From Thiorhodovibrio litoralis (GTDB lineage Bacteria > Pseudomonadota > Gammaproteobacteria > Chromatiales > Chromatiaceae), in NCBI RefSeq assembly GCF_033954455.1, contig NZ_CP121473.1, positions 1,178,001 to 1,242,000 of the forward strand: DNA of 64,000 nucleotides. The letters run 5' to 3'. Positions 1-64,000 of this stretch are shown piece after piece. Under the pieces are notes generated by a model. The model saw only the letters and a program-made list of their open reading frames with translations, did not search any database and had not been told where the DNA came from. How positions within the stretch are numbered: position 1 is the first letter of the stretch; the number at the start of each line of letters is the position of its first letter. A program made the translations under genes and the position numbers.

Positions 1-1
1 C

Positions 2-241
2 CCGCTGTTCGCGCGCTTTCTGCCGCGCGGCCGGGGTCTTGAGCTGCGATTCGCGCCGCCGATTGAGGGGCTGGGTGGGCGCGACCCGGCCGCCGACGCC
101 ACGCTGATGAATCAGGTGATCGAGGCGGAAATCCACCGCATGCCGGAACAGTATTTCTGGGTTCACCGCCGCTTCAAGACCCGCCCACCGGGGGCGACTC
201 CGCTCTATCCCGTCAAAGCCCGGCGGCGTCGCAAGCGATGA
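2..241 (+). CDS. Lipid A biosynthesis acyltransferase, C-terminal end (LpxL/HtrB family)
   Basis: Only the last 79 codons are inside the window, so the gene is partial at the left edge. The tail contains the run PEQYFWVHRRFKTRP, the C-terminal signature of the LpxL/LpxM/HtrB late acyltransferases that add acyl chains to lipid A at the inner face of the cytoplasmic membrane. The catalytic HX4D motif would lie upstream and is not seen, so the exact subfamily cannot be settled. The protein ends in a basic run (RRRRKR). Its TGA overlaps the ATG of the next gene (ATGA), which suggests translational coupling with the UPF0104 membrane protein. Confidence 0.8.
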   Translation, partial: PLFARFLPRGRGLELRFAPPIEGLGGRDPAADATLMNQVIEAEIHRMPEQYFWVHRRFKTRPPGATPLYPVKARRRRKR

Positions 242-1296
242 CGCGACGCGGCGCTTTTTCAGCTGGTGGTCAAGCAGCGGCCGCCACTGTGCTGGAGACT
301 TTGCAGAACGCTGGGCAGAGCGCTGGGCAGAACGCTGGAGAAAACACTGGGCAGCCGCCACTGCGGCTCAAGCGTCCGCGCGAATGGCTGCTCGGCGGCT
401 TGCTGCTGTGTGGGCTCATCGCGCTGGTGCAAGCTTGGATCGGCTGGCCGCAACTGCTCGCGCCCTGGTTGGAATTCCCGCCGTTGCTGCTGGCCGGATT
501 GCTGGGCCTGAGCGCCGGCAGCTACCTAGCCCGCGCGGCGCGGGTGCAGCTCTATTTCGCCCCGCTGATGGCAGGCGTTTTCCCGACCACCCTGCGTCTG
601 TCGGTGCTGCACACCACCGCCAATGTGCTCCTGCCGATGCGTCTGGGCGAACTGGTCTTCCCCTGGCTGATGCGCCGCTACTTCGGCCAGGGCCTGCTCG
701 GTGCCGGCGTGTCCCTGGTGTGGATTCGCCTGCTCGACCTGCATTTTCTCGGTCTTATCGGCTGGCTAATCCTGTGGCTGCGCGCGCCTTCGCCGCTGTG
801 GCTGCTCGCCATGCTGCTCTGGCTCGGGCTCTTGCTGCTAGTCGTGCCGCTCGCCCGACGGGCCGCTCGGCTGCCCCAAGCCGGCCCCCGCTGGCAGCGC
901 ACCCTGGCGTTTCTGGCCGCGGCCGCTCCGCAACAAAACACCCGCCTGGCCGGCCTCTATGCCTGGACCGCCCTGTGCTGGGCGGCAAAGTTTATCGCCT
1001 TCGCCATGGTGCTCGGCCACTTCCTGCCCATCGACTTCTGGCAACTCCTCGCTGGCGTCATGGGCGCCGAACTGTCCTCCGTCCTTCCCTTCCACGGCAT
1101 CGGCGGCTCCGGCTCCTACGAGCTAGCCACAATGGCCGCCCTGGTGCCCCTCGGAGTAACTGCCAAAGACGCCCTCGCCGGTGCCGTCAACCTGCACCTG
1201 TTCATGCTCGGCGTCTGCATCCTGTTTGGCCTGCTTGCTCTGGCATTGCCAATACGCGCTCCCCAGACCGGCGAAAGCTGCTACCCCCAACGCTGA
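238..1296 (+). CDS. UPF0104 / lysylphosphatidylglycerol-synthase-TM-like membrane protein
   Basis: This 352-residue integral membrane protein has about seven hydrophobic segments. Residues about 100-330 fit the UPF0104/LPG-synthase transmembrane ('flippase-like') domain, including the segment around MRLGELVFPWLMRRYFG and a late GxGGSGSYE motif. Such proteins occur alone or with glycolipid and lipid A genes, but the activity of stand-alone members is generally unknown. Coupling by ATGA to an LpxL-type acyltransferase suggests a cell-envelope lipid role (inference). Residues about 24-40 (AGQSAGQNAGENTGQ) are a degenerate repeat encoded by duplicated GCTGGGCAGA-like units and precede the first membrane segment. 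The gene ends two bases before the convergent glutathione reductase gene. Confidence 0.75.
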   Translation: MTRRGAFSAGGQAAAATVLETLQNAGQSAGQNAGENTGQPPLRLKRPREWLLGGLLLCGLIALVQAWIGWPQLLAPWLEFPPLLLAGLLGLSAGSYLARAARVQLYFAPLMAGVFPTTLRLSVLHTTANVLLPMRLGELVFPWLMRRYFGQGLLGAGVSLVWIRLLDLHFLGLIGWLILWLRAPSPLWLLAMLLWLGLLLLVVPLARRAARLPQAGPRWQRTLAFLAAAAPQQNTRLAGLYAWTALCWAAKFIAFAMVLGHFLPIDFWQLLAGVMGAELSSVLPFHGIGGSGSYELATMAALVPLGVTAKDALAGAVNLHLFMLGVCILFGLLALALPIRAPQTGESCYPQR

Positions 1297-1298
1297 CC

Positions 1299-2666
1299 TC
1301 AAGCGGGATCAGTCTCCGGTGTCTTCAGCGTCACCAACTCCTCGGCGCTGACCGGATGGATGGCGACAGTGTTGTCGAGGTCGGCCTTGGTGGCGCCCAT
1401 TTTTAGCGCCACGGCAAAGCCCTGGAGCATCTCATCCACACCATCACCAATCATGTGAATGCCTAAAATGCGCTCTTCCGGACCAGCGCAGACCAGTTTC
1501 ATCGCGGTGCGCGGGCCTTGTTTGTTGAGCGCATAGCGCATCGGCGTGAATTCGGTCTTGTAGATGGTGATCTTCTCGTTCGAGCTCTCGCGGGCGGCGG
1601 CTTCAGTTATGCCGACGCTGCCAACCGGCGGATGGGCGAAGACCACGGTCGGAATGTTGCTGTAGTCCAAATGCCGATCGGGCATGCCGCCGAACAGACG
1701 GTCGGCCAGGCGGCGACCGGCGGCGATGGCCACGGGTGTGAGTGGTGCGCGGCCGGTGATGTCGCCGAGGGCATAGATGCCATCGACCTTGGTGTTTTGA
1801 TACTTGTCGGTGGCGATGATGCCGCCTTTTTCCAGTTCGATGCCCACAGCCTCAAGATTCAGATCGCGAGTGTTGGGGGTGCGACCGATGGCCCAGATGA
1901 TGGTGTTGAAGCCGTCAAGCACCTGATCATCGCGTGAGCGGATGGCGAGGCTGTCGCCTTGTTGCTCCAGGGATGCCACGGCGAAGGGCAGATGGCTTTT
2001 GATGCCAGCCAATTCCATGTTGTGCGCCAGGGTTTCGCTGATGATGGGGTCGAAGACCTCCAGCACGCGGCTTTCGAGCGCGACTACGGTCACGTCCGAG
2101 CCCATGGCGGCGAGCATGCCGGCGAACTCGATGCCAATATAGCCGGCACCAATGATGCAAACTTTTTTGGGTTGTTGTTTCAGCTTAAAAAAGCCATCGG
2201 AGGTGATGCCCAGCTCCTTGCCCGGCACCGGCGGCACCATGGGCTGGCTGCCGGTGGCAATGGCGATGTGATCGGCGCTGTAGGTGGTCTCACCGACGCG
2301 AATGTGGCGGTTGTCAACAAAGGTCGCATAACCATCAATGACAGTGATGCCTTGCTCTTTGGCATAACCATCCCAGTAGCTGTTGATGTTGCTGATGACC
2401 TTGTCGCGTCCGGCGGTCAGCCTGTCCCAGTCGATCTTGCCGCTGCTCCCTTCCACGCCCATTTCAGCAGCGTGGCGCACTTCCTCGGCCAAATTGGCGG
2501 CGTACCACATGAGCTTTTTTGGCACGCAGCCCTGGTTAACGCAGGTGCCACCGAGCTTGCCGGGCTCCACCAGCGCGACTTTTTTGCCGTGCTGTGCAGC
2601 GCGCTCGGCCACGGCCAGGCCGCCGCTGCCGCCACCGATGGCGATGAGATCGAAATGCTGTTCCAT
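1299..2666 (-). CDS. gor: Glutathione-disulfide reductase
   Basis: The 455-residue FAD- and NADPH-dependent flavoprotein should reduce GSSG to GSH in the cytoplasm. Visible features are the N-terminal dinucleotide fold GGGSGG (residues 11-16), the redox pair in GGTCVNQGC (C42, C47), a second nucleotide fold around [11 protein letters not shown], and the C-terminal interface motif HPVSAEE (H437, E442) that completes the active site from the partner subunit. Length matches the family (about 450). An upstream in-frame start exists, but ATG 2666 has an AAGGAG site six bases before it and yields the conserved MEQHFDLI beginning. The next gene upstream on this strand is a peroxiredoxin-glutaredoxin fusion that needs the GSH this enzyme regenerates. 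Confidence 0.93.
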
Positions 2667-2885
2667 GGCTGACTCCTTAGGAGAATGCAAACGGGGAAAG
2701 AGGGAAACGGGGAACCGAACCGCGAATCAGGTCGGTCGATGGCCGCACGCGATAGGGGAGGGTGCCAAATCCGCGAACGGCCAGGTTTCAGGCAGCTTGC
2801 CCGATCCCTGGCCGATCATGCATTGACGGATGCGGCGACCGGGAGGCGAAAGCCCCCGGTCCGCGCGGCTAGCGTTAAGCGGCGC

Positions 2886-3620
2886 TTAGCGCTTGGCCAG
2901 CCAGGCTTCCAGGTCGTCGGAGCCGCCGATCTTCTGCCCGTCGATGAACACCTGGGGCACCATGGTGCCGTTGGTGACGGCGCGCAGGGTCTGCTCGGTG
3001 TAGTCGCGATTCAGCACCAGTTCCTCGTAAGGCAGACCTTCTTCGGTCAGGGCTTCTTTTGCCTTGGCGCAGAACGGGCAACCGGAGCGGGTGAAGACGG
3101 TGATGTTCAGCGGCTTGGGCTCGCTTGGAGCCATGTAGGCCAGCATGGTGTCGGCGTCTGAGACCTCGAAGGGGTCGCCCGGCTTTTCTGGCTCGATGAA
3201 CATCTTCTCGACCACGCCGTTTTTCACCAGCATGGAGTAGCGCCAGGAGCGCTTGCCAAAGCCGAGGTCGTCCTTATCGACCAACAGGCCCATCTTTTCG
3301 GTGAACTCGCCGTTACCATCGGGGATGAAGGTCAGGTTGTGCGCCTGCTCGTCTTCCTTCCAGGCGTTCATGACGAAGCCGTCGTTGACCGACATGCAAA
3401 TGATGTCATCCACACCCAGCTTCTTGAAGGTCGGCGCCAGCTGATTGAAGCGCGGCACGTGGGTGGAGGAGCAGGTCGGGGTGAAAGCACCCGGCAGCGA
3501 GAAGACGATGACGGTCTTGTTGGCGAAAACCTCGTCGGTGGTCACATCCGCCCAGTCATGATCGGTACGGGTGCGGAAGGTGACTTTCGGGACGGGCTTG
3601 CCAGTGTGATCGGGAAACAT
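2886..3620 (-). CDS. Peroxiredoxin-5/glutaredoxin fusion (hybrid Prx-Grx peroxidase)
   Basis: The 244-residue protein joins a Prx5-type peroxiredoxin (residues about 1-160) to a glutaredoxin (about 170-244). The peroxidatic cysteine is C50 in [12 protein letters not shown]. The glutaredoxin active site is CPFC (C181, C184), and [10 protein letters not shown] is the cis-proline glutathione-binding strand. Hybrids of this type, known from Haemophilus and from purple sulfur bacteria, reduce hydroperoxides using GSH directly, without thioredoxin. The start at 3620 has GAGGAG nine bases upstream. The longer reading frame to 3731 has no comparable signal. With glutathione reductase 220 bp downstream on the same strand, the two genes supply a NADPH to GSH to peroxide chain. 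Confidence 0.93.
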
Positions 3621-3791
3621 GTTGTTCTCCTCTTGAATTGGTGGATCGGTTGAAACTTGGGTTGGGAAAACGTAGCGGGGAGAAATACCCCACGCTTGGC
3701 GGCTATATTGGGCCAAAGCCGCCGAAGGCAAAAATCGGTTGTTTGGATGATGGCGATTGTCGGCGCCGATGATGCAACGGGCGTGGGATTC

Positions 3792-4469
3792 TCAGCCACC
3801 CAGACCCTGATCGGCGCGACTCAAATCCTCGGGAAAGTCGACCTCGACACAGTGCAGATCGCTCACATCAACCGGCAACAGGCGCAGACCGGCGCCGATG
3901 GCATACTCGATACCGCGCTCGAAATAGTCATCCGGCCCGCATTGTTCAAGCCCGGCACGCAGCTGTGCTGCATCGCCGGCGCGGAATAGATTGACGCCCA
4001 GCGCCTCGCCGAGCGGGGCCTCAACCGTCTTGGAGACCTCGCGAATCGCGCCACTCGCATCGAGCGCGTACTTGACCTCTTCGGCGCCAACCGCCGCGCG
4101 GTTGACCGCCATGGCGGACGGCTCGGCCTGCAGTAGGCGCGCGATCACGGCCTGGTCGCAGACCACATCACCATTGAGCATGAGCACGTCGGCCTCGCCC
4201 GTCTTGCGCAGCGCCAGGCGCAGGCTTACAGCGGTGTTGGTGGTGTCAAAAAGTGGGTTGTAGACGAACAGCAGCTCCGGATGGGCCTCCATGATGAGCT
4301 CTTTTTTATAGCCGACGACGACCAGAATGCGTTCGCGATCGACAAAGCGGCTGACATGCTGCAGCTGAAGGTCCATGATGCGCTGGCCGTTGGCCAGCGT
4401 CGTCAGGGGTTTCGGAGCCCGCTGACCGAGTCGCGCCCCAATGCCGGCGGCGAGGATCACGGCAAACAT
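3792..4469 (-). CDS. Sugar/choline-phosphate NTP transferase (LicC/RmlA-like)
   Basis: This 225-residue nucleotidyltransferase begins with the pyrophosphorylase signature LAAGIGARLG, followed by PKPL with the catalytic lysine. MLNGDVV is the metal-binding Asp segment, and YFERGIEYAI and VEVDFPEDL lie near the end. The fold transfers a nucleotidyl group from an NTP to a sugar- or choline-phosphate; the substrate cannot be read from the sequence. ATG 4469 has AAGGA upstream and begins the conserved MFAVILAAG. It is divergent, across 99 bp, from a cluster for nonulosonic acid synthesis, so it may activate a sugar for that pathway. Campylobacter PtmE, a nucleotidyltransferase of legionaminic acid synthesis, is a functional precedent but not a shown orthologue. 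Confidence 0.75.
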   Translation of the reverse strand: MFAVILAAGIGARLGQRAPKPLTTLANGQRIMDLQLQHVSRFVDRERILVVVGYKKELIMEAHPELLFVYNPLFDTTNTAVSLRLALRKTGEADVLMLNGDVVCDQAVIARLLQAEPSAMAVNRAAVGAEEVKYALDASGAIREVSKTVEAPLGEALGVNLFRAGDAAQLRAGLEQCGPDDYFERGIEYAIGAGLRLLPVDVSDLHCVEVDFPEDLSRADQGLGG

Positions 4470-4568
4470 GGTAACTAGAATCCTTAAAACCTGATGATGG
4501 GGAACTATACTTGAGCAGGGATGGAGGGGAAAAGCTGTCAGCGGTAACTGACTCAAGAGGAAGCTGCC

Positions 4569-5390
4569 ATGGTTAAAGCTATTCCCGAAAACAAGATTGA
4601 TGCGCTGCCCGAGTCGCCACAAGCGCCCGAGGCAAAACGCGAGAAGGTCGTGGCGATTATTCAGGCGCGCATGACCTCAACCCGGCTGCCGGGCAAGGTG
4701 ATGCGGGAGCTATGCGGCACGCCGGTCATCGGTTGGATGGTGCGTCGGGTTGCTGCCTGCCCGCTGGTCGACGAGGTGGTGGTGGCCACCACCACCAACG
4801 CCACCGATGACCCGGTCGCGGAAGCCGCCGCGCGTTATGGTGCTTTTGTGTTTCGTGGCAGCGAGGCCAATGTGCTCTTGCGTTACTGTCAGGCGGCGGC
4901 CAAGCGCGAGGCGCAGGTCATTATTCGCATTACCGCCGACTGTCCGCTCTATGACCCGCAGCTGCTCACCCAAATGCTCGAGCGCTGGCACTTTTTGCGC
5001 GGCGCCGGCGAGCCGCTTGATTACATGAGCAACATGTGGGGTGGGCTGACCTGGCCGCGCGGTCTGGACACCACCATCTTCACCCGCGCGGTGCTTGACA
5101 TCATCTGCGTAAAATCCGACCGCCCCTATCAGCTCGAGCATGTCACGCCCTACATTTATCAGCATCCGCAAGAGTTCCGCCTGCGCCCCTTCCGTGGCGA
5201 CCAGGACCTGTCGCACCACCGCTGGACTCTGGATACCGAAGACGATTGGGTGCTGATCGAGGCCATCTATCAGGCGCTGGGCGACGAGTCGCGCATTTTC
5301 TCGACCGATGAAGTGCTCGACTTTCTGGCCAGACACCCGAAGCTGTCGCGCCTTAACGCCCATATACAGCAGAAGACCCTGGGCGATTGA
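4569..5390 (+). CDS. SpsF-like cytidylyltransferase-family protein
   Basis: The 273-residue protein carries the cytidylyltransferase family 3 fold (CMP-sugar synthetase/KdsB superfamily). It has VAIIQARMTSTRLPGKVM near residues 28-46, which matches the spore-coat SpsF subgroup found in sialic-acid-like clusters, and RITADCPLYDP for metal binding. Expected role: transfer of CMP to a nonulosonic acid or a related activation step, in the cytoplasm. The first 25 residues are a polar extension. A GAGGAAG site precedes ATG 4569. It is the first gene of a four-gene run (SpsF-like, PseG, ATP-grasp, PseI) with spacings from 3 bp to an 11-bp overlap, so it is very likely co-transcribed. A separate canonical PseF is not present here. 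Confidence 0.8.
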   Translation: MVKAIPENKIDALPESPQAPEAKREKVVAIIQARMTSTRLPGKVMRELCGTPVIGWMVRRVAACPLVDEVVVATTTNATDDPVAEAAARYGAFVFRGSEANVLLRYCQAAAKREAQVIIRITADCPLYDPQLLTQMLERWHFLRGAGEPLDYMSNMWGGLTWPRGLDTTIFTRAVLDIICVKSDRPYQLEHVTPYIYQHPQEFRLRPFRGDQDLSHHRWTLDTEDDWVLIEAIYQALGDESRIFSTDEVLDFLARHPKLSRLNAHIQQKTLGD

Positions 5391-5393
5391 CGC

Positions 5394-6467
5394 ATGCGGG
5401 TGGCGATCCGTTGCGACGCCGCGCCTGCGATCGGCGCCGGTCACTGGATGCGCTGTCTGGCCTTGGCGCGCGCGCTGGTGCGCGATGGCGCCGAGGTCGT
5501 TTTTCTGTGTCTTGACCATGCCGGTGACTTCAAGCCAGTTATGCAGGCGGCCGGGCTGCCGATACACTGGTTAACGGCGGCCGCTGCTGATGCGCTTCCT
5601 GCTGTCGGAGACCCTGTGGACGCAGCTGATGACGCGCAAGCCTGCGCCGCGGCGCTGGCCGCGCAGCCGCTCGACTGGCTGATTGTCGATCATTATCAGC
5701 TAGGTGCCGAGTGGCAGGCGCAGTTGCGCAAGTGCGCGCGCCGGCTGCTGGTAATCGATGACTGGCCAGAAAAATCGCACGACTGTGATCTGCTGTTGAA
5801 TCTGAATCTGCCACTGCAACCTCAAGCCTATCGGCCGCTGGTGCCGGCGCATTGCCGGCTGCTGCTGGGGCCGGAATATGCGCTGCTCGGCCAGGACTTT
5901 CTGCGCCACAGCCCGCGTGCGCGCGACGGGCGCGTGCGCCGGGTGCTGATCACCTTCGGCGGCAGCGACCCGCCAGGTGCCGGCTTGCTCTGCATCGCGG
6001 CACTGGCGCAGCTGGCGCGAGCAGGCGCGCTCGACGGCATCGAACGCCTGATACTGGTCGCCGGCCCCGGCAATCGGCACTGGCGCGAGCTGCGCGCAGC
6101 GGCTCAGGAGGTGCCGCGCCTGCGTGTGGTGCGCCAAGTGCGGGCCATGGCAGCGCAACTGCAAGCGGCTGATCTGGTTATCGGCGCCGCCGGCGGTAGC
6201 CTATGGGAGCGCGGCTGGCTTGGCGTGCCGGCGCTGGTGCTGGCGCTGGTGCCGCATCAGCGCCCGGTCGCCGAGGATCTGGCCGCGCGCGATGCCATCG
6301 ACTACCTCGGGTCAGTCGAACAGCTCGACGCCAAGCAACTGGCCGCGCGCATCGCCGCCGCGCTGCAAGCACCGGGCCGACTGCGGGAAATCGCGCGCAA
6401 TGCCTGCAAGCTGATCGGTCAAGCCGCATTCATCCGCGCCCCGCGCGCATTCCTGGAGGCCGCCTGA
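5394..6467 (+). CDS. pseG: PseG-like UDP-2,4-diacetamido-trideoxy-altropyranose hydrolase
   Basis: PseG removes UDP from UDP-2,4-diacetamido-2,4,6-trideoxy-altropyranose to give the hexose that PseI condenses with phosphoenolpyruvate. The 357-residue protein has the family start RCDAAPAIGAGHWMRCLALA (the catalytic His region, H17), the glycine-rich TFGGSDPPG loop, and the C-terminal GAAGGSLWERGWLGVPALVL segment that binds the nucleotide in GT-B folds. It begins three bases after the SpsF-like stop. The C-terminal half is alanine- and arginine-rich, in line with high GC. PseB, PseC and PseH are not in the window and may lie elsewhere. A legionaminic-type variant of the pathway cannot be excluded. 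Confidence 0.85.
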   Translation: MRVAIRCDAAPAIGAGHWMRCLALARALVRDGAEVVFLCLDHAGDFKPVMQAAGLPIHWLTAAAADALPAVGDPVDAADDAQACAAALAAQPLDWLIVDHYQLGAEWQAQLRKCARRLLVIDDWPEKSHDCDLLLNLNLPLQPQAYRPLVPAHCRLLLGPEYALLGQDFLRHSPRARDGRVRRVLITFGGSDPPGAGLLCIAALAQLARAGALDGIERLILVAGPGNRHWRELRAAAQEVPRLRVVRQVRAMAAQLQAADLVIGAAGGSLWERGWLGVPALVLALVPHQRPVAEDLAARDAIDYLGSVEQLDAKQLAARIAAALQAPGRLREIARNACKLIGQAAFIRAPRAFLEAA

Positions 6468-6510
6468 TGAGCAGTCCCTCTGGCCCGTGCACGCGCTGGG
6501 AGCGGTCGCG

Positions 6511-7641
6511 ATGAATGTGCTGCTGCTCAGCTGCGGCGCCAAAGTGCCCTTGGTGCGTGCTTGGCGCGAGGCGACCGCCGAGTGCGGTGGCCGCCTGACC
6601 GCAGTCGACTGCGCCCGAGATGCCGCCGCCCTGTTCGATGCCGATCAGGCATTCCTGCTGCCGCACTGCAACCAACCTGACTGGGCGCCAACTCTTCTCG
6701 AGCTATGCGAGCGCCAACGCATCGCCGTGCTGGTGCCGACAGCCGATGTCGAACTGGCGCCCGTGGCAGCCTTGACACCGGCTCTGGCCGATATCGGCAC
6801 CCAGGCGCTGGTCAGCCCGGCCTCCGCGCTCGCCCTGTGCGCCGATAAAATGCACTTCGCCGAATTCTGCCTGCAGCACGGGTTTCCAATTCCCCCGCTG
6901 GTTGAGTCAGCCTGGGAGTCAACCGAGGGGCTTGAAACGGCGTCATCCGGCAGGATCACCATCCAGGCACCCACGGGGTTGGGCGCGCCGGAGCACCTGG
7001 GAGCCAGTGCTCTGGCCGCCGATGAGTCCAGTGCATGCCCGCCGACAGCGTCGCGCCCGGTCTTCGTGCGCCCGCGCCTCGGTCGCCAGCCCGACTGCAC
7101 CGGCTTGGTCCGCACCAGAGCCCGGCTCGCCGCCATGCGCGCGGACTGCCCCGAGCTGCTGGTGCAGCAAGCCATGGACGCGCCCGAGTATTCCGTCGAT
7201 GCCCTGCTCGACTGGGACGGCACGCCGCTTCAGGCTGTTGCCCGTCAGCGGCTGCGCATTCGCGGCGGCGAGGCCTGCACCAGCCGGGTCGAGTCGGTCC
7301 CTGCGCTGACCGAGCTCGCGCTGGCGCTCAGCCAGGCACTTGGTCTCATCGGTCATGTCATGATGCAGGCGTTCTGGACGCCGGAGGAGGGCGCCCATGT
7401 CATCGAGGTCAACGCGCGCTTCGGCGGCGCCTCCAGCCTGTCGATCGCTGCCGGGCTCGACTCCCCGCGCCGCCTGCTTGCCCTGCTGGCCGGTGACACC
7501 GCCGCCCGCCGCCCGCGCCCAGTGCACGCCGGCCTGACCCTGCTGCGCCATGGCATCGACCGACTGGTTGACGACGCGCAGCTCGCCGCCTGGCCGCGCG
7601 CCGGGGACCAGAAATCCAGCCAGTCATCCCATGACGGATAA
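6511..7641 (+). CDS. ATP-grasp domain protein in the nonulosonate cluster
   Basis: The 376-residue protein resembles carbamoyl-phosphate-synthase-like ATP-grasp ligases. The N-terminal pre-grasp fold begins MNVLLLSCG. The core includes CADKMHFAEFC (ATP-binding lysine region), PVFVRPRLG, and HVIEVNARFGGASSLS, where the E and N residues bind Mg-ATP near the C-terminus. These enzymes join a carboxylate to an amine or thiol through an acyl-phosphate; the substrate here is unknown. ATG 6511 is preferred over the frame's earlier ATG 6487 because GGGAG lies eight bases upstream. It sits between pseG and pseI and overlaps pseI by 11 bp, so it probably modifies the sugar acid or an amino substituent (inference). 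Residues about 130-190 are poorly conserved in appearance and proline-rich. Confidence 0.75.
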   Translation: MNVLLLSCGAKVPLVRAWREATAECGGRLTAVDCARDAAALFDADQAFLLPHCNQPDWAPTLLELCERQRIAVLVPTADVELAPVAALTPALADIGTQALVSPASALALCADKMHFAEFCLQHGFPIPPLVESAWESTEGLETASSGRITIQAPTGLGAPEHLGASALAADESSACPPTASRPVFVRPRLGRQPDCTGLVRTRARLAAMRADCPELLVQQAMDAPEYSVDALLDWDGTPLQAVARQRLRIRGGEACTSRVESVPALTELALALSQALGLIGHVMMQAFWTPEEGAHVIEVNARFGGASSLSIAAGLDSPRRLLALLAGDTAARRPRPVHAGLTLLRHGIDRLVDDAQLAAWPRAGDQKSSQSSHDG

Positions 7642-8695
7642 CGCCTTTCGCATCGGCGACCTGCACTTTGGCCGCGACCAGCCGCCGCGCATCATCGCCG
7701 AGCTGTCCGGCAACCACGGCGGCTCGCTCGACACCGCCCTGGCGCTGATCGAGGCCGCCGCGCGCGCTGGGGCCGACGCCATCAAGCTACAGACCTACAA
7801 GCCCGAGACCATGACGCTGGATCACGACGGCCCCGGCTTCGTGATCGACGACCCAAACAGCCTGTGGCGCGGCGAGCGGCTGTTCGACCTCTACCTGCGC
7901 GCGGCCACCCCCTGGGACTGGCATCCGGCGCTGTTCGCGCGCGCGCGCGAGCAGGGCCTGGTCGCCTTCAGCTCGCCCTTCGACGCCAGCGCGGTGGAGT
8001 TTCTCGAAACCCTCGCCACCCCCTGCTACAAGATCGCGTCCTTCGAGAATCTCGACCAGCCGCTCCTCGCGCGCGTCGCCGCTACCGGCAAGCCGGTCAT
8101 CCTCTCCACCGGCATGGCCACCGCAGAGGAACTCGACGAGTCCATCGCCTGTCTGCGCGCGCACGGCTGCCGCTCGCTGCTGCTGTTGCACTGCATCAGC
8201 GCCTACCCCGCGCCGCTCGAGCAGGCCAACCTGCGCTCCATTCCCGCCCTCGCGGCTCGCCACGGCGTCCCAGTCGGCCTGTCCGACCACAGCCTCGGAC
8301 AGACCGCCGCCATCGCCGCCACCGCCCTGGGCGCGGTCGCCATCGAAAAGCACCTATGTCTTGAGCGCGTTGGAGGCGCAGTAGATGCTGCCTTCTCACT
8401 CGAACCCGAAGAGCTCAAGGCGCTGGTCACCAACACCCGCGCCACCCAAGCCGCGCTCGGCAGCGGCGAAATCGGCTGCGCGCCAGCCGAACAGGCATCC
8501 CTCACCCATCGCCGCTCCATCTACCTGGTCGCCGACCTACCCGCCGGCACCATCCTGGCCTCCGAGCATCTGCAAATCATTCGCCCCGGCCTGGGACTGC
8601 CGCCAAAAGCCTACCCGCAAGTGATCGGGCGCAGGCTGGCCTGCAATCTCGCGCGCGGCACACCCTTGCGCTGGGAGCATTTTGTGGAAGACTGA
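7631..8695 (+). CDS. pseI: Pseudaminic acid synthase (NeuB/PseI family)
   Basis: The enzyme condenses the PseG product with phosphoenolpyruvate to form a nine-carbon nonulosonic acid. Its 354 residues contain the NeuB barrel: IIAELSGNHGGSL, ADAIKLQTYKPETMT, TPWDWHPALF, FSSPFDASAVEFLE, YKIASFE, KPVILSTGMA, GLSDHSLG, and EKHLCLER. A C-terminal SAF/antifreeze-like domain (RSIYLVADLPAGTIL to GLGLPP) follows. The LWRGERLFDLYLRAATPWDWH stretch is more like PseI than sialic-acid NeuB. ATG 7631 lies inside the end of the ATP-grasp gene and starts MTDNAFRIGD; the longer frame upstream is only overlap. The product is usually used to glycosylate flagellin or build O-antigen or capsule. Confidence 0.88.
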   Translation: MTDNAFRIGDLHFGRDQPPRIIAELSGNHGGSLDTALALIEAAARAGADAIKLQTYKPETMTLDHDGPGFVIDDPNSLWRGERLFDLYLRAATPWDWHPALFARAREQGLVAFSSPFDASAVEFLETLATPCYKIASFENLDQPLLARVAATGKPVILSTGMATAEELDESIACLRAHGCRSLLLLHCISAYPAPLEQANLRSIPALAARHGVPVGLSDHSLGQTAAIAATALGAVAIEKHLCLERVGGAVDAAFSLEPEELKALVTNTRATQAALGSGEIGCAPAEQASLTHRRSIYLVADLPAGTILASEHLQIIRPGLGLPPKAYPQVIGRRLACNLARGTPLRWEHFVED

Positions 8696-8730
8696 TCTGC
8701 CGAAGGCGCTTGATCATGCTGCGGGCGCCG

Positions 8731-9210
8731 TCATCTCTGCAGTGCAGATTGTGTCAGCCGGTTGGCTGGGGCTAGGGACACTTTGGTTGCAATAGAGTCA
8801 GGGGCTTTAGTGGTGCGAAGTGTGCTATCCAAAGTGCGAGCGATAGAAGGTGTCACATTTACGAACTCGAAGGCTATGCCATCTTGGGCGATGCGAACGA
8901 CACGGCCTTTAAGCTTGAATGGTCGCTCGCCACCTGGTATGGAAAAGACAAGATCGACGATATCGGACGGGGAAAAATTGTGATCGACCGTGATGAAAAT
9001 GCCGCTTGCGCTGATATCCTTGGCCTGACCTAGACAGACTCGGTCATTGCATGCAACGCCCACATCGGCAGATTCTTGCTCAAAGCGCTCGTAGCGACGC
9101 TGTTGCCCAAGTTGCCATTGTTTCACGATTGCCAGCAATTTCTTCTTCTGCTCAGGATCGAGGGTCTTAATCCCTTCGATCAGTTCATCAGTTATCGCAC
9201 GGGCTACCAT
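8731..9210 (-). CDS. PilZ domain protein (putative c-di-GMP receptor)
   Basis: The 159-residue cytoplasmic protein has an N-terminal helical stretch (residues 1-35, rich in E, K and L) and a PilZ domain. The two c-di-GMP-contact motifs are visible: R38-R39-YE-R42 (RxxxR) and D65-I-S-A-S-G70 (DxSxxG). The later FEFVNV closes the barrel. PilZ proteins sense c-di-GMP and control motility, biofilm or polysaccharide export. It is convergent to the pseudaminic gene run, so a shared surface or flagellar theme is possible but unproven. The C-terminal 30 residues are low in conserved features. Confidence 0.82.
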   Translation of the reverse strand: MVARAITDELIEGIKTLDPEQKKKLLAIVKQWQLGQQRRYERFEQESADVGVACNDRVCLGQAKDISASGIFITVDHNFSPSDIVDLVFSIPGGERPFKLKGRVVRIAQDGIAFEFVNVTPSIARTLDSTLRTTKAPDSIATKVSLAPANRLTQSALQR

Positions 9211-9458
9211 CTTCTCAATCCTCGTTGCACGTTCACCAAGATCAATTGCTTAAGTGCGAGCGGGCAACACGGCCGAGCAACAAGTGCAAGATTGGCGTTA
9301 TCCTTGTGCTTGGGTGTTTCGCACTAAGTCTCATTTTAGTGCATAAACAGAACACTGCAAGAGCGGTCACAAATATACCGCTGTAGCCACGCAGGCTCTC
9401 AGAAAAAGAGCAAGACGCATCCTTTAGCGGTTGGCAAACCCGGTAGGGATGGTGCCGC

Positions 9459-10532
9459 ATGACAGAGAATCGGACCAAGGTATATCGCCTCGCGCTCATC
9501 GGTCTTGGCCGGGTGGCTTGGCTGCTGGAGCGTGACCCTTTGCGCACCAAGCCCTGCACGCATTTGGGTGCCTGGCTGGAGCGGGATGATGTGCGTCTGG
9601 TCGGTGCCTGCGACACGGCCCCGGAGCGTCGCGCGGCCTTTGCCGAGTTTTTCCCGGAGGTTCCGCTCTATGATGATTACCAGGAGATGCTGGAGCAGGA
9701 GCGGCCGGAATTACTGAGCATCTGCGCCTATGCCACCGAGCGCTGCGAGATGGTGGTGGCTGCGACCGAGGGGGGCGTGCGCGGCATCTGGTGCGAGAAG
9801 GCGATGGCCACTTCGCTGGAGGAGGCCGACCGGATGGCGCGTGCCTTGGATGCATCCGAGACCCAGATGATCGTTGCCTTCACCCGGCGTTGGTCGCCGG
9901 CCTATGCGACGGTGCGGGATTGGCTTGCCGCGGGGCGCATCGGCGCGCTTGAGTCCGTGAATGTGCATTTTGCAAGCAACCTGCTGCACACCGGCACCCA
10001 TGCCTTTGACGTGCTGCGGCTGTGGTGCGGGGAGCCGACGGCGGTGCGCGCCTGGCTGGATGATGACTCCGGCCTTGCCGAGCAGAGCGGCTATCGCTTC
10101 GATGGGGAAGACATTGTCGAGGACCTCGGCGGTCTGGTGGTGATCGAGTTTCCCGACAGGGTGCGCGCCACGGTGCAGGGGCGCGACAAGGGCTATTTTC
10201 GCTTCGAGTTCGAGTTGCTTGGCAGTCGCGGCATGATCCGGGTGGGCAACGACCAGCGCGAGCTCTGGCTGCCCGGCAGCTCGATGCGTTTTGCCGGTTT
10301 TGTGGAGCTGTGCCAGGCGGAATTCCCTGACCCTGGGCCTTTCAACACCTGGCGCTCGGCGGCGGAGAATCTGATCGCTGCGGTTGAGGGCCGCGCCGAG
10401 CCCGCCTGCGGTATCCAGGACGGACGCGAGGCGCTGGCCATCGCGCTCGCCGCCCATGGCAGCCATCGCCAGGGCGGGGCGCCGGTGGCGCCGAGCGAGG
10501 TGCCACCGGTGCTGCGGGTACCAAGCCGCTGA
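9459..10532 (+). CDS. Gfo/Idh/MocA-family oxidoreductase
   Basis: The 357-residue NAD(P)-dependent oxidoreductase has an N-terminal Rossmann fold (LALIGLGRVAWLLE, residues about 11-24), GACDTAPERRAAF at the second strand, and the EKAMATSLEEADRM segment that corresponds to the family EKP motif with Ala replacing Pro. The C-terminal Gfo/Idh substrate domain includes NVHFASNLLHTGTHAFDVLRLWCG. Family members oxidise or reduce sugars and sugar-like compounds; the substrate is unknown. It lies 760 bp after pseI on the same strand, separated by the convergent PilZ gene, so a place in surface-sugar synthesis is plausible but not shown. The start ATG 9459 follows GGTAGGGATGGTGCCGC. Confidence 0.82.
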   Translation: MTENRTKVYRLALIGLGRVAWLLERDPLRTKPCTHLGAWLERDDVRLVGACDTAPERRAAFAEFFPEVPLYDDYQEMLEQERPELLSICAYATERCEMVVAATEGGVRGIWCEKAMATSLEEADRMARALDASETQMIVAFTRRWSPAYATVRDWLAAGRIGALESVNVHFASNLLHTGTHAFDVLRLWCGEPTAVRAWLDDDSGLAEQSGYRFDGEDIVEDLGGLVVIEFPDRVRATVQGRDKGYFRFEFELLGSRGMIRVGNDQRELWLPGSSMRFAGFVELCQAEFPDPGPFNTWRSAAENLIAAVEGRAEPACGIQDGREALAIALAAHGSHRQGGAPVAPSEVPPVLRVPSR

Positions 10533-10818
10533 TCAGTAGGACGCTGGCCAGGGCGGTTGCCAACCAGGCCGCCAACCCACTGGAGTCGTGGCGAGAACTC
10601 GGTCGCGCGCGCATAATGCGCGCATGAGCGAGCAGATTGGTTCTCATCAGACTTCCGGGCATCAAAGTCTCGGTTCGTCAAATCACGGGCAGGGTCTCGA
10701 TCGGGGCACGGGCGATACGCGCCAGGCTGCCGACAATCATGCTGAGCAGGGGGCCGCCGCGCGAGCCGGTCCCGATGTTCGCAAGGCGAGAGGTGGAGGA
10801 AAGCTCCGCCCACCCAGA

Positions 10819-11193
10819 GTGCAAGGGCCGCGCATTCGTCGCGAGAAGCGAACCATCGCGGCGATGACTCACCTTTATTGCCAGGACCACCATGGCACAA
10901 CCGGCGGTCTGTGCGATGACTGCGCGGAGCTGGTCAATTACGCGCATCGTCGCCTCGATTACTGCCCCTTCGGCGAATCGAAATACACCTGTCTGGACTG
11001 TCGCATTAACTGTTATACCGCCGACAGAGCCCTGACGACGCGTGAGGTGATGCGCTATGCCGGCCCCCGACTTTGGCGGCGAAATCCGCTATTGGCCCTG
11101 CTGCATCTTCTCGACGGCCGTGTCTTGCATCGGGCCCCGAAGCGGGCGCAATCGGCGCCGTCAGCAGGCGCTGGGCGCAGCCGACGATCCTGA
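10819..11193 (+). CDS. YgbA-like nitrous-oxide-stimulated promoter family protein
   Basis: The product matches the YgbA family: RIRREKRTIAAMTHLYC, then HHG, CDDCAELVNYAHRRLDYCPFG, KYTCLDCRINCY, VMRYAGPRLWRRNP and HLLDG. Many cysteines suggest metal or Fe-S binding. In enterobacteria ygbA belongs to nitric-oxide-responsive regulons (established for E. coli NsrR); its biochemical role is not settled. The frame stays open to 10588, but family similarity starts at RIRREK. GTG 10819, just before it, gives a 124-residue protein near the family length of about 117; ATG 10624 and 10588 are alternatives. The C-terminal 20 residues after HRAPKRAQ are extra and basic. Confidence 0.8.
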   Translation: MQGPRIRREKRTIAAMTHLYCQDHHGTTGGLCDDCAELVNYAHRRLDYCPFGESKYTCLDCRINCYTADRALTTREVMRYAGPRLWRRNPLLALLHLLDGRVLHRAPKRAQSAPSAGAGRSRRS

Positions 11194-11248
11194 TGTTTTC
11201 TCAGTGCCGGCATGGTGCCTTTTCAGTGCCCGTGCTCGCGGTTGAGCG

Positions 11249-11593
11249 TCAGAAAGGCACGTCATCCATGCCGTTGTCGAAAAACGGCGGCTCGTCGGGG
11301 CCGAGCGGCGGTGGGCTTTCGTCCTGCTGCTGTAACGGCGAGACCCGCCAGGCTTTCACGTCGGTATACCAACGCCCGTTGTATTCGCGGCTTTCAAGGT
11401 CAATCTCGACACGCAGCTGCTGGCCCTCGCGGATGGCAAAGTCGTCGATTTTGTCGCCCCACACCATGAAGCAGATTTTCTTCGGATAATCGGCTTGCGT
11501 CTCCAGCACATACTCCTGCTTGCGCCAGGTGCCGCGCGCGGAGGTGCCGGATTTTTCCGGAATGGCCTGAATAATGGTGCCGCTGATTTCCAT
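11249..11593 (-). CDS. DUF3127 domain protein
   Basis: The 114-residue acidic protein fits DUF3127 (residues 1-90): EISGTIIQ, the aromatic WRKQEYVLET, PKKICFMVWGDKID, LRVEIDLESREYNGRWYTDVKAWRV. The family is predicted to take an OB-like single-strand-binding fold, most often described in Bacteroidetes; function is not established. The C-terminal tail is proline- and acid-rich (PPPLGPDEPPFF, ending DDVPF), reminiscent of the acidic tips of SSB proteins that recruit partners. That comparison is inference. The start has AAGGATTCTCCG upstream. It is convergent with the YgbA-like gene. Confidence 0.8.
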   Translation of the reverse strand: MEISGTIIQAIPEKSGTSARGTWRKQEYVLETQADYPKKICFMVWGDKIDDFAIREGQQLRVEIDLESREYNGRWYTDVKAWRVSPLQQQDESPPPLGPDEPPFFDNGMDDVPF

Positions 11594-11873
11594 CGGAGAA
11601 TCCTTCGATCTGTCGCTCTACTAATGTGTTTGCCGGCGCCGTCGCGGCGGTTTCAGCCCCGATGCAACCGGTCAGGCCGCTGCCTGATTTTGCGTCCATA
11701 GTGCCCTGCCACGCCCATGGAGTCCAGACGCGGCTTGATAATCAACAATGTTGGCAGACGCTGTTTCGCGCTTCAATGGCGCAAGCAGCCGCAGAGCGTT
11801 GGCCAGCGAGCCTTATCCGCGGCGATAGGCTGGAATTTGAATGTCTGGATTTACGAGAGACGAGGAAACCCGA

Positions 11874-12239
11874 ATGAAGACCATTGCCATCACGGCGAAC
11901 GATGATCGCGGCCTGGCCGGCGAAATGTCGATGCACTTCGGCCACTGCAGCCATTTCGTCCTGGCCACCCTGGATGACAACAGCCAGGTGAAATCAACCG
12001 ACGTGCGCCCCAACCCCTATGCCGAGCAGCACCAGCCGGGGCAGATTCCGGATTTCGTCAAGTCCCTGGGCGCTGACGTGGTGCTCTCAGGCGGCATGGG
12101 CGGCCGCGCTATCGAGTTCTTTGATGAACTCGGCATTGAGGTCGCCACCGGCCACCGCCCAAGCGTCGGTGCTGCGATCGATGCCTATGTGGCGGGCGAG
12201 CTCAACGGCGCCGACGGCTGCGCGCATGATCATCACTGA
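11874..12239 (+). CDS. NifX/NifB-C-type dinitrogenase iron-molybdenum cofactor family protein
   Basis: The 121-residue protein has the Fe-Mo-co biosynthesis fold shared by NifX, NafY and archaeal MTH1175-like proteins: MKTIAITAND at the start, MSMHFGHCSHFVLATLDD, LGADVVLSGGMGGRAIEFFDELGIEVATG and a histidine-rich end (CAHDHH). Small stand-alone members are thought to bind Fe-S or Fe-Mo clusters; many occur outside nif operons, as here, and their role is unclear. ATG 11874 has GAGGAAA upstream and gives the canonical start; the longer frame to 11841 adds only 11 unconserved residues. No nif genes are near. Confidence 0.82.
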   Translation: MKTIAITANDDRGLAGEMSMHFGHCSHFVLATLDDNSQVKSTDVRPNPYAEQHQPGQIPDFVKSLGADVVLSGGMGGRAIEFFDELGIEVATGHRPSVGAAIDAYVAGELNGADGCAHDHH

Positions 12240-12556
12240 TGACTAGTCGCCGAGGACGCCGGCCTGGGTGATCAGCCGTCACCGGTCAGTTCCGCCAGCC
12301 TGTTGGCGGCGGGCTCGACGGTCAAACGTCCGCGTTGCACGCCTTGGCTCGGACGCTGACCAGCAAGCCTGGTGCCTGGTGGGGCCTTTGGGGCGGCGCT
12401 CCATTAGAAGGGCATCGACATCACACGCGATTGGTCGGAAATCCCCAAGGTGATTGCGCGCACTCCCGTATTGCCTGACTGTTCTTAAGTTTTTGCTTGC
12501 GGGCATGCCCGTGGGCTATCCTTGCCGAACACGAATTTCGTAGTGCGAGGTATGCC
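12240..12556. other. Gap with no supported gene
   Basis: About 317 bases between the NifX-like gene and the truncated Clp-type ATPase. No RNA gene, terminator or promoter stands out. A short open stretch on the plus strand at about 12410-12486 reads KGIDITRDWSEIPKVIA and then runs to a stop. It looks protein-like but has no start codon, so it may be the last trace of a lost gene next to the decayed region that follows. Confidence 0.4.
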
Positions 12557-13411
12557 TTGGCGACATCCGCGACGAAGCTCGATGACCTCTCCGCCAAACT
12601 GATTGCCTGGGCCAAGGCCCATGCCACGGACAGGCGGGAGTCGGTGCTGGACCTGCCGCACCTCATGCTGGGTGCCCTGAAAGCGGACGCTGGGCGCGAA
12701 CTGATTGGCGAGCTTCTCGCATCCGACTACCCGCTTGACCCCTCGCGCTTCGCGCCAGACTTGCGCGAGCGCCTCGCGCGCGTTTCCCAACCCATCACTG
12801 ACCAGCAACTGCCCCTGTCGCCGCGGCTCAAGGCGCTGGTTGGCGACCTCATGGCGCGGTATCGGGAGCTGTCCGCCAAGCCGCTCCTGGAGCGGCTGAT
12901 CGAGGAGCTGGACGACGACCCGGACTGGAAGCAATGGCTGTTCGATCCCGCCCGCCAGCACCGCGTGGCCAGCGGCAGCCGCTGGGATGCGCTCAAAGCC
13001 GCGTCCGAGCGGGTCTCAGAATTCCGTTCGGCCTTGGCGGGGCGCGTTCTTGGCCAGGAGCAAGCCGTCGAGGCGGTGTGCGAGGCGCTCTTTGCCAACC
13101 TGCTGGTGCCCCCGCGCGGCGAGGGTGACAGCAAAGGCCCGCGCATGGTGCTCACATTCGCGGGGCCGCCGGGCGTGGGCAAGACCTTCCTCGCGGAAAC
13201 GCTCGCCGCCCAACTCGGCCAAGCCCCGCCGCAAGCGCCAGTTGCAATGCAGGGGGCAAGCCCCGCATCGATACCGGCGTCAAAGCAGGCGGCTAATCAG
13301 ACAGCAACCCCGTCATCAGCCCAGTCAGCAACCCCATTCAGCCGTACCTCGGGATCTAGCCCTTTCTGCCGCGCCTCGGGATCAAACCGCCTTAGCACTT
13401 CTTCGGGGTAA
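12557..13411 (+). pseudogene. Truncated Clp/AAA+ ATPase remnant
   Basis: The frame encodes a Clp-type N-terminal helical region (LDDLSAKLIAWAKAH, LDLPHLMLGAL), a linker, and the start of an AAA+ module with VLGQEQAVEAV and the Walker A loop GPPGVGKT. Soon after LAETLAAQLGQ (about base 13230) the family likeness stops. The remaining 60 residues are a Ser/Ala/Gln-rich read-through that is simply the antisense of the next, minus-strand gene. Walker B, sensor and C-terminal parts are absent here and downstream, so the gene is truncated. TTG 12557, with GAGGT six bases before it, is the likely start; the frame is open from 12497. ClpB/ClpA-like and type VI ClpV-like origins cannot be separated from what remains. 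Confidence 0.7.
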
Positions 13412-13978
13412 AGCTCCTCAAGGCGTTCCTCGGGGTCGAGTTGGGGCAGGTAGGTTTTGAGCCAGTCGCGGGCTTCGCGCTTCATGTCTTCGTAGGTGTG
13501 TGCCATCTTGCCTTCTCCAAATCGGTGATGGGCCGTGAGGTTGTGCAGATGCGTGCCCACGTCGCTGCGCGGGCGATAACTCGTGAAAGCTGCCCGCCAG
13601 TGCGCCTCGTCGGTGGCAAACAGGCCCTAGGGGGCGTTGCGCGGGTGGAGTTCGAGCTGGTTGATCACCACCAAGCGCAGGTCGCGGGTGCCGACGGACA
13701 GGCGATAGATTCCGGCCGATTCCGGCCTTTGCGGTCTTTTGACAACTCCCTGGTGGCAGTTGTTTGACCAGCTTGCGCGGAAAGCGCGTGGCGATGGCGT
13801 AGGAGCGGAAGTCCTCGGCCGGCAGCAGCGGATAGGCTTTGCGCGGTTCCGCAACGGGGGTTTCATCGCCAGCGGGTAAGTGGCGCAGAGAGCGGATGGA
13901 GGCGAGCTTGCAGTAGGTGACGTAGTGGCTGTTCAGTTTTTCGGCCGCCCAAACATCAAGGGGAATCGGTGTCGCCAA
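13297..13978 (-). pseudogene. Broken hypothetical gene with LDPEE-repeat tail
   Basis: Three consecutive pieces on the minus strand read as one protein. The first (13978 to about 13750) has RKAYPLLPAEDFRSYAIATRFPRKLVKQL. After a frameshift comes GIYRLSVGTRDLRLVVINQLELHPRNAP. An in-frame TAG (about 13629, where Trp would fit) is followed by GLFATDEAHWRAAF and MAHTYEDMKREARDWLKTYLP. The tail holds LDPEERLEELYPEEVLRRFDPEARQ, a repeat style common in accessory proteins and putative PD-(D/E)XK transposase-like proteins of purple sulfur bacteria; no catalytic motif is visible. The last 30 codons could still be made from the internal ATG (13504) as a small protein. It abuts and truncates the Clp-type ATPase. 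Confidence 0.65.
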
Positions 13979-14140
13979 AAGACGCAGGCGTACACTTAGC
14001 GCGGCGATTCGCTACTGTCACCAAGAACGGGTGGACGTTGATTGGTTTGTGGAAGACCAAGCTAGAAGAATCCTGCCGCGAATCTCGTGCGGCTGATCAT
14101 TCATCACCATTCGGGTCGGCGCGCCGCGACAAATGAGTTG

Positions 14141-14524
14141 TCACAGCGTGTCGACTGAATACCAACGGATGAGAGGATCGGAGCTGAGCAGCCGCATTGG
14201 CTCCGTTTTGGCTTGGGCGATCAGGAGTCGGTCGAAGGGATCGCGGTGATGGTCGGGAAGGTGGCGAACCGTGGCGGCGTGGCTGCCGGTGATGGGCAAT
14301 TCGTGAAAGCCGGTTGCCAATCCGGCCGCGCGGACAACCTCGGGCTCCGCGTCGAAGTCAGGCCGATTCAAGGCGCGCTTGATCGCAATTTCCCAGATAT
14401 TTGCGGCACTGAAGAAGACCTCATGTTCGGGAGATTCCAGCATCTCCCTGTGAGAGGGCGCGAGCCGGGCTGGCTCAAGGAGGGACCAGAGCAGGATATG
14501 CGTATCGAGGAGGACGCGCATCAT
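14141..14524 (-). CDS. vapC: VapC-type PIN-domain toxin
   Basis: The 127-residue PIN protein begins RVLLDTHILLWSLLE (first catalytic Asp). It continues with AANIWEIAIKRAL (Glu), HRDPFDRLLIAQA (Asp) and LLSSDPLIRWY, the full set of acidic residues of a Mg-dependent ribonuclease. The subgroup with LLDTHxLLW is typical of type II toxins that cleave RNA. Its ATG overlaps the antitoxin stop (ATGA), so the two are translationally coupled; ATG 14521 right after it is an alternative start. No missing residues are seen, so it should be active unless restrained by the antitoxin. Confidence 0.88.
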   Translation of the reverse strand: MMRVLLDTHILLWSLLEPARLAPSHREMLESPEHEVFFSAANIWEIAIKRALNRPDFDAEPEVVRAAGLATGFHELPITGSHAATVRHLPDHHRDPFDRLLIAQAKTEPMRLLSSDPLIRWYSVDTL

Positions 14525-14769
14525 CGACCCTCGATGGCGTCGATGAATTCGGCAGGGGTCGCGGGCAGCGGTTTGTTGTCGTCCGCGGGTAGCTTGTATC
14601 GTCCGGCGAGCCGCCCGAGCACGCGCCGAGCCGGTGGTGCTTCAATGGGCACCAGGCGCACGACCGGTTTGCCGGCTCGGGCAATCACTGCTTCACCACC
14701 GGATTCGACTTGTTCGATGATCCGCGACAGGCGCGTCTTGGCCTCATGAATGTTAAACTGCGTTTGCAT
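14521..14769 (-). CDS. Phd/YefM-type antitoxin
   Basis: The 82-residue antitoxin has the Phd/YefM DNA-binding fold: FNIHEAKTRLSRIIEQVESGGEAVIARAGKPVVRLVPI. A C-terminal, less ordered part (LPADDNKPLPATPAEFIDAIEGR) should wrap the toxin. ATG 14769 has GAGAGGA upstream; the five extra codons of the longer frame are unlikely. As in other Phd/VapC pairs it probably represses its own operon, with a candidate palindrome just upstream. Confidence 0.88.
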   Translation of the reverse strand: MQTQFNIHEAKTRLSRIIEQVESGGEAVIARAGKPVVRLVPIEAPPARRVLGRLAGRYKLPADDNKPLPATPAEFIDAIEGR

Positions 14770-14788
14770 CGCTGGTCCTCTCAATTAG

Positions 14789-14803
14789 CTAGACTTAGTC
14801 TAG
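14789..14803. promoter_or_regulatory. Palindrome upstream of the toxin-antitoxin operon (candidate operator)
   Basis: The sequence CTAGACTTAGTCTAG has perfect 6-bp arms around a 3-bp centre. It lies 20 bp upstream of the antitoxin start, where a Phd-type autorepressor would bind. The function is inferred from position and symmetry. Confidence 0.55.
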
Positions 14804-15391
14804 TTACGAGTCGGCTAACGGATCAAGCATTTTTCTTGGGAATTGCTTGGAGAAATTGCCGCTCATGTCGCTAACGCCGAGGGTTGTGTCTTCGCATTCC
14901 CCCTGAAAGCAAAGCTTGCAGGCCAGTTCGTCGTCGAGCTTGGGGTTTTTGAAAGGCGCAAGTTGCCCGGGAGTTGTTGGCGCGTATGGATTCACCAGGA
15001 TTTCTAGGAGGATGATGTTCCTTTCGTTCTCTTTTGAATAGCAGCACACCTGGAAGCTGGCGCCAGGCGGGTCCTCGAGCGTGAGGCCGGCGGCTGGCAC
15101 CAGGTCCGTGTGGGCTTGTCCGCAAGAGAAGCGATAGTTCGCGCCTTAGCCGTCGGCCGCCGGCATGGGGCTGGTGAGAGTGCTTTGGGTTGCGGGGTCA
15201 ATGGTGTATTCCTTGCCGTTCCAGGACCAGATGACGGACTGGTTGATGAGCAGGTTGCGCCTGCCTTGGTGGTAATGCTCGTCCAAGGTCAGTCCGGTTT
15301 GCAGGATGCCGTGCTCACCAGCACCGCCGCTGGCGCTGATGGACAGCAGCGGCCGCGAGCCCTGACCGGGTTGGGTGGAGTAGATGCGCAA
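14804..15391 (-). pseudogene. Hypothetical protein interrupted by an in-frame stop
   Basis: One minus-strand frame is open from 15391 (TTG) to a TAA at 15146-15148, then open again in the same frame to 14804. The first part contains LLINQSVIWSWNGKEYTIDPATQS. The second resumes GANYRFSCGQAHTDLVPAAGLTLEDPPG and includes FQVCCYSKENERNIILLEI and LACKLCFQGECED, so several cysteines. Because both parts share a frame and read smoothly apart from the stop, a nonsense mutation in one gene is the simplest reading. Two separate small genes (15146-15391 and 14804-15100) are possible. I do not recognise the family. It lies 19 bp downstream of the damaged VWA gene. Confidence 0.4.
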
Positions 15392-15410
15392 GTGTCAGCG
15401 AGTTTCGGCA

Positions 15411-16819
15411 TCAATTCAAGGCCATCGCCTGTTCGACCAGTTCGACGAAGCGGACGCGGTGGCCATTTTGGTCTTTGCCGACGGCGCCCCGAGTGAGTTG
15501 CAGCACGTCGCCGAGACTGTAATCGCCGACAGCCGGGTTGTTCTGGAGGAGCTGCGCGAAACTGGCGACGGCGACGGCGAAACGGGTATCGTCGGATTGC
15601 TGGGCCAGGGGCGCCTTGTCGGCTGCGGTGACGGGTCGCTCCATCAGGCGTGAGGCGGTCTCTCCAGGGGCTTTCCAGCGGATGCGAAGATGGGCGAGCT
15701 CGGCCTGCCGATCCGCGGCTGACGGGGTTTGCGGAGATGTCGGGGTGGATGCGGATTCGGCGCCCTGTCTGTCGCCATAGCGTCGCTGCGGAAGCCGCAG
15801 GCCGGCCGAACCGGGCGCGGCGATTCCTAGATGGCAGTGACCCTGTGGCCGTCGCCGATCTCGCCCGCGTCGACGGCATCGTTGGCGAAGTCTTCCTCGC
15901 GTAGCATTCGCGTCTCGTAGCCGACCAGGCGGTATTCGGCTACCTGTGCAGGGTTGAACTCGACCTGGAATTTGACATCATCGGCGATGGGCTGTAGCTG
16001 GGCGGCGCCGGCGTAGGTGACCAGGGCGACATGGTCGTCGCCGTTAAGTTGGTCTACCAGTACGGCCATGGAGCGCTTGACCAGGTCCAGGCGGTCGGGG
16101 CCGCGCATGGATCCGGACACGTCGGCCAGCAGGACCACGTTGGCCGGTGGCAGCTTGGCCCGTTGCGGGGCCCAACCGCGAATACCCACCACCATCAATT
16201 CGCGTCCCTGCCCCCAGGGCGACGGCATCAGGTGAACCGAAGGCGCGAAAGGTTTTGCGGCGCTCTCTGGGCGCGGATAGTTGTAGTCGAAGTAGTTGAC
16301 CAGCTCCTCCACCTGCACGGCGTCGGCCGGGGGGGCCCCATCGCGGATAAAGCGCCGCACGATGCCCATGGAGGCGGTGTCCACGTCGGCGGAGAAGGTG
16401 GAGATGGGTTGATCGCTGGTGCGAATCACGCCGTTCAGGTCAGTCTCGGCGAAGCGATCACGCTCGACGATGCCTGCCTCGGGCAACGGGCTGGGCGATG
16501 GCGGGGCCACCCTACCCATGCCATCGGCCATTTTCATGGCCGGCCGGGCTGATTGGGGCGCCGTTCGGGTCAGGGGGGCGACTCTTCGAGCGCAGCCGCT
16601 ATGTTGGGCGGCTGCATAAAAAAGAAGTATCTCGGGAGCCGGCGCGGGTGCGCCGCCACGGGCTGAGCTGGCGGCCCGCCCCTCTAGGATGGCGGCTTCC
16701 GCCCGTTCCACGATGGTTAGACAGCTCTCGCCCGTGAGCCCTGCGTGAGTCCAGCCGAGCACTACCAAGCCCGCAGCGGCTAGGACCAGGTGGGTCGCGA
16801 TTCCAACATTCTGTCGCAT
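15411..16819 (-). pseudogene. YfbK-like von Willebrand factor A protein, frameshifted and internally deleted
   Basis: The N-terminus has a hydrophobic segment (residues about 8-24), a VWA_N region (FSADVDTASMGIVRRFI, VEELVNYFDYNYPRP), and the MIDAS motif DVSGSM with VALVTYAG. A normal VWA domain would continue for more than 100 residues. Here the frame passes directly from VTYAGAAQLQPI to DVKFQVEFNPAQVAEYRLVGYE, the start of the DUF3520 part, so most of the VWA core is missing. A single-base loss near 15828 then creates a TAG after HRVTAI. The rest (GIAAPGSAGLRLP to LVEQAMAL) continues in the next frame to 15411. AGGAGG precedes ATG 16819. The E. coli homologue YfbK is about 575 residues; this would be about 470. 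Confidence 0.8.
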
Positions 16820-16936
16820 GATGGCCTCCTATTGAATGCCGGCTGAGTTGGCCGTCTAGGCCGTTTGGTGTTCGCTTCGTCCGTGGATAGCATGCCGCTG
16901 AGGGCTGCCCCGGTCTAGGGAAAACCGTTTTCTCTG

Positions 16937-16966
16937 TGTCGCGGCCAGCGTCGGCTGGCCGCGACA
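16937..16966. terminator. Strong stem-loop after the DsrC-like gene
   Basis: A perfect 13-bp inverted repeat (TGTCGCGGCCAGC and its complement) with a 4-base loop lies 14 bp past the stop of the minus-strand DsrC-like gene. No T-run follows on either strand, so it may be an mRNA 3'-end stabiliser or a weak terminator. Confidence 0.45.
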
Positions 16967-16980
16967 TAATGCGCCTCGAG

Positions 16981-17340
16981 CTACTGAACGCTGCCGAATG
17001 ACTTGTCGACGGCGCCAGCTGGCGCCTGCAGGCCGGCCAGACGGCAGCCTTGAGCCACGGGGCCGCCGGGTAAGAGCTCATAGAGGTATTTGATGCCGCC
17101 GCGCGCGTGAAAATGCTCATCGAGCGCGTCGTGCAGCTTGCGAACATTGGGCGTCTCATCGGCTGCGAAGAACGCCTGCAGCGCGCTAATCAGCTCCCAG
17201 TGATCTGCCTCCAATTTCAGGTCGTCAGCACTGGCCGTGGCTTCGGCGCTGGCGCTGCTCCAGCCTTCCGGAGCGTGCGGAAACTGGGGGTCATGCTGGC
17301 GGTTTGCCGGGTTCATAATTTCGCTCATGGTCTCGGCCAT
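16981..17340 (-). CDS. DsrC/TusE-family protein retaining only the inner cysteine
   Basis: The 119-residue protein aligns with DsrC/TusE from about residue 45: DHWELISALQAFF, ETPNVRKLHDAL, GGIKYLYELLPGGPVAQGCRLAGLQAPAGAV. DsrC proteins carry sulfur on two C-terminal cysteines 11 residues apart. Here the inner one is kept (C99), but the position of the terminal one is Ala110, and eight more residues (DKSFGSVQ) follow. It is the only cysteine in the protein. The N-terminal 40 residues are a polar Ala/Ser-rich extension. GAGGAG precedes ATG 17340. Without the terminal Cys it should not act as a classical DsrC or TusE sulfur carrier; a regulatory or binding role is possible. No dsr or tus genes are adjacent. 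Confidence 0.82.
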   Translation of the reverse strand: MAETMSEIMNPANRQHDPQFPHAPEGWSSASAEATASADDLKLEADHWELISALQAFFAADETPNVRKLHDALDEHFHARGGIKYLYELLPGGPVAQGCRLAGLQAPAGAVDKSFGSVQ

Positions 17341-17547
17341 GGTAAAACTCCTCTTGGCTTTGGTGTTGGATTCTGTTGTGCACTGTCGCGACGGATCGCG
17401 CGCTTGATTGTCTACTGGACTTGCGTCGGTGCGTCAAGCCGCTGGTGCTGGAGACGCGCCCGGCATCATCCAGGTTTCAGCAGCGGGAGGTTCATCGCCG
17501 ATTGGTCTATGCTTGTTTCCTACTGCGGTGCGAAGGAGGTTTGATCG

Positions 17548-18249
17548 ATGCAATTGCCAGGGGTCGAGACGCAGGTTTTTGAAGATGCCAAGGCGGTGGC
17601 CGAGGCGGCGGCGGAGAGGATAATGCAGCTCGGCCGCGCGGCCGTGGCCGAGCGCGGCTGGTTCAACCTGGTACTGGCCGGTGGCACCACACCGGAGGCG
17701 GCCTATCGGTTGCTCGCGCAGACGCACCAGGACTGGAGCGGCTGGCGTTTCTTTGTCGGCGACGAGCGCTGTTTGCCGGTGGATGATCCGCAACGCAATA
17801 GCCGCATGGCGCTGAACTCCTGGCTGGAGCCAGCGGGCATTCATCCAAGCCAGCTCGCCGCGATTCCGGCCGAGCTGGGGCCGGAGGCGGCGGCCAGTGC
17901 TTACGCGCCAGTGGTCGCCGAGGCGCTGCCGTTCGATCTGGTGTTGCTCGGCATGGGCGAGGATGGGCATACCGCCAGCCTGTTTCCGGGCTTGGCCTCC
18001 GATCGCGAGCTGTCGGGGCCAGATCTGGTCGTGCCGGTGCGCGACGCGCCCAAGCCGCCACCCGATCGGGTCTCCCTGACGGCAGGTGCGCTTGGCGCCT
18101 GTCGGCAGATGTTGCTGTTGGTCACTGGAGCCGGAAAACACCATGCGCTGGAGCAATGGCAGCAGGGCGCGGCACTCCCTGTCGCGCGGGTTGCCGCTGC
18201 CGGGTCTGCGTTGATCATGCTTGATCAAAGCGCTGAGACCGGGGCGTAA
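17548..18249 (+). CDS. pgl: 6-phosphogluconolactonase
   Basis: The 233-residue enzyme hydrolyses 6-phosphogluconolactone in the oxidative pentose-phosphate or Entner-Doudoroff route. Motifs of the DevB/Pgl type are clear: LVLAGGTTPEAAYRLL, WRFFVGDERCLPVDD, NSRMALNSWL, FDLVLLGMGEDGHTASLFPG and VSLTAGAL. Its length is typical. AAGGAGG lies just upstream of ATG 17548. No zwf or gnd gene is adjacent; upstream lies the divergent DsrC-like gene across about 207 bp in which I see no other feature. Confidence 0.9.
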   Translation: MQLPGVETQVFEDAKAVAEAAAERIMQLGRAAVAERGWFNLVLAGGTTPEAAYRLLAQTHQDWSGWRFFVGDERCLPVDDPQRNSRMALNSWLEPAGIHPSQLAAIPAELGPEAAASAYAPVVAEALPFDLVLLGMGEDGHTASLFPGLASDRELSGPDLVVPVRDAPKPPPDRVSLTAGALGACRQMLLLVTGAGKHHALEQWQQGAALPVARVAAAGSALIMLDQSAETGA

Positions 18250-18292
18250 TTGCGCCAGTTAGCGCGCCGAATGGCCGGTCGGCCAGGGTGGC

Positions 18293-18889
18293 TTAACGAA
18301 ACCGCCGTGCGGCATACTGCTGATGGTAGTCTTCGGCGTAATAGAAGGTCGGCGCTGGGCGGATGTCGGTCGTGATCGTCTCGCTGCCCGTGGCGTCGAG
18401 CTTGCGCTGTTCAGCAGCCAGGCTTTCGCGCGCGGCGCTTAGGTGGTCGTCGCCATCGGTGAAAATGACCGAACGGTACTGGGTGCCAATATCGACCCCC
18501 TGGCGCATGCCGCTGGTTGGGTTGTGGTTGCTCCAGAAGTGCTCCAGGCAGGCTTCAAAAGACAGCCGCTGGGGGTCGAAGACCACCAGCACGACTTCGG
18601 CATGGCCGGTGAGACCGCTGCAGACTTCCTCGTAAGTTGGGTTGGGCGTCAGGCCGCCGGCGTAGCCCACGGCGGTGGTGTGCACGCCTTCGAGCTGCCA
18701 GAAGCCTTGCTCCGCGCCCCAGAAACAGCCCATGCCGAACAAGACCTGGCGTATGCCCGTGGGGAAGGGCGGGCGCATCGAGGTGCCGAGCACCAGATGC
18801 TGACCACCGATGACCATGGGCTGGGTGCGCCCGGGCATGGCTTCGCTGGGGCCTGGAAGCTCGAGTTTTTTGCCGAATGGGAACATCAT
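18293..18889 (-). CDS. msrA: Peptide-methionine (S)-S-oxide reductase MsrA
   Basis: The 198-residue protein repairs methionine-S-sulfoxide. The catalytic motif [18 protein letters not shown] is present near residues 53-70, with [26 protein letters not shown] and the C-terminal [11 protein letters not shown]. The family start is extended by about 45 residues here ([18 protein letters not shown]), as in the longer MsrA forms such as E. coli MsrA. Two ATG codons in tandem (18889, 18886) follow GGAGACG. No membrane signal is seen, so it is cytoplasmic. It is convergent with pgl, with 43 bp between stops. Confidence 0.92.
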
Positions 18890-18945
18890 AGTCGTCTCCG
18901 CGCGAAAGGCTGTTTGCGTTTTAAACCTACTCCGTGCAACCAGGG

Positions 18946-20749
<1,804 letters not shown>

Positions 20750-20788
20750 CCGGGCTGAAAACGCTTATGACCAGAACAGGTTGAACCG

Positions 20789-21256
20789 ATGGCCATCGAG
20801 ATAGAGCGCAAATTTCTCGTCCGTGATGACAGCTGGCGGGCGCAGAGCGAGTCCGACTCGCGCATCGTGCAGGGATATTTGAGCACCGATGCACGCCTAA
20901 CGCTGCGCGCGAGGCTGCGCGGCGAGCAGGCGTTTCTCACACTCAAGGGGCCGACCCGCGGGGTGGCGCGCTCGGAGTTTGAGTATCCGATTCCGCCGGA
21001 GGATGCCGAGACCATGCTGGCTGAGTTTGCGCAGAGTGCCTTGATCGAGAAGCGCCGTTACCTGGTGCGCGAGCAAGGCTGGTTGTGGGAGGTTGACGAG
21101 TTCGCCGGCGACAATCACGGGCTGGTGCTGGCCGAGATCGAGCTGCCTGACGTCGCGCAGGAGTTTCCGCGACCCGTCTGGCTTGGCGAGGAGGTCTCGC
21201 ATGATCCGCGCTATTTTAATTCCAGCCTGGCACGTCATCCGTTCGCGCGTTGGTGA
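20789..21256 (+). CDS. CYTH-domain protein (triphosphate tunnel metalloenzyme)
   Basis: The 155-residue protein opens with the diagnostic EIERKFLV (residues 3-10). The alternating charged residues of the triphosphate tunnel follow: RIVQGYLS, RLTLRARLRGEQAFLTLKG, EFEYPIP, EKRRYLV, WEVDEF and LVLAEIELP. Small bacterial CYTH proteins of this length are often inorganic triphosphatases or uncharacterised; no CHAD domain is attached. It is likely cytoplasmic. The weak AGGTTGAACCG precedes ATG 20789. It follows tgt by 39 bp and may be co-transcribed. Confidence 0.9.
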   Translation: MAIEIERKFLVRDDSWRAQSESDSRIVQGYLSTDARLTLRARLRGEQAFLTLKGPTRGVARSEFEYPIPPEDAETMLAEFAQSALIEKRRYLVREQGWLWEVDEFAGDNHGLVLAEIELPDVAQEFPRPVWLGEEVSHDPRYFNSSLARHPFARW

Positions 21257-21315
21257 GCGGTCGGGTTTGTCGAGTCTTCCGAGCAGAATTCATTTTGGGT
21301 CATTCCGTGAATCTC

Positions 21316-22893
21316 ATGGATTCGTTCTCCGGGGTGGCCTGGACCATGAGTGTTGGCATCTGCGCGCTCGCGCTCTTGCTGACGGCCTGCGGCGGACCAG
21401 TGGATTCCGAGGGGATGCTGCGCTTCGGCATCGCCAACTCGGCGCGCAATCTGGACCCGCGCCATGCGACCGATGCAACCTCCGAACGCGTCAATCATCT
21501 GCTCTATCGCGCGCTGGTCGATTTTGACGATAGCGGGCGGCCTGTGCCTGGTTTGGCGAGCTGGGAGCAGCTTTCTGATCGGCGTTATCGCTTCGTGCTG
21601 GGCCAGGACGGACGGGACTTCTCCGATGGCAGCCGGCTGAATGCCCGCGATGTGGCGGCGACATATCGCTCCCTGGTCGATCCCGCCACCGGCTCGCCGC
21701 ATGGCGCGCAACTGGCGCTGATCGACGATATCCAGGTGCTGGATAACGACCGGCTGGAGTTCCTGCTGAGCCGGGCTGATCCCTTGTTCCCATCCTATCT
21801 CGGGCTCGGCATTCTGCCCGCGGATGCACTCGCCGCCGGCCGGGACTTCGCGCGCGAACCGCTCGGGAGCGGCCCCTTCGTGCTGCATGACTGGCCAGAA
21901 AGCGGTCGCTTGATCCTGGAGCGCCGCCGCGACGGCCAGCGTGTCGAGCTGGTCACGGTAAAAGATCCGAGCGTGCGGGTGATGAAGCTGCTGCGCGGAG
22001 AGGTCGACCTGCTGCAGAACGATCTGCCACCGGAGCTCGTCGCCTATCTGCGCCGGCAGCCGAGCGTGGTGGTGGAGACGCGCCTCGGGGTGAATTTTTC
22101 CTATCTGGGCTTCAACCTGGAGGACCCGCTGCTCAGCCAGCGAAAACTGCGCATGGCAATTGCCTATGCCATCGATCGCGAAGCGATTCTCAAGTATTTA
22201 TTTCATGACCTGGGGCGCACGGCGCAGGCCCTGCTGCCGCCCGAGCACTGGGCCGGCGCGCCGGATCTCAAGGCCTATCGCCATGACCCGGAGCGCGCGC
22301 GGGAACTGCTTGCCGGTTTCGGCTACGGACCCGAGCACCCCTTGCAGCTGACCTACAAGACCTCAAGCGACCCCTTCCGGCTGCGGGTGGCGAGCGTGCT
22401 GCAGGCGCAGCTTGAAGAAGTAGGCATCGTGCTTCGCATCCGCAGCTACGACTGGGGCACCTTCTTTGGCGACATCAAGTCAGGGCGCTTCCAGCTCTAT
22501 AGCCTCACCTGGGTTGGGGTACGTGGGCCGGATATCTTCCGCTATGTGTTTCACAGTGATTCCGTGCCGCCGCATGGCGCCAATCGCGGTCGCTTTCGCG
22601 ATGCGCGGGTCGATGACTTGATCGATCGCGCTGGCGTCACCGAGGATGTGGGAGAACAAGTCGCACTCTATCGCGAGCTGCAAGCGCTGCTGTTGCACGA
22701 GCTGCCCTATGTGCCGCTGTGGTACGAGGACCAGGTCCTCGCCCGGCGCGCGGAGGTGAGCGGCTACCGGCTGGCAGCGGATGGTGACTACGACGGGCTT
22801 GAGATGGTGACGATCGGCCGTTCTGTGGGGCCAGGAACTACGAACGGCAGAAGTGTCACAGATGCCGCAGCCAGTCGGCAATCACCGCCTTGA
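21316..22893 (+). CDS. ABC transporter substrate-binding lipoprotein, family 5
   Basis: This periplasmic peptide- or nickel-type binding protein has about 525 residues. A hydrophobic segment ends in the lipobox LLTAC, so the mature protein is lipid-anchored. The SBP_bac_5 hallmarks are NLDPRHATDATSERVNHLLYRALVDFD, YRFVLGQDGRDFSDGSRLNARDVAATYRSL, and the central KLRMAIAYAIDREAILKYLF followed by PPEHW. The start is uncertain: ATG 21316 and ATG 21346 both give a signal peptide, and the frame is open to 21250. No permease or ATPase genes are adjacent, so this is an orphan binding protein. The last 38 bases overlap the convergent hydrolase gene. Confidence 0.85.
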   Translation: MDSFSGVAWTMSVGICALALLLTACGGPVDSEGMLRFGIANSARNLDPRHATDATSERVNHLLYRALVDFDDSGRPVPGLASWEQLSDRRYRFVLGQDGRDFSDGSRLNARDVAATYRSLVDPATGSPHGAQLALIDDIQVLDNDRLEFLLSRADPLFPSYLGLGILPADALAAGRDFAREPLGSGPFVLHDWPESGRLILERRRDGQRVELVTVKDPSVRVMKLLRGEVDLLQNDLPPELVAYLRRQPSVVVETRLGVNFSYLGFNLEDPLLSQRKLRMAIAYAIDREAILKYLFHDLGRTAQALLPPEHWAGAPDLKAYRHDPERARELLAGFGYGPEHPLQLTYKTSSDPFRLRVASVLQAQLEEVGIVLRIRSYDWGTFFGDIKSGRFQLYSLTWVGVRGPDIFRYVFHSDSVPPHGANRGRFRDARVDDLIDRAGVTEDVGEQVALYRELQALLLHELPYVPLWYEDQVLARRAEVSGYRLAADGDYDGLEMVTIGRSVGPGTTNGRSVTDAAASRQSPP

Positions 22894-23866
22894 TCAGGTC
22901 CGGGCATTCCTCCTGCGGGACATGTCCGCATTCGGGCAGCACGGCGAATTCGGCGTTGGGCATAGTCCTGGCCACGCGGGCGCTGTCGGCCATTTTGACC
23001 ACGCGGTCCTCGGAGCCGGAAATGATCAGCGTGGGCTGTGTGATTTGCGCGAGTCCCTCGCTCACGGTGACCGGGTCGAGCAGGGAGCGGTTCATCAGCG
23101 CGCCCCAGGCAAGATCCCAGCCGGGGGCCCAGGTATGGCTGGTGGCGAGTTCGCGGCGCTCCTCGGTAATGCGCTCCGGATCGAAATAGGACAGCTTGAG
23201 CAGCGGCATGCCGCCGCCCAGGTAGCGCCCGAGCATGAGGCTGATGCGCTTCATTTGTGGGGTGCCGACGAGCCAGGCCGGGAAAGTCGGGCGGTTGGCG
23301 TAGACCCAGGGGTCGATCAGGATAAGACCCGACACGCGCTCGGGCGCCTGCAACGCGACATCCAAGGCCAGTGTGCCGCCGGACGAATTACCAACCAGGA
23401 TCGCCCTTGGCATCTCAAGCGCGTCCATCAGCGCGAGCAGCTGCTCCACAGCGGAGGCTTTGGCGTAGGGGTTGTTCGTTTCCAGGTCCGCTGGCAGCGG
23501 CTTTTCGCTCAGGCCGTAGGGGAGTTGATCATAGGCGATGGTGCGCCCTTCCCGAGCGAAGAACTTGAACAGCGGCCCCCAGGTTGACAGATTGAAGGTA
23601 AATCCGTGCAACAGCAGGAAATCCTGACTGCCGATGGGTTCGATGGCGTCGTCGCGCGGGTCGCTTGAGTCGCGATAGTGGATGCGCAGCCCCGGGCTGC
23701 CGCTGACCGGAATGGTGACGAAAGAATGCGTTGCCGCGGCCGGATCGACCCTTGTCGGCGACTTTTCCGGGGCTTGGTTCGGGTTGATGAACAGCGGCCC
23801 AACAAGAGCGATCAGCACGAGCGCGAAAGCCAGCACCAGAAGTGCGCCTAAGAGAAAACGCCACAT
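22856..23866 (-). CDS. Alpha/beta-fold hydrolase with N-terminal membrane anchor
   Basis: The 336-residue protein has an N-terminal hydrophobic segment (residues about 4-28), so it is probably inner-membrane-anchored with the enzyme outside the cytoplasm. The hydrolase fold shows FLLLHGFTFNLSTW (oxyanion loop), the nucleophile elbow GNSSGG, the acidic residue in ISGSEDRVV, and the catalytic His in CGHVPQEE. It resembles epoxide-hydrolase/haloalkane-dehalogenase-type and esterase-like proteins; the substrate is unknown. ATG 23866 with AGGTAA upstream is chosen over TTG 23872. It overlaps the convergent binding-protein gene by 38 bp at the 3' end. Confidence 0.82.
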   Translation of the reverse strand: MWRFLLGALLVLAFALVLIALVGPLFINPNQAPEKSPTRVDPAAATHSFVTIPVSGSPGLRIHYRDSSDPRDDAIEPIGSQDFLLLHGFTFNLSTWGPLFKFFAREGRTIAYDQLPYGLSEKPLPADLETNNPYAKASAVEQLLALMDALEMPRAILVGNSSGGTLALDVALQAPERVSGLILIDPWVYANRPTFPAWLVGTPQMKRISLMLGRYLGGGMPLLKLSYFDPERITEERRELATSHTWAPGWDLAWGALMNRSLLDPVTVSEGLAQITQPTLIISGSEDRVVKMADSARVARTMPNAEFAVLPECGHVPQEECPDLIKAVIADWLRHL

Positions 23867-24006
23867 ACCCAAGATTACCTGAGTTGAAATGTGCCCATTC
23901 TATCGCGTTTGCAGATTACATTTCTGCGTCCGTAACAAGGGTGCCAGAGGAATTCTTCCAGCGTGACTGGAGAAATTGCCTCTTTGTTGCGGATTGCGTG
24001 CAGCGA

Positions 24007-24951
24007 TCAGGATGGAGTCGTGTGTGTTGCACCGGAGATTTCGCGCGGCGGGCGGCGCGCCCAGAAGGCAGCCAGGAGGGAACCGCTCAGGTTGTGCCAG
24101 ATGGAGAAAATCGCACCGGGCAGGGCGGCTGCAGCGGAGAAGTACTGAGTGGCCAGCGCGACCGCGAGCCCGGAGTTTTGCATGCCGACTTCAATGGCCA
24201 GTGTGCGCGCGGTGCGTTCGTCGCGGGTGAGCCAGCGCGCAAGAGAATAGCCGCCGAGCAATCCCACGCTATTGTGCAGCATCACCGCCAGCATCAGGAG
24301 CAGGCCAGTCTGGGCGATCTGCGCCTGATTGAGTGCGACCACGATAGCGATGATGACCACAATCGCCAGCATGGAGATCAGCGGGAAGATGCTCTTGATG
24401 CGCGTCAGGTGCGGGCCAAGCCAGGTATTGACGGCGACGCCGATGGCAACGGGCGCCAGAACCACCTTCAGCATCGACAGCAGCATGGCCGCCGCTGGCA
24501 CCGGTACCTGTTGTCCGGCGTAAGCGAGGGTGAGGGCAGGGGTGGCCACAATGGCGATGAGCGTCGAGATCGTGGTCAGGGTAATCGACAGGGCCACATC
24601 GCCGCGTGCCAGGTAACAGATCAGGTTGGATGCCGTGCCGCCCGGGCAGGCGCCGAGCAGCACCATGCCGGCGACCAGCTCCGGCGGAAATTGCAGGCCG
24701 GTGGCGATGGCCCAGGCAGCGAACGGCATGATCAGAAACTGCAACGCCAGGCCAAGACCGACTGCCGCGCGCCGCGACCAGACGGCGGCGAATTGCCTCC
24801 ACTCAAGCGTAAGCCCCATGCCCAGCATGACCAGGCTGAGCAAGGGCACGATCAGCGGCTTGCCGGGCGTGAAAAACTGCGGTTGCCACCAGGCGAAAAA
24901 AGCACCCAGCAGTGCCCAGAGCGGGAAAAGGGTGGTGACGGACGTCATCAT
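24007..24951 (-). CDS. Bile acid:sodium symporter family transporter
   Basis: The 314-residue protein has nine to ten hydrophobic segments and the BASS-family signatures LLGACPGGTASNLICYLARGDVALS and EVGMQNSGLAVALA, which line the two sodium sites. Bacterial members move organic anions, pantoate-like or keto acids with sodium; the substrate here is unknown. ATG 24951 (MMTSVTTLFP) is chosen because family proteins start near the first membrane helix. The frame is open to 25041, but the extra residues are polar and unlike the family. No ribosome-binding site is strong. The tail (REISGATHTTPS) is short and cytoplasmic. Confidence 0.88.
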   Translation of the reverse strand: MMTSVTTLFPLWALLGAFFAWWQPQFFTPGKPLIVPLLSLVMLGMGLTLEWRQFAAVWSRRAAVGLGLALQFLIMPFAAWAIATGLQFPPELVAGMVLLGACPGGTASNLICYLARGDVALSITLTTISTLIAIVATPALTLAYAGQQVPVPAAAMLLSMLKVVLAPVAIGVAVNTWLGPHLTRIKSIFPLISMLAIVVIIAIVVALNQAQIAQTGLLLMLAVMLHNSVGLLGGYSLARWLTRDERTARTLAIEVGMQNSGLAVALATQYFSAAAALPGAIFSIWHNLSGSLLAAFWARRPPREISGATHTTPS

Positions 24952-25059
24952 GAAAGGGGCTGTTGCGATTACAAAGTAAGTTTTCGGTTGTGGGTCCTTA
25001 CCCGGCCCAACATAAATCGAAATCCCATGCGGTTCTCGCATGGCAAGGCGTTCGTCGAA

Positions 25060-25956
25060 TCATGAGGTGATCTGTCTTTCCGCCTGTGCGTACTTCGATG
25101 CTGTCTGCGCGATCACCTCGGCTGGCAGCTCAGGGCCGGGTGGGCGCTTGTCCCAGCCGATGAACTCGAGATAATCGCGCACATATTGCTTGTCGAAGCT
25201 CGGCGGGCTGATCCCCGGGCGGTAGGCGTCGGCGGGCCAGAAGCGCGATGAATCCGGCGTCAGCACCTCGTCAATCAGATGCAGACGGTCTTGGCTGTCC
25301 AGGCCAAATTCAAATTTGGTATCGGCGATGATGATCCCGCGCGCGGCGGCATGGGCGGCAGCCTCGCGGTAGAGCCGCAGGCTGATGTCGCGCACTTTGG
25401 CGGCCAGGTCCGGCCCGAGCAGGCTTTCTGTCTGCGCGAAGGCGATGTTTTCATCATGGGCGCCGACCTCGGCTTTGGTTGCCGGGGTATAGATGGGCTC
25501 CGGCAGTTGCGCTGCCTGGACCAGTCCGGGAGGTAGGGTAATCCCACACACAGTGCCTTCGCGCTGGTAGTCTTTCCAGCCGGAGCCGATCAGATAGCCA
25601 CGCACCACGGCCTCAACCGGCAGCGGGCGCAGTCGTCGCACCAGCATCGCGCGCGCGCCAATCTGAGCGCGCTGCTCGGGGTCTGGAATCAGCGCCTCGA
25701 GTGTTGGTGCATTGTCCTCTGGTGCTGGCAGTTGGTTGGGAATCAGGTGCGCGGTGCGCGCAAGCCAGAAGCGCGTGACCCGTGTGAGCACCTCGCCCTT
25801 GCCGGGAATGGGCTGGGGCAGCACCACGTCGAAGGCTGACAGGCGGTCGCTGGTGATAATCAGCAGCCAGTCGTCATCGACGGCATGGATATCACGCACT
25901 TTCCCTTGACCGATCAGTGGCAGATGGTCAATCTTTGATGCATACAAGGCTGTCAT
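25060..25956 (-). CDS. purC: Phosphoribosylaminoimidazole-succinocarboxamide synthase
   Basis: PurC (SAICAR synthetase) joins aspartate to CAIR in purine synthesis. At 298 residues it is of the longer type found in many proteobacteria and yeast. Motifs include [73 protein letters not shown] and the nucleotide-site stretch [29 protein letters not shown] and [13 protein letters not shown] are the C-terminal signatures. It starts at ATG 25956 after GAGGGTCATGCCGGC and is 108 bp upstream of the symporter gene on the same strand. No other pur genes are near. Confidence 0.95.
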
Positions 25957-26108
25957 GCCGGCATGACCCTCAAGACTCTGTCCGAAATTGGGAGCGGCAG
26001 CCTATCACAGCCGCGCGGCACGAATCGGCACTGGAGCGGCGCCGCGACTGCGGATGCGCTAAGGTACGGGGAAAGAAACCAACCTGAGGCACAGACGGGA
26101 TTTCGACT

Positions 26109-26495
26109 ATGACCAGAACCGTGATTCACACCGATCAGGCACCGCAGGCCATTGGCACCTATTCTCAGGCCGTGCGCGCGGGCAATACCGTTTATCTTTC
26201 CGGACAGATCCCGCTTGATCCCGCGACCATGGAGCTGGTCCCTGGCGACATGGAGGCGCAGATTCGCCGCGTTTTCGAGAATCTGCTCGCGGTGGCCCAG
26301 GCGGCTGGTGGCAGTTTTCAGGATCTGGTCAAGCTGCATATCTTCCTGACTGATCTTGGCCATTTCCCGCTAGTCAATCAGGTCATGGCGGAATACTTTC
26401 AGGAACCCTACCCGGCGCGCGCGGCCATTGGCGTTGCTGCGCTGCCCAAGGGCGCTGGCGTTGAGATGGACGCCATCATGGTTCTGGATGAATGA
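26109..26495 (+). CDS. ridA: RidA family reactive-intermediate deaminase
   Basis: The 128-residue protein deaminates enamine/imine intermediates made by PLP enzymes such as threonine dehydratase. Hallmarks: [61 protein letters not shown] and [28 protein letters not shown], with the conserved Arg of the active site in PARAA. Length and spacing are standard for the YjgF/YER057c family. It is divergent from purC. The Shine-Dalgarno site is poor (GGGATTTCGACT). Confidence 0.93.
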
Positions 26496-26566
26496 TGGGT
26501 TTTGTGGCCCAAAACCGAAAGTGCATTTGTGATTCCTTATAAGTCTGCTGCCGAGGAAATGAAGCG

Positions 26567-27874
26567 ATGACCAAGCTGCGAGCGCGATTCCTGCTGCCAC
26601 TTGCCTGCGCGGCTTTTGCGCTAGGAGGCTGTTCAACCCAGCAGACCAAGACCTTTGGGGCCGCTGCTGAGGATGCGGACACCGCACCGGGTGGGAGTTT
26701 GGGCGCGAGTTCAGGCGCGACGCGAGCCAGTTCGCCGACGACACCAGCGACGCCTTCCCGCTCCGAGCCGGTTGTGCGCCTGGCATCCTCTGCCAATAGG
26801 CCGCAGGCTGATGGGGATGTCTTCAAGGTCCCCGGCAGCAGCGCGCGGGTTTCCGCTTTTACCAAGGTTTCCACGGCAGGCGGTGTGCGTGGGGATTATG
26901 CCGGCAATGCGGCACTGCAGCGCTTTATCGCGCGCATGCAGGCGGAGGGTTTTGACGAGGCGGAGCTTGCACGACTGTTCTCTCAGGTCGAGCGTCAGCA
27001 GTGGATTATCGACTATATGCACCGCATCGCGCCGCGCCCAAGCAAACCCAGCGGGCCGAATGGTGCCTGGCTGCGCTATCGCGCGAAATTTCTCAAGGAC
27101 TCGAACATCGCGGCGGGGGCCGACTTTTGGCGCCGTCACGCCATCACTCTGGCGCGCGCGGAGAAGCAATATGGCGTGCCGGCGGAGTATCTGGTCGCCA
27201 TCATTGGTGTGGAAACCCGCTGGGGCGGCTATATGGGCTCGCACCGCACCATTGACGCGCTGACGACTCTGGCGTTCGATTATCCGCGCCGGTCGGAATT
27301 CTTCACCGATGAGTTGTCGCATTATCTGATCATGGCGCGCGATGAGAACTTCGATCCCTTGAGCCCGGTCGGCTCCTTCGCCGGGGCCATGGGGCTGGGG
27401 CAGTTCATGCCCTCGAGCTTCCGCCGCTATGCCGTCGACTTCGACGGCGATGGCCACCGCAACCTTTGGGACACCGAGGACGCCATTGGCAGTGTGGCCA
27501 ATTATTTTGTCAGTCACGGCTGGCGTAGCGGTCAGCCGGTGACCGAGCGGGTGCAGGTCGCGCAAAGCGTGCCAGCGAGCATGGAGACCGGTTTTAACAG
27601 CAACTACCGTCCCGCCGCATTGACCGCGCTGGGGATCGATGCCGCGTCCCTGGCGAAAGGCCAGGAGCGCCTGAGCCTGCTGCAGCTCGACGTCGGCAGC
27701 GGTTACCAGTACTGGGTGGGATACGACAATTTCTATGTCATCACCCGCTACAACCACAGCTCCTTCTACGCCATGGCCGTGCACCAACTCGCGCAGGCCA
27801 TCAAGGCGCGCCGAGGCGGGGCACCGCGCACTCTGATCACCGAGGAGATACCCAGACCGGACGCCCGTAGCTGA
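26567..27874 (+). CDS. mltB: Membrane-bound lytic murein transglycosylase B
   Basis: The 435-residue lipoprotein cleaves peptidoglycan to 1,6-anhydromuropeptides. The signal peptide ends with a lipobox (LALGGC-type, at LGGC near residue 22). A low-complexity, Ser/Thr/Pro/Ala-rich linker spans residues about 25-85. The GH103 domain follows: FIARMQAEGFDEAELARLF, AIIGVETRWGGYMGS with the catalytic Glu, LTTLAFDYPRRSEFF, GSFAGAMGLGQFMPSSFRRYAVDFDGDGHRNLW and SVANYFVSHGW. GAGGAAA precedes ATG 26567. It acts at the outer-membrane inner leaflet or periplasm. Confidence 0.94.
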   Translation: MTKLRARFLLPLACAAFALGGCSTQQTKTFGAAAEDADTAPGGSLGASSGATRASSPTTPATPSRSEPVVRLASSANRPQADGDVFKVPGSSARVSAFTKVSTAGGVRGDYAGNAALQRFIARMQAEGFDEAELARLFSQVERQQWIIDYMHRIAPRPSKPSGPNGAWLRYRAKFLKDSNIAAGADFWRRHAITLARAEKQYGVPAEYLVAIIGVETRWGGYMGSHRTIDALTTLAFDYPRRSEFFTDELSHYLIMARDENFDPLSPVGSFAGAMGLGQFMPSSFRRYAVDFDGDGHRNLWDTEDAIGSVANYFVSHGWRSGQPVTERVQVAQSVPASMETGFNSNYRPAALTALGIDAASLAKGQERLSLLQLDVGSGYQYWVGYDNFYVITRYNHSSFYAMAVHQLAQAIKARRGGAPRTLITEEIPRPDARS

Positions 27875-27913
27875 ACTCCAGGGTAAATCTGCACGCGTGC
27901 CCGCGCAGCGTCC

Positions 27914-27954
27914 CTGGCTGAGTTACTGGCTAAGTCGCTGGCTGAGTTACTGGC
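27914..27954. repeat. 17-bp direct repeat between mltB and yjbQ-like gene
   Basis: CTGGCTGAGTTACTGGC occurs at 27914-27930 and again at 27938-27954, with a 24-bp period. The second copy includes the stop codon of the minus-strand YjbQ-like gene. It looks like a recent tandem duplication. Confidence 0.75.
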
Positions 27955-28363
27955 CAGTCAGGGTGACGCAAAGACGCCGCTGATGCGCATGGGCGCGGTG
28001 CTCGTAGAGAAACACCCCTTGCCAGGTGCCAAGGCCGCAGCGTCCTTCGACGATGGGCAGGCTGAGGTCCATGTTGGTCAACACCGAGCGGATATGCGCC
28101 GGCATGTCGTCCGGCCCCTCGTCGGCATGACCGAACAAGGGATCGCCGTCTGGCACCAGTCGCGCCAAGAAGGCTTCCAGATCGCGGCCGACTTGCGGGT
28201 CGGCATTCTCGCAGATCAAAAGGGACGCACTGGTATGCTGCACAAAGACATGGCAGATGCCGATGCGGATACCGCTGTCGCGCACCATGTGCTTGATCTG
28301 GTCATCGACGCGGTAAAGCCCGCGCCCGTGCGTAGCGATCTTGAGCTGTTTTTGAGAGATCAT
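27947..28363 (-). CDS. Secondary thiamine-phosphate synthase-like (YjbQ/UPF0047) protein
   Basis: The 138-residue protein matches YjbQ: GICHVFVQHTSASLLICENADPQVGRDLEAFL, DEGPDDMPAHIRSVL, LPIVEGRCGLGTWQGVFLYEHRAHAHQRR. The conserved His and Cys residues form a metal-like site. Members complement thiamine-phosphate synthase mutants weakly, but their true role is not established. ATG 28363 begins MISQKQLK; the frame is open to 28537 but would run into the divergent recG start region. Full family length. Confidence 0.92.
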   Translation of the reverse strand: MISQKQLKIATHGRGLYRVDDQIKHMVRDSGIRIGICHVFVQHTSASLLICENADPQVGRDLEAFLARLVPDGDPLFGHADEGPDDMPAHIRSVLTNMDLSLPIVEGRCGLGTWQGVFLYEHRAHAHQRRLCVTLTGQ

Positions 28364-28388
28364 TGGTGGATTCCTGTCGCTTCTTGAA

Positions 28389-30599
28389 TTGTCAGCCAGC
28401 AATGACGTGGCCGCCGCCGGCGCAATTGCTATCGTGAAAAAAAACGCGTCGCCGCCCACCGATCTGACCTTGATGCCCGTCGAACAGCTGCGCGGGGCGG
28501 GACCACGGGTCAGCGAGCGTCTTGACCGTCTCGGCATTCGCAGTGTCGCGGACTTGCTGTTGCACCTGCCGCTGCGTTATCAGGACCGCACCCGCTTCTG
28601 CGCCATTAACCAGCTGCAAGCCGGCCAGGAGGTCTCGGTCCATGCGCGTATTCTAACGGCGGATATTCATCAGGGTCGCCGTCGCGCCCTGCTGGTGGCC
28701 CTGGCGGACCCTGAGCGCGATACGGGCGCGCGCCTGTGGCTGCGGTTCTTCCATTTCGGCCAGCCGCTGATGCGCCGCTTCGAGCCCGGCGCCGGCGTGA
28801 GTGTGTTTGGCGAGGTGCGCCCGGGTCCGAAGGGGCTGGAAATGATCCACCCGGAGTTGGAATTTCTTGCCGCTGATGAGACTGAGGATCAGCCATCCGC
28901 CGAGCTTGATCACGAAAGCGCCAGCACCGCGCTCGAAGCACCAGCGCTGGCCCTGACCCCGGTTTACCCCACCACCGAGGGGCTCAGCCAGGCCCTGTGG
29001 CGGTCCCTGATCGATCAGAGCCTTGCGCTGCTGCACGAGCAGCCCGAGTGCCTGCCGGCGCTGCTGCCGGAATCCCTGTTGCACCCGCGCGAGTTGCCCA
29101 CGCTGACTGAGGCGCTGCGCCTGCTGCACCGCCCGTCGCCGGATACCGCCACGGATGAGCTGCTTGAGCGTCGCCACCCCGCCTTCCAGCGTCTTGCGCT
29201 TGAGGAGCTGATCGCGCAGCAGCTGGCGCTGCGGGTGTTTCGCGAGCAGCTGCGCGAGTCCGGTGCCAGTCCACTGCCTGGCACTGGGCAACTGGTCGCG
29301 GCGCTGCGTGCGCTGATTGGCTTTGAACTGACACAGGCGCAGGCGCGGGTGCTGGACGAGATTGCTGCAGACCTTGCCGCCCCGCGACCGATGCTGCGCC
29401 TGTTGCAGGGCGATGTCGGCTCCGGTAAGACCATTGTCGCGGCCATGGCCGCCGCGCAGGCGTTGGAGTCCAATGCGCAGGTGGCGCTGATGGCACCGAC
29501 CGAGTTGCTAGCCGAGCAGCACTTGCGCAGCTTCAGGCGTTGGTTCGTCCCGCTCGGCTTCGAGCCGCTATGGCTGGCTGGGCGCCACAAGGGCGCCGAG
29601 CGCAACGCGATCTTGAACGCCTTGGCGAGCGATGCGGCCCCTTTGGTTGTCGGCACCCATGCCCTGTTTCAGGATGACGTGCACTTCGCCCGGCTCGGGC
29701 TCGTCATCATCGACGAGCAGCACCGCTTCGGCGTCCACCAGCGCTTGCGCCTGCGCGAGAAAGGCCAGCGCGACGGACGGCTGCCGCATCAGCTCATTAT
29801 GACCGCGACGCCCATTCCGCGCTCGCTGGCCATGACTGCCTATGCCGACCTGGACCTATCGGTGATCGACGAGCTGCCACCTGGCCGCCAACCCGTGCAA
29901 ACCATCGCCGTGCCCGATGCCCGCCGCGGCGAGGTCATGGCGCGTCTGCGCGCGGCCTGCGACAGCGGGCGCCAGGCGTACTGGGTCTGCACCCTGGTTG
30001 AGGAATCCGATGCGCTCCAATGCCAGGCCGCCGAGGATGCCGCGGCCGAGTTGGCGCGCGAGCTCCCCGCGCAGCGCATCGGTCTGGTGCACGGGCGCAT
30101 GAAGCCCGCTGAGCGCGAGCCGGTGATGAGCGCCTTCGCCGCCGGCGAGTTGGACGTGCTGGTTGCCACCACCGTGATCGAGGTCGGCGTCGATGTGCCC
30201 AACGCGAGCCTGATGATCATCGAGAACCCCGAACGCCTGGGGCTTGCCCAACTCCATCAGCTGCGCGGCCGCGTTGGGCGCGGCCTCATCGAAAGCGTGT
30301 GTCTGCTGCTTTATCATCCACCGCTCACCAGCCAGGCCTTTGAGCGGCTCAAGCTACTGCGCGAGGAGCACAGCGGCTTTAAGATCGCCGACGCCGACCT
30401 GCGCCTGCGCGGTGCCGGGGAAGTGCTCGGCACCCGGCAGTCTGGCCACGCTCGTCTGCGCCTGGCCGACCCGCTGCGCGACCGCGAACTGGTCAGCCGC
30501 GCGCGCGAGCTCGCCGCGCTGCTGCACCGGCAACACCCCGAACTGGTGCCGCGGTTGATTGACCGGTGGGTGCCCCAGTCGCCGGATTTTGCCTCTTAG
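28389..30599 (+). CDS. recG: ATP-dependent DNA helicase RecG
   Basis: RecG reverses stalled forks and branch-migrates Holliday junctions. The N-terminal wedge/OB region (RYQDRTRF, VSVHARIL, RLWLRFFHFGQPLM) is followed by a superfamily 2 helicase: GDVGSGKT (Walker A), VALMAPTELLAEQHLRSF, VVGTHALFQ, DEQHRFGVHQRL, TATPIPRSLAMT, VATTVIEVGVDVPNAS and HQLRGRVGRG. The C-terminal LKLLREEHSGFKIADADLRLRGAGEVLGTRQSG completes the family. The start is uncertain: the frame opens at TTG 28389, GTG 28434 and ATG 28473 are alternatives, and none has a good Shine-Dalgarno site. E. coli RecG has 693 residues; this would be 736. Confidence 0.94.
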   Translation: MSASNDVAAAGAIAIVKKNASPPTDLTLMPVEQLRGAGPRVSERLDRLGIRSVADLLLHLPLRYQDRTRFCAINQLQAGQEVSVHARILTADIHQGRRRALLVALADPERDTGARLWLRFFHFGQPLMRRFEPGAGVSVFGEVRPGPKGLEMIHPELEFLAADETEDQPSAELDHESASTALEAPALALTPVYPTTEGLSQALWRSLIDQSLALLHEQPECLPALLPESLLHPRELPTLTEALRLLHRPSPDTATDELLERRHPAFQRLALEELIAQQLALRVFREQLRESGASPLPGTGQLVAALRALIGFELTQAQARVLDEIAADLAAPRPMLRLLQGDVGSGKTIVAAMAAAQALESNAQVALMAPTELLAEQHLRSFRRWFVPLGFEPLWLAGRHKGAERNAILNALASDAAPLVVGTHALFQDDVHFARLGLVIIDEQHRFGVHQRLRLREKGQRDGRLPHQLIMTATPIPRSLAMTAYADLDLSVIDELPPGRQPVQTIAVPDARRGEVMARLRAACDSGRQAYWVCTLVEESDALQCQAAEDAAAELARELPAQRIGLVHGRMKPAEREPVMSAFAAGELDVLVATTVIEVGVDVPNASLMIIENPERLGLAQLHQLRGRVGRGLIESVCLLLYHPPLTSQAFERLKLLREEHSGFKIADADLRLRGAGEVLGTRQSGHARLRLADPLRDRELVSRARELAALLHRQHPELVPRLIDRWVPQSPDFAS

Positions 30600-30715
30600 A
30601 AAGATGCTGTGTGCGAAAGATAATGTGTGCAAAAATGCACTGCTTCACGCCCAATGCCACTCGTTTATGGCAACCTGGCTGACAGGATTCATTTCAAGGA
30701 GTTGCAACCAAGCCA

Positions 30716-33700
30716 ATGCTTCGCGTTTATCATTCCAATCGGCTTGAGCGTCTGCTTGATGCGCTGGCCGCTCGGGGCAGCGCGACGGCGCTGGACCCGT
30801 TCGAGCAAGAAGTCATTGTGGTGCCGAACCAGGGCATGGCGCGCTGGGTGTCGCAGCAGCTGGCGCTGCGCAGCGGGATCTCTGCGAACATCGAGTATCC
30901 GCTCCCAGCGACCTTCTTCTGGCGGGTGTTGAAGGCCTGGCTGCCGGATGCGCCGGAGCAGGAGGCCTATCAGCACGGAGCCTTGGCCTGGCGTATTTTT
31001 CGGCTTCTGCCTGGATTGATCAGCTCCCCGGCCTTTGCGGATTTGCAGCGCTATTTGAACGCTGAGAAGCTTGAGGCAGAAAGGCTGGGAGAGGACAGGC
31101 TTGAGGCAGAAAGGCCAAAGCCAGAAAAGCAGGGGCTAGAAAAGCCAAAGTCGGAAAAGCCAGTAGCGGAAACCTCCGACCTGCGCCGCTTTGAGCTGGC
31201 TTCGCAACTGGCGAGTCTGTTCGATGAGTATCTGATTTATCGCCATGACCTCTGCCTCAAGTTCGAGGACGGGGCAGGTGAGGACGACTGGCAGGCCATT
31301 CTCTGGCGCGCGGTTGCCGAAGGTATTGGCAGTGCCCATCGCGCGCGGCTGATGGCCGAGCTCGCGCAGGCGATCACTGCCGGCGCGCCGGCGGCGGATG
31401 CCTTGCCGCGGCAGGTCAGTTTCTTTGGCGTGGGCTCCCTGGCGCCGGTGCAGGTGCAGATGCTGGATGCCCTGGCCAAGCACAGGGAGGTGGCGCTCTA
31501 CTACCTCAATCCCTGTCGCGAATACTGGGCCGATGTCGAGGACGAAAGCCGACTGGCGCGACGGCGCGCGCGGGCGCGGCGTGCTGGTCTGCCCGATCCG
31601 ACCGGCATGCTGGATATCGGTAACCCCTTGCTTGCTTCCCTGGGGCATGCCGGGCAGGTGTTTCTCGATCAGCTCCTAGAGCTCGGCGGCGAGGATGCCG
31701 AGGACTTCATCGAGCCAGACGCCGCCACCCTGCTTGGCTGCCTGCAGCGGGACATGCTCCATCTTGCTGATCGCCGCGCCTTGGATGCCGCGAATCGCAC
31801 CGAGCTAGAAGCCGATGATCTGTCCTTTCGCGTGCATGGCGCCCATGGCCCGCTGCGCGAGGTCCAGGTGCTGCATGACCGGCTGCTGGATCTGATCGAC
31901 ACACTGCCGGATCTCGAGCCCCGCGACATCATCGTGATGGCGCCGGATATCGAGCTCTATGCGCCCTATGTCGATGCGGTGTTCAGCACGGCGGAAGTGC
32001 CACTGCGCATCCCCTGGACTCTGGCTGATCGCAAGCCCGGTTCCGGGCAGTCGCTGGCCGAGGCAATCAAGTTGCTGCTGGCGCTGCAGTATTCCCGGCT
32101 GACCGCGAGCGAAATCCTCACCTTGATGGCGGTGCCAGCGTTGCAACGCCGCTTTGGCATCACCGAGCCGAGCCGCGAGCGCCTGGCGCAGTGGATCAGC
32201 GAGGCCGGCATTCGCTGGGGGCTGGACCAAGGCAACCGCTGCGAGCTGGGACTGCCCGCTGAGCGGCTGAATACCTGGGCGTTCGGGCTCGAGCGTCTGT
32301 TTCTCGGTTACGCCATGCCCCCCGAGTGGGCGGACACGCCCTACCAAGGGGTGCTGCCCTATGCCGATATCGACCCCGGCGAGGTCGATGTCCTGGGCGC
32401 GCTCCAGTCATTGATCGACGCGCTGAGCGAGTGGCGCGCCCGGCTGACCAGGCCGCGCACCGCAGAGCTTTGGGTGGCGGAAATGAACGCGCTGCTCGAG
32501 GCGTTTTTCGATCCGGCTGAGGACGATGAATTCGCGCTGCTCGATGCCGTGCGCGCGAGCATGGAGCAGATACTGATCGCGCAGCGCATCGCCGGCGTCG
32601 ATGAGCGCATCAGCATCGACCTGGTCGGCTCGCTAATCAAGCAATCGCTGGACGAGCCTGCGGGCGCGCAAGGATTCCTGACCGGGCGGGTCACCTTCAC
32701 CAACATGGTCCCGATGCGCTCGATTCCGCATCGGGTGGTGGCCATTCTGGGCATGGACGCCAACGCCTTTCCGCGTTCTCAGCGCTCCCTGTCGTTCGAT
32801 CGCATCGCCAGCGAGCCGCGCCGTGGCGACCGCTCGCGCCGGCGCGACGATCGCTATTTGTTTCTCGAATGCCTGCTCGCCGCGCGCGATGCGGTGCACA
32901 TCAGCTGGACCGCGCGCGGCGCCCGGGACAACAGCCCGCGCGCGCGCAGTGTCGTGGTCGATGAGGTGCTCGACTACATCGACGCCGCTTTTCGCATCGA
33001 CGGTGCCGACAAGCCGCGCGACCGCATCGTCGTGCATCACCCCTTGCAGCCGTTCAGCCAGACGCATTTCGACGGCTCCCAGCCGCCGGTCGCGAGTCAT
33101 TCCACCCGTTGGTGCGAGGCAGCGCGTGCCCTGGTCGGCGGCAGTGTCGCGCCCTTCATCGGCGACTCCTTGCCCGCGCCCGACCCATCGCAACGGCAGG
33201 TCGCGCTCAGCGCGCTGCTGCGCTTCCTGCGCGATCCCTCCGGCCATTTTCTGCGCGAGCGCCTGGGGCTGCGCCTGCCGCGTCTGGAAGATGCTCAATC
33301 CGACGAAGAGCCCTTCAGCGTCGGCACCGGCCTCGCGCGCTATGCCATTCGCGCCGAGCTGCTGGGGGCGCGCGCAACCGGGCACGAGGAGGCGGCGATT
33401 GTGCAAAGACTGCGGGCTACCGGTGCTCTCCCGCACGGTGCCTTTGGTGAGCAAGACGCCCTAGAGCAACTGGAGACAGTCGATGCGCTGATCGCGCGCC
33501 AACAGGTATTTCGCGGTCAGCCAGTGGAGCCGGTGGAGATCGACCTGTCAATCGGCGACTTCCGCCTGCAAGGGGAATTGCGCGACCTGACCGATGCCGG
33601 GCTGCTGCTGTCGCGCCCCGCCAAAATCAAGCCAAAAGACCGGCTCGCGGCCTGGGTGTGGCATCTGGCACTGTGCGCCGCGTCGCCCCAGGGTGTCGCG

Positions 33701-34048
33701 CTCAAGACCGCCTATGTCGCCGAGGATTTCACCCTGGTGCTGGAGGCCGTCGAAGAGCCGGTCTCGGCGCTCGCCGACCTGCTCGAACTTTATTGGGAAG
33801 GCTTGACCCGCCCCGTTCCCTTCTTTCCCGACACCAGCTTTGCTTGGTTCAATAAACAAACTGACGAGGCCGTTGCGGACAGCTGGGACGTTAACCGTTA
33901 CACCCAGGCCGAGGGCAGTGGCCTGTCGGTGCGCATGGCGTTTCGGGGGCTTGATCCGCTGGCCGATCCCTTCAAGGACTATGCGATGCGGGTTTACGGG
34001 CCGATTGATGCCGTGGCGCAGCAAATCAAAGCCGGCCAGGAGAGCTGA
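30716..34048 (+). CDS. recC: Exodeoxyribonuclease V gamma subunit
   Basis: RecC scaffolds the RecBCD double-strand-break repair complex, splits the strands and reads Chi. The 1110-residue protein has the RecC pattern: LRVYHSNRLERLLDAL, VVPNQGMARWVSQQLALRSGISANIEYPLPATFFWRVL, FFGVGSLAPVQVQMLDAL, PFSVGTGLARYAI and the late PFFPDTSFAWF. A charged, repetitive linker (about residues 117-155, with KLEAERLGEDRLEAER and PEKQGLEKPKSEKP) sits in the first domain and is not typical; its DNA contains tandem GAGGCAGAAAGGC units. AAGGAG lies 13 bases before ATG 30716. Its stop overlaps the recB start. Confidence 0.95.
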   Translation: MLRVYHSNRLERLLDALAARGSATALDPFEQEVIVVPNQGMARWVSQQLALRSGISANIEYPLPATFFWRVLKAWLPDAPEQEAYQHGALAWRIFRLLPGLISSPAFADLQRYLNAEKLEAERLGEDRLEAERPKPEKQGLEKPKSEKPVAETSDLRRFELASQLASLFDEYLIYRHDLCLKFEDGAGEDDWQAILWRAVAEGIGSAHRARLMAELAQAITAGAPAADALPRQVSFFGVGSLAPVQVQMLDALAKHREVALYYLNPCREYWADVEDESRLARRRARARRAGLPDPTGMLDIGNPLLASLGHAGQVFLDQLLELGGEDAEDFIEPDAATLLGCLQRDMLHLADRRALDAANRTELEADDLSFRVHGAHGPLREVQVLHDRLLDLIDTLPDLEPRDIIVMAPDIELYAPYVDAVFSTAEVPLRIPWTLADRKPGSGQSLAEAIKLLLALQYSRLTASEILTLMAVPALQRRFGITEPSRERLAQWISEAGIRWGLDQGNRCELGLPAERLNTWAFGLERLFLGYAMPPEWADTPYQGVLPYADIDPGEVDVLGALQSLIDALSEWRARLTRPRTAELWVAEMNALLEAFFDPAEDDEFALLDAVRASMEQILIAQRIAGVDERISIDLVGSLIKQSLDEPAGAQGFLTGRVTFTNMVPMRSIPHRVVAILGMDANAFPRSQRSLSFDRIASEPRRGDRSRRRDDRYLFLECLLAARDAVHISWTARGARDNSPRARSVVVDEVLDYIDAAFRIDGADKPRDRIVVHHPLQPFSQTHFDGSQPPVASHSTRWCEAARALVGGSVAPFIGDSLPAPDPSQRQVALSALLRFLRDPSGHFLRERLGLRLPRLEDAQSDEEPFSVGTGLARYAIRAELLGARATGHEEAAIVQRLRATGALPHGAFGEQDALEQLETVDALIARQQVFRGQPVEPVEIDLSIGDFRLQGELRDLTDAGLLLSRPAKIKPKDRLAAWVWHLALCAASPQGVALKTAYVAEDFTLVLEAVEEPVSALADLLELYWEGLTRPVPFFPDTSFAWFNKQTDEAVADSWDVNRYTQAEGSGLSVRMAFRGLDPLADPFKDYAMRVYGPIDAVAQQIKAGQES

Positions 34049-37000
34049 TGACCATGAATCAAGCAGACCCGCTGACCTTGCCCTTGACCGGGACCGTCCT
34101 GGTGGAGGCGAGCGCCGGCACCGGCAAGACCTTCACCATCGCCACCCTATACCTGCGGCTGCTGATTGAATCTCAGCGCAGTGTCGATCAGATCCTGGTG
34201 GTCACCTTCACCGAGGCGGCCACTCAGGAGCTGAAAGAACGGGTGCGCGGGCGCATCCTCGAGGCCCTGTCCTGGCTAGAAAAAACCGATCTGGACCCGC
34301 TGCAAGACAAGGACCCGGCACTCTATGCACTCCTGAGCAAGGCGAGCGACTGCGCCGAGGTGTCGCGTTTTCTGGTCGATCAACTTGCACGCATGGATGA
34401 GGCCGCGATTCACACCATCCACGGCTTCTGCAAACGCACCCTTGAGGCCTTCGCCTTCGAGTCCGGCATTACCTTCTCAACCGAATTCATGAGCGACGAC
34501 GCCGAGTTGCGCCGCCAGGGCGCGGCGGACTTCTGGCGCGCGCGGGTGGCTACGGCACCGGCAGAGGAGGTCGGCTGGATTCGTGAACACTGGCCGGAAG
34601 GCCCTGACAGCCTGCTGCAAGACCTCGGCGGAACACTGGCCAGCGAGGATCTGGAGCTCATCCCCGAGGCGACCGAGGGGGGAGTTACGGAGGCCGAGGA
34701 CGAATTCGCCCGGCTGCTGGGGGAATTTGAGCAAGCCTGGTCCGCGGGAAAGGACGCGGTAGCCGCCATTCTGGCGGACGGGACTGTGATCAAACACGCT
34801 TCCTACAACAAGAACATCCGCCAGGCCGCCATGGACGCTGGCGACCAGGTCGCGCAGCTTGACGCCCTTCCGGATAGCTTGCCCAAGCATTTCGAGCGAT
34901 TGACACCGGCCATGCTAACCAAGCAGACCAAGTCCGGTGCCAAGACCCCAGGGCATCCGATATTCGAGTTATGCGAGCGGATTCAAACCCTGCATGCCGA
35001 AATCACGCGCCTGCCGCGCGCGCTCTTTTTGCGCCAGGCGCGCGAGGCGATTCGCGCGGCCATGGAGCGGGAAAAATCCCGGCTGCGCGCCATGTTCTTC
35101 GATGACCTGCTCAGCCGCCTCGATCGCGCTCTCGCCAGTCCCGGCGGCGCGGCCTTCGCCGAGCGCATTCGCGCCCGTCTGCCGGTGGCCCTGGTGGATG
35201 AGTTTCAGGACACCGACCCGGCCCAGGCGCGCATCTTTCGGGCCATCTACCAGGGCCAGCCGGAGAACTGCTTGCTGCTCTGCGGCGACCCCAAGCAGGC
35301 CATCTACGGGTTTCGCGGTGCCGATATTTTTGCCTACATGCGCGCCAAGCGCGACACGCCGCAGGAGATGCGCTTTACGCTTGGGACCAACTGGCGCTCG
35401 AGCAGCCGCATGGTGCGCGCCTTCAATCGGCTGTTTCTGGCGGTGCAGAATCCCTTCCTGTTCGACCCCGAGATCACCTACCAGGAGATTACCGCCAGTC
35501 CACGGGCAGACAAGGAACCGTTGCAGATTGAGGGCGTGGAACCGGTGCCGCTTGAGATTCGCCATCTGCGCATCACCGAGGACAATGAGACCAGCCGACC
35601 CAAGGGCTTGATTCGCTCCGGTGTGGCCAAAGCGGAGCTGGCCGCCTACTGCGCTGGGCGCGTCGCTGAGCTGCTCATCCTGGCCGATGCCGGCAAAGCC
35701 ACCCTTGGCGAGCGCGCGCTCACCTCGGCGGACATTGCCGTGCTGGTGCGCTCGCGAGCGGAAGGCGAGCTGGTGCAGGAGGCGCTGCGCGCCTGTGGCG
35801 TCGGCAGCGTGAGCTTGAGCGAGGATTCGGTCTACGACTCCGAGGATGCCGAGGATATGGACCTGGTGCTCGGCGCCATGGCCGCGCCAGGCGACGAGCC
35901 GCTGCTGCGCGCTGCCCTGGCAACCGGCCTGATCGGCGTCGATGCCCCAACCCTGGCCGCGCTCGCCGAGCAGGAGGCCGAGTGGGAAGCTGTCATGGCG
36001 CGTTTCATGCACTATCGCGATCTGTGGGAGACGCGCGGCTTCATGGCCGCTTTCCAGGAGCTGCTGGACCGGGAAGGGGTTCCGCAACGTCTGCTGGCGC
36101 GTCCCGATGGCGAGCGGCGCATGACCAACGTGCTGCAGCTGGCCGAATTGCTACAGGTGGCGGCGCGCGAGCATCGCGGCATGGCCGCGCTGCTGACCTG
36201 GTTCCGGGCGCAACGCGCCGGCACCGCTGTAACGCGCGGCAGCTCGGAGGAGGATCAGCTCAGGCTCGAAAGCGACCGCGGTCTGGTGACCGTGATGACG
36301 TTGCACAAATCCAAGGGCCTGGAATTCCCCGTGGTGCTGATGCCTTTCGCCTGGTCCTATTACCAGGGAAGCAACAAGCGCAAGCCGCCGCCGGTGTTTC
36401 ATGACCGCGACAGCGGCGACCTGCGCCTGGATCTGGGCTCGGCGGATATTGAGCGCAATCACGCGCTGGCCGAAGTCGAGGCACTGGCTGAGCAGCTGCG
36501 CCTGTTCTATGTCGGTGTCACCCGGGCGGCCAAGCTGTGCATCCTTGGCTGGGGCAAGGTCAATGGCGCCGACGGGTCGGGGCTCGCCTATCTGCTCCAT
36601 CAGGATTCGACTTCGACCGCGACCAAGCCAAAGAACCGCCTAAAGAGTCTGGACGACGACGGCATCCGCGCCGATCTCGACCAACTGGCCAGCGCCGCGC
36701 CGAACTGCATCCTGATCGGCGATGTTGCACAAGCCACCGGCCTGCGCTGGCTGGGTGGGGCGACTGAGGCCGTCACGCTGGCCCCATCCGCATTGAAGGT
36801 CGCGGTGGAACAACAACCCCGCTGGCGCGTGTCGAGCTACTCCAGGCTGGTCGCTGGGCGTGATGCCGAGAAGCCTGACCACGATGCTGTCGAGACGCCG
36901 GCTGGGGAGTTGGTGGGGGAATTGGCGGTATTGGCCGATGCGCGCGCTGATCAGGCGGCAACCCCGGACCCGGTGTTTGCACTGCCTGCCGGTACGCGCT

Positions 37001-37728
37001 TCGGCGAGTTTGTTCACAAGTTGCTCGAAATCCTGGATTTCACGAGCGCTGATGACAACACCCTTGCGCCGCTCATCGCCAACCTGGCGGCGCGCTATGG
37101 GCCCTTGGGCCATCATGACGGCACCCCTGGCAAGGACTGGACAAGAGATCTCGCAACCCTGGTCCAGCGCGTGCTGGATACCCCGCTCGGCGACGCGGGC
37201 GCGCCCAAGCTGCGCGCCATCGCTTGCAAAGACCGTCTCGACGAGCTCGAATTCCACCTGCCGGTGTCGCTGCTGAGCCCCGCCGTTTTATCCACGGCTC
37301 TGGCCAGGGATGCGGCCTACACGGGGATCGCCGATGGCCTGACCTTTGCCGAAATGCGCGGGCTGCTGCGCGGCTTCATCGATCTGATCTTCCGCCACAA
37401 GGATCGCTATTACATCGTCGACTACAAGTCCAATCGTCTTGGATGGACGTTCGATGCCTATCGCCACGCCGGCATGGCGCAGGCCATCCGCGCGCATCGC
37501 TACGATCTGCAATACCTGCTCTACACCCTGGCGTTGCATCGCTACCTCAGTCAGCGCCTGCCGGACTATGACTACGACACGCATTTCGGCGGCGTGCGCT
37601 ACCTGTTCCTGCGCGGCATGCATCCCGACCATGGGGCTACTACCGGCGTCTGGTCCGATCGTCCCGCTCGCGCGACCATCGAGCGCCTTGACCGTCTGTT
37701 CGCAACCGGCCAGAAGGAGGCAGCATGA
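34048..37728 (+). CDS. recB: Exodeoxyribonuclease V beta subunit
   Basis: RecB is the 3'-5' helicase and nuclease of RecBCD. The 1226-residue protein has UvrD-type motifs: VEASAGTGKTFTIATLYLRLL (Walker A at about residues 21-28), VVTFTEAATQELKERVR, ALVDEFQDTDPAQARIF, LCGDPKQAIYGFRGAD, GTNWRSSSRMVRAFN, VTVMTLHKSKGLEFPVV and LFYVGVTRAAKLC. The C-terminal nuclease domain keeps RGFIDLIFRHKDRYYIVDYKSNRLG (Asp about 1124, Lys about 1126). Both activities should be intact. The ATG overlaps the recC TGA; ATG 34054 is an alternative start. Confidence 0.96.
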   Translation: MTMNQADPLTLPLTGTVLVEASAGTGKTFTIATLYLRLLIESQRSVDQILVVTFTEAATQELKERVRGRILEALSWLEKTDLDPLQDKDPALYALLSKASDCAEVSRFLVDQLARMDEAAIHTIHGFCKRTLEAFAFESGITFSTEFMSDDAELRRQGAADFWRARVATAPAEEVGWIREHWPEGPDSLLQDLGGTLASEDLELIPEATEGGVTEAEDEFARLLGEFEQAWSAGKDAVAAILADGTVIKHASYNKNIRQAAMDAGDQVAQLDALPDSLPKHFERLTPAMLTKQTKSGAKTPGHPIFELCERIQTLHAEITRLPRALFLRQAREAIRAAMEREKSRLRAMFFDDLLSRLDRALASPGGAAFAERIRARLPVALVDEFQDTDPAQARIFRAIYQGQPENCLLLCGDPKQAIYGFRGADIFAYMRAKRDTPQEMRFTLGTNWRSSSRMVRAFNRLFLAVQNPFLFDPEITYQEITASPRADKEPLQIEGVEPVPLEIRHLRITEDNETSRPKGLIRSGVAKAELAAYCAGRVAELLILADAGKATLGERALTSADIAVLVRSRAEGELVQEALRACGVGSVSLSEDSVYDSEDAEDMDLVLGAMAAPGDEPLLRAALATGLIGVDAPTLAALAEQEAEWEAVMARFMHYRDLWETRGFMAAFQELLDREGVPQRLLARPDGERRMTNVLQLAELLQVAAREHRGMAALLTWFRAQRAGTAVTRGSSEEDQLRLESDRGLVTVMTLHKSKGLEFPVVLMPFAWSYYQGSNKRKPPPVFHDRDSGDLRLDLGSADIERNHALAEVEALAEQLRLFYVGVTRAAKLCILGWGKVNGADGSGLAYLLHQDSTSTATKPKNRLKSLDDDGIRADLDQLASAAPNCILIGDVAQATGLRWLGGATEAVTLAPSALKVAVEQQPRWRVSSYSRLVAGRDAEKPDHDAVETPAGELVGELAVLADARADQAATPDPVFALPAGTRFGEFVHKLLEILDFTSADDNTLAPLIANLAARYGPLGHHDGTPGKDWTRDLATLVQRVLDTPLGDAGAPKLRAIACKDRLDELEFHLPVSLLSPAVLSTALARDAAYTGIADGLTFAEMRGLLRGFIDLIFRHKDRYYIVDYKSNRLGWTFDAYRHAGMAQAIRAHRYDLQYLLYTLALHRYLSQRLPDYDYDTHFGGVRYLFLRGMHPDHGATTGVWSDRPARATIERLDRLFATGQKEAA

Positions 37729-39713
37729 GCCTGCAAACTCTGCGCACAGCCGTCGCGCGCGGTTCGCTGCGCCCCTTCGACCTGCAATTCGCGCAGCAAC
37801 TAACACGGATATGGGAAAACGACGAGCCCGATTCTGATCCCAATCCCAATCCCGCTTCCAATCCACTGGTGCTGCTTGCCGCAGCGCTGGCCAGTCATCG
37901 CGCCGGGCAGGGGGATGTTTGTCTCTCGCTGCCCGATCATGCTGGCCAGCCAATTGGCGGCGGCACCGTTGGGAGCGATGTCGGTGTGAACGGTATTCCT
38001 GCTGGCGACCATCATGATGAGCATCATGGTGGGTTGAATAGCGGCGCTGTGGGGCGTGCCAATGGAAGGGGTGGCGATGAAGGTTTGGCAGCACCACCGC
38101 TTGAGGAATGGCTCGCCTGCCTGCGCGCGGCGCCCCTGATTGGACGCCCCGGTGAGCGCAAGCCGCTGATTCTCGACGACGCCGGGCGCCTCTACCTGGC
38201 GCGCTTCTGGTATCTGGAAGAACAGCTGGCTGACGCCCTGCGCGCTCGCCTCGGGCAATGGCGCGAGGATGTCGACCACGGCCGGCTGCGCGCGGGGCTC
38301 GAGCGTTTGTTTCCGCCGCCGGCGGCCGGGCAGATCGACTGGCAGCGTGTGGCGGCGGCGCTGGCCGTGCTAAGGCCAGTGTGCGTGATCTCTGGCGGGC
38401 CTGGGACCGGCAAGACTCGCACCGTGGCATCGGTGCTGGCGCTGCTGCAGGAGCAAGCCGGCACGCTGCCGCTGCGCATCGGCCTGGCGGCGCCGACCGG
38501 CAAAGCCGCGGCCCGCCTGAGCGAGTCCATCGCTGCCCAGAAAGGCGAGCTGGACATCGCTCCCGAGATCCGCGCCGCCATCCCTGAGGACGCGTTGACG
38601 TTGCATCGCCTGCTCGGTTACCGGCCCGGCCGGGCTTCGCCTCAGCGCGGCCCGGACAATCCGCTGCACCTCGATGTGCTGGTGGTCGATGAGGCCTCCA
38701 TGGTGGATCTGTCGCTGATGAGTCGCACGCTCGCGGCCCTGGCGCCGGACGCACGGCTGATTCTGCTCGGGGATCGCAATCAGCTGTCCTCGGTTGCCGC
38801 CGGCATGGTCCTTGGCGATATCTGCGGGCGCGGGGCGAGCCTGAGCTATTCGCCGGCGCAACTGGAGGTGCTCGCAGAACTGGGGTGCGCCATCCCCGAG
38901 AGCGATCCAATGCGGCAAGCCCCCGAGCGCCAGGGTGGCCTGGCCGACCACATTGTCGAGTTGCGCAAGAGTTGGCGCTTTGATGACGCCAGCGGCATCG
39001 GCGCCCTGGCCACGGCCGTCAATGCCGGCGATGGCGCGCGCGCTGCTGCAGTCTTGCAGGACCCGGCTTTCCCCGACGTGGTGCGTCTCGATCGCGGCAG
39101 CGAGCCCCTCAAGCGGATGATGCGTGAGCAGCTCGCGCCCATCTTTCGCGAGGCCATCGCCGCCGCCGACCCGACCAAGGCACTGCAGGAGCTTAACCGT
39201 TTCCGCATCCTCACCGCCGTGCGCGAAGGCCCGCATGGCGTTAATCGTCTCAACACCCTGGCCGCCGACGTGCTGGAGTCAGCCGGCGCCATCGCGCGCA
39301 GCGGGAGCTTCTACCCCGGTCTGCCGTTGATGATCACCGCCAACGATCACGCCCAGCGCCTCTACAACGGCGACGTCGGCATCATCCTCCCCGACGCGGA
39401 CGCCGATGGCGCCCTGCGCTTCTGGCTGCAGACCTCCGAGGGCGTGCGCCGTCTACTGCCGGCGCGCCTGCCGGCGCACGAGACCGTCTTCGCCATGACC
39501 ATCCACAAAAGCCAGGGCAGCGAATTCGACAACGTCCTGCTCGTGCTGCCCGAAACCGACAGCCCCCTGCTCACCCGCGAGCTGCTCTACACCGGAATCA
39601 CCCGCGCCAAAAAGCAGGCCGCGATCATGGCCGAGCCGAGCGAAATCACCTCCGCCTGCACCCGCCGTGTCGAGCGTGCAACCGGGCTGTTCGATGCGCT
39701 GTGGCAGCAGTGA
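37725..39713 (+). CDS. recD: Exodeoxyribonuclease V alpha subunit
   Basis: RecD is the 5'-3' helicase of the complex. The 662-residue protein has ISGGPGTGKTRTVASVLALL (Walker A, about residues 223-231), LAAPTGKAAARLSESI, TLHRLLGYRPG, DVLVVDEASMVDLSLM, ILLGDRNQLSSVAAG, and the late MTIHKSQGSEFDNVLLVLP and LYTGITRAKK. An unusual Gly/His/Asp/Asn-rich stretch (residues about 75-120, including GDHHDEHHGGLNSG) interrupts the N-terminal domain, in a region with tandem CAATCCCAATCCC-like DNA just before it. Translation is coupled to recB by ATGA. The three genes thus form one compact operon. Confidence 0.95.
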   Translation: MSLQTLRTAVARGSLRPFDLQFAQQLTRIWENDEPDSDPNPNPASNPLVLLAAALASHRAGQGDVCLSLPDHAGQPIGGGTVGSDVGVNGIPAGDHHDEHHGGLNSGAVGRANGRGGDEGLAAPPLEEWLACLRAAPLIGRPGERKPLILDDAGRLYLARFWYLEEQLADALRARLGQWREDVDHGRLRAGLERLFPPPAAGQIDWQRVAAALAVLRPVCVISGGPGTGKTRTVASVLALLQEQAGTLPLRIGLAAPTGKAAARLSESIAAQKGELDIAPEIRAAIPEDALTLHRLLGYRPGRASPQRGPDNPLHLDVLVVDEASMVDLSLMSRTLAALAPDARLILLGDRNQLSSVAAGMVLGDICGRGASLSYSPAQLEVLAELGCAIPESDPMRQAPERQGGLADHIVELRKSWRFDDASGIGALATAVNAGDGARAAAVLQDPAFPDVVRLDRGSEPLKRMMREQLAPIFREAIAAADPTKALQELNRFRILTAVREGPHGVNRLNTLAADVLESAGAIARSGSFYPGLPLMITANDHAQRLYNGDVGIILPDADADGALRFWLQTSEGVRRLLPARLPAHETVFAMTIHKSQGSEFDNVLLVLPETDSPLLTRELLYTGITRAKKQAAIMAEPSEITSACTRRVERATGLFDALWQQ

Positions 39714-39742
39714 GCCGCACCCGTCCAAGATAAACTTACTTT

Positions 39743-42136
39743 TTAATACAAGCGCTGCTGAAACCCCACAAACACCTCCCGAATCCCGCCAGGCGGCCCC
39801 AGCTCCGCCACCGCATCCGCGACGCTGTGATACTTCAGCTCAATCAACTGCGGCAGGCGTTCGGCGTCGAGCACGTCCACCCCAGTGCTGACATAGTGAT
39901 CCAGCACGAAGCTCAAGAACTGCTGCTGGGGATACTCATGGCCGGCAAAGATCGCGTCCCGATGGGAGACAACCCGCTCCGCGCGGGTGATCGGGGGCTG
40001 GGCGTAGGCAATGTAAGCCAGCACGTCGTATAAGTCGCTGTGTTCCGCCTCGACCAACTTGCCGATCTCGCGCAGTTGCTCCACCCCGTAGCCGCGTTCT
40101 TCCAGCCCCTGCAACAGCGCCTTGCGGGTGTCCGGTTGGCCCCAGAGTTGGCGTAATTCGTCCTCGTTCTTGAACAGCTCGGGCAGTTCGCCGTAGAGCC
40201 GCTCCACAAACTGCCGCGCCGAGATCGGCTTGCCGTCGGGGCTCCAAAAGCTGGTCGCGCTCATGGACTGGATCAGGCGTTCCTTGCCGTCCGCCAGTTT
40301 GATCTTGACCTTGCGGCGGGGTTGGGTCTCGCATTCGCATGGAGACATCCCGCACTTGGGGCAGGGTTCCGGTCCGGCCTTTTCGCAGATGCACGGCGTT
40401 TCGCCGCAGACCTCGCAAGGCTGCGGTTGCGGTCGCGCGCAGGTGCAGGGCTGATTGCCGCAGCGCCGGCAGGGCTCGGGCTCCAGCGGCTCGCCGTCCC
40501 ACTCCGGGTCGTTAAAATGCTCGTAAGCCTTCACGAAGTCGTGAATGGTGAAGTAGTCCTTGCCGTCGAACAGCCGGGTGCCGCGCCCGATGATCTGCTT
40601 GAACTCGATGATGGAGTTGACCGGGCGCATCAGCACGATATGGCGGACGTTGCGCGCGTCCACCCCGGTGGAGAGCTTCTGCGAGGTGGTCAGCATGGTG
40701 GGGATGGTCTTTTCGTTGTCGCGAAAGGCCTTCAACCAGGCGTCGCCCTGGGCACCGTCATTGGCCGTTACCCGCTCGCAATAGTGCGGGTCCGGGTTGG
40801 TCTTGAGCTGATTGATCAGGTTGCGTATCGCCAGCGCATGCGCCTGGGTGGCGCAGAACACCAGGGTCTTCTCGCGCGGGTCGATGGCGTCGAGAAACTG
40901 CTTCACCCGGTAGCGCTCGCGCGCTTCGATCTCGATCACCCGGTTGAAGTCGTCCTCGGTATAACGGTGGCCGTCCTCGATCTCGCCCTCGATGATGTCA
41001 TCATCCGGGGTATAGACATACTCATCCAGGGTGGTGGCGATTTGCCGCACCTTGAAGGGCGTCAGGTAGCCGTCGTTGATGCCCTCCTTCAGCGAGTAGA
41101 CATAGACCGGCTCGCCAAAATAGACATAAGTATCGGCGTTGTGACGGCGCTTGGGCGTGGCGGTCAGGCCCAGCTGCACCGCCGGGCTGAAGTGCTCCAT
41201 GATGCCGCGCCAGTTGCTCTCGTTGTTGGCGCCGCCCCGGTGGCACTCATCGATCACCACGAAGTCGAAGAAGTCCGGCGGGTAATCGCCAAAGCTCGGG
41301 GCCGGTTTGCCGCTGGCGTCCCGCCCACTCATAAAGGTCTGGAAGATGGTGAAAAACAGGCTGCCATTCTTCGGCACCCGGCCGCGCTTGCGGATAATCT
41401 GGGGGTCGATGCGCACCAGGGCATCGTCAGGAAAGGCCGAGAAGTCGTTGAACGCCTGATCGGCCAGGATGTTGCGATCCGCCAGGAACAGAATGCGCGG
41501 CAGCCGGCCAGGCTCTCCGGTCTCGCGTGCCAGCAGGCTCCAGCGGGCTTGGAACAGCTTCCAAGAGATTTGAAAGGAGATGGCGGTCTTGCCCGTCCCG
41601 GTGGCCAGGGTCAGCAGAATCCGATCCCGGCCAGCCGCGATGGCCTCCAGCGCCCGGTTGATGGCGTTGTGCTGGTAGTAGCGCGGCTGCCAGAAACCGC
41701 CCTTGTCCTCGAAAGGCACCTCACCGAAGCGCTCGCGCCAGGCATTGACCTCGGCAAAGGTCAGATCCCATAGGCTTTGCGGGCTTGGCCAAGCCTCCAG
41801 CGGGCCTTCCGCGCCGGTCTCCATGTCCACCTGATAGACCCCGAGGCCGTTGGTGGAAAGCGCAAAGCGGGCCTGCAAGCGTTCCGCGTAGCGCTTGGCC
41901 TGCGCCAGCCCTTCGGTCAAATCCAGGTCGCGGCGCTTAGCCTCCAGCACCGCGAGCTTTTGGCCCTGGTAGATCAGCACATAGTCGGCAATGTCCTGCC
42001 GCGCCCTTCGCCCGCCGCCGAGCAGCCGCCCCGGCGCGATCACCTCGCGGCGCACCCGACTGCCGTCCACCACACCCCAGCCGGCGTCTTTCAGCGCGGG
42101 GTCGATGAGCTCGGCGCGGGTTTCGGCTTCGTTCAT
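39743..42136 (-). CDS. hsdR: Type I restriction enzyme R subunit (EcoEI-like HsdR)
   Basis: The 797-residue protein holds the N-terminal PD-(D/E)XK nuclease site (RQDIADYVLIYQGQKLAVLEAKRRD) and a superfamily 2 translocase: ILLTLATGTGKTAISFQI, ILFLADRNILADQA, VVIDECHRGGANNESNW, LGLTATPKR, TTSQKLSTGVDARNVRHIVLM and IGRGTRLFDGK. The C-terminal EcoEI_R_C region (MSATSFWSPDGKPISARQFVERLYGELPELF) is present. Between motor and C-terminal domain (about 40330-40475) lie three cysteine clusters of the type CxxCGxxPCxC. ATG 42136 begins MNEAETRAELIDPALKDAGW, which is the family start; upstream frame codons are unlike HsdR. It acts only with HsdM2S, and the hsdM copy here is frameshifted. Confidence 0.93.
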   Translation of the reverse strand: MNEAETRAELIDPALKDAGWGVVDGSRVRREVIAPGRLLGGGRRARQDIADYVLIYQGQKLAVLEAKRRDLDLTEGLAQAKRYAERLQARFALSTNGLGVYQVDMETGAEGPLEAWPSPQSLWDLTFAEVNAWRERFGEVPFEDKGGFWQPRYYQHNAINRALEAIAAGRDRILLTLATGTGKTAISFQISWKLFQARWSLLARETGEPGRLPRILFLADRNILADQAFNDFSAFPDDALVRIDPQIIRKRGRVPKNGSLFFTIFQTFMSGRDASGKPAPSFGDYPPDFFDFVVIDECHRGGANNESNWRGIMEHFSPAVQLGLTATPKRRHNADTYVYFGEPVYVYSLKEGINDGYLTPFKVRQIATTLDEYVYTPDDDIIEGEIEDGHRYTEDDFNRVIEIEARERYRVKQFLDAIDPREKTLVFCATQAHALAIRNLINQLKTNPDPHYCERVTANDGAQGDAWLKAFRDNEKTIPTMLTTSQKLSTGVDARNVRHIVLMRPVNSIIEFKQIIGRGTRLFDGKDYFTIHDFVKAYEHFNDPEWDGEPLEPEPCRRCGNQPCTCARPQPQPCEVCGETPCICEKAGPEPCPKCGMSPCECETQPRRKVKIKLADGKERLIQSMSATSFWSPDGKPISARQFVERLYGELPELFKNEDELRQLWGQPDTRKALLQGLEERGYGVEQLREIGKLVEAEHSDLYDVLAYIAYAQPPITRAERVVSHRDAIFAGHEYPQQQFLSFVLDHYVSTGVDVLDAERLPQLIELKYHSVADAVAELGPPGGIREVFVGFQQRLY

Positions 42137-42225
42137 CAGAGCGCAACCAAATAGATCCAGCCGCCCAGTTGCGGCAAGATTAAGAAGGGGTGAGCGATTG
42201 GAAACAACAACCTCAGTGTTCCAGG

Positions 42226-42346
42226 GAATCAAAACCCGATCAAGAAAGTTCAGATGGTTTTTGGCATCTTAAGTAATTGATTCAATTTACTTTAGTGAAT
42301 TTCGCCCCGTCGTGGTTTCGCTCAGAATCAAAACCCCATCAAGAAA
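42226..42346. repeat. 22-bp direct repeat upstream of hsdR
   Basis: GAATCAAAACCCGATCAAGAAA at 42226-42247 recurs with one mismatch (G to C) at 42325-42346, 99 bp apart, in the AT-richer gap before hsdR. It could be a duplicated control site or a trace of an insertion or deletion event. Confidence 0.7.
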
Positions 42347-42347
42347 C

Positions 42348-43802
42348 TCAAGCCCAGCTTGGAATGTACCCGCTGCGCGGATGCTCCGGATCTGCCGCCT
42401 TGATGAGCCCGGCGTCGAGAGTCTTGTTGATGACCATTGTCGCCTGCGATGCGTTCTTCGACTCGATTCCAAAGCGCTGACACAGGCTGGCATTTTTCAT
42501 CCGCTCACCACTGAGGAATTTTAGCACTGTATGCTGATAACAAGCACGGATTCTCTCATCCGGCGTCATGTGCGCGTAGCGCCTTGGCCCATAGAGAATC
42601 ACCTGCATCGAATGCTCGCCTTCCCGAAACAGCGGCGGCGGTAGCTGATGGCGCTCCACGGTGGCGATGACTTTATCCAGTCCGCTGCCTTGTTCCTCGC
42701 AAAACCCCATGCGGCGCATCAGGGCGGCCAATGCCTCGTTGCGGGACCGTGGCGGCAGGTCAATCATGCGATCAGCCTGGATCAAAGGCCGCCCGGGATT
42801 GGTGATCTCGATGCGATCATCAAACAGTTCGACCTGCGGTCCCGTGCCGGTCACCGTCATATCTTGATGGATCAGCGCGTTCACCACCAATTCGCGCACC
42901 GCCAGCTCTGGAAACAGGGGTTGTGCTTCGCGAATCGCGGCGCCGATCTGCTCTTGCGTTGGAATCATGCCATTGATATACCCAACCAGCCCCTCGAGAC
43001 CGGCGGCATAGCCTTTTTGCCCGTCCAATCGATGGGTCACGGTCGCCGCGCGGTTCTTGCCAGCGTAAACCACCAGCCGCACCGCCTTGCGCGCCAACGA
43101 TGGCTCGAACCGGTCGAGCTGGGTGGCGAACAATATCGCCCCAAGATGGGTGATGTTCCAACGCTGGCCAACATCACGCGCGATCAGTCGATCCGCCTCC
43201 AGCCGCTCGAAGATACCGGCGCGGTTATCCGGCAACGGATGGCGCGTGAGGCGGAAATACTGGGCATAGTCGAGCAGATCCAGCACCTCGTCGCCGCTCG
43301 CGTACGCTAGTGCGATGCCGTGCTCCCAGGCAAAGGGCCGCAGGCATTCGATCAGCTTGGTGTAACGCTCGGGATAATCCGTGAGCTTGGGCGTGGCGCT
43401 GCCAATGCGGATATAAGGGATGTTGTTGAAGGCCAACGGCGCCGAGGTCGCGGCCGGAATTTCCAGCAGCACCACCCGACCGTCGGGATGATTGACGGCG
43501 CGAAAGCCAAAGGCAGGGCTGGGTTGTAACCGCTGGGCGAGCCAGAGCTGAAACTCCTGATTGCCGGCCCGGAAGCTTGCCGGGTCAAAGCGGGTGCCGA
43601 TCACGGCATGGGTGGCATCGTCGATACCCCAGAGCAGATAGCCGAAGTCCCGTCCTTCCAATCGCGCGGCATTGGACAGCGCCGAACAACGCTTGCCGAT
43701 GTTTTCCGGATCGACGTTGTCCCGTTTGAATTCCAGCCAGGGCTGTTCCGCGCCGAGGGCTCGCAACTCGTCGATCAGATCGATGTCGCGCGCCTCGTTC
43801 AC
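42348..43802 (-). CDS. AlbA_2 (Schlafen-type) ATP-binding protein in the RM operon
   Basis: The 484-residue protein has an N-terminal AlbA_2 domain: LIDELRALGAEQPWLEFKRDN, KRCSALSNAARLEGRDFGYLLWGIDDATHAVIGT. A GHKL-like ATPase module of the 'HATPase_c_4' type (ELAVRELVVNALIHQDM, IEITNPGRPLI, GFCEEQGSGLDKVI) follows. A winged-helix-like C-terminus ends in SGYIPSWA. Such proteins are frequent near type I RM systems and other defence genes; a role in regulating or supporting the system is suspected, not shown. The GTG start at 43802 overlaps the hsdS stop (GTGA), so it is translated with hsdS. Confidence 0.85.
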   Translation of the reverse strand: MNEARDIDLIDELRALGAEQPWLEFKRDNVDPENIGKRCSALSNAARLEGRDFGYLLWGIDDATHAVIGTRFDPASFRAGNQEFQLWLAQRLQPSPAFGFRAVNHPDGRVVLLEIPAATSAPLAFNNIPYIRIGSATPKLTDYPERYTKLIECLRPFAWEHGIALAYASGDEVLDLLDYAQYFRLTRHPLPDNRAGIFERLEADRLIARDVGQRWNITHLGAILFATQLDRFEPSLARKAVRLVVYAGKNRAATVTHRLDGQKGYAAGLEGLVGYINGMIPTQEQIGAAIREAQPLFPELAVRELVVNALIHQDMTVTGTGPQVELFDDRIEITNPGRPLIQADRMIDLPPRSRNEALAALMRRMGFCEEQGSGLDKVIATVERHQLPPPLFREGEHSMQVILYGPRRYAHMTPDERIRACYQHTVLKFLSGERMKNASLCQRFGIESKNASQATMVINKTLDAGLIKAADPEHPRSGYIPSWA

Positions 43803-45046
43803 GCGGCCACCTGTTCGGCCTCACGCTCAAGCTTGTCGGTGGTGAGTTCGCCTGCGAAAGCTTTGTGGAGGAGGGATTGTTTGAGTTCGTTTAGTGCGGA
43901 CTGCTTTTCAATATAGATGGCCAGCAATCTATCACTTTCAGCTTCCAGTTCATTCAATCGTCCTGCTATCTCCGCTTGTTTTGATTGTGTTGCCGGAAAT
44001 CTGACAGCGATAGCTCCAAGTTTGGCAGGAGATGTATGCCTAACTTTTACGCCAGAAGCAGTGGATTGCACCGAGGCTCGGAATGCTCGAGTGTTGAACT
44101 GATGAAAGAAAAAATCGTTTTCCCACTGAATACCATCTAAAACTTCAACAAGTCCCAATCGCTGATTGTGCAAATACCTATCTGGCTCTGGTACGATCAA
44201 AGAGCTTCCGAGCACGCCAACAGCCTGTTCTGTCATAGCAATTAGGAAATCACCTCTGCTTAAGATAAAGCCTGAAGGTATTTCGCCAGAGTAAAACTTT
44301 GTCTTCTTGCCTTGGTCTCTAAATCCGCCGCGCTCCCAAAAGGAACCTGGAGTTAAAATAACGTACTTCCCTTTAGTTGCGAAATATTCACTCTTGAAAG
44401 CGAAGCCATGCTTGATCGAGCAAAGTTCGTTTAGATTCCTTTTTTCCCATGAATCAGGCGCAAACATAAATGTTGAGTCTCGGGCAGCCTCAAAGACTTC
44501 CCGCGCATTCGCCAGGTTCTTTTCGGTATTGGCGATGGCCATCTCAATCCCGGTGAATGCTTCGTCGAGAATGGAGACTATGCGCTTTTGAGTTGATATA
44601 GGCGCGAACTGAACTTGAGTGGTCTTTATCTTAATCTGAGAAATATTAGGCTGGGCGTTGCCCGTCGCCCTTGCGACAAGGTCTTTTTGTCTATAAAGCA
44701 AAGAGTAGTAGAGATACTCGGGTAGGAATTTCTCGTTTGGATAAATGCCGCAAACTGCCTGATTAGTAGCAGAGTTGAATCGAAGTATTCCTACTTGTCC
44801 CGCTGTTGCACCATACATTGCGATTAGTACAGTATTTTTTGGGAAAACTTTTGCTGAGGACCGCTCCAAGCCCAACTCAGTAATGAAATGCTTGGCAGAA
44901 GTAATGTCCCGTCTGCAGACTTCACCGCTTAAAAGCCAAGGGATCTCGCCACCTTCATAGAATTCTCGTCTTGATTTGAGCGGAGTACCACCTGCTCCAG
45001 TCTTACAAACTTTTCCAATCTCCACTGGAGTCCATTTTTCTTTCAC
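43799..45046 (-). CDS. hsdS: Type I restriction enzyme specificity subunit
   Basis: HsdS sets the DNA target for methylation and cleavage. The 415-residue protein has two target-recognition domains: about residues 5-180 (GGTPLKSRREFYEGGEIPWL, MYGATAGQVGIL, GNAQPNISQIKI) and 200-375. Each is followed by a helical spacer (QKRIVSILDEAFTGIEMAIANTEKNL, and QAEIAGRLNELEAESDRLLAIY). It ends with the typical LNELKQSLLHKAFAGELT. The recognition sequence cannot be read off. Base composition is clearly AT-richer than its neighbours, common for exchanged hsdS genes. GTG 45046 overlaps the hsdM stop. Confidence 0.92.
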   Translation of the reverse strand: MKEKWTPVEIGKVCKTGAGGTPLKSRREFYEGGEIPWLLSGEVCRRDITSAKHFITELGLERSSAKVFPKNTVLIAMYGATAGQVGILRFNSATNQAVCGIYPNEKFLPEYLYYSLLYRQKDLVARATGNAQPNISQIKIKTTQVQFAPISTQKRIVSILDEAFTGIEMAIANTEKNLANAREVFEAARDSTFMFAPDSWEKRNLNELCSIKHGFAFKSEYFATKGKYVILTPGSFWERGGFRDQGKKTKFYSGEIPSGFILSRGDFLIAMTEQAVGVLGSSLIVPEPDRYLHNQRLGLVEVLDGIQWENDFFFHQFNTRAFRASVQSTASGVKVRHTSPAKLGAIAVRFPATQSKQAEIAGRLNELEAESDRLLAIYIEKQSALNELKQSLLHKAFAGELTTDKLEREAEQVAA

Positions 45047-46526
45047 AACATCCCCCGAATCCCTTCCAGAATCTCCTCACTCTCCTTATCCAGCGTCTCA
45101 ATCTCGTTAATAATCACCTCCGGATCACGCAGCGGTGCTTCCTCCGCCTTGTTGGGGTTGCGCACCGACAGGTCCCAGGTTTCCTGATCGACATCGGAAA
45201 TATCCACCGACCAGGACTGCTCCGAGTCAGCAAAGCTGGCTTGCAGCTCCGCAAACTCCTTCAGGTCATCATCATTCAGCGGGCTGGTCTTGCCGAGGCT
45301 GCGACCCGGATCAAGCTGGTAGTACCAAATCCGCCGCGTCGGGGCACCTTTCTCGAAGAAGAGCACCACGGTTTTGACGCCGGCGCCGAGGAAGGTGCCG
45401 CCAGGGCAATCGAGGATGCTGTGCAGGTTGCAGCCGTGCAGCAATTCCCGCCGCAGCGCGCGGGAGAGGCATTGTCCGAGTTCGACAGGAAGGTGTTCTT
45501 GATAACGATGGCGGCGCGGCCGCCAGCCTTGAGGTACTTGATGAAGTGCTGCAAGAACAGAAAGGCGGTCTCGCCGGTTTTGATGTCGAAATTCTGCTGA
45601 ATCTCCTTGCGTTCCTTGCCGCCGAAGGGCGGATTGGCCAGAATGACCTCGAAGCGGTCTTTCTCCTGCACATCGGCCAGGTTCTCCGTCAGGCTGTTGG
45701 TGTGCAGGACATTGGGCGCCTCGATGCCGTGCAGGATCATGTTCATGATCCCGATCACATAGAGTAGGCTTTTCTTCTCCTTGGCGAAGAAGGTGCGGGT
45801 CTGCAAGATGTCGAGATCGTGCGTGGAGAGCTTGGGCGGATTGGGGCTGTCCGGTCCCTCGGGGCCGTAACGGAGATAATCATGCGCCTCGCACAAGAAC
45901 CCGGCCGAGCCGGCGGCGGCATCGTAGATGCGCTCGCCGATCTGGGGCTTGACCACCCGGATCATGGCGCGGATCAGCGGGCGCGGGGTGTAGTACTCAC
46001 CGCCATTGCGCCCGGCGTTGCCCATGTTGCGAATCTTGGCTTCGTACAGGTGCGATAGCTCGTACTTCTCCTTCTGCGAGCGGAAGCTCAGGCCGTCCAC
46101 TAGCTCCAGGGCATCGCGCAGGCTGTAGCCGCTTTGGAACTTGTTGGGAATCTCGCCAAAGATTTCGCCGATCTTGTACTCGATGGTGTTGGTATCCGCC
46201 GCGCGCGTCTTAAAGCCTTTGAGGTAGGGAAACAGCTCGGCGTTGACGAACAGGATCAGGTCGGGGCCGGTCAGGGCGTTGTCATGGTCAAAGCGGCCAT
46301 CGGCGGTCTTGGGCGCGGCCCAGCTCGACCAGCGGTACTTGGGCTCGATGAGGTGCCGATAGGGCTTGCCCATCAGCTCGGCCTCGATCGCGTGCTCGCG
46401 CTCCAGATCGTCGAGGTACTTCAGGAACAGCATCCAGGAGGTTTGCTCGGTGTAGTCGAGCTCGGTCGCGCAACCGGCCTCTTTCCAGAGCACATCGTCG
46501 ATATTGCGGAAGCTTTGTTCAAACAC
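45043..46526 (-). pseudogene. hsdM: Type I DNA methyltransferase HsdM, frameshifted
   Basis: The N6-adenine methyltransferase part is intact: FEQSFRNIDDVLWKEAGCATELDYTEQTSWMLFLKYLDDLE, GGEYYTPRPLIRAMI, IYDAAAGSAGFLCEA (SAM site) and FEVILANPPFGGKE (NPPF). At about 45473 the reading frame shifts; an extra TC within GCCTCTCCCGCG accounts for it. The original frame would read SRALRRELLHGCNLHSILDCPGGTF and continue VVLFFEKG to the stop at 45043. Without the fix, translation drifts into an unrelated tail and stops at 45276. Restart at ATG 45444 could yield a split protein. GTG 46526, with GGGAAAG upstream, is the chosen start. A sequencing error is possible. Confidence 0.82.
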
Positions 46527-46607
46527 GGGCAATCTTTCCCTGTACTTCGAAGGGGAATGCAATCCCAAGGTCGGTGCGGCTGGCTCGCTCGCCGTCTCAC
46601 TCAGCAC

Positions 46608-47012
46608 TCAAGCAACCAAGGCTGTGATAATCGCATCGGCCAGCATGGGCACGGCGCAGACGGCCGAATATACAATAAGCTCGTGTTTCGATGGTGGAGT
46701 GCCGTCGACAAAGCCGCCTCCGGTCACCTCCAAGCTCGTGTCGCACCTCGGGCAGAGCCGCGTGGTCAACCACGGTGCTGTGATGCGTTGGAGCACCTGG
46801 ATCGCGAGCGGCAAGGAACTCAGTGCAACCGCCATGCCTGTCAGAATGGCGAGCCAGGTGATTGGAAGCAGGTGGTCGAAGAAGTCCACCCAAAAGGCGT
46901 TGGCGACGACCAGGACAACCAGCATCGGCAGAATCGACGTTGGCATGGAGTGCGAGTAGCTGCTTCCACAGGTCGGGCAGCGGTAGCACTGAGCAAGGCT
47001 ACTGAACAGCAT
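46608..47012 (-). CDS. Small membrane protein with CxxC zinc-ribbon-like motifs
   Basis: This 134-residue protein starts MLFSSLAQ, with GGGAGGTGGTC just upstream. It has CYRCPTC near the N-terminus, two hydrophobic segments (about residues 32-45 and 52-75), a second pair CPRC at about 93-96, and a final hydrophobic stretch (IVYSAVCAVPMLADAIITALV). The pattern is a membrane protein with cytoplasmic zinc-ribbon-like ends. I do not recognise a named family. It lies 81 bp upstream of hsdM on the same strand, so it may be linked to the RM island, though no function follows from that. Confidence 0.65.
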   Translation of the reverse strand: MLFSSLAQCYRCPTCGSSYSHSMPTSILPMLVVLVVANAFWVDFFDHLLPITWLAILTGMAVALSSLPLAIQVLQRITAPWLTTRLCPRCDTSLEVTGGGFVDGTPPSKHELIVYSAVCAVPMLADAIITALVA

Positions 47013-47090
47013 GACCACCTCCCGTTGAGCCCAGCGTATTAATGCAACCGACCTCTGTTCAAGCACAGACCGCCAAGACGGGGCGGAGAC

Positions 47091-47483
47091 CTAATGAATC
47101 CGATCCCCGGTCCAACGGTCGCGACTCTTCCAGAAAGGACAGGTCGGGCAGTCTTCACCCTCAGGGTAGTCGATACCTTCCTCATGCGGGCAGCCGATGA
47201 TCCGCTCAGGCATCGCCACTGAGCGGGCTCCATGCGTTGCGATAAAGTCCTTGATCTCCGTGAGAATGTCCTCGTCCTGCCGCACGTCCGCCTCGGAATA
47301 CCATTTCTGCATTTCGCCCGCGCCCGCGTCTTCATTAGGCACGATGCTGGCAACCACCTTGGTCGCCACTTTGTCCGTCGGGCCATAGAAGGCGATGGTG
47401 GCGACTGGATAACCCCGAAAGCCCTTCTTGGTATTCTTGCTCAGTGACTTGCGGATCTTCTGCGCTTTGGAGTTCATCGGCAT
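47091..47483 (-). CDS. Conserved hypothetical protein with C-terminal Cys/His cluster
   Basis: The 130-residue soluble protein has a basic N-terminus (KAQKIRKSLSKNTKKGFRG), a middle strand-rich part (YPVATIAFYGPTDKVATKVVASIV), and a C-terminal metal-type cluster C-x-H-EEGIDYPEGEDC-x-x-C-PFW, close to RDRWTGD. I recognise this as a recurring conserved hypothetical type but know no assigned function. The start is ATG 47483 or ATG 47477; neither has a Shine-Dalgarno site. It lies in tandem with the coiled-coil gene 52 bp upstream, suggesting co-transcription. Confidence 0.65.
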   Translation of the reverse strand: MPMNSKAQKIRKSLSKNTKKGFRGYPVATIAFYGPTDKVATKVVASIVPNEDAGAGEMQKWYSEADVRQDEDILTEIKDFIATHGARSVAMPERIIGCPHEEGIDYPEGEDCPTCPFWKSRDRWTGDRIH

Positions 47484-47535
47484 TTTCGGACTGCGTTTTC
47501 TTGGTCGGTCTTGTGCAGTAAGCGGGGGCGTGGTG

Positions 47536-47880
47536 TCAGTCGGTTGTCAGCTTCGCCTTGGCCTCAGTGAGCCGCGCCTTTTCTTTCTCCAAGCTGGTGA
47601 TTTTGCGCTTGAGGCTGCTGATTTCCCGTGTCACCTTTTGCAGTTCAAAGTCCAGGGCTTGCGCTTCTATGGACTGCGAACCTCGCATCTCCAGGGCCAG
47701 CGCCTCGACTTCGGCTCGCAAAAGCTTGTAATACGGGTTGCCATGCGCGTAGTGGAGTTGGCACTGCAGCTTGCCCCCCTTGATCGCTTCAACGAGGTCG
47801 TGTTCCCTGAGCCCAAACTCCTTGCAGGCATTCTTGAGGCTCAGAGATTGTCCCTTTTGTGTCCAGCGTGCGTCTGACAC
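47536..47880 (-). CDS. Hypothetical HTH-like/coiled-coil protein
   Basis: The 114-residue protein has an N-terminal helix-rich part (RWTQKGQSLSLKNACKEFGLREHDLVEAIKGGKLQ), with the look of an excisionase-like DNA-binding fold. A short NPYYKLLRAEVEAL segment follows, then a long Lys/Glu-rich coiled coil (KVTREISSLKRKITSLEKEKARL). The GTG at 47880 is directly preceded by AAGGGAGG; TTG 47904 is an alternative. I cannot name a function. It stands about 160 bp from the left end of the integrative element, so it is on the chromosomal side of the boundary. Confidence 0.6.
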   Translation of the reverse strand: MSDARWTQKGQSLSLKNACKEFGLREHDLVEAIKGGKLQCQLHYAHGNPYYKLLRAEVEALALEMRGSQSIEAQALDFELQKVTREISSLKRKITSLEKEKARLTEAKAKLTTD

Positions 47881-48041
47881 ACGGCCTCCCTTTCTTGCAT
47901 ACAAGGTTATTGTAGGTTGCGACTGGGTAGCCTTGAGCTAGGGAGTACTCTATGGAGACGGCATGACTAGGTGTTCACCTAGGCTAGCTGGCGCAACCGC
48001 GTTTGATGAAGGCAAAGAAGCTCCACCTGGGTGGAGGGATA

Positions 48042-48057
48042 AATGGCGGAGAGGGTG
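48042..48057. repeat. Left attachment repeat (attL core)
   Basis: AATGGCGGAGAGGGTG is identical to the 3' end of the tRNA-Ser gene at 54735-54750 and marks the left edge of the element. Identity stops directly on both sides. Confidence 0.85.
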
Positions 48058-48078
48058 TCCGCTGGATACCTGTCCGCA

Positions 48079-48141
48079 CCGTCTGCTACCGTCTGCTAAA
48101 CCGCTGATATAAATGGGAGTCGCTGTCCTTATCGTCTGCTA
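48079..48141. repeat. Repeated CCGTCTGCTA units before the integrase
   Basis: CCGTCTGCTA occurs twice in tandem (48079-48088, 48089-48098) and once with a T first (48132-48141). A weaker copy (TTGTCTGGTG) follows at about 48142-48151. The position between attL and the integrase fits excisionase or regulator sites, but this is inference. Confidence 0.6.
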
Positions 48142-48164
48142 TTGTCTGGTGCGAGCCGATGCAT

Positions 48165-48188
48165 GTTTGTATACTGGCTTGTATACCG
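48165..48188. repeat. Left pair of TTGTATAC repeats (candidate integrase arm sites)
   Basis: GTTTGTATAC (48165-48174) is followed by CTTGTATACCG (48178-48188). The same pair occurs close to the right end of the element. Being paired at both ends and inside the att repeats is what arm-type integrase sites would look like. Confidence 0.6.
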
Positions 48189-48209
48189 ACATCAGCGGAG
48201 GGTCCAGAC

Positions 48210-49460
48210 ATGGCGGCAATTCACAAGCTCACAGACAGGCAGGCGCAGACCGCGCGCAAGACCATCAGCGACGGCGGCAACCTGTATCTGGTTGTCGGCA
48301 AGAATGGTAGCAAGAAATGGGTCTTTCGCTACAGCTACAGCGGCAAGTCCCGCGCGAAAGGACTCGGCAGCTACCCGAGCACAACCCTGGCAGATGCGCG
48401 CGACCAGGCGGCTAAGGCGCGCGACCAGCTCAAGGCCGGCGTTGACCCGCTCGATGCTCCCGTCGACGATGCTGATGCAGAGCCGTCGGTCCCTTCCTTC
48501 ACCCAGGTAGCAGCGCGCTTTATCCGTGGTCGCAAGCGGTCATGGTCTAACCCGAAGCATCGGCGTCAGTGGGTCTCGACCATGCGGACTTACGCGCGGC
48601 CAGTCATCGGCAGCAAGCCGGTCGACAGCATCACAACAGCGGATGTGCTGGCTATCCTCGAGCCGATATGGCACTCCCGCACAGAGACGGCAAAGCGGGT
48701 GCAAGGTCGGGTGGAGAATATCCTCGACTTCGCATCGGCGCATGGGTGGCGCGATCCGCTCAACCCGGCAAGGTGGCGCGGCCATCTGGACAAGCTCTTG
48801 CCAGCGGCGGCGAAGGTGAAGCGGCAAAAGACAGGCGGCGTCACCCGGCATCACCCGGCGCTTGACCACCGAGACCTCCCGCGCTTCTATGCAGAGCTTG
48901 TGGCCACCGAGGGTCTGTCCGCGCTGGCGCTTCGCTGGCTGATCCTCACGGCCACCAGGACATCAGAGACGCTCAAAGCGACGTGGTCGGAGATAGACCT
49001 CGAGTCAGGCGTCTGGTCGATACCTGGCGAGCGGATGAAGACCCGCGTTGACCACCGCGTCCCGCTCACAGATGAGATGCGCGCCATCCTCGACCAGCTC
49101 CCGCGCGTCGACGGCGAAGACTGGCTATTTCCAGGCGAGCGCAAAGGCAAGCCGCTGTCGAATATGGCGCTACTGATGCAGATGCGCCGCATGGGCTACG
49201 GCGTCAAAGGCACGCGCGGAGATGCGGTTCCGCATGGCATGCGCGCGACATTCAAGACATGGTCTGGCGAAGTCTCGACCGCACCGAGAGAGATAGTCGA
49301 AGCAGCTCTTGCGCATGCGCTCGAGAGCAAGGTGGAGCAGGCTTACCAGAGAGGCGACTTGCTCGCAAAGCGGCGGCGCTTGATGGAGCAGTGGAGCGAC
49401 TGGTGCACCAGGCCATCGGCTGACGTGGTCGACCTGGCAGAGCGGCGCAAGGCCGGCTGA
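48210..49460 (+). CDS. int: Tyrosine recombinase/integrase (DUF4102, P4-type)
   Basis: The 416-residue integrase has the N-terminal DUF4102 arm-binding domain (KLTDRQAQTARKTISDGGNLYLVV, KWVFRYSYSGKSRAKGLGSYPSTTLADAR), a core-binding domain (FTQVAARFIRGRKRSW, WVSTMRTYARPVIG), and a catalytic domain. The catalytic residues are all visible: Arg in LTATRTSETL, HGMR (His and second Arg), His in AALAHAL and Tyr in VEQAYQRGD. It should insert the element into the tRNA-Ser 3' end. ATG 48210 has GGAGGG nine bases upstream; the frame is open to 48159 but crosses the GTATAC repeats. Confidence 0.92.
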   Translation: MAAIHKLTDRQAQTARKTISDGGNLYLVVGKNGSKKWVFRYSYSGKSRAKGLGSYPSTTLADARDQAAKARDQLKAGVDPLDAPVDDADAEPSVPSFTQVAARFIRGRKRSWSNPKHRRQWVSTMRTYARPVIGSKPVDSITTADVLAILEPIWHSRTETAKRVQGRVENILDFASAHGWRDPLNPARWRGHLDKLLPAAAKVKRQKTGGVTRHHPALDHRDLPRFYAELVATEGLSALALRWLILTATRTSETLKATWSEIDLESGVWSIPGERMKTRVDHRVPLTDEMRAILDQLPRVDGEDWLFPGERKGKPLSNMALLMQMRRMGYGVKGTRGDAVPHGMRATFKTWSGEVSTAPREIVEAALAHALESKVEQAYQRGDLLAKRRRLMEQWSDWCTRPSADVVDLAERRKAG

Positions 49461-49688
49461 ATTTTCAGCTCCCGAGGGTTTGCGACTGCGACTCTTGCGA
49501 CTCTTGCGACACTTGGCGGCAAGTTTGGCGCGTCTGTCAGGGTATCAAGACATCCTGTGCTGTCAGTCAACACTGACGCGAATTGACGCCAGTCAAAAAG
49601 ACTAGATGTTGCGCGTTAGCTCTAACGCGCGCACAAGATATAGTGGTTGACAACGGACGAAAGCAAGGTATTGTGGACAGCTTAGGAC

Positions 49689-49725
49689 AAAAAAAGACCG
49701 GAGGTGCTGGTAACACCATCCGGTC
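49689..49725 (-). terminator. Intrinsic terminator for leftward transcription
   Basis: Read on the minus strand, a GC-rich stem (GACCGGA paired with TCCGGTC, plus GGTG with CACC) is followed directly by seven T. No protein gene is read leftward here, so it implies a non-coding or antisense transcript. Confidence 0.6.
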
Positions 49726-49842
49726 CGGTTGTCCGATAGGCTCGGACGGGCGCTTGATGCACTTGTGACCGCTCCGAGCATCCTTGCCGGAGTGATAGGC
49801 GTCTGGTCTGTTCGTTTGCGAATAACGCAATATAAGCGACTA

Positions 49843-49862
49843 TAACGGACAATAACGGACAA
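49843..49862. repeat. Tandem TAACGGACAA repeats upstream of alpA
   Basis: Two perfect head-to-tail copies of the 10-mer TAACGGACAA, with degenerate copies upstream (AATAACGCAATATAAGCGAC) and ACAACGGACG at about 49650. One-helical-turn spacing suggests iteron-like binding sites. Confidence 0.6.
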
Positions 49863-49912
49863 TAGCAAGACCCTGTCCCGCCGGTATCTTCAGCTCCCGG
49901 AGATACTGAAAA

Positions 49913-50128
49913 ATGCAGTCACAGCAACCCACCATCATTCGGCCGTCTGGCATCAAGGCAGCTACCGGCTACGCTCGCTCGACAGCTTACGAGAAGATGA
50001 AGCGCGGCGAATTCCCGCAGACCGTTAAGCTCGGAGCGCGCGCGGTCGGCTGGTTAAAGTCGGACGTTGACCAGTGGCTCGCGGAGCGCGTAGCAGCGTC
50101 CCGCACTGACCCGTCATCGGCAGCATGA
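49913..50128 (+). CDS. AlpA-family transcriptional regulator/excisionase
   Basis: The 71-residue protein matches the AlpA family: IIRPSGIKAATGYARSTAYEKMKRGEFPQTVKLGARAVGWLKSDVDQWLAERV. The MerR-like winged helix-turn-helix is in the first 35 residues, followed by the GARAVGW turn. AlpA-type proteins control integrase genes in P4-like elements or act as excisionases. GGAG lies 10 bases upstream of the ATG. It is 10 bp before the replication gene, and repeats that could be its targets lie both upstream of it and upstream of int. Confidence 0.9.
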   Translation: MQSQQPTIIRPSGIKAATGYARSTAYEKMKRGEFPQTVKLGARAVGWLKSDVDQWLAERVAASRTDPSSAA

Positions 50129-50138
50129 GGGTCAGACA

Positions 50139-52907
50139 ATGCTTACAGACAACAAAGCCGTGGCGGCTGGCACCGCTCACGGCTCAATAGGTTATTGCGC
50201 GCTCAATTCTACCACCACCACCGACCCGGAGCCGTTTTCCCTGGCAGCTCCCGAGGTATTCCAGCCACCCGAGCCGCAGCAGATACAGGCGCGGTTTGAT
50301 GCACTCACAGCCGGCGGATGGACTCAGGCCGGTATCGTATCGGAGGTACGCAAGCGCGGCATCAAGCTCGACCCTGGCGACTTCTCAAACGCACGGCGCG
50401 GCAAGCATGGCAAGAAATTGTCGCGCGAGCAGTGGCATGCGCTCCAGGCGCTCCCGGTTGACCACCAGGATGATGTCGTTGTCGACAACCAGAACGACAG
50501 CGCTGTCGACCACCAGGATGATGAGCAAGCCGGCGTCGACCTGACCACCCGGCGCGCGGAGGCGGAGCGGTATCTGGCCATCCTCGACAGCGAGGCGGAG
50601 AGCTTCACGTTCCAGACCTTCGACGATACCGAGGCAAAGCGCGGCCATCTGGCGCAGACCATCGTCGGAGACCTCGAGTCCGTCTGGTCACAGCTCGAGC
50701 GGCTAAACCAGGCTGGCGCGGGTGTATTCGTCACGGTCAATGAGACCCGAGGCCAGACCCGGCGCGCGGGTGACGTGGTCAGGGTGCGCGCATGCTTCGC
50801 GGACTACGATCCACCGAAGACAGCGCCAGCACCCGCGCTTGCTGACTATCCGCTCGCACCGGTCATGCTGGTGGAGTCCAGTCCCGGCAAGACACATACC
50901 TACTGGACAGTCGACGGACTCGACCTCCTGCACTTCAAGCCGATGCAGCAGGCCATCAGCGGTCGACTCGGATCTGACCCGGCACCGAACGACCTCCCGC
51001 GCGTCATGCGACTCCCTGGCTTCTATCACTGCAAAAACCCTGACCATCGGCATCTGGTGCGCGTGGTCTGGACAGATGAGCGGCAACCCTACCAGGCGGA
51101 GCAGGTGCGCGCGGCATTCGGCCAGCAGCGCCAGCAGCAGCAGGTGCAGCACCAGGCCACCGAGCAGACCGACACCGCGCGGCCGGCTGACACCGACCCG
51201 GTTGTCCAGGCGCTCACGGACAAGGGTTTGCTCTTACAGCGTCGACGCGACGGCGGGTGGCACATTCGCTGTCCGTGGGAGTCGGAGCACACAACACCGT
51301 CGACACCGACCTCGAGCACCTATTTCCCGGCGCATACCGGCGGTTATGCAGGCGCGGCGTACAAGTGCCAGCACTCACACTGCGCAGAGCGCGGCATATT
51401 CGACCTGAAAGAGCATCTCGGCATTGACCCGTGGCCAGACCTCGAGTCGCTCCACAACATCACCGAGCCGGAGCCTTACCCGCTCGACGCGCTACCAGAG
51501 CGCGTGAGAGCCGCTGTCGCGGAGGTGCAGGGCTTCGTCAAGGCACCGCTCCCGCTGGTCGCCACCAGCGCGCTATCGGTGCTGTCAGTGGCAACACAAG
51601 GGCATGTCGATGTCGCGCGCGCGGAGAAGCTCAAGGGTCCGAGCAGCTTGTTCATGCTGGCCATTGCGGACTCAGGCGAGCGCAAGAGCACCGTCGACGG
51701 GTTTTTCACAGCGGCCATTCGCGAATATGAGGCGAAACAGCACGAGGCGATGAAGTCGGAGCTTGAAGACTACCGCGCGGCAATGAAGAAATGGCAGGCG
51801 GAGTGCGATGGACTCTTGACTGGTATTCGGCAGTCGCGAAAGGCCGGCAAGTCCGAAAAGGTGAAAGAGTATGGACTCGCACTGCAAGACCTCGAGCACA
51901 GCAAGCCGGCGGAGCCGCGCGTTCCGCGTCTGCTACGCGGAGACGATACACCCGAGGCGCTGGCGTGGTCGTTGGCGAAGCAATGGCCGTCGGCTGGCGT
52001 CCTGTCATCCGAGGCCGGCGTCATCTTCGGCGCGCATGGCATGGGCAAAGACAGCGTCATGCGCAACCTGGCGCTGTTGAATATCTTGTGGGACGGCGGC
52101 TGTCTCGACATCGGGCGGCGGACAACGGAGAGCTTCACCGTCAAGGGTGCGCGCTTCACCGTGGGTCTGATGGTACAAGAGCAGACCTTGCGCGAATACT
52201 TCGACCGAGCCGGCGCGCTGGCGCGTGGGTCAGGGTTTCTTGCGCGCTTTCTCGTTTGCTGGCCGAAGTCGACGCAAGGCATGCGGCCATTCACCGATCC
52301 GCCGGAGCACTGGCCGGCGCTGGCGCGGTTCAACTCCCGGCTGTCAGGCATCCTCGAGAGTCCCGTCGTACCGGATGAAGACGGCAGGCTATCACCGCAT
52401 CTGCTCACGCTGGCACCCGATGCAAAGGCGTTGTGGGTGCAGTTCCATGATGCCATCGAGGCGGAGCTTGCACCCGCCGGAGAGCTTCACGAGGTGCGCG
52501 ACGTGGCGGCGAAGGTGGCTGATAACGCGGCCAGACTTGCGGCGCTGTTTCACGTCTTCGAGCATAACCTGGCTGACCCTATCGGCGTCGACATCATGGA
52601 GCGCGCGGTCCGCATTGTGACCTGGCATTTGTCCGAGGCGCGGAGGTTTTTCGGAGAGCTTGCGGTTCCACCCGCAACCCTGGCAGCAGCGCAGCTCGAG
52701 CAGTGGCTTGTGGGTCACTGTCGTGCGCATGGAGTCGATACGGTCAAGCGCAAGGAAGTGCAGCAGCTTGTGACACCGGCGGCACTGAGACGCGGAGACA
52801 AGCTCACAGATGCGATCCTGACCCTGGCAGAGCATGGTCGGGTGCGCGAGCGCGTCGACGGCAAGAAAAAGCTCTTGCAGGTGAGGCCGGAGGTGCTCGC
52901 AGCATGA
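50139..52907 (+). CDS. RepB-type primase / DUF3987 replication protein
   Basis: The 922-residue protein has a polar N-terminus with repeats of VDHQDD/VDNQND (residues about 107-128). A RepB-like primase domain follows (GDVVRVRACFADYDPP, PVMLVESSPGKTHTYWTV, DLPRVMRLPGFYHCKNPDH). Next is a Cys/His segment (IRCPWESEHTTP to KCQHSHC) like a zinc finger. The C-terminal DUF3987 domain has a Walker-like loop in LAIADSGERKSTVDGFF and the downstream VLSSEAGVIFGAHGMG and ARGSGFLARFLVCWP. A winged-helix-like region ends it. It should prime and perhaps unwind DNA at the element's origin. GAGGG precedes ATG. Its stop overlaps the next gene by ATGA. Confidence 0.82.
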   Translation: MLTDNKAVAAGTAHGSIGYCALNSTTTTDPEPFSLAAPEVFQPPEPQQIQARFDALTAGGWTQAGIVSEVRKRGIKLDPGDFSNARRGKHGKKLSREQWHALQALPVDHQDDVVVDNQNDSAVDHQDDEQAGVDLTTRRAEAERYLAILDSEAESFTFQTFDDTEAKRGHLAQTIVGDLESVWSQLERLNQAGAGVFVTVNETRGQTRRAGDVVRVRACFADYDPPKTAPAPALADYPLAPVMLVESSPGKTHTYWTVDGLDLLHFKPMQQAISGRLGSDPAPNDLPRVMRLPGFYHCKNPDHRHLVRVVWTDERQPYQAEQVRAAFGQQRQQQQVQHQATEQTDTARPADTDPVVQALTDKGLLLQRRRDGGWHIRCPWESEHTTPSTPTSSTYFPAHTGGYAGAAYKCQHSHCAERGIFDLKEHLGIDPWPDLESLHNITEPEPYPLDALPERVRAAVAEVQGFVKAPLPLVATSALSVLSVATQGHVDVARAEKLKGPSSLFMLAIADSGERKSTVDGFFTAAIREYEAKQHEAMKSELEDYRAAMKKWQAECDGLLTGIRQSRKAGKSEKVKEYGLALQDLEHSKPAEPRVPRLLRGDDTPEALAWSLAKQWPSAGVLSSEAGVIFGAHGMGKDSVMRNLALLNILWDGGCLDIGRRTTESFTVKGARFTVGLMVQEQTLREYFDRAGALARGSGFLARFLVCWPKSTQGMRPFTDPPEHWPALARFNSRLSGILESPVVPDEDGRLSPHLLTLAPDAKALWVQFHDAIEAELAPAGELHEVRDVAAKVADNAARLAALFHVFEHNLADPIGVDIMERAVRIVTWHLSEARRFFGELAVPPATLAAAQLEQWLVGHCRAHGVDTVKRKEVQQLVTPAALRRGDKLTDAILTLAEHGRVRERVDGKKKLLQVRPEVLAA

Positions 52908-53305
52908 AGTTATCCGCTCTTATGCGACCCGGCGCACTCCGAGGTACAGCGCCAACATCAGCGCCAACGGTCGCAACAGTCGCAACAATAGCAGTCGCAA
53001 GACCACCAGAGCCGAAAATTGACCCGCCACCGCTCACGGCAGCAGAGCAGGCGGACATCACCGAGGCCGTGGTGGAACGCGCGGCCATCATGGAATTTGA
53101 TGTTGGACTCCGGCGACCCGAGGCGGAGCAGCAGGCGCGGTCACTGATGAGGGTCTATCGGGTGCTGGTGGCAATGGATGATGAGCCGGCGCGCTGGTGC
53201 ACGCTGCTTGCTCCCGGATGTGACATCACCCAGGCACAGCGCGCGGCGGTCGCTCAATTCGGCGCAGCGCGGGTGCTCGAGGTGCGGGAGGCTGACCATG
53301 TCTAA
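52904..53305 (+). CDS. Hypothetical element protein
   Basis: The 133-residue protein starts MKLSALMRPG by ATGA overlap with the replication gene. Its first 45 residues are Ala/Thr/Pro-rich and look disordered; the rest is helical (EQADITEAVVERAAIMEFDVGL, EAEQQARSLMRVYRVLVAMDD, ITQAQRAAVAQFGAARV). I do not recognise the family. It may be a partner of the replication protein, given the coupling. Confidence 0.7.
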   Translation: MKLSALMRPGALRGTAPTSAPTVATVATIAVARPPEPKIDPPPLTAAEQADITEAVVERAAIMEFDVGLRRPEAEQQARSLMRVYRVLVAMDDEPARWCTLLAPGCDITQAQRAAVAQFGAARVLEVREADHV

Positions 53306-53561
53306 TATCCGCGCGCTCAATAGCGACAACGACGTTATGCGGGAGGCTGAAAGACATGGCGTAGCGGATGCACTGCGCAAAGCTCGCGCAAGAGCAGATG
53401 GTCATGTCTCAGCTATCACCACCACAAGCGCGCTGTTCATTGTCTGTGCGACACCACCCGATGATGGATATATCGCTTTTGTGGGAGACGGTCCCGGCGA
53501 CCTCCCGGAGATACTCGCGCGGCTGAATGGTGCGCGCATCAGCGGTTTAGATGGGAGGTGA
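53298..53561 (+). CDS. Hypothetical element protein
   Basis: The 87-residue protein has GGGAGGCTGACC upstream of ATG 53298 and overlaps the previous gene by 8 bp. It contains DNDVMREAERHGVADALRKARARADG (helical) and SALFIVCATPPDDGYIAFVGDGPGDLPEILARL (alternating strands). No known motif is seen. Its stop is two bases before the DUF5681 start. Confidence 0.68.
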   Translation: MSNIRALNSDNDVMREAERHGVADALRKARARADGHVSAITTTSALFIVCATPPDDGYIAFVGDGPGDLPEILARLNGARISGLDGR

Positions 53562-53562
53562 A

Positions 53563-53982
53563 ATGGCAGTCAGGCGCGACACACAAGGCCGGTTCACGGT
53601 CGGACATCCCGGCGGACCTGGCAGACCGAAGCGGCAGACCGAGGCCGGCTACCTATCAACCATGATGAGCGTGGTCGACCTCGACCAGTGGCGTCGCATC
53701 TGCGAGAAGGCGCGAGACGATGCGCTGGCTGGCGATGAAAAAGCGCGGTCCTGGCTGGCGCGGTATCTGGTCGGAGACCCGAGCGCGAAAGCTCCCGCCA
53801 CCACCGAGGTAATTATTCAGCAGCTCCTACAGCTCGACCCCGCGCTCGACAAAGCGGCGATGCGACTCGCGGCACCCGAGCTAACCAGTGAAGAGTTTCC
53901 AGGACTCGCGGCAAAAGAGCGCCATGAGTCGGTTGTCAGAGCAGAAGCGGCGGCGGCCATCCTCCAGGCGGAGGCGGTCTAG
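53563..53982 (+). CDS. DUF5681-domain protein
   Basis: The 139-residue protein begins with the DUF5681 pattern RDTQGRFTVGHPGGPGRPKR (residues 5-24), a short basic segment common on phage and satellite proteins near packaging genes. A helical body (LDQWRRICEKARDDALAGDEKARSWLARYLVGDP) and an acidic end follow. GGGAGGTGAA precedes the ATG. DUF5681 has no settled function, but its position beside terminase genes in many phages suggests DNA binding. Confidence 0.78.
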   Translation: MAVRRDTQGRFTVGHPGGPGRPKRQTEAGYLSTMMSVVDLDQWRRICEKARDDALAGDEKARSWLARYLVGDPSAKAPATTEVIIQQLLQLDPALDKAAMRLAAPELTSEEFPGLAAKERHESVVRAEAAAAILQAEAV

Positions 53983-54100
53983 CGGGGCTTACACTAACTG
54001 TGGGTCCCTCTGGAGCTTGATGCACCACGGGTTGTTCGAGGCGCGGTGTCTGGCTAGTGACAGGAAAAAAAAACTTGGTTGTTTCTTGAGGATGTTTGAC

Positions 54101-54502
54101 ATGGCAAAGAGCGACAGCACCGACCCGGTCGGTATTGAAGACGGACTCACAGACCAGCAACGACGCGGCGCAGAGCTTGCGGCGGCTGGCTGGTCAGGCG
54201 TGGATATTGCCGGAGAGCTTAACGTCAGGCCGGAGACGGTCAGCAGATGGAGAAAGCTCCCGGCGTGGCAGGCGGCTGTCGACGGCATCTTGTCCGAGGC
54301 GCGAGCGGTTATCGGGAGTCGCGTTCTAGACTTGTCCGAGCGCGCGCTTGACCAGCTCGAGCTACTGGTCGAATACCGGCACAACCCGACTATCCGACTC
54401 AGAGCTTGCATTGAGATGGTCAGGCTGGCCGGCGTCGGTCGCGCGGTATCGGGTGGCCAGCGGAGCAGCAACCTCCCGACCAGAGCAGCGAGCGGAGAAT
54501 GA
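54101..54502 (+). CDS. HTH protein resembling a phage terminase small subunit
   Basis: The 133-residue protein has an N-terminal helix-turn-helix (DQQRRGAELAAAGWSGVDIAGELNVRPETVSRWRKLPAWQAAVDGIL), followed by a helical oligomerisation-like region (RVLDLSERALDQLELLVEY, IRLRACIEMVRLAGVG). Layout and size fit TerS-like proteins that recognise packaging sites; it could also be a simple regulator. ATG 54101 has GAGGA upstream. The TGA overlaps the next ATG. If it is a small terminase, the element could redirect packaging by a helper phage. Confidence 0.65.
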   Translation: MAKSDSTDPVGIEDGLTDQQRRGAELAAAGWSGVDIAGELNVRPETVSRWRKLPAWQAAVDGILSEARAVIGSRVLDLSERALDQLELLVEYRHNPTIRLRACIEMVRLAGVGRAVSGGQRSSNLPTRAASGE

Positions 54503-54654
54503 GCCGAAAACAGCTCGAGCCGATGCGCGCGGCAGCAGCAACCACCGACACCGCTGTCGACTTCGATCTGCCGACTGACTTCGACTTACCGGCTGACTTC
54601 GACTTGCCGACTGACTTCGACATGCCAGCACCACCGAAAAAGACCCGGTACTGA
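54499..54654 (+). CDS. Small acidic ORF with DFDLP repeats
   Basis: A 51-codon ORF starts by ATGA overlap with the TerS-like gene and ends just before the right-end repeats. Its middle consists of four head-to-tail copies of DFDLPT/A (the last is DFDMPA), followed by the basic end PPKKTRY. The DNA is an 18-bp tandem repeat from 54559 to about 54624, and the repeats keep the frame. The pattern suggests a short linear motif that binds a partner protein. No homologue is known to me. Confidence 0.55.
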   Translation: MSRKQLEPMRAAAATTDTAVDFDLPTDFDLPADFDLPTDFDMPAPPKKTRY

Positions 54655-54659
54655 TGCGC

Positions 54660-54683
54660 GTTTGTATACCCGTTTGTATACCG
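54660..54683. repeat. Right pair of TTGTATAC repeats (candidate arm sites)
   Basis: GTTTGTATAC occurs at 54660-54669 and 54672-54681, followed by CG, mirroring the pair at the left end in the same orientation. Confidence 0.6.
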
Positions 54684-54734
54684 GCGGAGATAGTCAAAGA
54701 GAAAGGCGAGAAAAAACAGGATATTGAAAACATG

Positions 54735-54750
54735 AATGGCGGAGAGGGTG
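54735..54750. repeat. Right attachment repeat (attR core) within tRNA-Ser
   Basis: AATGGCGGAGAGGGTG covers the tRNA 3' end, with CCA, and two bases beyond. It matches the left copy exactly. Confidence 0.85.
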
Positions 54751-54826
54751 GGATTCGAACCCACGGACGGGATTAACCGTCGCCGGTTTTCAAGACCGGT
54801 GCATTCAACCGCTCTGCCACCTCTCC
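54737..54826 (-). tRNA. tRNA-Ser (anticodon UGA)
   Basis: A 90-base class II tRNA on the minus strand. The acceptor stem GGAGAGG pairs with CCTCTCC, with discriminator G and an encoded CCA. The anticodon loop CTTGAAA between CCGGT and ACCGG gives anticodon UGA at 54790-54792. A long variable arm (GACGGTTAATCCCGTC) and the T-arm GTTCGAATCC follow. It serves as the integration target of the element. Confidence 0.95.
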
Positions 54827-55191
54827 GAGGGTGCTGGTTGGCGCGGAACGCTGGGGCGGGGCATTAGGCTGGACTTTGCAGACGGATTGTCTGCTTTCAG
54901 ACGGTCTGCAAGAGACGGGGTGTCTGGAATGTCCGCGCGGCCCGGATGTGCGTTGTGCTGGCTGTTGAACGGCGTGCAAGGATAACGCATCAGCACTGGT
55001 CATGACCATCCCTTTATGCGCTTTGCTCGGGGGATTGAGTGCTTGATCTCGTGGCTGCTTGAGTTATCCTTGGCGGAACCAAGGGCACGGCGGCAGGGTC
55101 GGAAGGCGTTGATGTCCGCCGATGTCGGACCCAAATTTCTACAAAGTCACTGTCAACTTTGGCTTTATCAACATTGGAGTGGTGAGACACC
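54827..55191. other. Intergenic region between tRNA-Ser and yccA-like gene
   Basis: 365 bases without a supported gene. They include the divergent promoters expected for the tRNA and the YccA-like gene; no clear -35/-10 pair can be assigned. An imperfect inverted repeat (TTGCAGAC with GTCTGCAA, and inner GCAGAC/GTCTGC) lies at about 54875-54912. Confidence 0.5.
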
Positions 55192-55857
55192 ATGGCGAAT
55201 GATTACACGATGACTCAAGGTGCTTCGAGCGCCGTCGCAGCGAACAAGGTACTGAAAAATACTTACTTGCTGCTTTCCGCTACCCTCGGCTTCAGCGCGG
55301 TCATGGCCATGATCTCCATGGCGCTGGCGATGCCGCCCTGGGTCTATATGGTGTCGGTGATCGGCGCCATGCTGCTAGGTATGTTTGTGCTGCCGCGCGC
55401 GGCGCAGTCTGCCAGCGGTATCGGCGTGATTTTCCTGATTACCGGCATGCTCGGGTTCGGCCTCGGGTCGATATTGAGCATGTACATGGCGCTGCCGAAT
55501 GGTCCCAGCATCATCGCGACCGCTTTCGGCGGCACAGCGCTGATCTTCCTTGGCCTGTCTGGCTACGCGCTGACCAGCAAGCGGGATTTCAGCTTTCTAG
55601 GCGGCTTTGTCTTCGCTGGCATGATGGTGTTGTTGGTCGCCATCGTCGCGAATCTGTTCCTGAACATGCCGGCGCTGTCGCTGGCAATCTCAGGCGCGAT
55701 CATCCTGCTGATGAGTGCCTTCATTCTGTTTGATACCAGTCGTATCGCGCGGGGTGAGGAGACCAACTACATCATGGCCACCTACGGCATTTACCTGTCG
55801 ATCTTCAATATCTTTATCAGCCTGTTGCAGATTCTCGGCGTAATGGGCGATGAGTGA
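55192..55857 (+). CDS. yccA: Bax inhibitor-1/YccA family membrane protein
   Basis: The 221-residue inner-membrane protein has seven hydrophobic segments and the family pattern: NKVLKNTYLLLSATLGFSAV at the start, GSILSMYM, IATAFGGTALIFLGLSGYALTSKRDFSFLGGFVFAGM, and the closing SAFILFDTSRIARGEETNYIMATYGIYLSIFNIFISLLQIL with the conserved Asp pair region. E. coli YccA is a substrate and modulator of FtsH. GGAG lies 11 bases before ATG 55192. An intrinsic terminator follows the gene. Confidence 0.93.
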   Translation: MANDYTMTQGASSAVAANKVLKNTYLLLSATLGFSAVMAMISMALAMPPWVYMVSVIGAMLLGMFVLPRAAQSASGIGVIFLITGMLGFGLGSILSMYMALPNGPSIIATAFGGTALIFLGLSGYALTSKRDFSFLGGFVFAGMMVLLVAIVANLFLNMPALSLAISGAIILLMSAFILFDTSRIARGEETNYIMATYGIYLSIFNIFISLLQILGVMGDE

Positions 55858-55957
55858 GGTTGAACAGGCCTGACAGGACGGGCCGCCGCTGCGCGGCTTC
55901 CCCTGTTCATGGTCGCCGTCATCTGGAAGTGATGGCTGGTTTTTGATCTCGAAGGCC

Positions 55958-55985
55958 AAAACCCCGGACTCGTCCGGGGTTTTTT
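55958..55985 (+). terminator. Rho-independent terminator after yccA
   Basis: An 11-bp perfect stem (AAAACCCCGGA with TCCGGGGTTTT), loop CTCG, and a run of T follow the YccA-like gene by about 100 bp. Confidence 0.88.
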
Positions 55986-56000
55986 CTGGAGGCAGGCAGC

Positions 56001-56186
56001 ATGGATCTTTTCCTGAAAATTGTTTTGGCAGTGGTCATGGTGCTGCTGCTGTTTCGGATGTGGCCCGCTTACAAGTCTTGGCAAGAAAATGGCCCCAAGG
56101 CGCAGAAGGGCGATTGGGCGGCGGTGGTGCTGCCCTTGGCCGGCGTGGCCGGGCTGGTAGTGGTGCTGGTGTTGATGGTGCGCTGA
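56001..56186 (+). CDS. Small two-helix membrane protein
   Basis: The 61-residue protein has two hydrophobic segments (residues 3-20 and 40-60) joined by a short polar, basic loop (AYKSWQENGPKAQKGDW). GGAGGCAGGCAGC precedes the ATG. Its sequence is unlike known small toxins, and I do not recognise a family. It lies right after the yccA terminator and 108 bp upstream of dnaE, and is likely an independent or dnaE-leader gene. Confidence 0.7.
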   Translation: MDLFLKIVLAVVMVLLLFRMWPAYKSWQENGPKAQKGDWAAVVLPLAGVAGLVVVLVLMVR

Positions 56187-56294
56187 TTGCTTGCGCGCAG
56201 CCGATGCAGTGCCGAACGGCTGAGGTCGCCGGCATGCACTTGTCCCATCGCTGATTTTCTTCGCTAAAACTTTTCGCGTATCAGGCGCTGGATT

Positions 56295-59200
56295 GTGGAA
56301 CAGCCCTTCGTCCATCTGCATTTGCATTCGGAATTTTCCCTGGTCGATGGTTTGATCCGTCCTAAGGCGCTGGTGGCAGCCGCGGCCGGGGGTGGTATGC
56401 CGGCAGTGGCGGTGACGGATGTCACCAATTTGTTTTGCCTGGTGCGCTTTTACAAGGCGGCCATGGCGGCCGGGGTCAAGCCCATTGTCGGTGGCGAGTT
56501 TTTGCTCGAAGACCCGGCTGACCCCGCCAATCCGCATCGGCTGGTGTTGCTGGTGCAGGACCTGACCGGCTACCGCAATCTGACCCGACTGATTTCCCGC
56601 GCTTATGTCGAGCGTCAGGATGCGAATTTTCCCCGTATCAACAAAGACTGGCTGCGCGAAGGTGCCCAGGGGCTGATCGCGCTTTCCGCGGGGCGCGCAG
56701 GCGATATCGGCAAGGCGCTGGTGCGCGGTCATCGTGATGAGGCCGAGCGTCTGCTTGCGCACTGGCTCGAGCTGTTCGACGGGCGTTTCTATCTGGAGCT
56801 GATTCGCACCGGTCGCCAGGACGAGGATCTGTATATCGAGGCCGCGGTCGATCTGGCTGCCGCGCATTTGGTGCCCGTGGTGGCAACCAATGACGTGCGC
56901 TTTCTGGCGGCCGATGACTTCGATGCCCACGAGGTGCGCGTGTGCATCCATGAGGGCGTGACGCTCGAGGACCCACGCCGGTCGCGGCATTACAGCCCGG
57001 AGCAATATCTGCGCACGCCGGCGGAGATGGCTGAGCTGTTCGCCGATTTGCCGGAGGCGCTGGAGAATTCACTCGAGATCGCTAAGCGCTGCAATCTGGA
57101 ACTGGAGCTGGGCAAGAGCTATTTGCCCGACTCACCGGTGCCCGAGGGGCGCACGGTCGATGAGTTCATCGCCGAGGCCTCCCGAGAAGGGCTCGACTGG
57201 CGTCTCGCGCGCACCTTTGATGTGAATGCGCCGGACTTCGCCGAGCGCCGTCGGGTCTATGACGAGCGTTTGCAGACTGAGCTCAAGGTCATCTGCGACA
57301 TGGGCTTTCCTGGCTACTTCCTCATCGTCGCCGACTTTATCCAGTGGACCAAGGACCAAGGTATTCCGGTTGGGCCTGGGCGAGGCTCGGGCGCGGGCTC
57401 GCTGGTGGCCTACGCGCTCAAGATCACTGATCTTGACCCCATCGAGCATGATCTGCTGTTCGAGCGTTTTCTGAACCCGGAGCGCGTGTCCATGCCCGAC
57501 TTCGATGTCGACTTCTGCATGGAGCGCCGCGACGAAGTCATCGACTATGTCGCCGACAAATATGGCCGTGAGGCGGTCTCGCAGATCATCACCTTTGGCA
57601 CCATGGCCGCCAAGGCGGTGGTCCGCGATGTCGGGCGGGTGCTGGGGCAATCCTATGGTTTTGTCGACAAGATCGCCAAAATGGTGCCCTTCGAGCTGAA
57701 GATGACACTCGACAAGGCCCTGGTCGAGAGCGAGGAGCTAAAAGCGGCCTATGCCGAGGATGAGGCCGTGACCGCCATCATCGACATGGCGCGCAAGCTT
57801 GAGGGGCTGGCGCGCAATGCCGGCAAGCATGCCGGCGGGGTGGTCATCGCGCCGACCAAGCTGACCGATTTCGCACCGCTCTACTGCGAGCCGGGTGGTG
57901 TGAATCTGGTCACCCAGTTCGACAAGGATGATGTCGAGCAGGCTGGTCTGGTGAAGTTCGACTTCCTCGGCCTGCGCACCCTGACCATCATCGACTGGGC
58001 GCTTAAGACAGTGAATACCCAGCGCGCCGAGCAGGGCGAGGCACCACTCGAGATCGAGCGCATCGACCCGCAGGACGCAGATGCCTTCACGCTGCTCAAG
58101 CGCTGCGCTACCACCGCCGTGTTTCAGCTCGAGTCGCGCGGCATGAAGGAGCTGATAAAAAAGCTCCAGCCCGACAGCTTCGGCGACATTACCGCCCTGG
58201 TGGCCCTGTTCCGTCCCGGTCCGCTGCAGTCCGGCATGGTGGATGACTTCATCGACCGCAAGCACGGCCGCGCTGCGGTGGCCTATCCGCACCCGGACCT
58301 CGAGCCCATCCTCAAGCCCACCTATGGCGTCATCCTGTATCAGGAGCAGGTGATGCAGATCGCCCAGGTGCTCGCCGGCTATTCGCTCGGCGGCGCCGAC
58401 CTGCTGCGCCGGGCCATGGGCAAGAAGAAAGTCGAGGAGATGGACAAGCAGCGCGCCATCTTCGAGCAGGGCGCCGCCGAGCGCGGTGTGGATGCCGGCG
58501 TCGCCACGCACATTTTCGACCTGATGGAGAAATTCGCCGGCTATGGCTTCAACAAGAGCCACTCCGCCGCCTATGCGCTGGTGTCCTATCAGACCCTGTG
58601 GCTCAAGGCGCATTATCCGGCGGCTTTCATGGCCGCGGTGCTCTCGGCGGACATGGACAACACCGACAAGGTGGTCACGCTCATCGACGAATGCCGCGCG
58701 ATGAAGCTGGCCGTCGATCCGCCCTGCATCAATGGGTCGGACTGGCGCTTCACCACCGCAGGCGATGCGCGCGTCATCTACGGTCTTGGCGCCATCAAGG
58801 GCGTCGGTGAGTCCGCCATCGAGAACATTCTCGCGGTGCGCGGTGGCCGGTCCTTCAGTGATCTGTGGGACTTCTGTCGTCGCATTGACCTGCGTCGCGT
58901 CAATCGCCGGGTGATCGAGGCGCTGATTCGCGCTGGTGCGCTCGACCGCATCGGCAAGAACCGCGCGACTCTGTTAAATCAGCTGCCGGTTGCGCTCAAG
59001 CTGGCCGAGCAGTCGCACGCCAGCGCCAGCAGCGGCCAGAATGATCTGTTCGGGATGGGCGGAGGCGGCGACGAGGCCGACGCCGGTCCCGACCCGCAGA
59101 TTGCCGCCGACGAGTGGCCGGAATGGGACGAAGACGAGCGCCTGCTTGGCGAGAAGGAAACCCTGGGCCTGTATCTGACCGGCCACCCGATCGACGCCTA

Positions 59201-59942
59201 TGAGTCCGAGCTCAACGCCATGGTCTCGCGGCGCATTGCCGGCTTGGTCGAAAGCGGGCAGGGGCTTGGCTTTGGCGACGAGGGCGGCGGGCGCGGTGAG
59301 CCGCGCACCGTGGTTGGCCTGGTGGTGGCCGTGCGCACCAACAAGACTCAGCGCGGGCGCATGGCCAGTTTTACTCTCGATGACCGCACCGGGCGCATCG
59401 AGGCGACAGCGTTCTCGGAGCTCTACGAGCAGGTGCGCGAGTTGTTGGTCCCCGACAGCATCCTGGTGGTGTCAGGGCAGGTGGCGTTCGACCACTTCCG
59501 CGACAGCTGGTCGCTGCGGGCCAGTGCCGTGCGCCCACTGGCCGAAGCCCGCGCGGAGCTGGCCGACCACCTGCTGGTCAGTGTCGATCTGGCCGACCCG
59601 GAGCGGCATCGCCAGGGCAGCGCCCTGGTCAACAGCATGATCGACATCCTGCAGCAGTTTCGCGGCAGCGGACTCGGCGCGCGCATCCGCTATCACCGCC
59701 CTGGCGCCAGCGGCGAGCTGAATCTGGGCGAGGATTGGCGGGTGGCCCCCAGCGACAATCTCATCAAGCGCTTGCGACAGCTGCTTGGCAGCAAGGCAGT
59801 CGAGATCGTCTACCAACGCGAGCTGCGCCTCGCGCCGACGCTTAACCTGGTGGAAGCAGGACGGCTCGAGGACGAGCCTGAGCCATACATCGGGGCGGAA
59901 TTCGCGCCGGAACTTGAACCAGAGCCAGCTAATCTGGCTTGA
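56295..59942 (+). CDS. dnaE: DNA polymerase III alpha subunit
   Basis: DnaE is the replicative polymerase. The 1215-residue protein has the PHP domain (FVHLHLHSEFSLVDGLIRPKALV, AVAVTDVTNLF, KPIVGGEF), the polymerase core with GPGRGSGAGSLVAYALKITDLDP and PDFDVDFCMERRDEVIDYV (catalytic aspartates), GTMAAKAVVRDVGRV, GLAREAGKHAGGVV-like ARNAGKHAGGVVIAP, FQLESRGMKELIKKLQP and GYGFNKSHSAAYALVSYQTLWLKAHYP. A helix-hairpin-helix, an OB domain (VVGLVVAVRTNKTQRGRMASFTLDDRTG) and the tail follow. The start is GTG 56295, which aligns with the family; no strong Shine-Dalgarno site is visible. Slightly longer than E. coli (1160). Confidence 0.96.
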   Translation: MEQPFVHLHLHSEFSLVDGLIRPKALVAAAAGGGMPAVAVTDVTNLFCLVRFYKAAMAAGVKPIVGGEFLLEDPADPANPHRLVLLVQDLTGYRNLTRLISRAYVERQDANFPRINKDWLREGAQGLIALSAGRAGDIGKALVRGHRDEAERLLAHWLELFDGRFYLELIRTGRQDEDLYIEAAVDLAAAHLVPVVATNDVRFLAADDFDAHEVRVCIHEGVTLEDPRRSRHYSPEQYLRTPAEMAELFADLPEALENSLEIAKRCNLELELGKSYLPDSPVPEGRTVDEFIAEASREGLDWRLARTFDVNAPDFAERRRVYDERLQTELKVICDMGFPGYFLIVADFIQWTKDQGIPVGPGRGSGAGSLVAYALKITDLDPIEHDLLFERFLNPERVSMPDFDVDFCMERRDEVIDYVADKYGREAVSQIITFGTMAAKAVVRDVGRVLGQSYGFVDKIAKMVPFELKMTLDKALVESEELKAAYAEDEAVTAIIDMARKLEGLARNAGKHAGGVVIAPTKLTDFAPLYCEPGGVNLVTQFDKDDVEQAGLVKFDFLGLRTLTIIDWALKTVNTQRAEQGEAPLEIERIDPQDADAFTLLKRCATTAVFQLESRGMKELIKKLQPDSFGDITALVALFRPGPLQSGMVDDFIDRKHGRAAVAYPHPDLEPILKPTYGVILYQEQVMQIAQVLAGYSLGGADLLRRAMGKKKVEEMDKQRAIFEQGAAERGVDAGVATHIFDLMEKFAGYGFNKSHSAAYALVSYQTLWLKAHYPAAFMAAVLSADMDNTDKVVTLIDECRAMKLAVDPPCINGSDWRFTTAGDARVIYGLGAIKGVGESAIENILAVRGGRSFSDLWDFCRRIDLRRVNRRVIEALIRAGALDRIGKNRATLLNQLPVALKLAEQSHASASSGQNDLFGMGGGGDEADAGPDPQIAADEWPEWDEDERLLGEKETLGLYLTGHPIDAYESELNAMVSRRIAGLVESGQGLGFGDEGGGRGEPRTVVGLVVAVRTNKTQRGRMASFTLDDRTGRIEATAFSELYEQVRELLVPDSILVVSGQVAFDHFRDSWSLRASAVRPLAEARAELADHLLVSVDLADPERHRQGSALVNSMIDILQQFRGSGLGARIRYHRPGASGELNLGEDWRVAPSDNLIKRLRQLLGSKAVEIVYQRELRLAPTLNLVEAGRLEDEPEPYIGAEFAPELEPEPANLA

Positions 59943-59983
59943 CCTGGCTTGATTAGGCCCAGACCGAATCAGACCAGATCGAT

Positions 59984-61315
59984 TTAGAAGGTCTTGGTGA
60001 CTTCAAGGCCAATTATATGAGCTTGAGCTTCATACCTGCCAGCAATGGCGGTGGTGCCGTTGACATCGCCGGGGTCGGTGAGTGGATTGTAAGGACGTAC
60101 CCCGTCGACATCGCGGTTTTCAAACATGACTAGCATGTAACCAGCATCGATACGCCAGCCGTCGCTGAGTTGGTGGCCGACACCAAGGCTAATCAACTGA
60201 CGATTATTATCGGGCACCCGGGCACTGAAGTAATCGTCAGGCTGAGCATTTTCGTCGTAGGCATAGCCGAAGCGCAGCAGAGTCGCCGGCGTCAGTTGAT
60301 AGGTCAGGCCAAGACGATAGGCATTCGAGTCTTCCCATTGGTTCTGGTCTTCAAGCAGCGTCTGACCGCTGGTGCGACTTTCAACTGTAATGCGATTGAA
60401 CTCGCTCCAGCCCATGCGTGTCCAGTCGAATTCGATCGCTAGTTTTGGCGTCAGCTTGTAGCGCGCTCCAAGTTGCAGGCGCCAAGGTAGATTCAAATCG
60501 AGCTCGGCACTTTGCGCCGGCGGCAGTCCGCTGAGTCCGCCGGTTTGTGCGTAAAGAGCCGCCAATGTGTCATTCAGTGGGCGATAACTGCCGGTGACCT
60601 GCACGGTGGCGGCCGAATGGAAATTCGCCCCCAGGCTCCAGCGTTCCTGCTTATAGAGCGCGCTTAAGTTGAATCCCCAGCCGGTGCCGTCACCGCTGAG
60701 ATCCGTGAGCGAGGAATTGAGCGTGGCCGACTTGAGCCAGTAAAGATCGGCGCCTGCTGAGAGGCTGAGCTGATCGCTGACTTTATAGGTGAGCGTGGGT
60801 GAAAAATCGATTGTCTCGAGTTTGCTTTGGGTGGGCTGGGGGCTGATGGGCACCTCGGCACCTGTTGGCAGGGTGGTCGTTCCGGTCAGGGCCGGAAAAG
60901 TGCCAGTGGGCCAGCGGGTCTCGAGACCAAAGGGAGCGGTGATGCCAAGACCAGCCCACCATTGATCATTCAGCTTAATCGCAGCCTGCATCATGGGTGC
61001 GGCCAGCCAGTCAGCACCCTGACTGTCGTGACTGCCGGTGGCTGTGCGCACCGAAAAATTCGGCCCGATGAACAGACTGCCGGCGGCAATGGAGCTTTGG
61101 TCATGAAAGCCCATGGCAGCCGGATTAAAAGCAAAAGCACCGGGATCTTCCGGATTAGCAACCATGGCGTTAGCGGAACCGAGGCCGGCCACGGAAATCT
61201 CCGGCACCGCGAATCCTGATGCCTGGACTGAATCTATCGTGGCCAGACTGAAGCCAACAGCCATAGTCAGACCGCAGGCGAGAACAAGGCGGTGTTTTCG
61301 GGTAATGGGTTTCAA
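59984..61315 (-). CDS. FadL/TodX-family outer membrane transport protein
   Basis: The 443-residue beta-barrel has a signal peptide (RKHRLVLACGLTMAVGFSLATIDSVQA) and then the conserved SGFAVPEISVAGLGSANAMVANPEDPGAFAFNPAAMGF, where the NPA motif of the hatch domain is clear. Barrel strands alternate throughout, ending in a C-terminal Phe (VTKTF), the outer-membrane insertion signal. Members import long-chain fatty acids or other hydrophobic compounds. The start is TTG 61315 with AGGGGGC seven bases upstream; no ATG gives the full signal. It is convergent with dnaE. Confidence 0.92.
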   Translation of the reverse strand: MKPITRKHRLVLACGLTMAVGFSLATIDSVQASGFAVPEISVAGLGSANAMVANPEDPGAFAFNPAAMGFHDQSSIAAGSLFIGPNFSVRTATGSHDSQGADWLAAPMMQAAIKLNDQWWAGLGITAPFGLETRWPTGTFPALTGTTTLPTGAEVPISPQPTQSKLETIDFSPTLTYKVSDQLSLSAGADLYWLKSATLNSSLTDLSGDGTGWGFNLSALYKQERWSLGANFHSAATVQVTGSYRPLNDTLAALYAQTGGLSGLPPAQSAELDLNLPWRLQLGARYKLTPKLAIEFDWTRMGWSEFNRITVESRTSGQTLLEDQNQWEDSNAYRLGLTYQLTPATLLRFGYAYDENAQPDDYFSARVPDNNRQLISLGVGHQLSDGWRIDAGYMLVMFENRDVDGVRPYNPLTDPGDVNGTTAIAGRYEAQAHIIGLEVTKTF

Positions 61316-61435
61316 GGCGGTGCCCCCTGGTAAAGTGAGAGAAAGGCCCGCGACTCAGTGCATCAAGGCCCGTCATGAACCTGTAAAATATAAGGGAATT
61401 TGTTGCGGGTGCCCAGAGGGTTTCACCAAGAGTGC

Positions 61436-63157
61436 TTAATCTGTTCTCTCCGCTAAAGGCGGGTTCGTGGGCGCTTCCTCATGGGACTCACGTGTCATGC
61501 GTTGCAGGAAGGCGGCGATCTGGGCGGGAGATTCTGTCTCTAAGTGAATGGCGGTGTGGTCTTCCTCGCGGCTTAGCGGATCATGTTTTTCCTGCTGGCG
61601 TGCGAGAATGACCGTATCGGCATCTGAGGCGTCGTCACCGCGGCTGAGTCGTGAGAGCACTCTTGCTTTAAGGACATCCGGCGGCGCCTTGAGCGCCAGA
61701 ATGGTGAAGTCGCAGTGCTGCTCGCGAGCCAGTGCATGGAACCACTGGCGGTGCTCGGCGCACAGAAAGGCGGCATCGACCAGCACGCTGCAGCCGGCGA
61801 GCAATATCTGCTCGGCGAGCGCGAGCAGGCGCTGATAAGTTTGCCGCGAGGCTTGCTCGCCATAAAGTTGGGGCGCGCGCGCTTCGTTCTGCGTGGCCGC
61901 GAACAGGCGTTTGCGCTCGATGTCGGAGCGGATTTGAATCAGTGGCAGACGCTCGCGCAGCGCATGTCCGAGCCAGGTTTTGCCTGATCCCGACAGCCCA
62001 TGGGTGATCAGAAGCCTGGGCTGATGGACTCTGGTGTAGTCCTCGGCCAGGCAAAGATAGTGGTCAAGCTGCGCGCGCGCCTGGGCTTCGTCTTCCGGGG
62101 AGTCGGGATGCCCTTGATGAAGTTGGCTCAGGCGGATGCCGCTGACCTTGGCACGCACCATGGCGCGATAGACCTGATAAAAGGCCAGCAGGCGCAGGCC
62201 GGCATAGTCGCCGGTGAGTTCCAGGTAGGTGTTGATCAGGCGTCGCTCGAGTGCGGTCTCGCCGATCTCGCGCAGGTCCATAGCGAGAAAAGCCAGGTCG
62301 CTGATGCAATCGATCCAGCGCAACTCGGGATTGAACTCCAGCGCATCGAAGATGGTCGGCTCGCCGTCGAGCAGGGCGATGTTGCCGCGATGCAGATCGC
62401 CATGGCATTCGCGAATCCAGCCCTCCATCTTGCGCGCGGCGAGCAGCGACTCGAACTCGCGAAAGCGCTGACGGGTCCAGTGCTCAATTCGGCTGACGCG
62501 CTCTGCGCTGTCGGGGCAGAGCGGTCCGTCGCGCAGAACCTGAACGTTGGCCAGCATGGGCTTGAGGATTTTTTCTGGAGTTCCGTAGGGGCTGTCGCTG
62601 CCGGCGGCGGGCTGGCTCTGATGAAATGCCGCGATCTGCTCCGCCAGACGATCAATAATGCCGCGGTCGACGGGGGTCTCGGTCAGCACCACCTGGCGCG
62701 GAAAGCGGCGCATGCGCACCGCATATTCCAGCGCCTCGCCATGGGTTTGCAGACGGATGCGACCGGCCTGTTCGCCGATCTGCACCACATCCAGATAGAG
62801 CCCGGGCGCCAGGCGGCGGTTGATGCGGACTTCCTCATGGCAGAAGTGCCGGCGCTGCTCCAGGGTGGAGAAATCGAGAAACCCAAGATTGACGGGCTTT
62901 TTCAGCTTATAGGCGTATGCACCGGCGAGCAGAACGAAGGAGATGTGAGTTTCAATGACCTCGATCGACCCGACGGGATGCGGGTAGGCGTCCGGCTGCT
63001 TGAGTGCCTCGATGATGGAAGCGAGTGTCTGACGGGGCGCGTCTGCTGAGTGACCCGGTGAGTGATCCATGGAAAGATCAGGTGAGCGATCCGGTGAGTC
63101 GTCCCCAGATTTGTCGGGAGAACGGTTCGGCGATCCGTCTGGGAGCCTGGCTGTCAT
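61436..63157 (-). CDS. Aminoglycoside-phosphotransferase-like / AAA ATPase fusion protein
   Basis: The N-terminal half (residues about 60-330) is a kinase-like fold of the APH type: VELAGAYAYKLKKPVNLGFLDFSTLEQRR-like core, and CHGDLHRGNIALL with IFDALEFNPELRWID as the catalytic and metal sites. The C-terminal half has a P-loop (THGLSGSGKTWLG) with IRSDIERKRL and DAAFLCAEHR, like zeta-toxin or kinase-type ATPases. This two-domain type is known widely but without a settled substrate. ATG 63157 (MTARLPDGS) is preferred; the frame extends to 63238 with a hydrophobic run made by a tandem repeat. Residues 5-38 are Ser/Pro/Asp repeats (PDRSPDLSMDHSPGHS). Confidence 0.82.
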   Translation of the reverse strand: MTARLPDGSPNRSPDKSGDDSPDRSPDLSMDHSPGHSADAPRQTLASIIEALKQPDAYPHPVGSIEVIETHISFVLLAGAYAYKLKKPVNLGFLDFSTLEQRRHFCHEEVRINRRLAPGLYLDVVQIGEQAGRIRLQTHGEALEYAVRMRRFPRQVVLTETPVDRGIIDRLAEQIAAFHQSQPAAGSDSPYGTPEKILKPMLANVQVLRDGPLCPDSAERVSRIEHWTRQRFREFESLLAARKMEGWIRECHGDLHRGNIALLDGEPTIFDALEFNPELRWIDCISDLAFLAMDLREIGETALERRLINTYLELTGDYAGLRLLAFYQVYRAMVRAKVSGIRLSQLHQGHPDSPEDEAQARAQLDHYLCLAEDYTRVHQPRLLITHGLSGSGKTWLGHALRERLPLIQIRSDIERKRLFAATQNEARAPQLYGEQASRQTYQRLLALAEQILLAGCSVLVDAAFLCAEHRQWFHALAREQHCDFTILALKAPPDVLKARVLSRLSRGDDASDADTVILARQQEKHDPLSREEDHTAIHLETESPAQIAAFLQRMTRESHEEAPTNPPLAERTD

Positions 63158-63190
63158 GACAGCGCGCTGCTGATGCCAGTCAGAGGCCAC

Positions 63191-63220
63191 AAGGCAAGCG
63201 ACCAGAAGGCAAGCGACCAG
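63191..63220. repeat. 15-bp tandem duplication upstream of the kinase fusion gene
   Basis: AAGGCAAGCGACCAG is repeated exactly head to tail (63191-63205, 63206-63220). In the upstream extension of the kinase frame it encodes LLVACLLVAC. Confidence 0.8.
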
Positions 63221-63373
63221 AAGAGGGCTTCGGACCATGCTGCCGCTTGATGCAGCGCCGGAGCTTGACTATGATCGCGCGTCACTTGCTGGCCTGCCGA
63301 GCAGGTAGCCTGGCAGTGGTGTTTCGACCCAGTCTTATTGTTTTGAGTCTTGTTGTTTTTAAGAGAGTTGCCC

Positions 63374-63574
63374 ATGAATATTGATCGTATCGTCTTTGCC
63401 TTTGCCGGATTCATGATTCTGCTGACCTTACTGCTGGGCTGGCAGTTCAGCGAGTACTGGTATCTGTTCACCGCCTTTATCGGGCTGAATTTGCTGCAGT
63501 CGGCCTTTACCGGCTTCTGCCCTCTGGCCTTGATTCTCAAGAAAATGAACAAGCCATCGGGCGCGGCGTTCTGA
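63374..63574 (+). CDS. DUF2892 (YgaP-type) membrane protein
   Basis: The 66-residue inner-membrane protein has two hydrophobic segments and the DUF2892 pattern: MNIDRIVFAFAGFMILLTLLLG, then FTAFIGLNLLQSAFTGFCPLALILKKM. The FTGFCPL motif with one Cys is typical; in YgaP the same domain is fused to a rhodanese. Stand-alone copies are often near sulfur genes; none are here. ATG 63374 has AGAG upstream. Confidence 0.88.
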   Translation: MNIDRIVFAFAGFMILLTLLLGWQFSEYWYLFTAFIGLNLLQSAFTGFCPLALILKKMNKPSGAAF

Positions 63575-63602
63575 AACCCAGGGTGGGCTGGAGTCCGCCA
63601 GG

Positions 63603-63845
63603 CTACTCCGACCACAGGCGCAGTGCATTGCGAATATCGACGTCGCGCAGGGTGGTCACGGATTGACCGCGCTGGCGCAGCTCTTTGAGCATGCGATCGA
63701 TTTCACGCTCAGCCAGCATCCAATCGCGCTCGGCTTGGCCCGGGGCAAAGCCGCGACGCTCGGAGAGAAAATAGGCGGCCACCGCGATCATGCGATGGCG
63801 GTCGGCTGCGGTGGGGCTGATGACAGAAGACGGTTGTGCGCTCAT
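63603..63845 (-). CDS. DUF2934-domain protein
   Basis: The 80-residue protein has the DUF2934 helix pair: RHRMIAVAAYFLSERRGFAPGQAERDWMLAEREIDRML. The rest is a short helical tail. The function is unknown. It is convergent with the DUF2892 gene. Family length is typical (60-100). Confidence 0.82.
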   Translation of the reverse strand: MSAQPSSVISPTAADRHRMIAVAAYFLSERRGFAPGQAERDWMLAEREIDRMLKELRQRGQSVTTLRDVDIRNALRLWSE

Positions 63846-64000
63846 TTCGTGCTGTTGTGTGGCGGCCTAAGTCAATCTCGCCCCTTATTGGCGCCGGTCG
63901 CGGAGTATTTCACGCGATCTCCGAGTATCGGAGTAAAGATAGTGAAGCCAACGGGCGTGCGCGTTACTATAACCTGACATGTCAGCTAGCGTCCGAGACG
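63846..64000. other. Right-end flank with inverted repeat
   Basis: No gene is supported in the last 155 bases. CTCCGAGTATCGGAG at 63919-63933 is a perfect 6-bp inverted repeat around GTA, and CGGAGTA occurs twice nearby. It may be a control site for the gene starting beyond the window. Confidence 0.4.

Follow-up and report, generated by a model that had tools for sequence, protein, structure and literature searches.

Gene content and boundaries of the element

The window, the whole 64,000-bp stretch of the Thiorhodovibrio litoralis genome that was analysed, contains an element with genes for a tyrosine integrase, an AlpA-family protein, a large replication protein and a protein similar to the small terminase subunit (TerS), integrated at a tRNA-Ser(UGA) gene (Table 1). 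A sequence-only reading of this DNA had proposed a 6.7-kb element between 16-bp attachment (att) repeats, with an intact tRNA target. In this study, the distance from att core to att core was 6,693 bp, and the tRNA-Ser(TGA) gene was whole. The repeats were confirmed; their 14-bp core, TGGCGGAGAGGGTG, forms the 3' end of the tRNA gene. Within the window this core was present twice, and 100 shuffles gave a mean of 0.00. The 5.47-Mb genome holds exactly four occurrences, each at an end of one of two copies of the element. Chance repeats were thereby ruled out as att sites. Two more tRNA-like sites in the genome were one base off the core.

The second copy lies in tRNA-Ser(CGA) of the same genome. 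Its aligned parts matched the window copy without mismatch, and its flanks were different. The second copy differed in carrying two transposon-like insertions and one additional 18-bp repeat unit (DFDLPT). The different flanks, the insertions and the extra unit ruled out an assembly duplication. An empty site had been suggested as a check, and an exact one was seen in the genome sequence of the congener G028, where the tRNA-Ser(CGA) site was joined precisely at the predicted core. Terminal overlap, as a sign of a circular contig, was not found in the six small contigs checked. These results show that the element is precisely bounded, has its own tyrosine integrase and occupies two tRNA-Ser genes, and that one of these sites is empty in a congener.

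Table 1. Features of the element, with positions in the window
Feature	Position	Strand	Evidence
Whole element	48044..54736	+	core repeat; identical ends in second copy; congener empty site
Left attachment repeat AATGGCGGAGAGGGTG	48042..48057	+	14-bp core at 48044-48057; identity with second copy starts at 48044
Short CGTCTGCTA-type repeats, left core to int	48078..48148	+	tandem array 48078-48098; repeat D15
TTTGTATAC-type repeats, candidate left arm-type integrase sites	48165..48188	+	word GTTTGTATAC
Tyrosine integrase	48210..49460 (open frame from 48159; 48210 likely start)	+	PF13356, PF22022, PF00589 above cut-off
9-bp tandem array (TGCGACTCT), int-alpA gap	49480..49515	+	
10-bp tandem array (GACAATAACG), upstream of alpA	49838..49864	+	
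AlpA-family regulator or excisionase	49913..50128	+	PF05930 E 4.7e-17; phrog_2790 E 8.9e-11
922-aa replication protein, RepB-type primase and DUF3987 (helicase-like)	50139..52907	+	PF16793, PF13148
133-aa small gene	52904..53305	+	open frame from overlapping start; no Pfam family
9-bp iterons (CAACAGTCG), 58 bp past primase stop	52965..52995	+	
87-aa small open frame	53298..53561	+	no family above cut-off
139-aa protein, weakly DUF5681-like	53563..53982	+	PF18932 E 0.047, below Pfam cut-off
TerS-like HTH protein, 133 aa	54101..54502	+	phrog_2538; homologues; hhalign; model
Possible 51-aa frame with 18-bp repeat (DFDLPT units)	54499..54654	+	open frame; tandem repeat
Paired GTTTGTATACC, 12-bp spacing, candidate right arm-type integrase sites	54660..54683	+	
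Right attachment repeat AATGGCGGAGAGGGTG, 16 bp	54735..54750	+	overlaps tRNA 3' end
tRNA-Ser(UGA), intact integration target	54737..54826	-	ARAGORN

The integrase, AlpA and RepB-primase/DUF3987 assignments of the sequence-only reading were all upheld by Pfam. The 922-aa protein matched RepB_primase (E 7.9e-10) and DUF3987 (E 2.3e-97), and in PHROG it matched a DNA helicase family (phrog_2373, E 7e-62) and DNA primase families. The DUF5681 assignment proved weaker than stated, as the similarity to PF18932 was present but below the Pfam cut-off. No structural, lytic, relaxase, mobilisation or capsid family was recognised among the element ORFs in Pfam and PHROG searches, in agreement with the reported lack of structural and transfer genes. 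PADLOC gave no match for the seven proteins searched.

Several repeats may be functional sites. Three 10-mers were common to the left and right ends against 0.08 in shuffles, and the word GTTTGTATAC was found at both ends and also in the broken relative L036. Candidate arm sites were present in 8 of 8 islands. The CGTCTGCTA-type repeats are possible AlpA or Int sites, and the 10-bp array GACAATAACG is a possible regulatory site. The iterons CAACAGTCG are a candidate replication origin; at 7 of the 10 loci examined, 9-bp arrays lay no more than 150 bp past the stop of the primase gene.

The TerS-like protein and database searches

The window TerS-like protein alone matched phrog_2538 (terminase small subunit) modestly (E 1.2e-4), and this family was matched by 11 of the 12 aligned members. 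A general DNA-binding family was also matched by 10 of the 12. The TerS alignment, made without L071 and L075, was used against viral contigs and gave six loci, of which L104-L107 were other HTH genes. Each of the two viral homologues is followed directly by a large terminase (TerL) gene, and one of them then by a portal gene; in the viral locus L102, TerS is followed by TerL and portal, and the hhalign comparison with this TerS gave 98.5% and E 1.5e-15. When A1 (TerS-like) was aligned with one viral homologue, the 98 columns covered both the HTH and the following helices. Fold matches were weak (best PDB E 4.5e-3), as were those of the alignment to sequences of solved structures (CII, E 0.0028; 2ao9, E 0.083; small terminase, E 0.16). 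The TerS-like HTH assignment received strong comparative support through homologues, and the prediction that the 54101-54502 protein is a TerS is well supported by sequence comparison.

Single-protein queries with the TerS-like and DUF5681-like proteins gave no match to phage records up to E 0.1 and none to viral contigs. The primase matched 107 phage records and 50 plasmid records, in each set with none covering 80% of the query and all below 60% identity; among viral contigs no primase relative was confirmed. The integrase had two relatives among viral contigs (44% and 25%). Searches of three genomes of the genus with three TerL families gave no convincing resident helper prophage, and no paper combining "phage satellite" with Chromatiaceae was found among the open-access papers searched.

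Related islands in other genomes

The sequence-only reading had proposed a search of complete genomes for the same gene order at tRNA-Ser(UGA). Related islands, bounded by the same type of tRNA core and carrying integrase, AlpA, a replication gene and a TerS-like gene, were found in other Chromatiaceae genera, and relatives were not confined to complete prophages. Among the 13 TerS loci fetched, 7 were tRNA islands with att pairs, and at 11 a tRNA lay 116-1,411 bp downstream of the TerS-like gene. The integrase match was absent at 6 of the 13, at 2 of these because the contig ends nearby. Across the islands, the replication gene was exchanged while the TerS-like gene was retained at the tRNA end. 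Three kinds of replication module were seen. The PHROG listing for the island ORFs covered 25 of 42 families. Seventy further island ORFs gave six Pfam families, none of which was a phage structural, lytic, relaxase or mobilisation family. One carrier is the laboratory strain Thiocapsa roseopersicina DSM 217; a single left flank is seen in the draft genome of T. roseopersicina, and full copies at both tRNA-Ser(UGA) and tRNA-Ser(CGA) are predicted there. Some relatives were broken: L036 in genome G076, L075 with a stop inside TerS, and L077 without an integrase match. At L039, L045 and L130, tRNA-Ser islands carry int and a gene of AlpA type and have no TerS relative.

A profile search of genome contigs with the TerS alignment gave 20 loci, and 11 were kept (L082-L090, L095 and L100). 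L090, L095 and L100 were weak (E 1e-5 to 3e-4) and were kept because of their neighbour genes. L091, L092, L096 and L097 were dropped since the match was out of frame with listed genes, L099 and L101 since it fell in a different small HTH gene, and L093, L094 and L098 were also dropped. A match in G123 (E 4.8e-4, within a 517-aa frame) was outside the fetched set, and two further matches in the class had no recognisable island around them. In the alphaproteobacterial loci L089 (SAR116), L090 and L100, a distant TerS relative directly follows an AlpA-like gene, which was judged by eye for L090 and L100; L089 has an integrase and tRNA-Ser(GGA) just upstream. Unlike the element, these three have no replication gene between AlpA and TerS, and identity was only 26-31%. 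No boundaries were found for them, and a search for a repeat of the tRNA end gave none.

Comparison with known satellites

As far as the cited accounts describe them, gram-negative PICIs such as EcCICFT073 and PmCI172 (PMC6092414, PMC10111431) resemble the element in the order of their parts, with int and AlpA together, a replication zone after them and a packaging gene last; some have TerS, many are in tRNA genes, and the origin is downstream of the primase gene. In the element, the genes for integrase, AlpA and the primase/replication protein likewise all point the same way, and no phage structural or lytic gene was recognised in its ORFs. It differs in size (6,693 bp against 10-20 kb, a usual but not strict feature in those accounts), in lacking a recognised gene for capture of the capsid or other late genes, and in a TerS without a match in phage records. 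Its host family is outside those surveyed in these accounts. A gram-negative PICI is also expected to use an attachment site that prophages leave free, and to be induced and packaged by a helper phage. Capsid-forming PICIs have their own capsid genes, whereas no capsid family was found in the element ORFs.

PICMI, described from Vibrio chagasii (PICMI115; PMC10803314), is also about 6 kb and has no capsid-remodelling gene in that account, where its helpers are virulent phages. The PICMI set of int, AlpA and a DUF3987 or DUF5906 primase is present in the element (PF00589, PF05930 and PF13148; PMC10803314). However, integration next to fis is given as the PICMI hallmark, and the element is placed outside PICMI because it lies in tRNA-Ser(UGA) and tRNA-Ser(CGA). 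In the same account, PICMI never exceeds one copy per genome and no terS homologue was identified, whereas the element has two copies and a TerS-like gene.

P4-type satellites have an integrase, an AlpA/Vis-type regulator and a primase in common with the element. They carry P4 alpha, sid, psu, delta and cos. No match naming P4 alpha, sid, psu or delta, or a P4 gene for capsid size or polarity suppression, was found among the element ORFs.

Discussion

We consider it probable that the element is a minimal phage satellite working like a gram-negative PICI or PICMI. Because its gene content holds little beyond moving, self-copying and a probable steering of DNA into phage particles, it is likely a new, unusually small kind of phage satellite, which may replicate itself, use a helper and be packaged.

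Instead of a satellite, the element could be an integrative element that excises, copies itself, re-integrates and spreads passively by general transduction, transformation or gene transfer agents, with the HTH protein regulating excision or copy number and not serving as a terminase subunit. Taken by itself, the HTH part is similar to many regulators, the searches with the three TerL families gave no helper prophage, and L039, L045 and L130 occupy the same tRNA type without a TerS relative. However, the viral homologues of the HTH protein are directly before TerL, the alignment with a viral homologue continues through the helices after the HTH, and the TerS-like gene keeps its position next to the tRNA while the replication gene changes. 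This explanation seems rather unlikely to us. Far less probable is that the element is integrative and mobilisable and that a conjugative helper carries it. Small size, a tRNA target and a replication gene are also found in integrative mobilisable elements, and DUF3987 relatives occur on plasmids, but a relaxase is expected of such elements, and neither the element ORFs nor the six Pfam families of the 70 further island ORFs included a recognised relaxase or mobilisation family. The broken state of some relatives would fit a prophage remnant with its ends kept, or a dead relic. Against this stand the two mismatch-free copies with open frames and the exact empty site, as well as intact relatives that share the plan and in which no phage structural family was recognised; we regard it as very improbable.

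For the satellite, we infer the following mechanism from the gene families that the element carries. A helper phage would raise the level of AlpA, and the 14-bp tRNA-Ser core would be the site at which AlpA and the integrase excise the island. The circle would then be copied by the RepB-primase/DUF3987 protein, probably from the iterons just downstream of the gene for this protein. The island's own TerS probably steers helper packaging: it would join the large terminase of the helper, so that particles made by the helper are filled with island concatemers. These particles are expected to be of full size, since no gene for capsid shaping was recognised. Once delivered, the island would be inserted by the integrase into tRNA-Ser(UGA) or tRNA-Ser(CGA), with the tRNA gene left whole. 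The roles of int, AlpA and primase have been tested in PICMI115 and EcCICFT073, according to the accounts cited here (PMC10803314, PMC6092414).

More tentatively, and with slightly less than even confidence, we suggest that these islands form a separate Chromatiaceae satellite family, a near-smallest terminase-steering parasite. Its parts would be an integrase, AlpA, a private TerS beside the tRNA and a replication gene that is exchanged freely, without a gene for capsid shaping. Such an island could sit in two isoacceptor tRNA-Ser genes simultaneously, and virulent phages, not resident prophages, would mobilise it.

As a satellite, the element would add purple sulfur bacteria to the hosts of compact satellites, beyond the cases in Vibrio and enteric bacteria. 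It also offers a natural case in which one integrase occupies two isoacceptor tRNA-Ser genes and only later insertions distinguish the copies. The comparison of islands separates parts that seem indispensable (integrase, AlpA, TerS and the tRNA end) from the exchanged replication gene, and the minimal gene set of a satellite therefore becomes testable by gene removal.

Ends and Gene Plan of the Element

The tRNA-Ser(UGA) island has a length of 6,693 bp, counted from one att core to the other. Its 14-bp core (TGGCGGAGAGGGTG) is the 3' end of tRNA-Ser(UGA), CCA included, within a 16-bp repeat that has two more bases in common. The window contains this core two times; 100 shuffles of it yielded none. 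The target tRNA is intact. The genes all run in one direction and encode an integrase, AlpA, a 922-aa RepB-primase/DUF3987 protein, three small frames, a TerS-like helix-turn-helix (HTH) protein of 133 aa and a possible 51-aa frame. The TerS-like gene is separated from the tRNA by 234 bp, and an 18-bp repeat array encoding DFDLPT-like units lies inside the 51-aa frame. The sequence-only reading had described a 6.7-kb element with att repeats, a tRNA target, integrase, AlpA and RepB-primase/DUF3987, which was borne out by the ends, the tRNA and the gene content. Its DUF5681 assignment corresponds to a weak likeness in one of the three small frames, below the cut-off (E 0.047). A type I restriction-modification cluster lies left of the element; the match of its N6 methylase frame ends well short of the profile end, and the C-terminus does not look like a methylase.

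Coordinates of the element and of features discussed in the text (window positions unless a locus is named)
Feature	Position	Strand	Context
Element	48044-54736		att core to att core
TerS-like HTH protein	54101-54502		element
18-bp repeat array	54559-54629		element
tRNA-Ser(UGA)	54737-54826		target
HsdR-like	39743-42232	-	restriction-modification cluster (39743-46607)
Schlafen/AlbA_2 + RecG-C-like	42348-43802	-	restriction-modification cluster
Specificity subunit	43799-45046	-	restriction-modification cluster
N6 methylase frame	45276-46607	-	restriction-modification cluster
Copy 2	same genome 4191724-4203592		tRNA-Ser(CGA)
G076 island	L130 4998-10322	-	at tRNA-Ser(CGA)
Orphan 65-bp piece	G028:C1:3286276 onward (L131:7273-7337)		G028
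3.9-kb island	L077 5113-8998 (reverse reading)		tRNA-Ser(CGA)
SAR116 locus	L089:8233-10513		tRNA-Ser(GGA)

Second Copy and Empty Site

The window genome is a single contig of 5.47 Mb, and a second copy (copy 2) was found in its tRNA-Ser(CGA). The two copies showed zero mismatches across the aligned parts, and the gaps amounted to one unit of an 18-bp repeat plus a single base at the junction of an insertion. The additional DFDLPT unit in copy 2 is the sole difference in shared sequence besides two insertions. One is a 3.5-kb IS21-type insertion with an 8-bp duplication, encoding IstB (PF01695, E 4.8e-59) and a transposase (PF22483, E 3.4e-25); the other, of 1.6 kb, encodes a 434-aa protein with a DDE transposase domain match below the cut-off (E 8.2e-4). 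The flanks left of the core are unlike each other. The congener G028 has an empty site exactly at the predicted position: there, the copy-2 left flank (99.7% identity across 390 bp) directly joins tRNA-Ser(CGA) with a single core. The left flank of the window element had no match beside tRNA-Ser(UGA) in G028 or in the congener G076, so an empty UGA site was not seen there; the genus comparison comprised three genomes. What these comparisons show is a bounded mobile element with two occupied sites, an empty site and a conserved plan.

G028 also carries an orphan 65-bp piece, with 98% identity to the copy-2 tRNA-Ser(CGA) end and ~133 kb away from the real gene, possibly the scar of another, larger integration or its distal end.

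The Thiocapsa roseopersicina DSM 217 island forms a contig of 6,100 bp, and the right end of this contig shares a 95-bp overlap with both the tRNA-Ser(CGA) and the tRNA-Ser(UGA) contigs. This pattern would be expected if one element occupied both genes, as in the window genome; however, only one left-flank contig was seen.

Related Islands

Named relatives in Thiocapsa, Thiohalocapsa, Allochromatium and Halochromatium place the group in Chromatiaceae. At E 1e-3, a match to the TerS-like protein was present in 14 of 194 genomes of the family, counting the window's. With its profile, 3 of 369 genomes sampled from the class gave a match at E 1e-6, one being the window's own. Thirteen loci from 12 other genomes were examined. 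In 11 of them, the TerS-like gene is followed downstream by a tRNA at a distance of 116-1,411 bp (Ser 6, Thr 2, Lys 1, Phe 1, Leu 1). Integrase matches were found in seven loci (L069, L073, L074, L076, L079, L080, L081) and AlpA matches in six (L069, L073, L074, L076, L077, L080); the remaining six loci had no integrase match, and L070 and L072 break off close by. L075 has a stop codon within TerS. Att pairs spaced 3.9-9.5 kb apart were present in seven loci, at tRNA-Ser (L069, L073, L074, L077), tRNA-Lys (L079) and tRNA-Thr (L080, L081). The replication gene differs between islands: RepB-primase/DUF3987 in the window element and L073, DUF927 in L079-L081, an O-like protein in L069 and an HTH_36 protein in L076, while the L074 candidate matched no Pfam family. 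Seventy further island ORFs matched six Pfam families, none structural, lytic or relaxase, and no structural family was among the 25 PHROG families listed of 42 matched. These 25 include phrog_57, called terminase small subunit, which an AlpA protein matches too.

A TerS relative is absent from three further tRNA-Ser islands (L039, L045, L130), all of which carry int and AlpA-type genes. L130 is a different 5.9-kb island occupying tRNA-Ser(CGA) of G076. Its integrase is 61% identical, and it also has an AlpA-like gene and encodes an AAA protein of 767 aa; a 204-aa gene without a Pfam family stands at the TerS position of other islands. Elsewhere, G076 carries a disrupted relative of the window element. 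The L077 island has an att pair, AlpA and a TerS-like gene with no integrase match, and is perhaps a non-autonomous island borrowing an integrase. In L089, tRNA, integrase, AlpA-like gene and a distant TerS relative are consecutive, with no replication gene between the last two; in L090 and L100, an AlpA-like gene precedes a TerS-like gene.

Candidate Integrase Sites and Origin

The inner left and right ends share 10-base words in all eight islands tested (3-14 words; 0.02-0.08 expected from single-base shuffles). These words repeat at 12-bp spacing in six of the eight, with island-specific sequence, and may be arm-type integrase sites. Seven of 10 loci (window, L039, L041, L043, L044, L045, L073) have a 9-bp tandem array no more than 150 bp beyond the primase stop; none was called there in L036, L040 and L042. 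The origin of gram-negative PICIs is placed downstream of the primase gene (PMC10111431). The array is only a candidate origin, since it is located in a coding region and some islands contain 9-bp arrays at other positions as well.

Identity of the TerS-like Protein

By itself, the window protein matched phrog_2538, a family named terminase small subunit, at E 1.2e-4. Eleven of 12 aligned relatives matched this family (best 5e-10), and 10 of 12 also matched a general DNA-binding family. A homologue on the viral contig L102 matched phrog_2538 at 4.1e-31, and TerL (9.3e-80) and portal (5.4e-102) come next after it; on viral contig L103, TerL comes directly after TerS. The alignment of TerS-like proteins matched the L102 protein in hhalign (98.5%, E 1.5e-15, 32% identity, 98 columns). 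In the AlphaFold model (mean pLDDT 83.5, final 16 residues poor), the HTH is followed by a helix of 37 residues and then by a return helix. In the fold comparison, a check proposed in the sequence-only reading, the best PDB match was a phage protein (2ao9), terminase small subunit was named in 6 of the 50 BFVD matches listed, and the HTH part matched many regulators. The fold matches only suggest TerS.

Relation to Known Satellites and Proposed Mechanism

PICMIs have a fis site and occur once per genome, whereas this element uses tRNA-Ser, is present in two copies and, unlike PICMIs, has a TerS-like gene; therefore, it is not a PICMI. In gene content it agrees with gram-negative PICIs, but its 6,693 bp differ from their usual size, and it may depend on a helper. 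No paper combining Chromatiaceae and 'phage satellite' was found in the open-access literature; viruses of these bacteria have been reported (PMC11041744).

TerL searches of the three genus genomes with phrog_2 gave weak matches (best 1.1e-6, frames of 553-796 aa), which we judged helicase-like; phrog_2 also gave matches in 11 of 14 control genomes. PF03354 and PF05876 had no match in the three genomes. Given these searches, the helper could be a virulent phage.

By analogy, the element probably works like a gram-negative PICI or PICMI. Excision of PICMI115 requires alpA and int, with prim needed for efficient replication (PMC10803314), induction of EcCICFT073 requires AlpA (PMC6092414), and full-size particles are reported for both (PMC10803314; PMC6092414). 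In the present element, a helper phage would raise AlpA, the island circle would then replicate, and the island TerS would redirect the helper terminase onto island concatemers. Particles would be expected to be full-size, as in PICMI115 and EcCICFT073.
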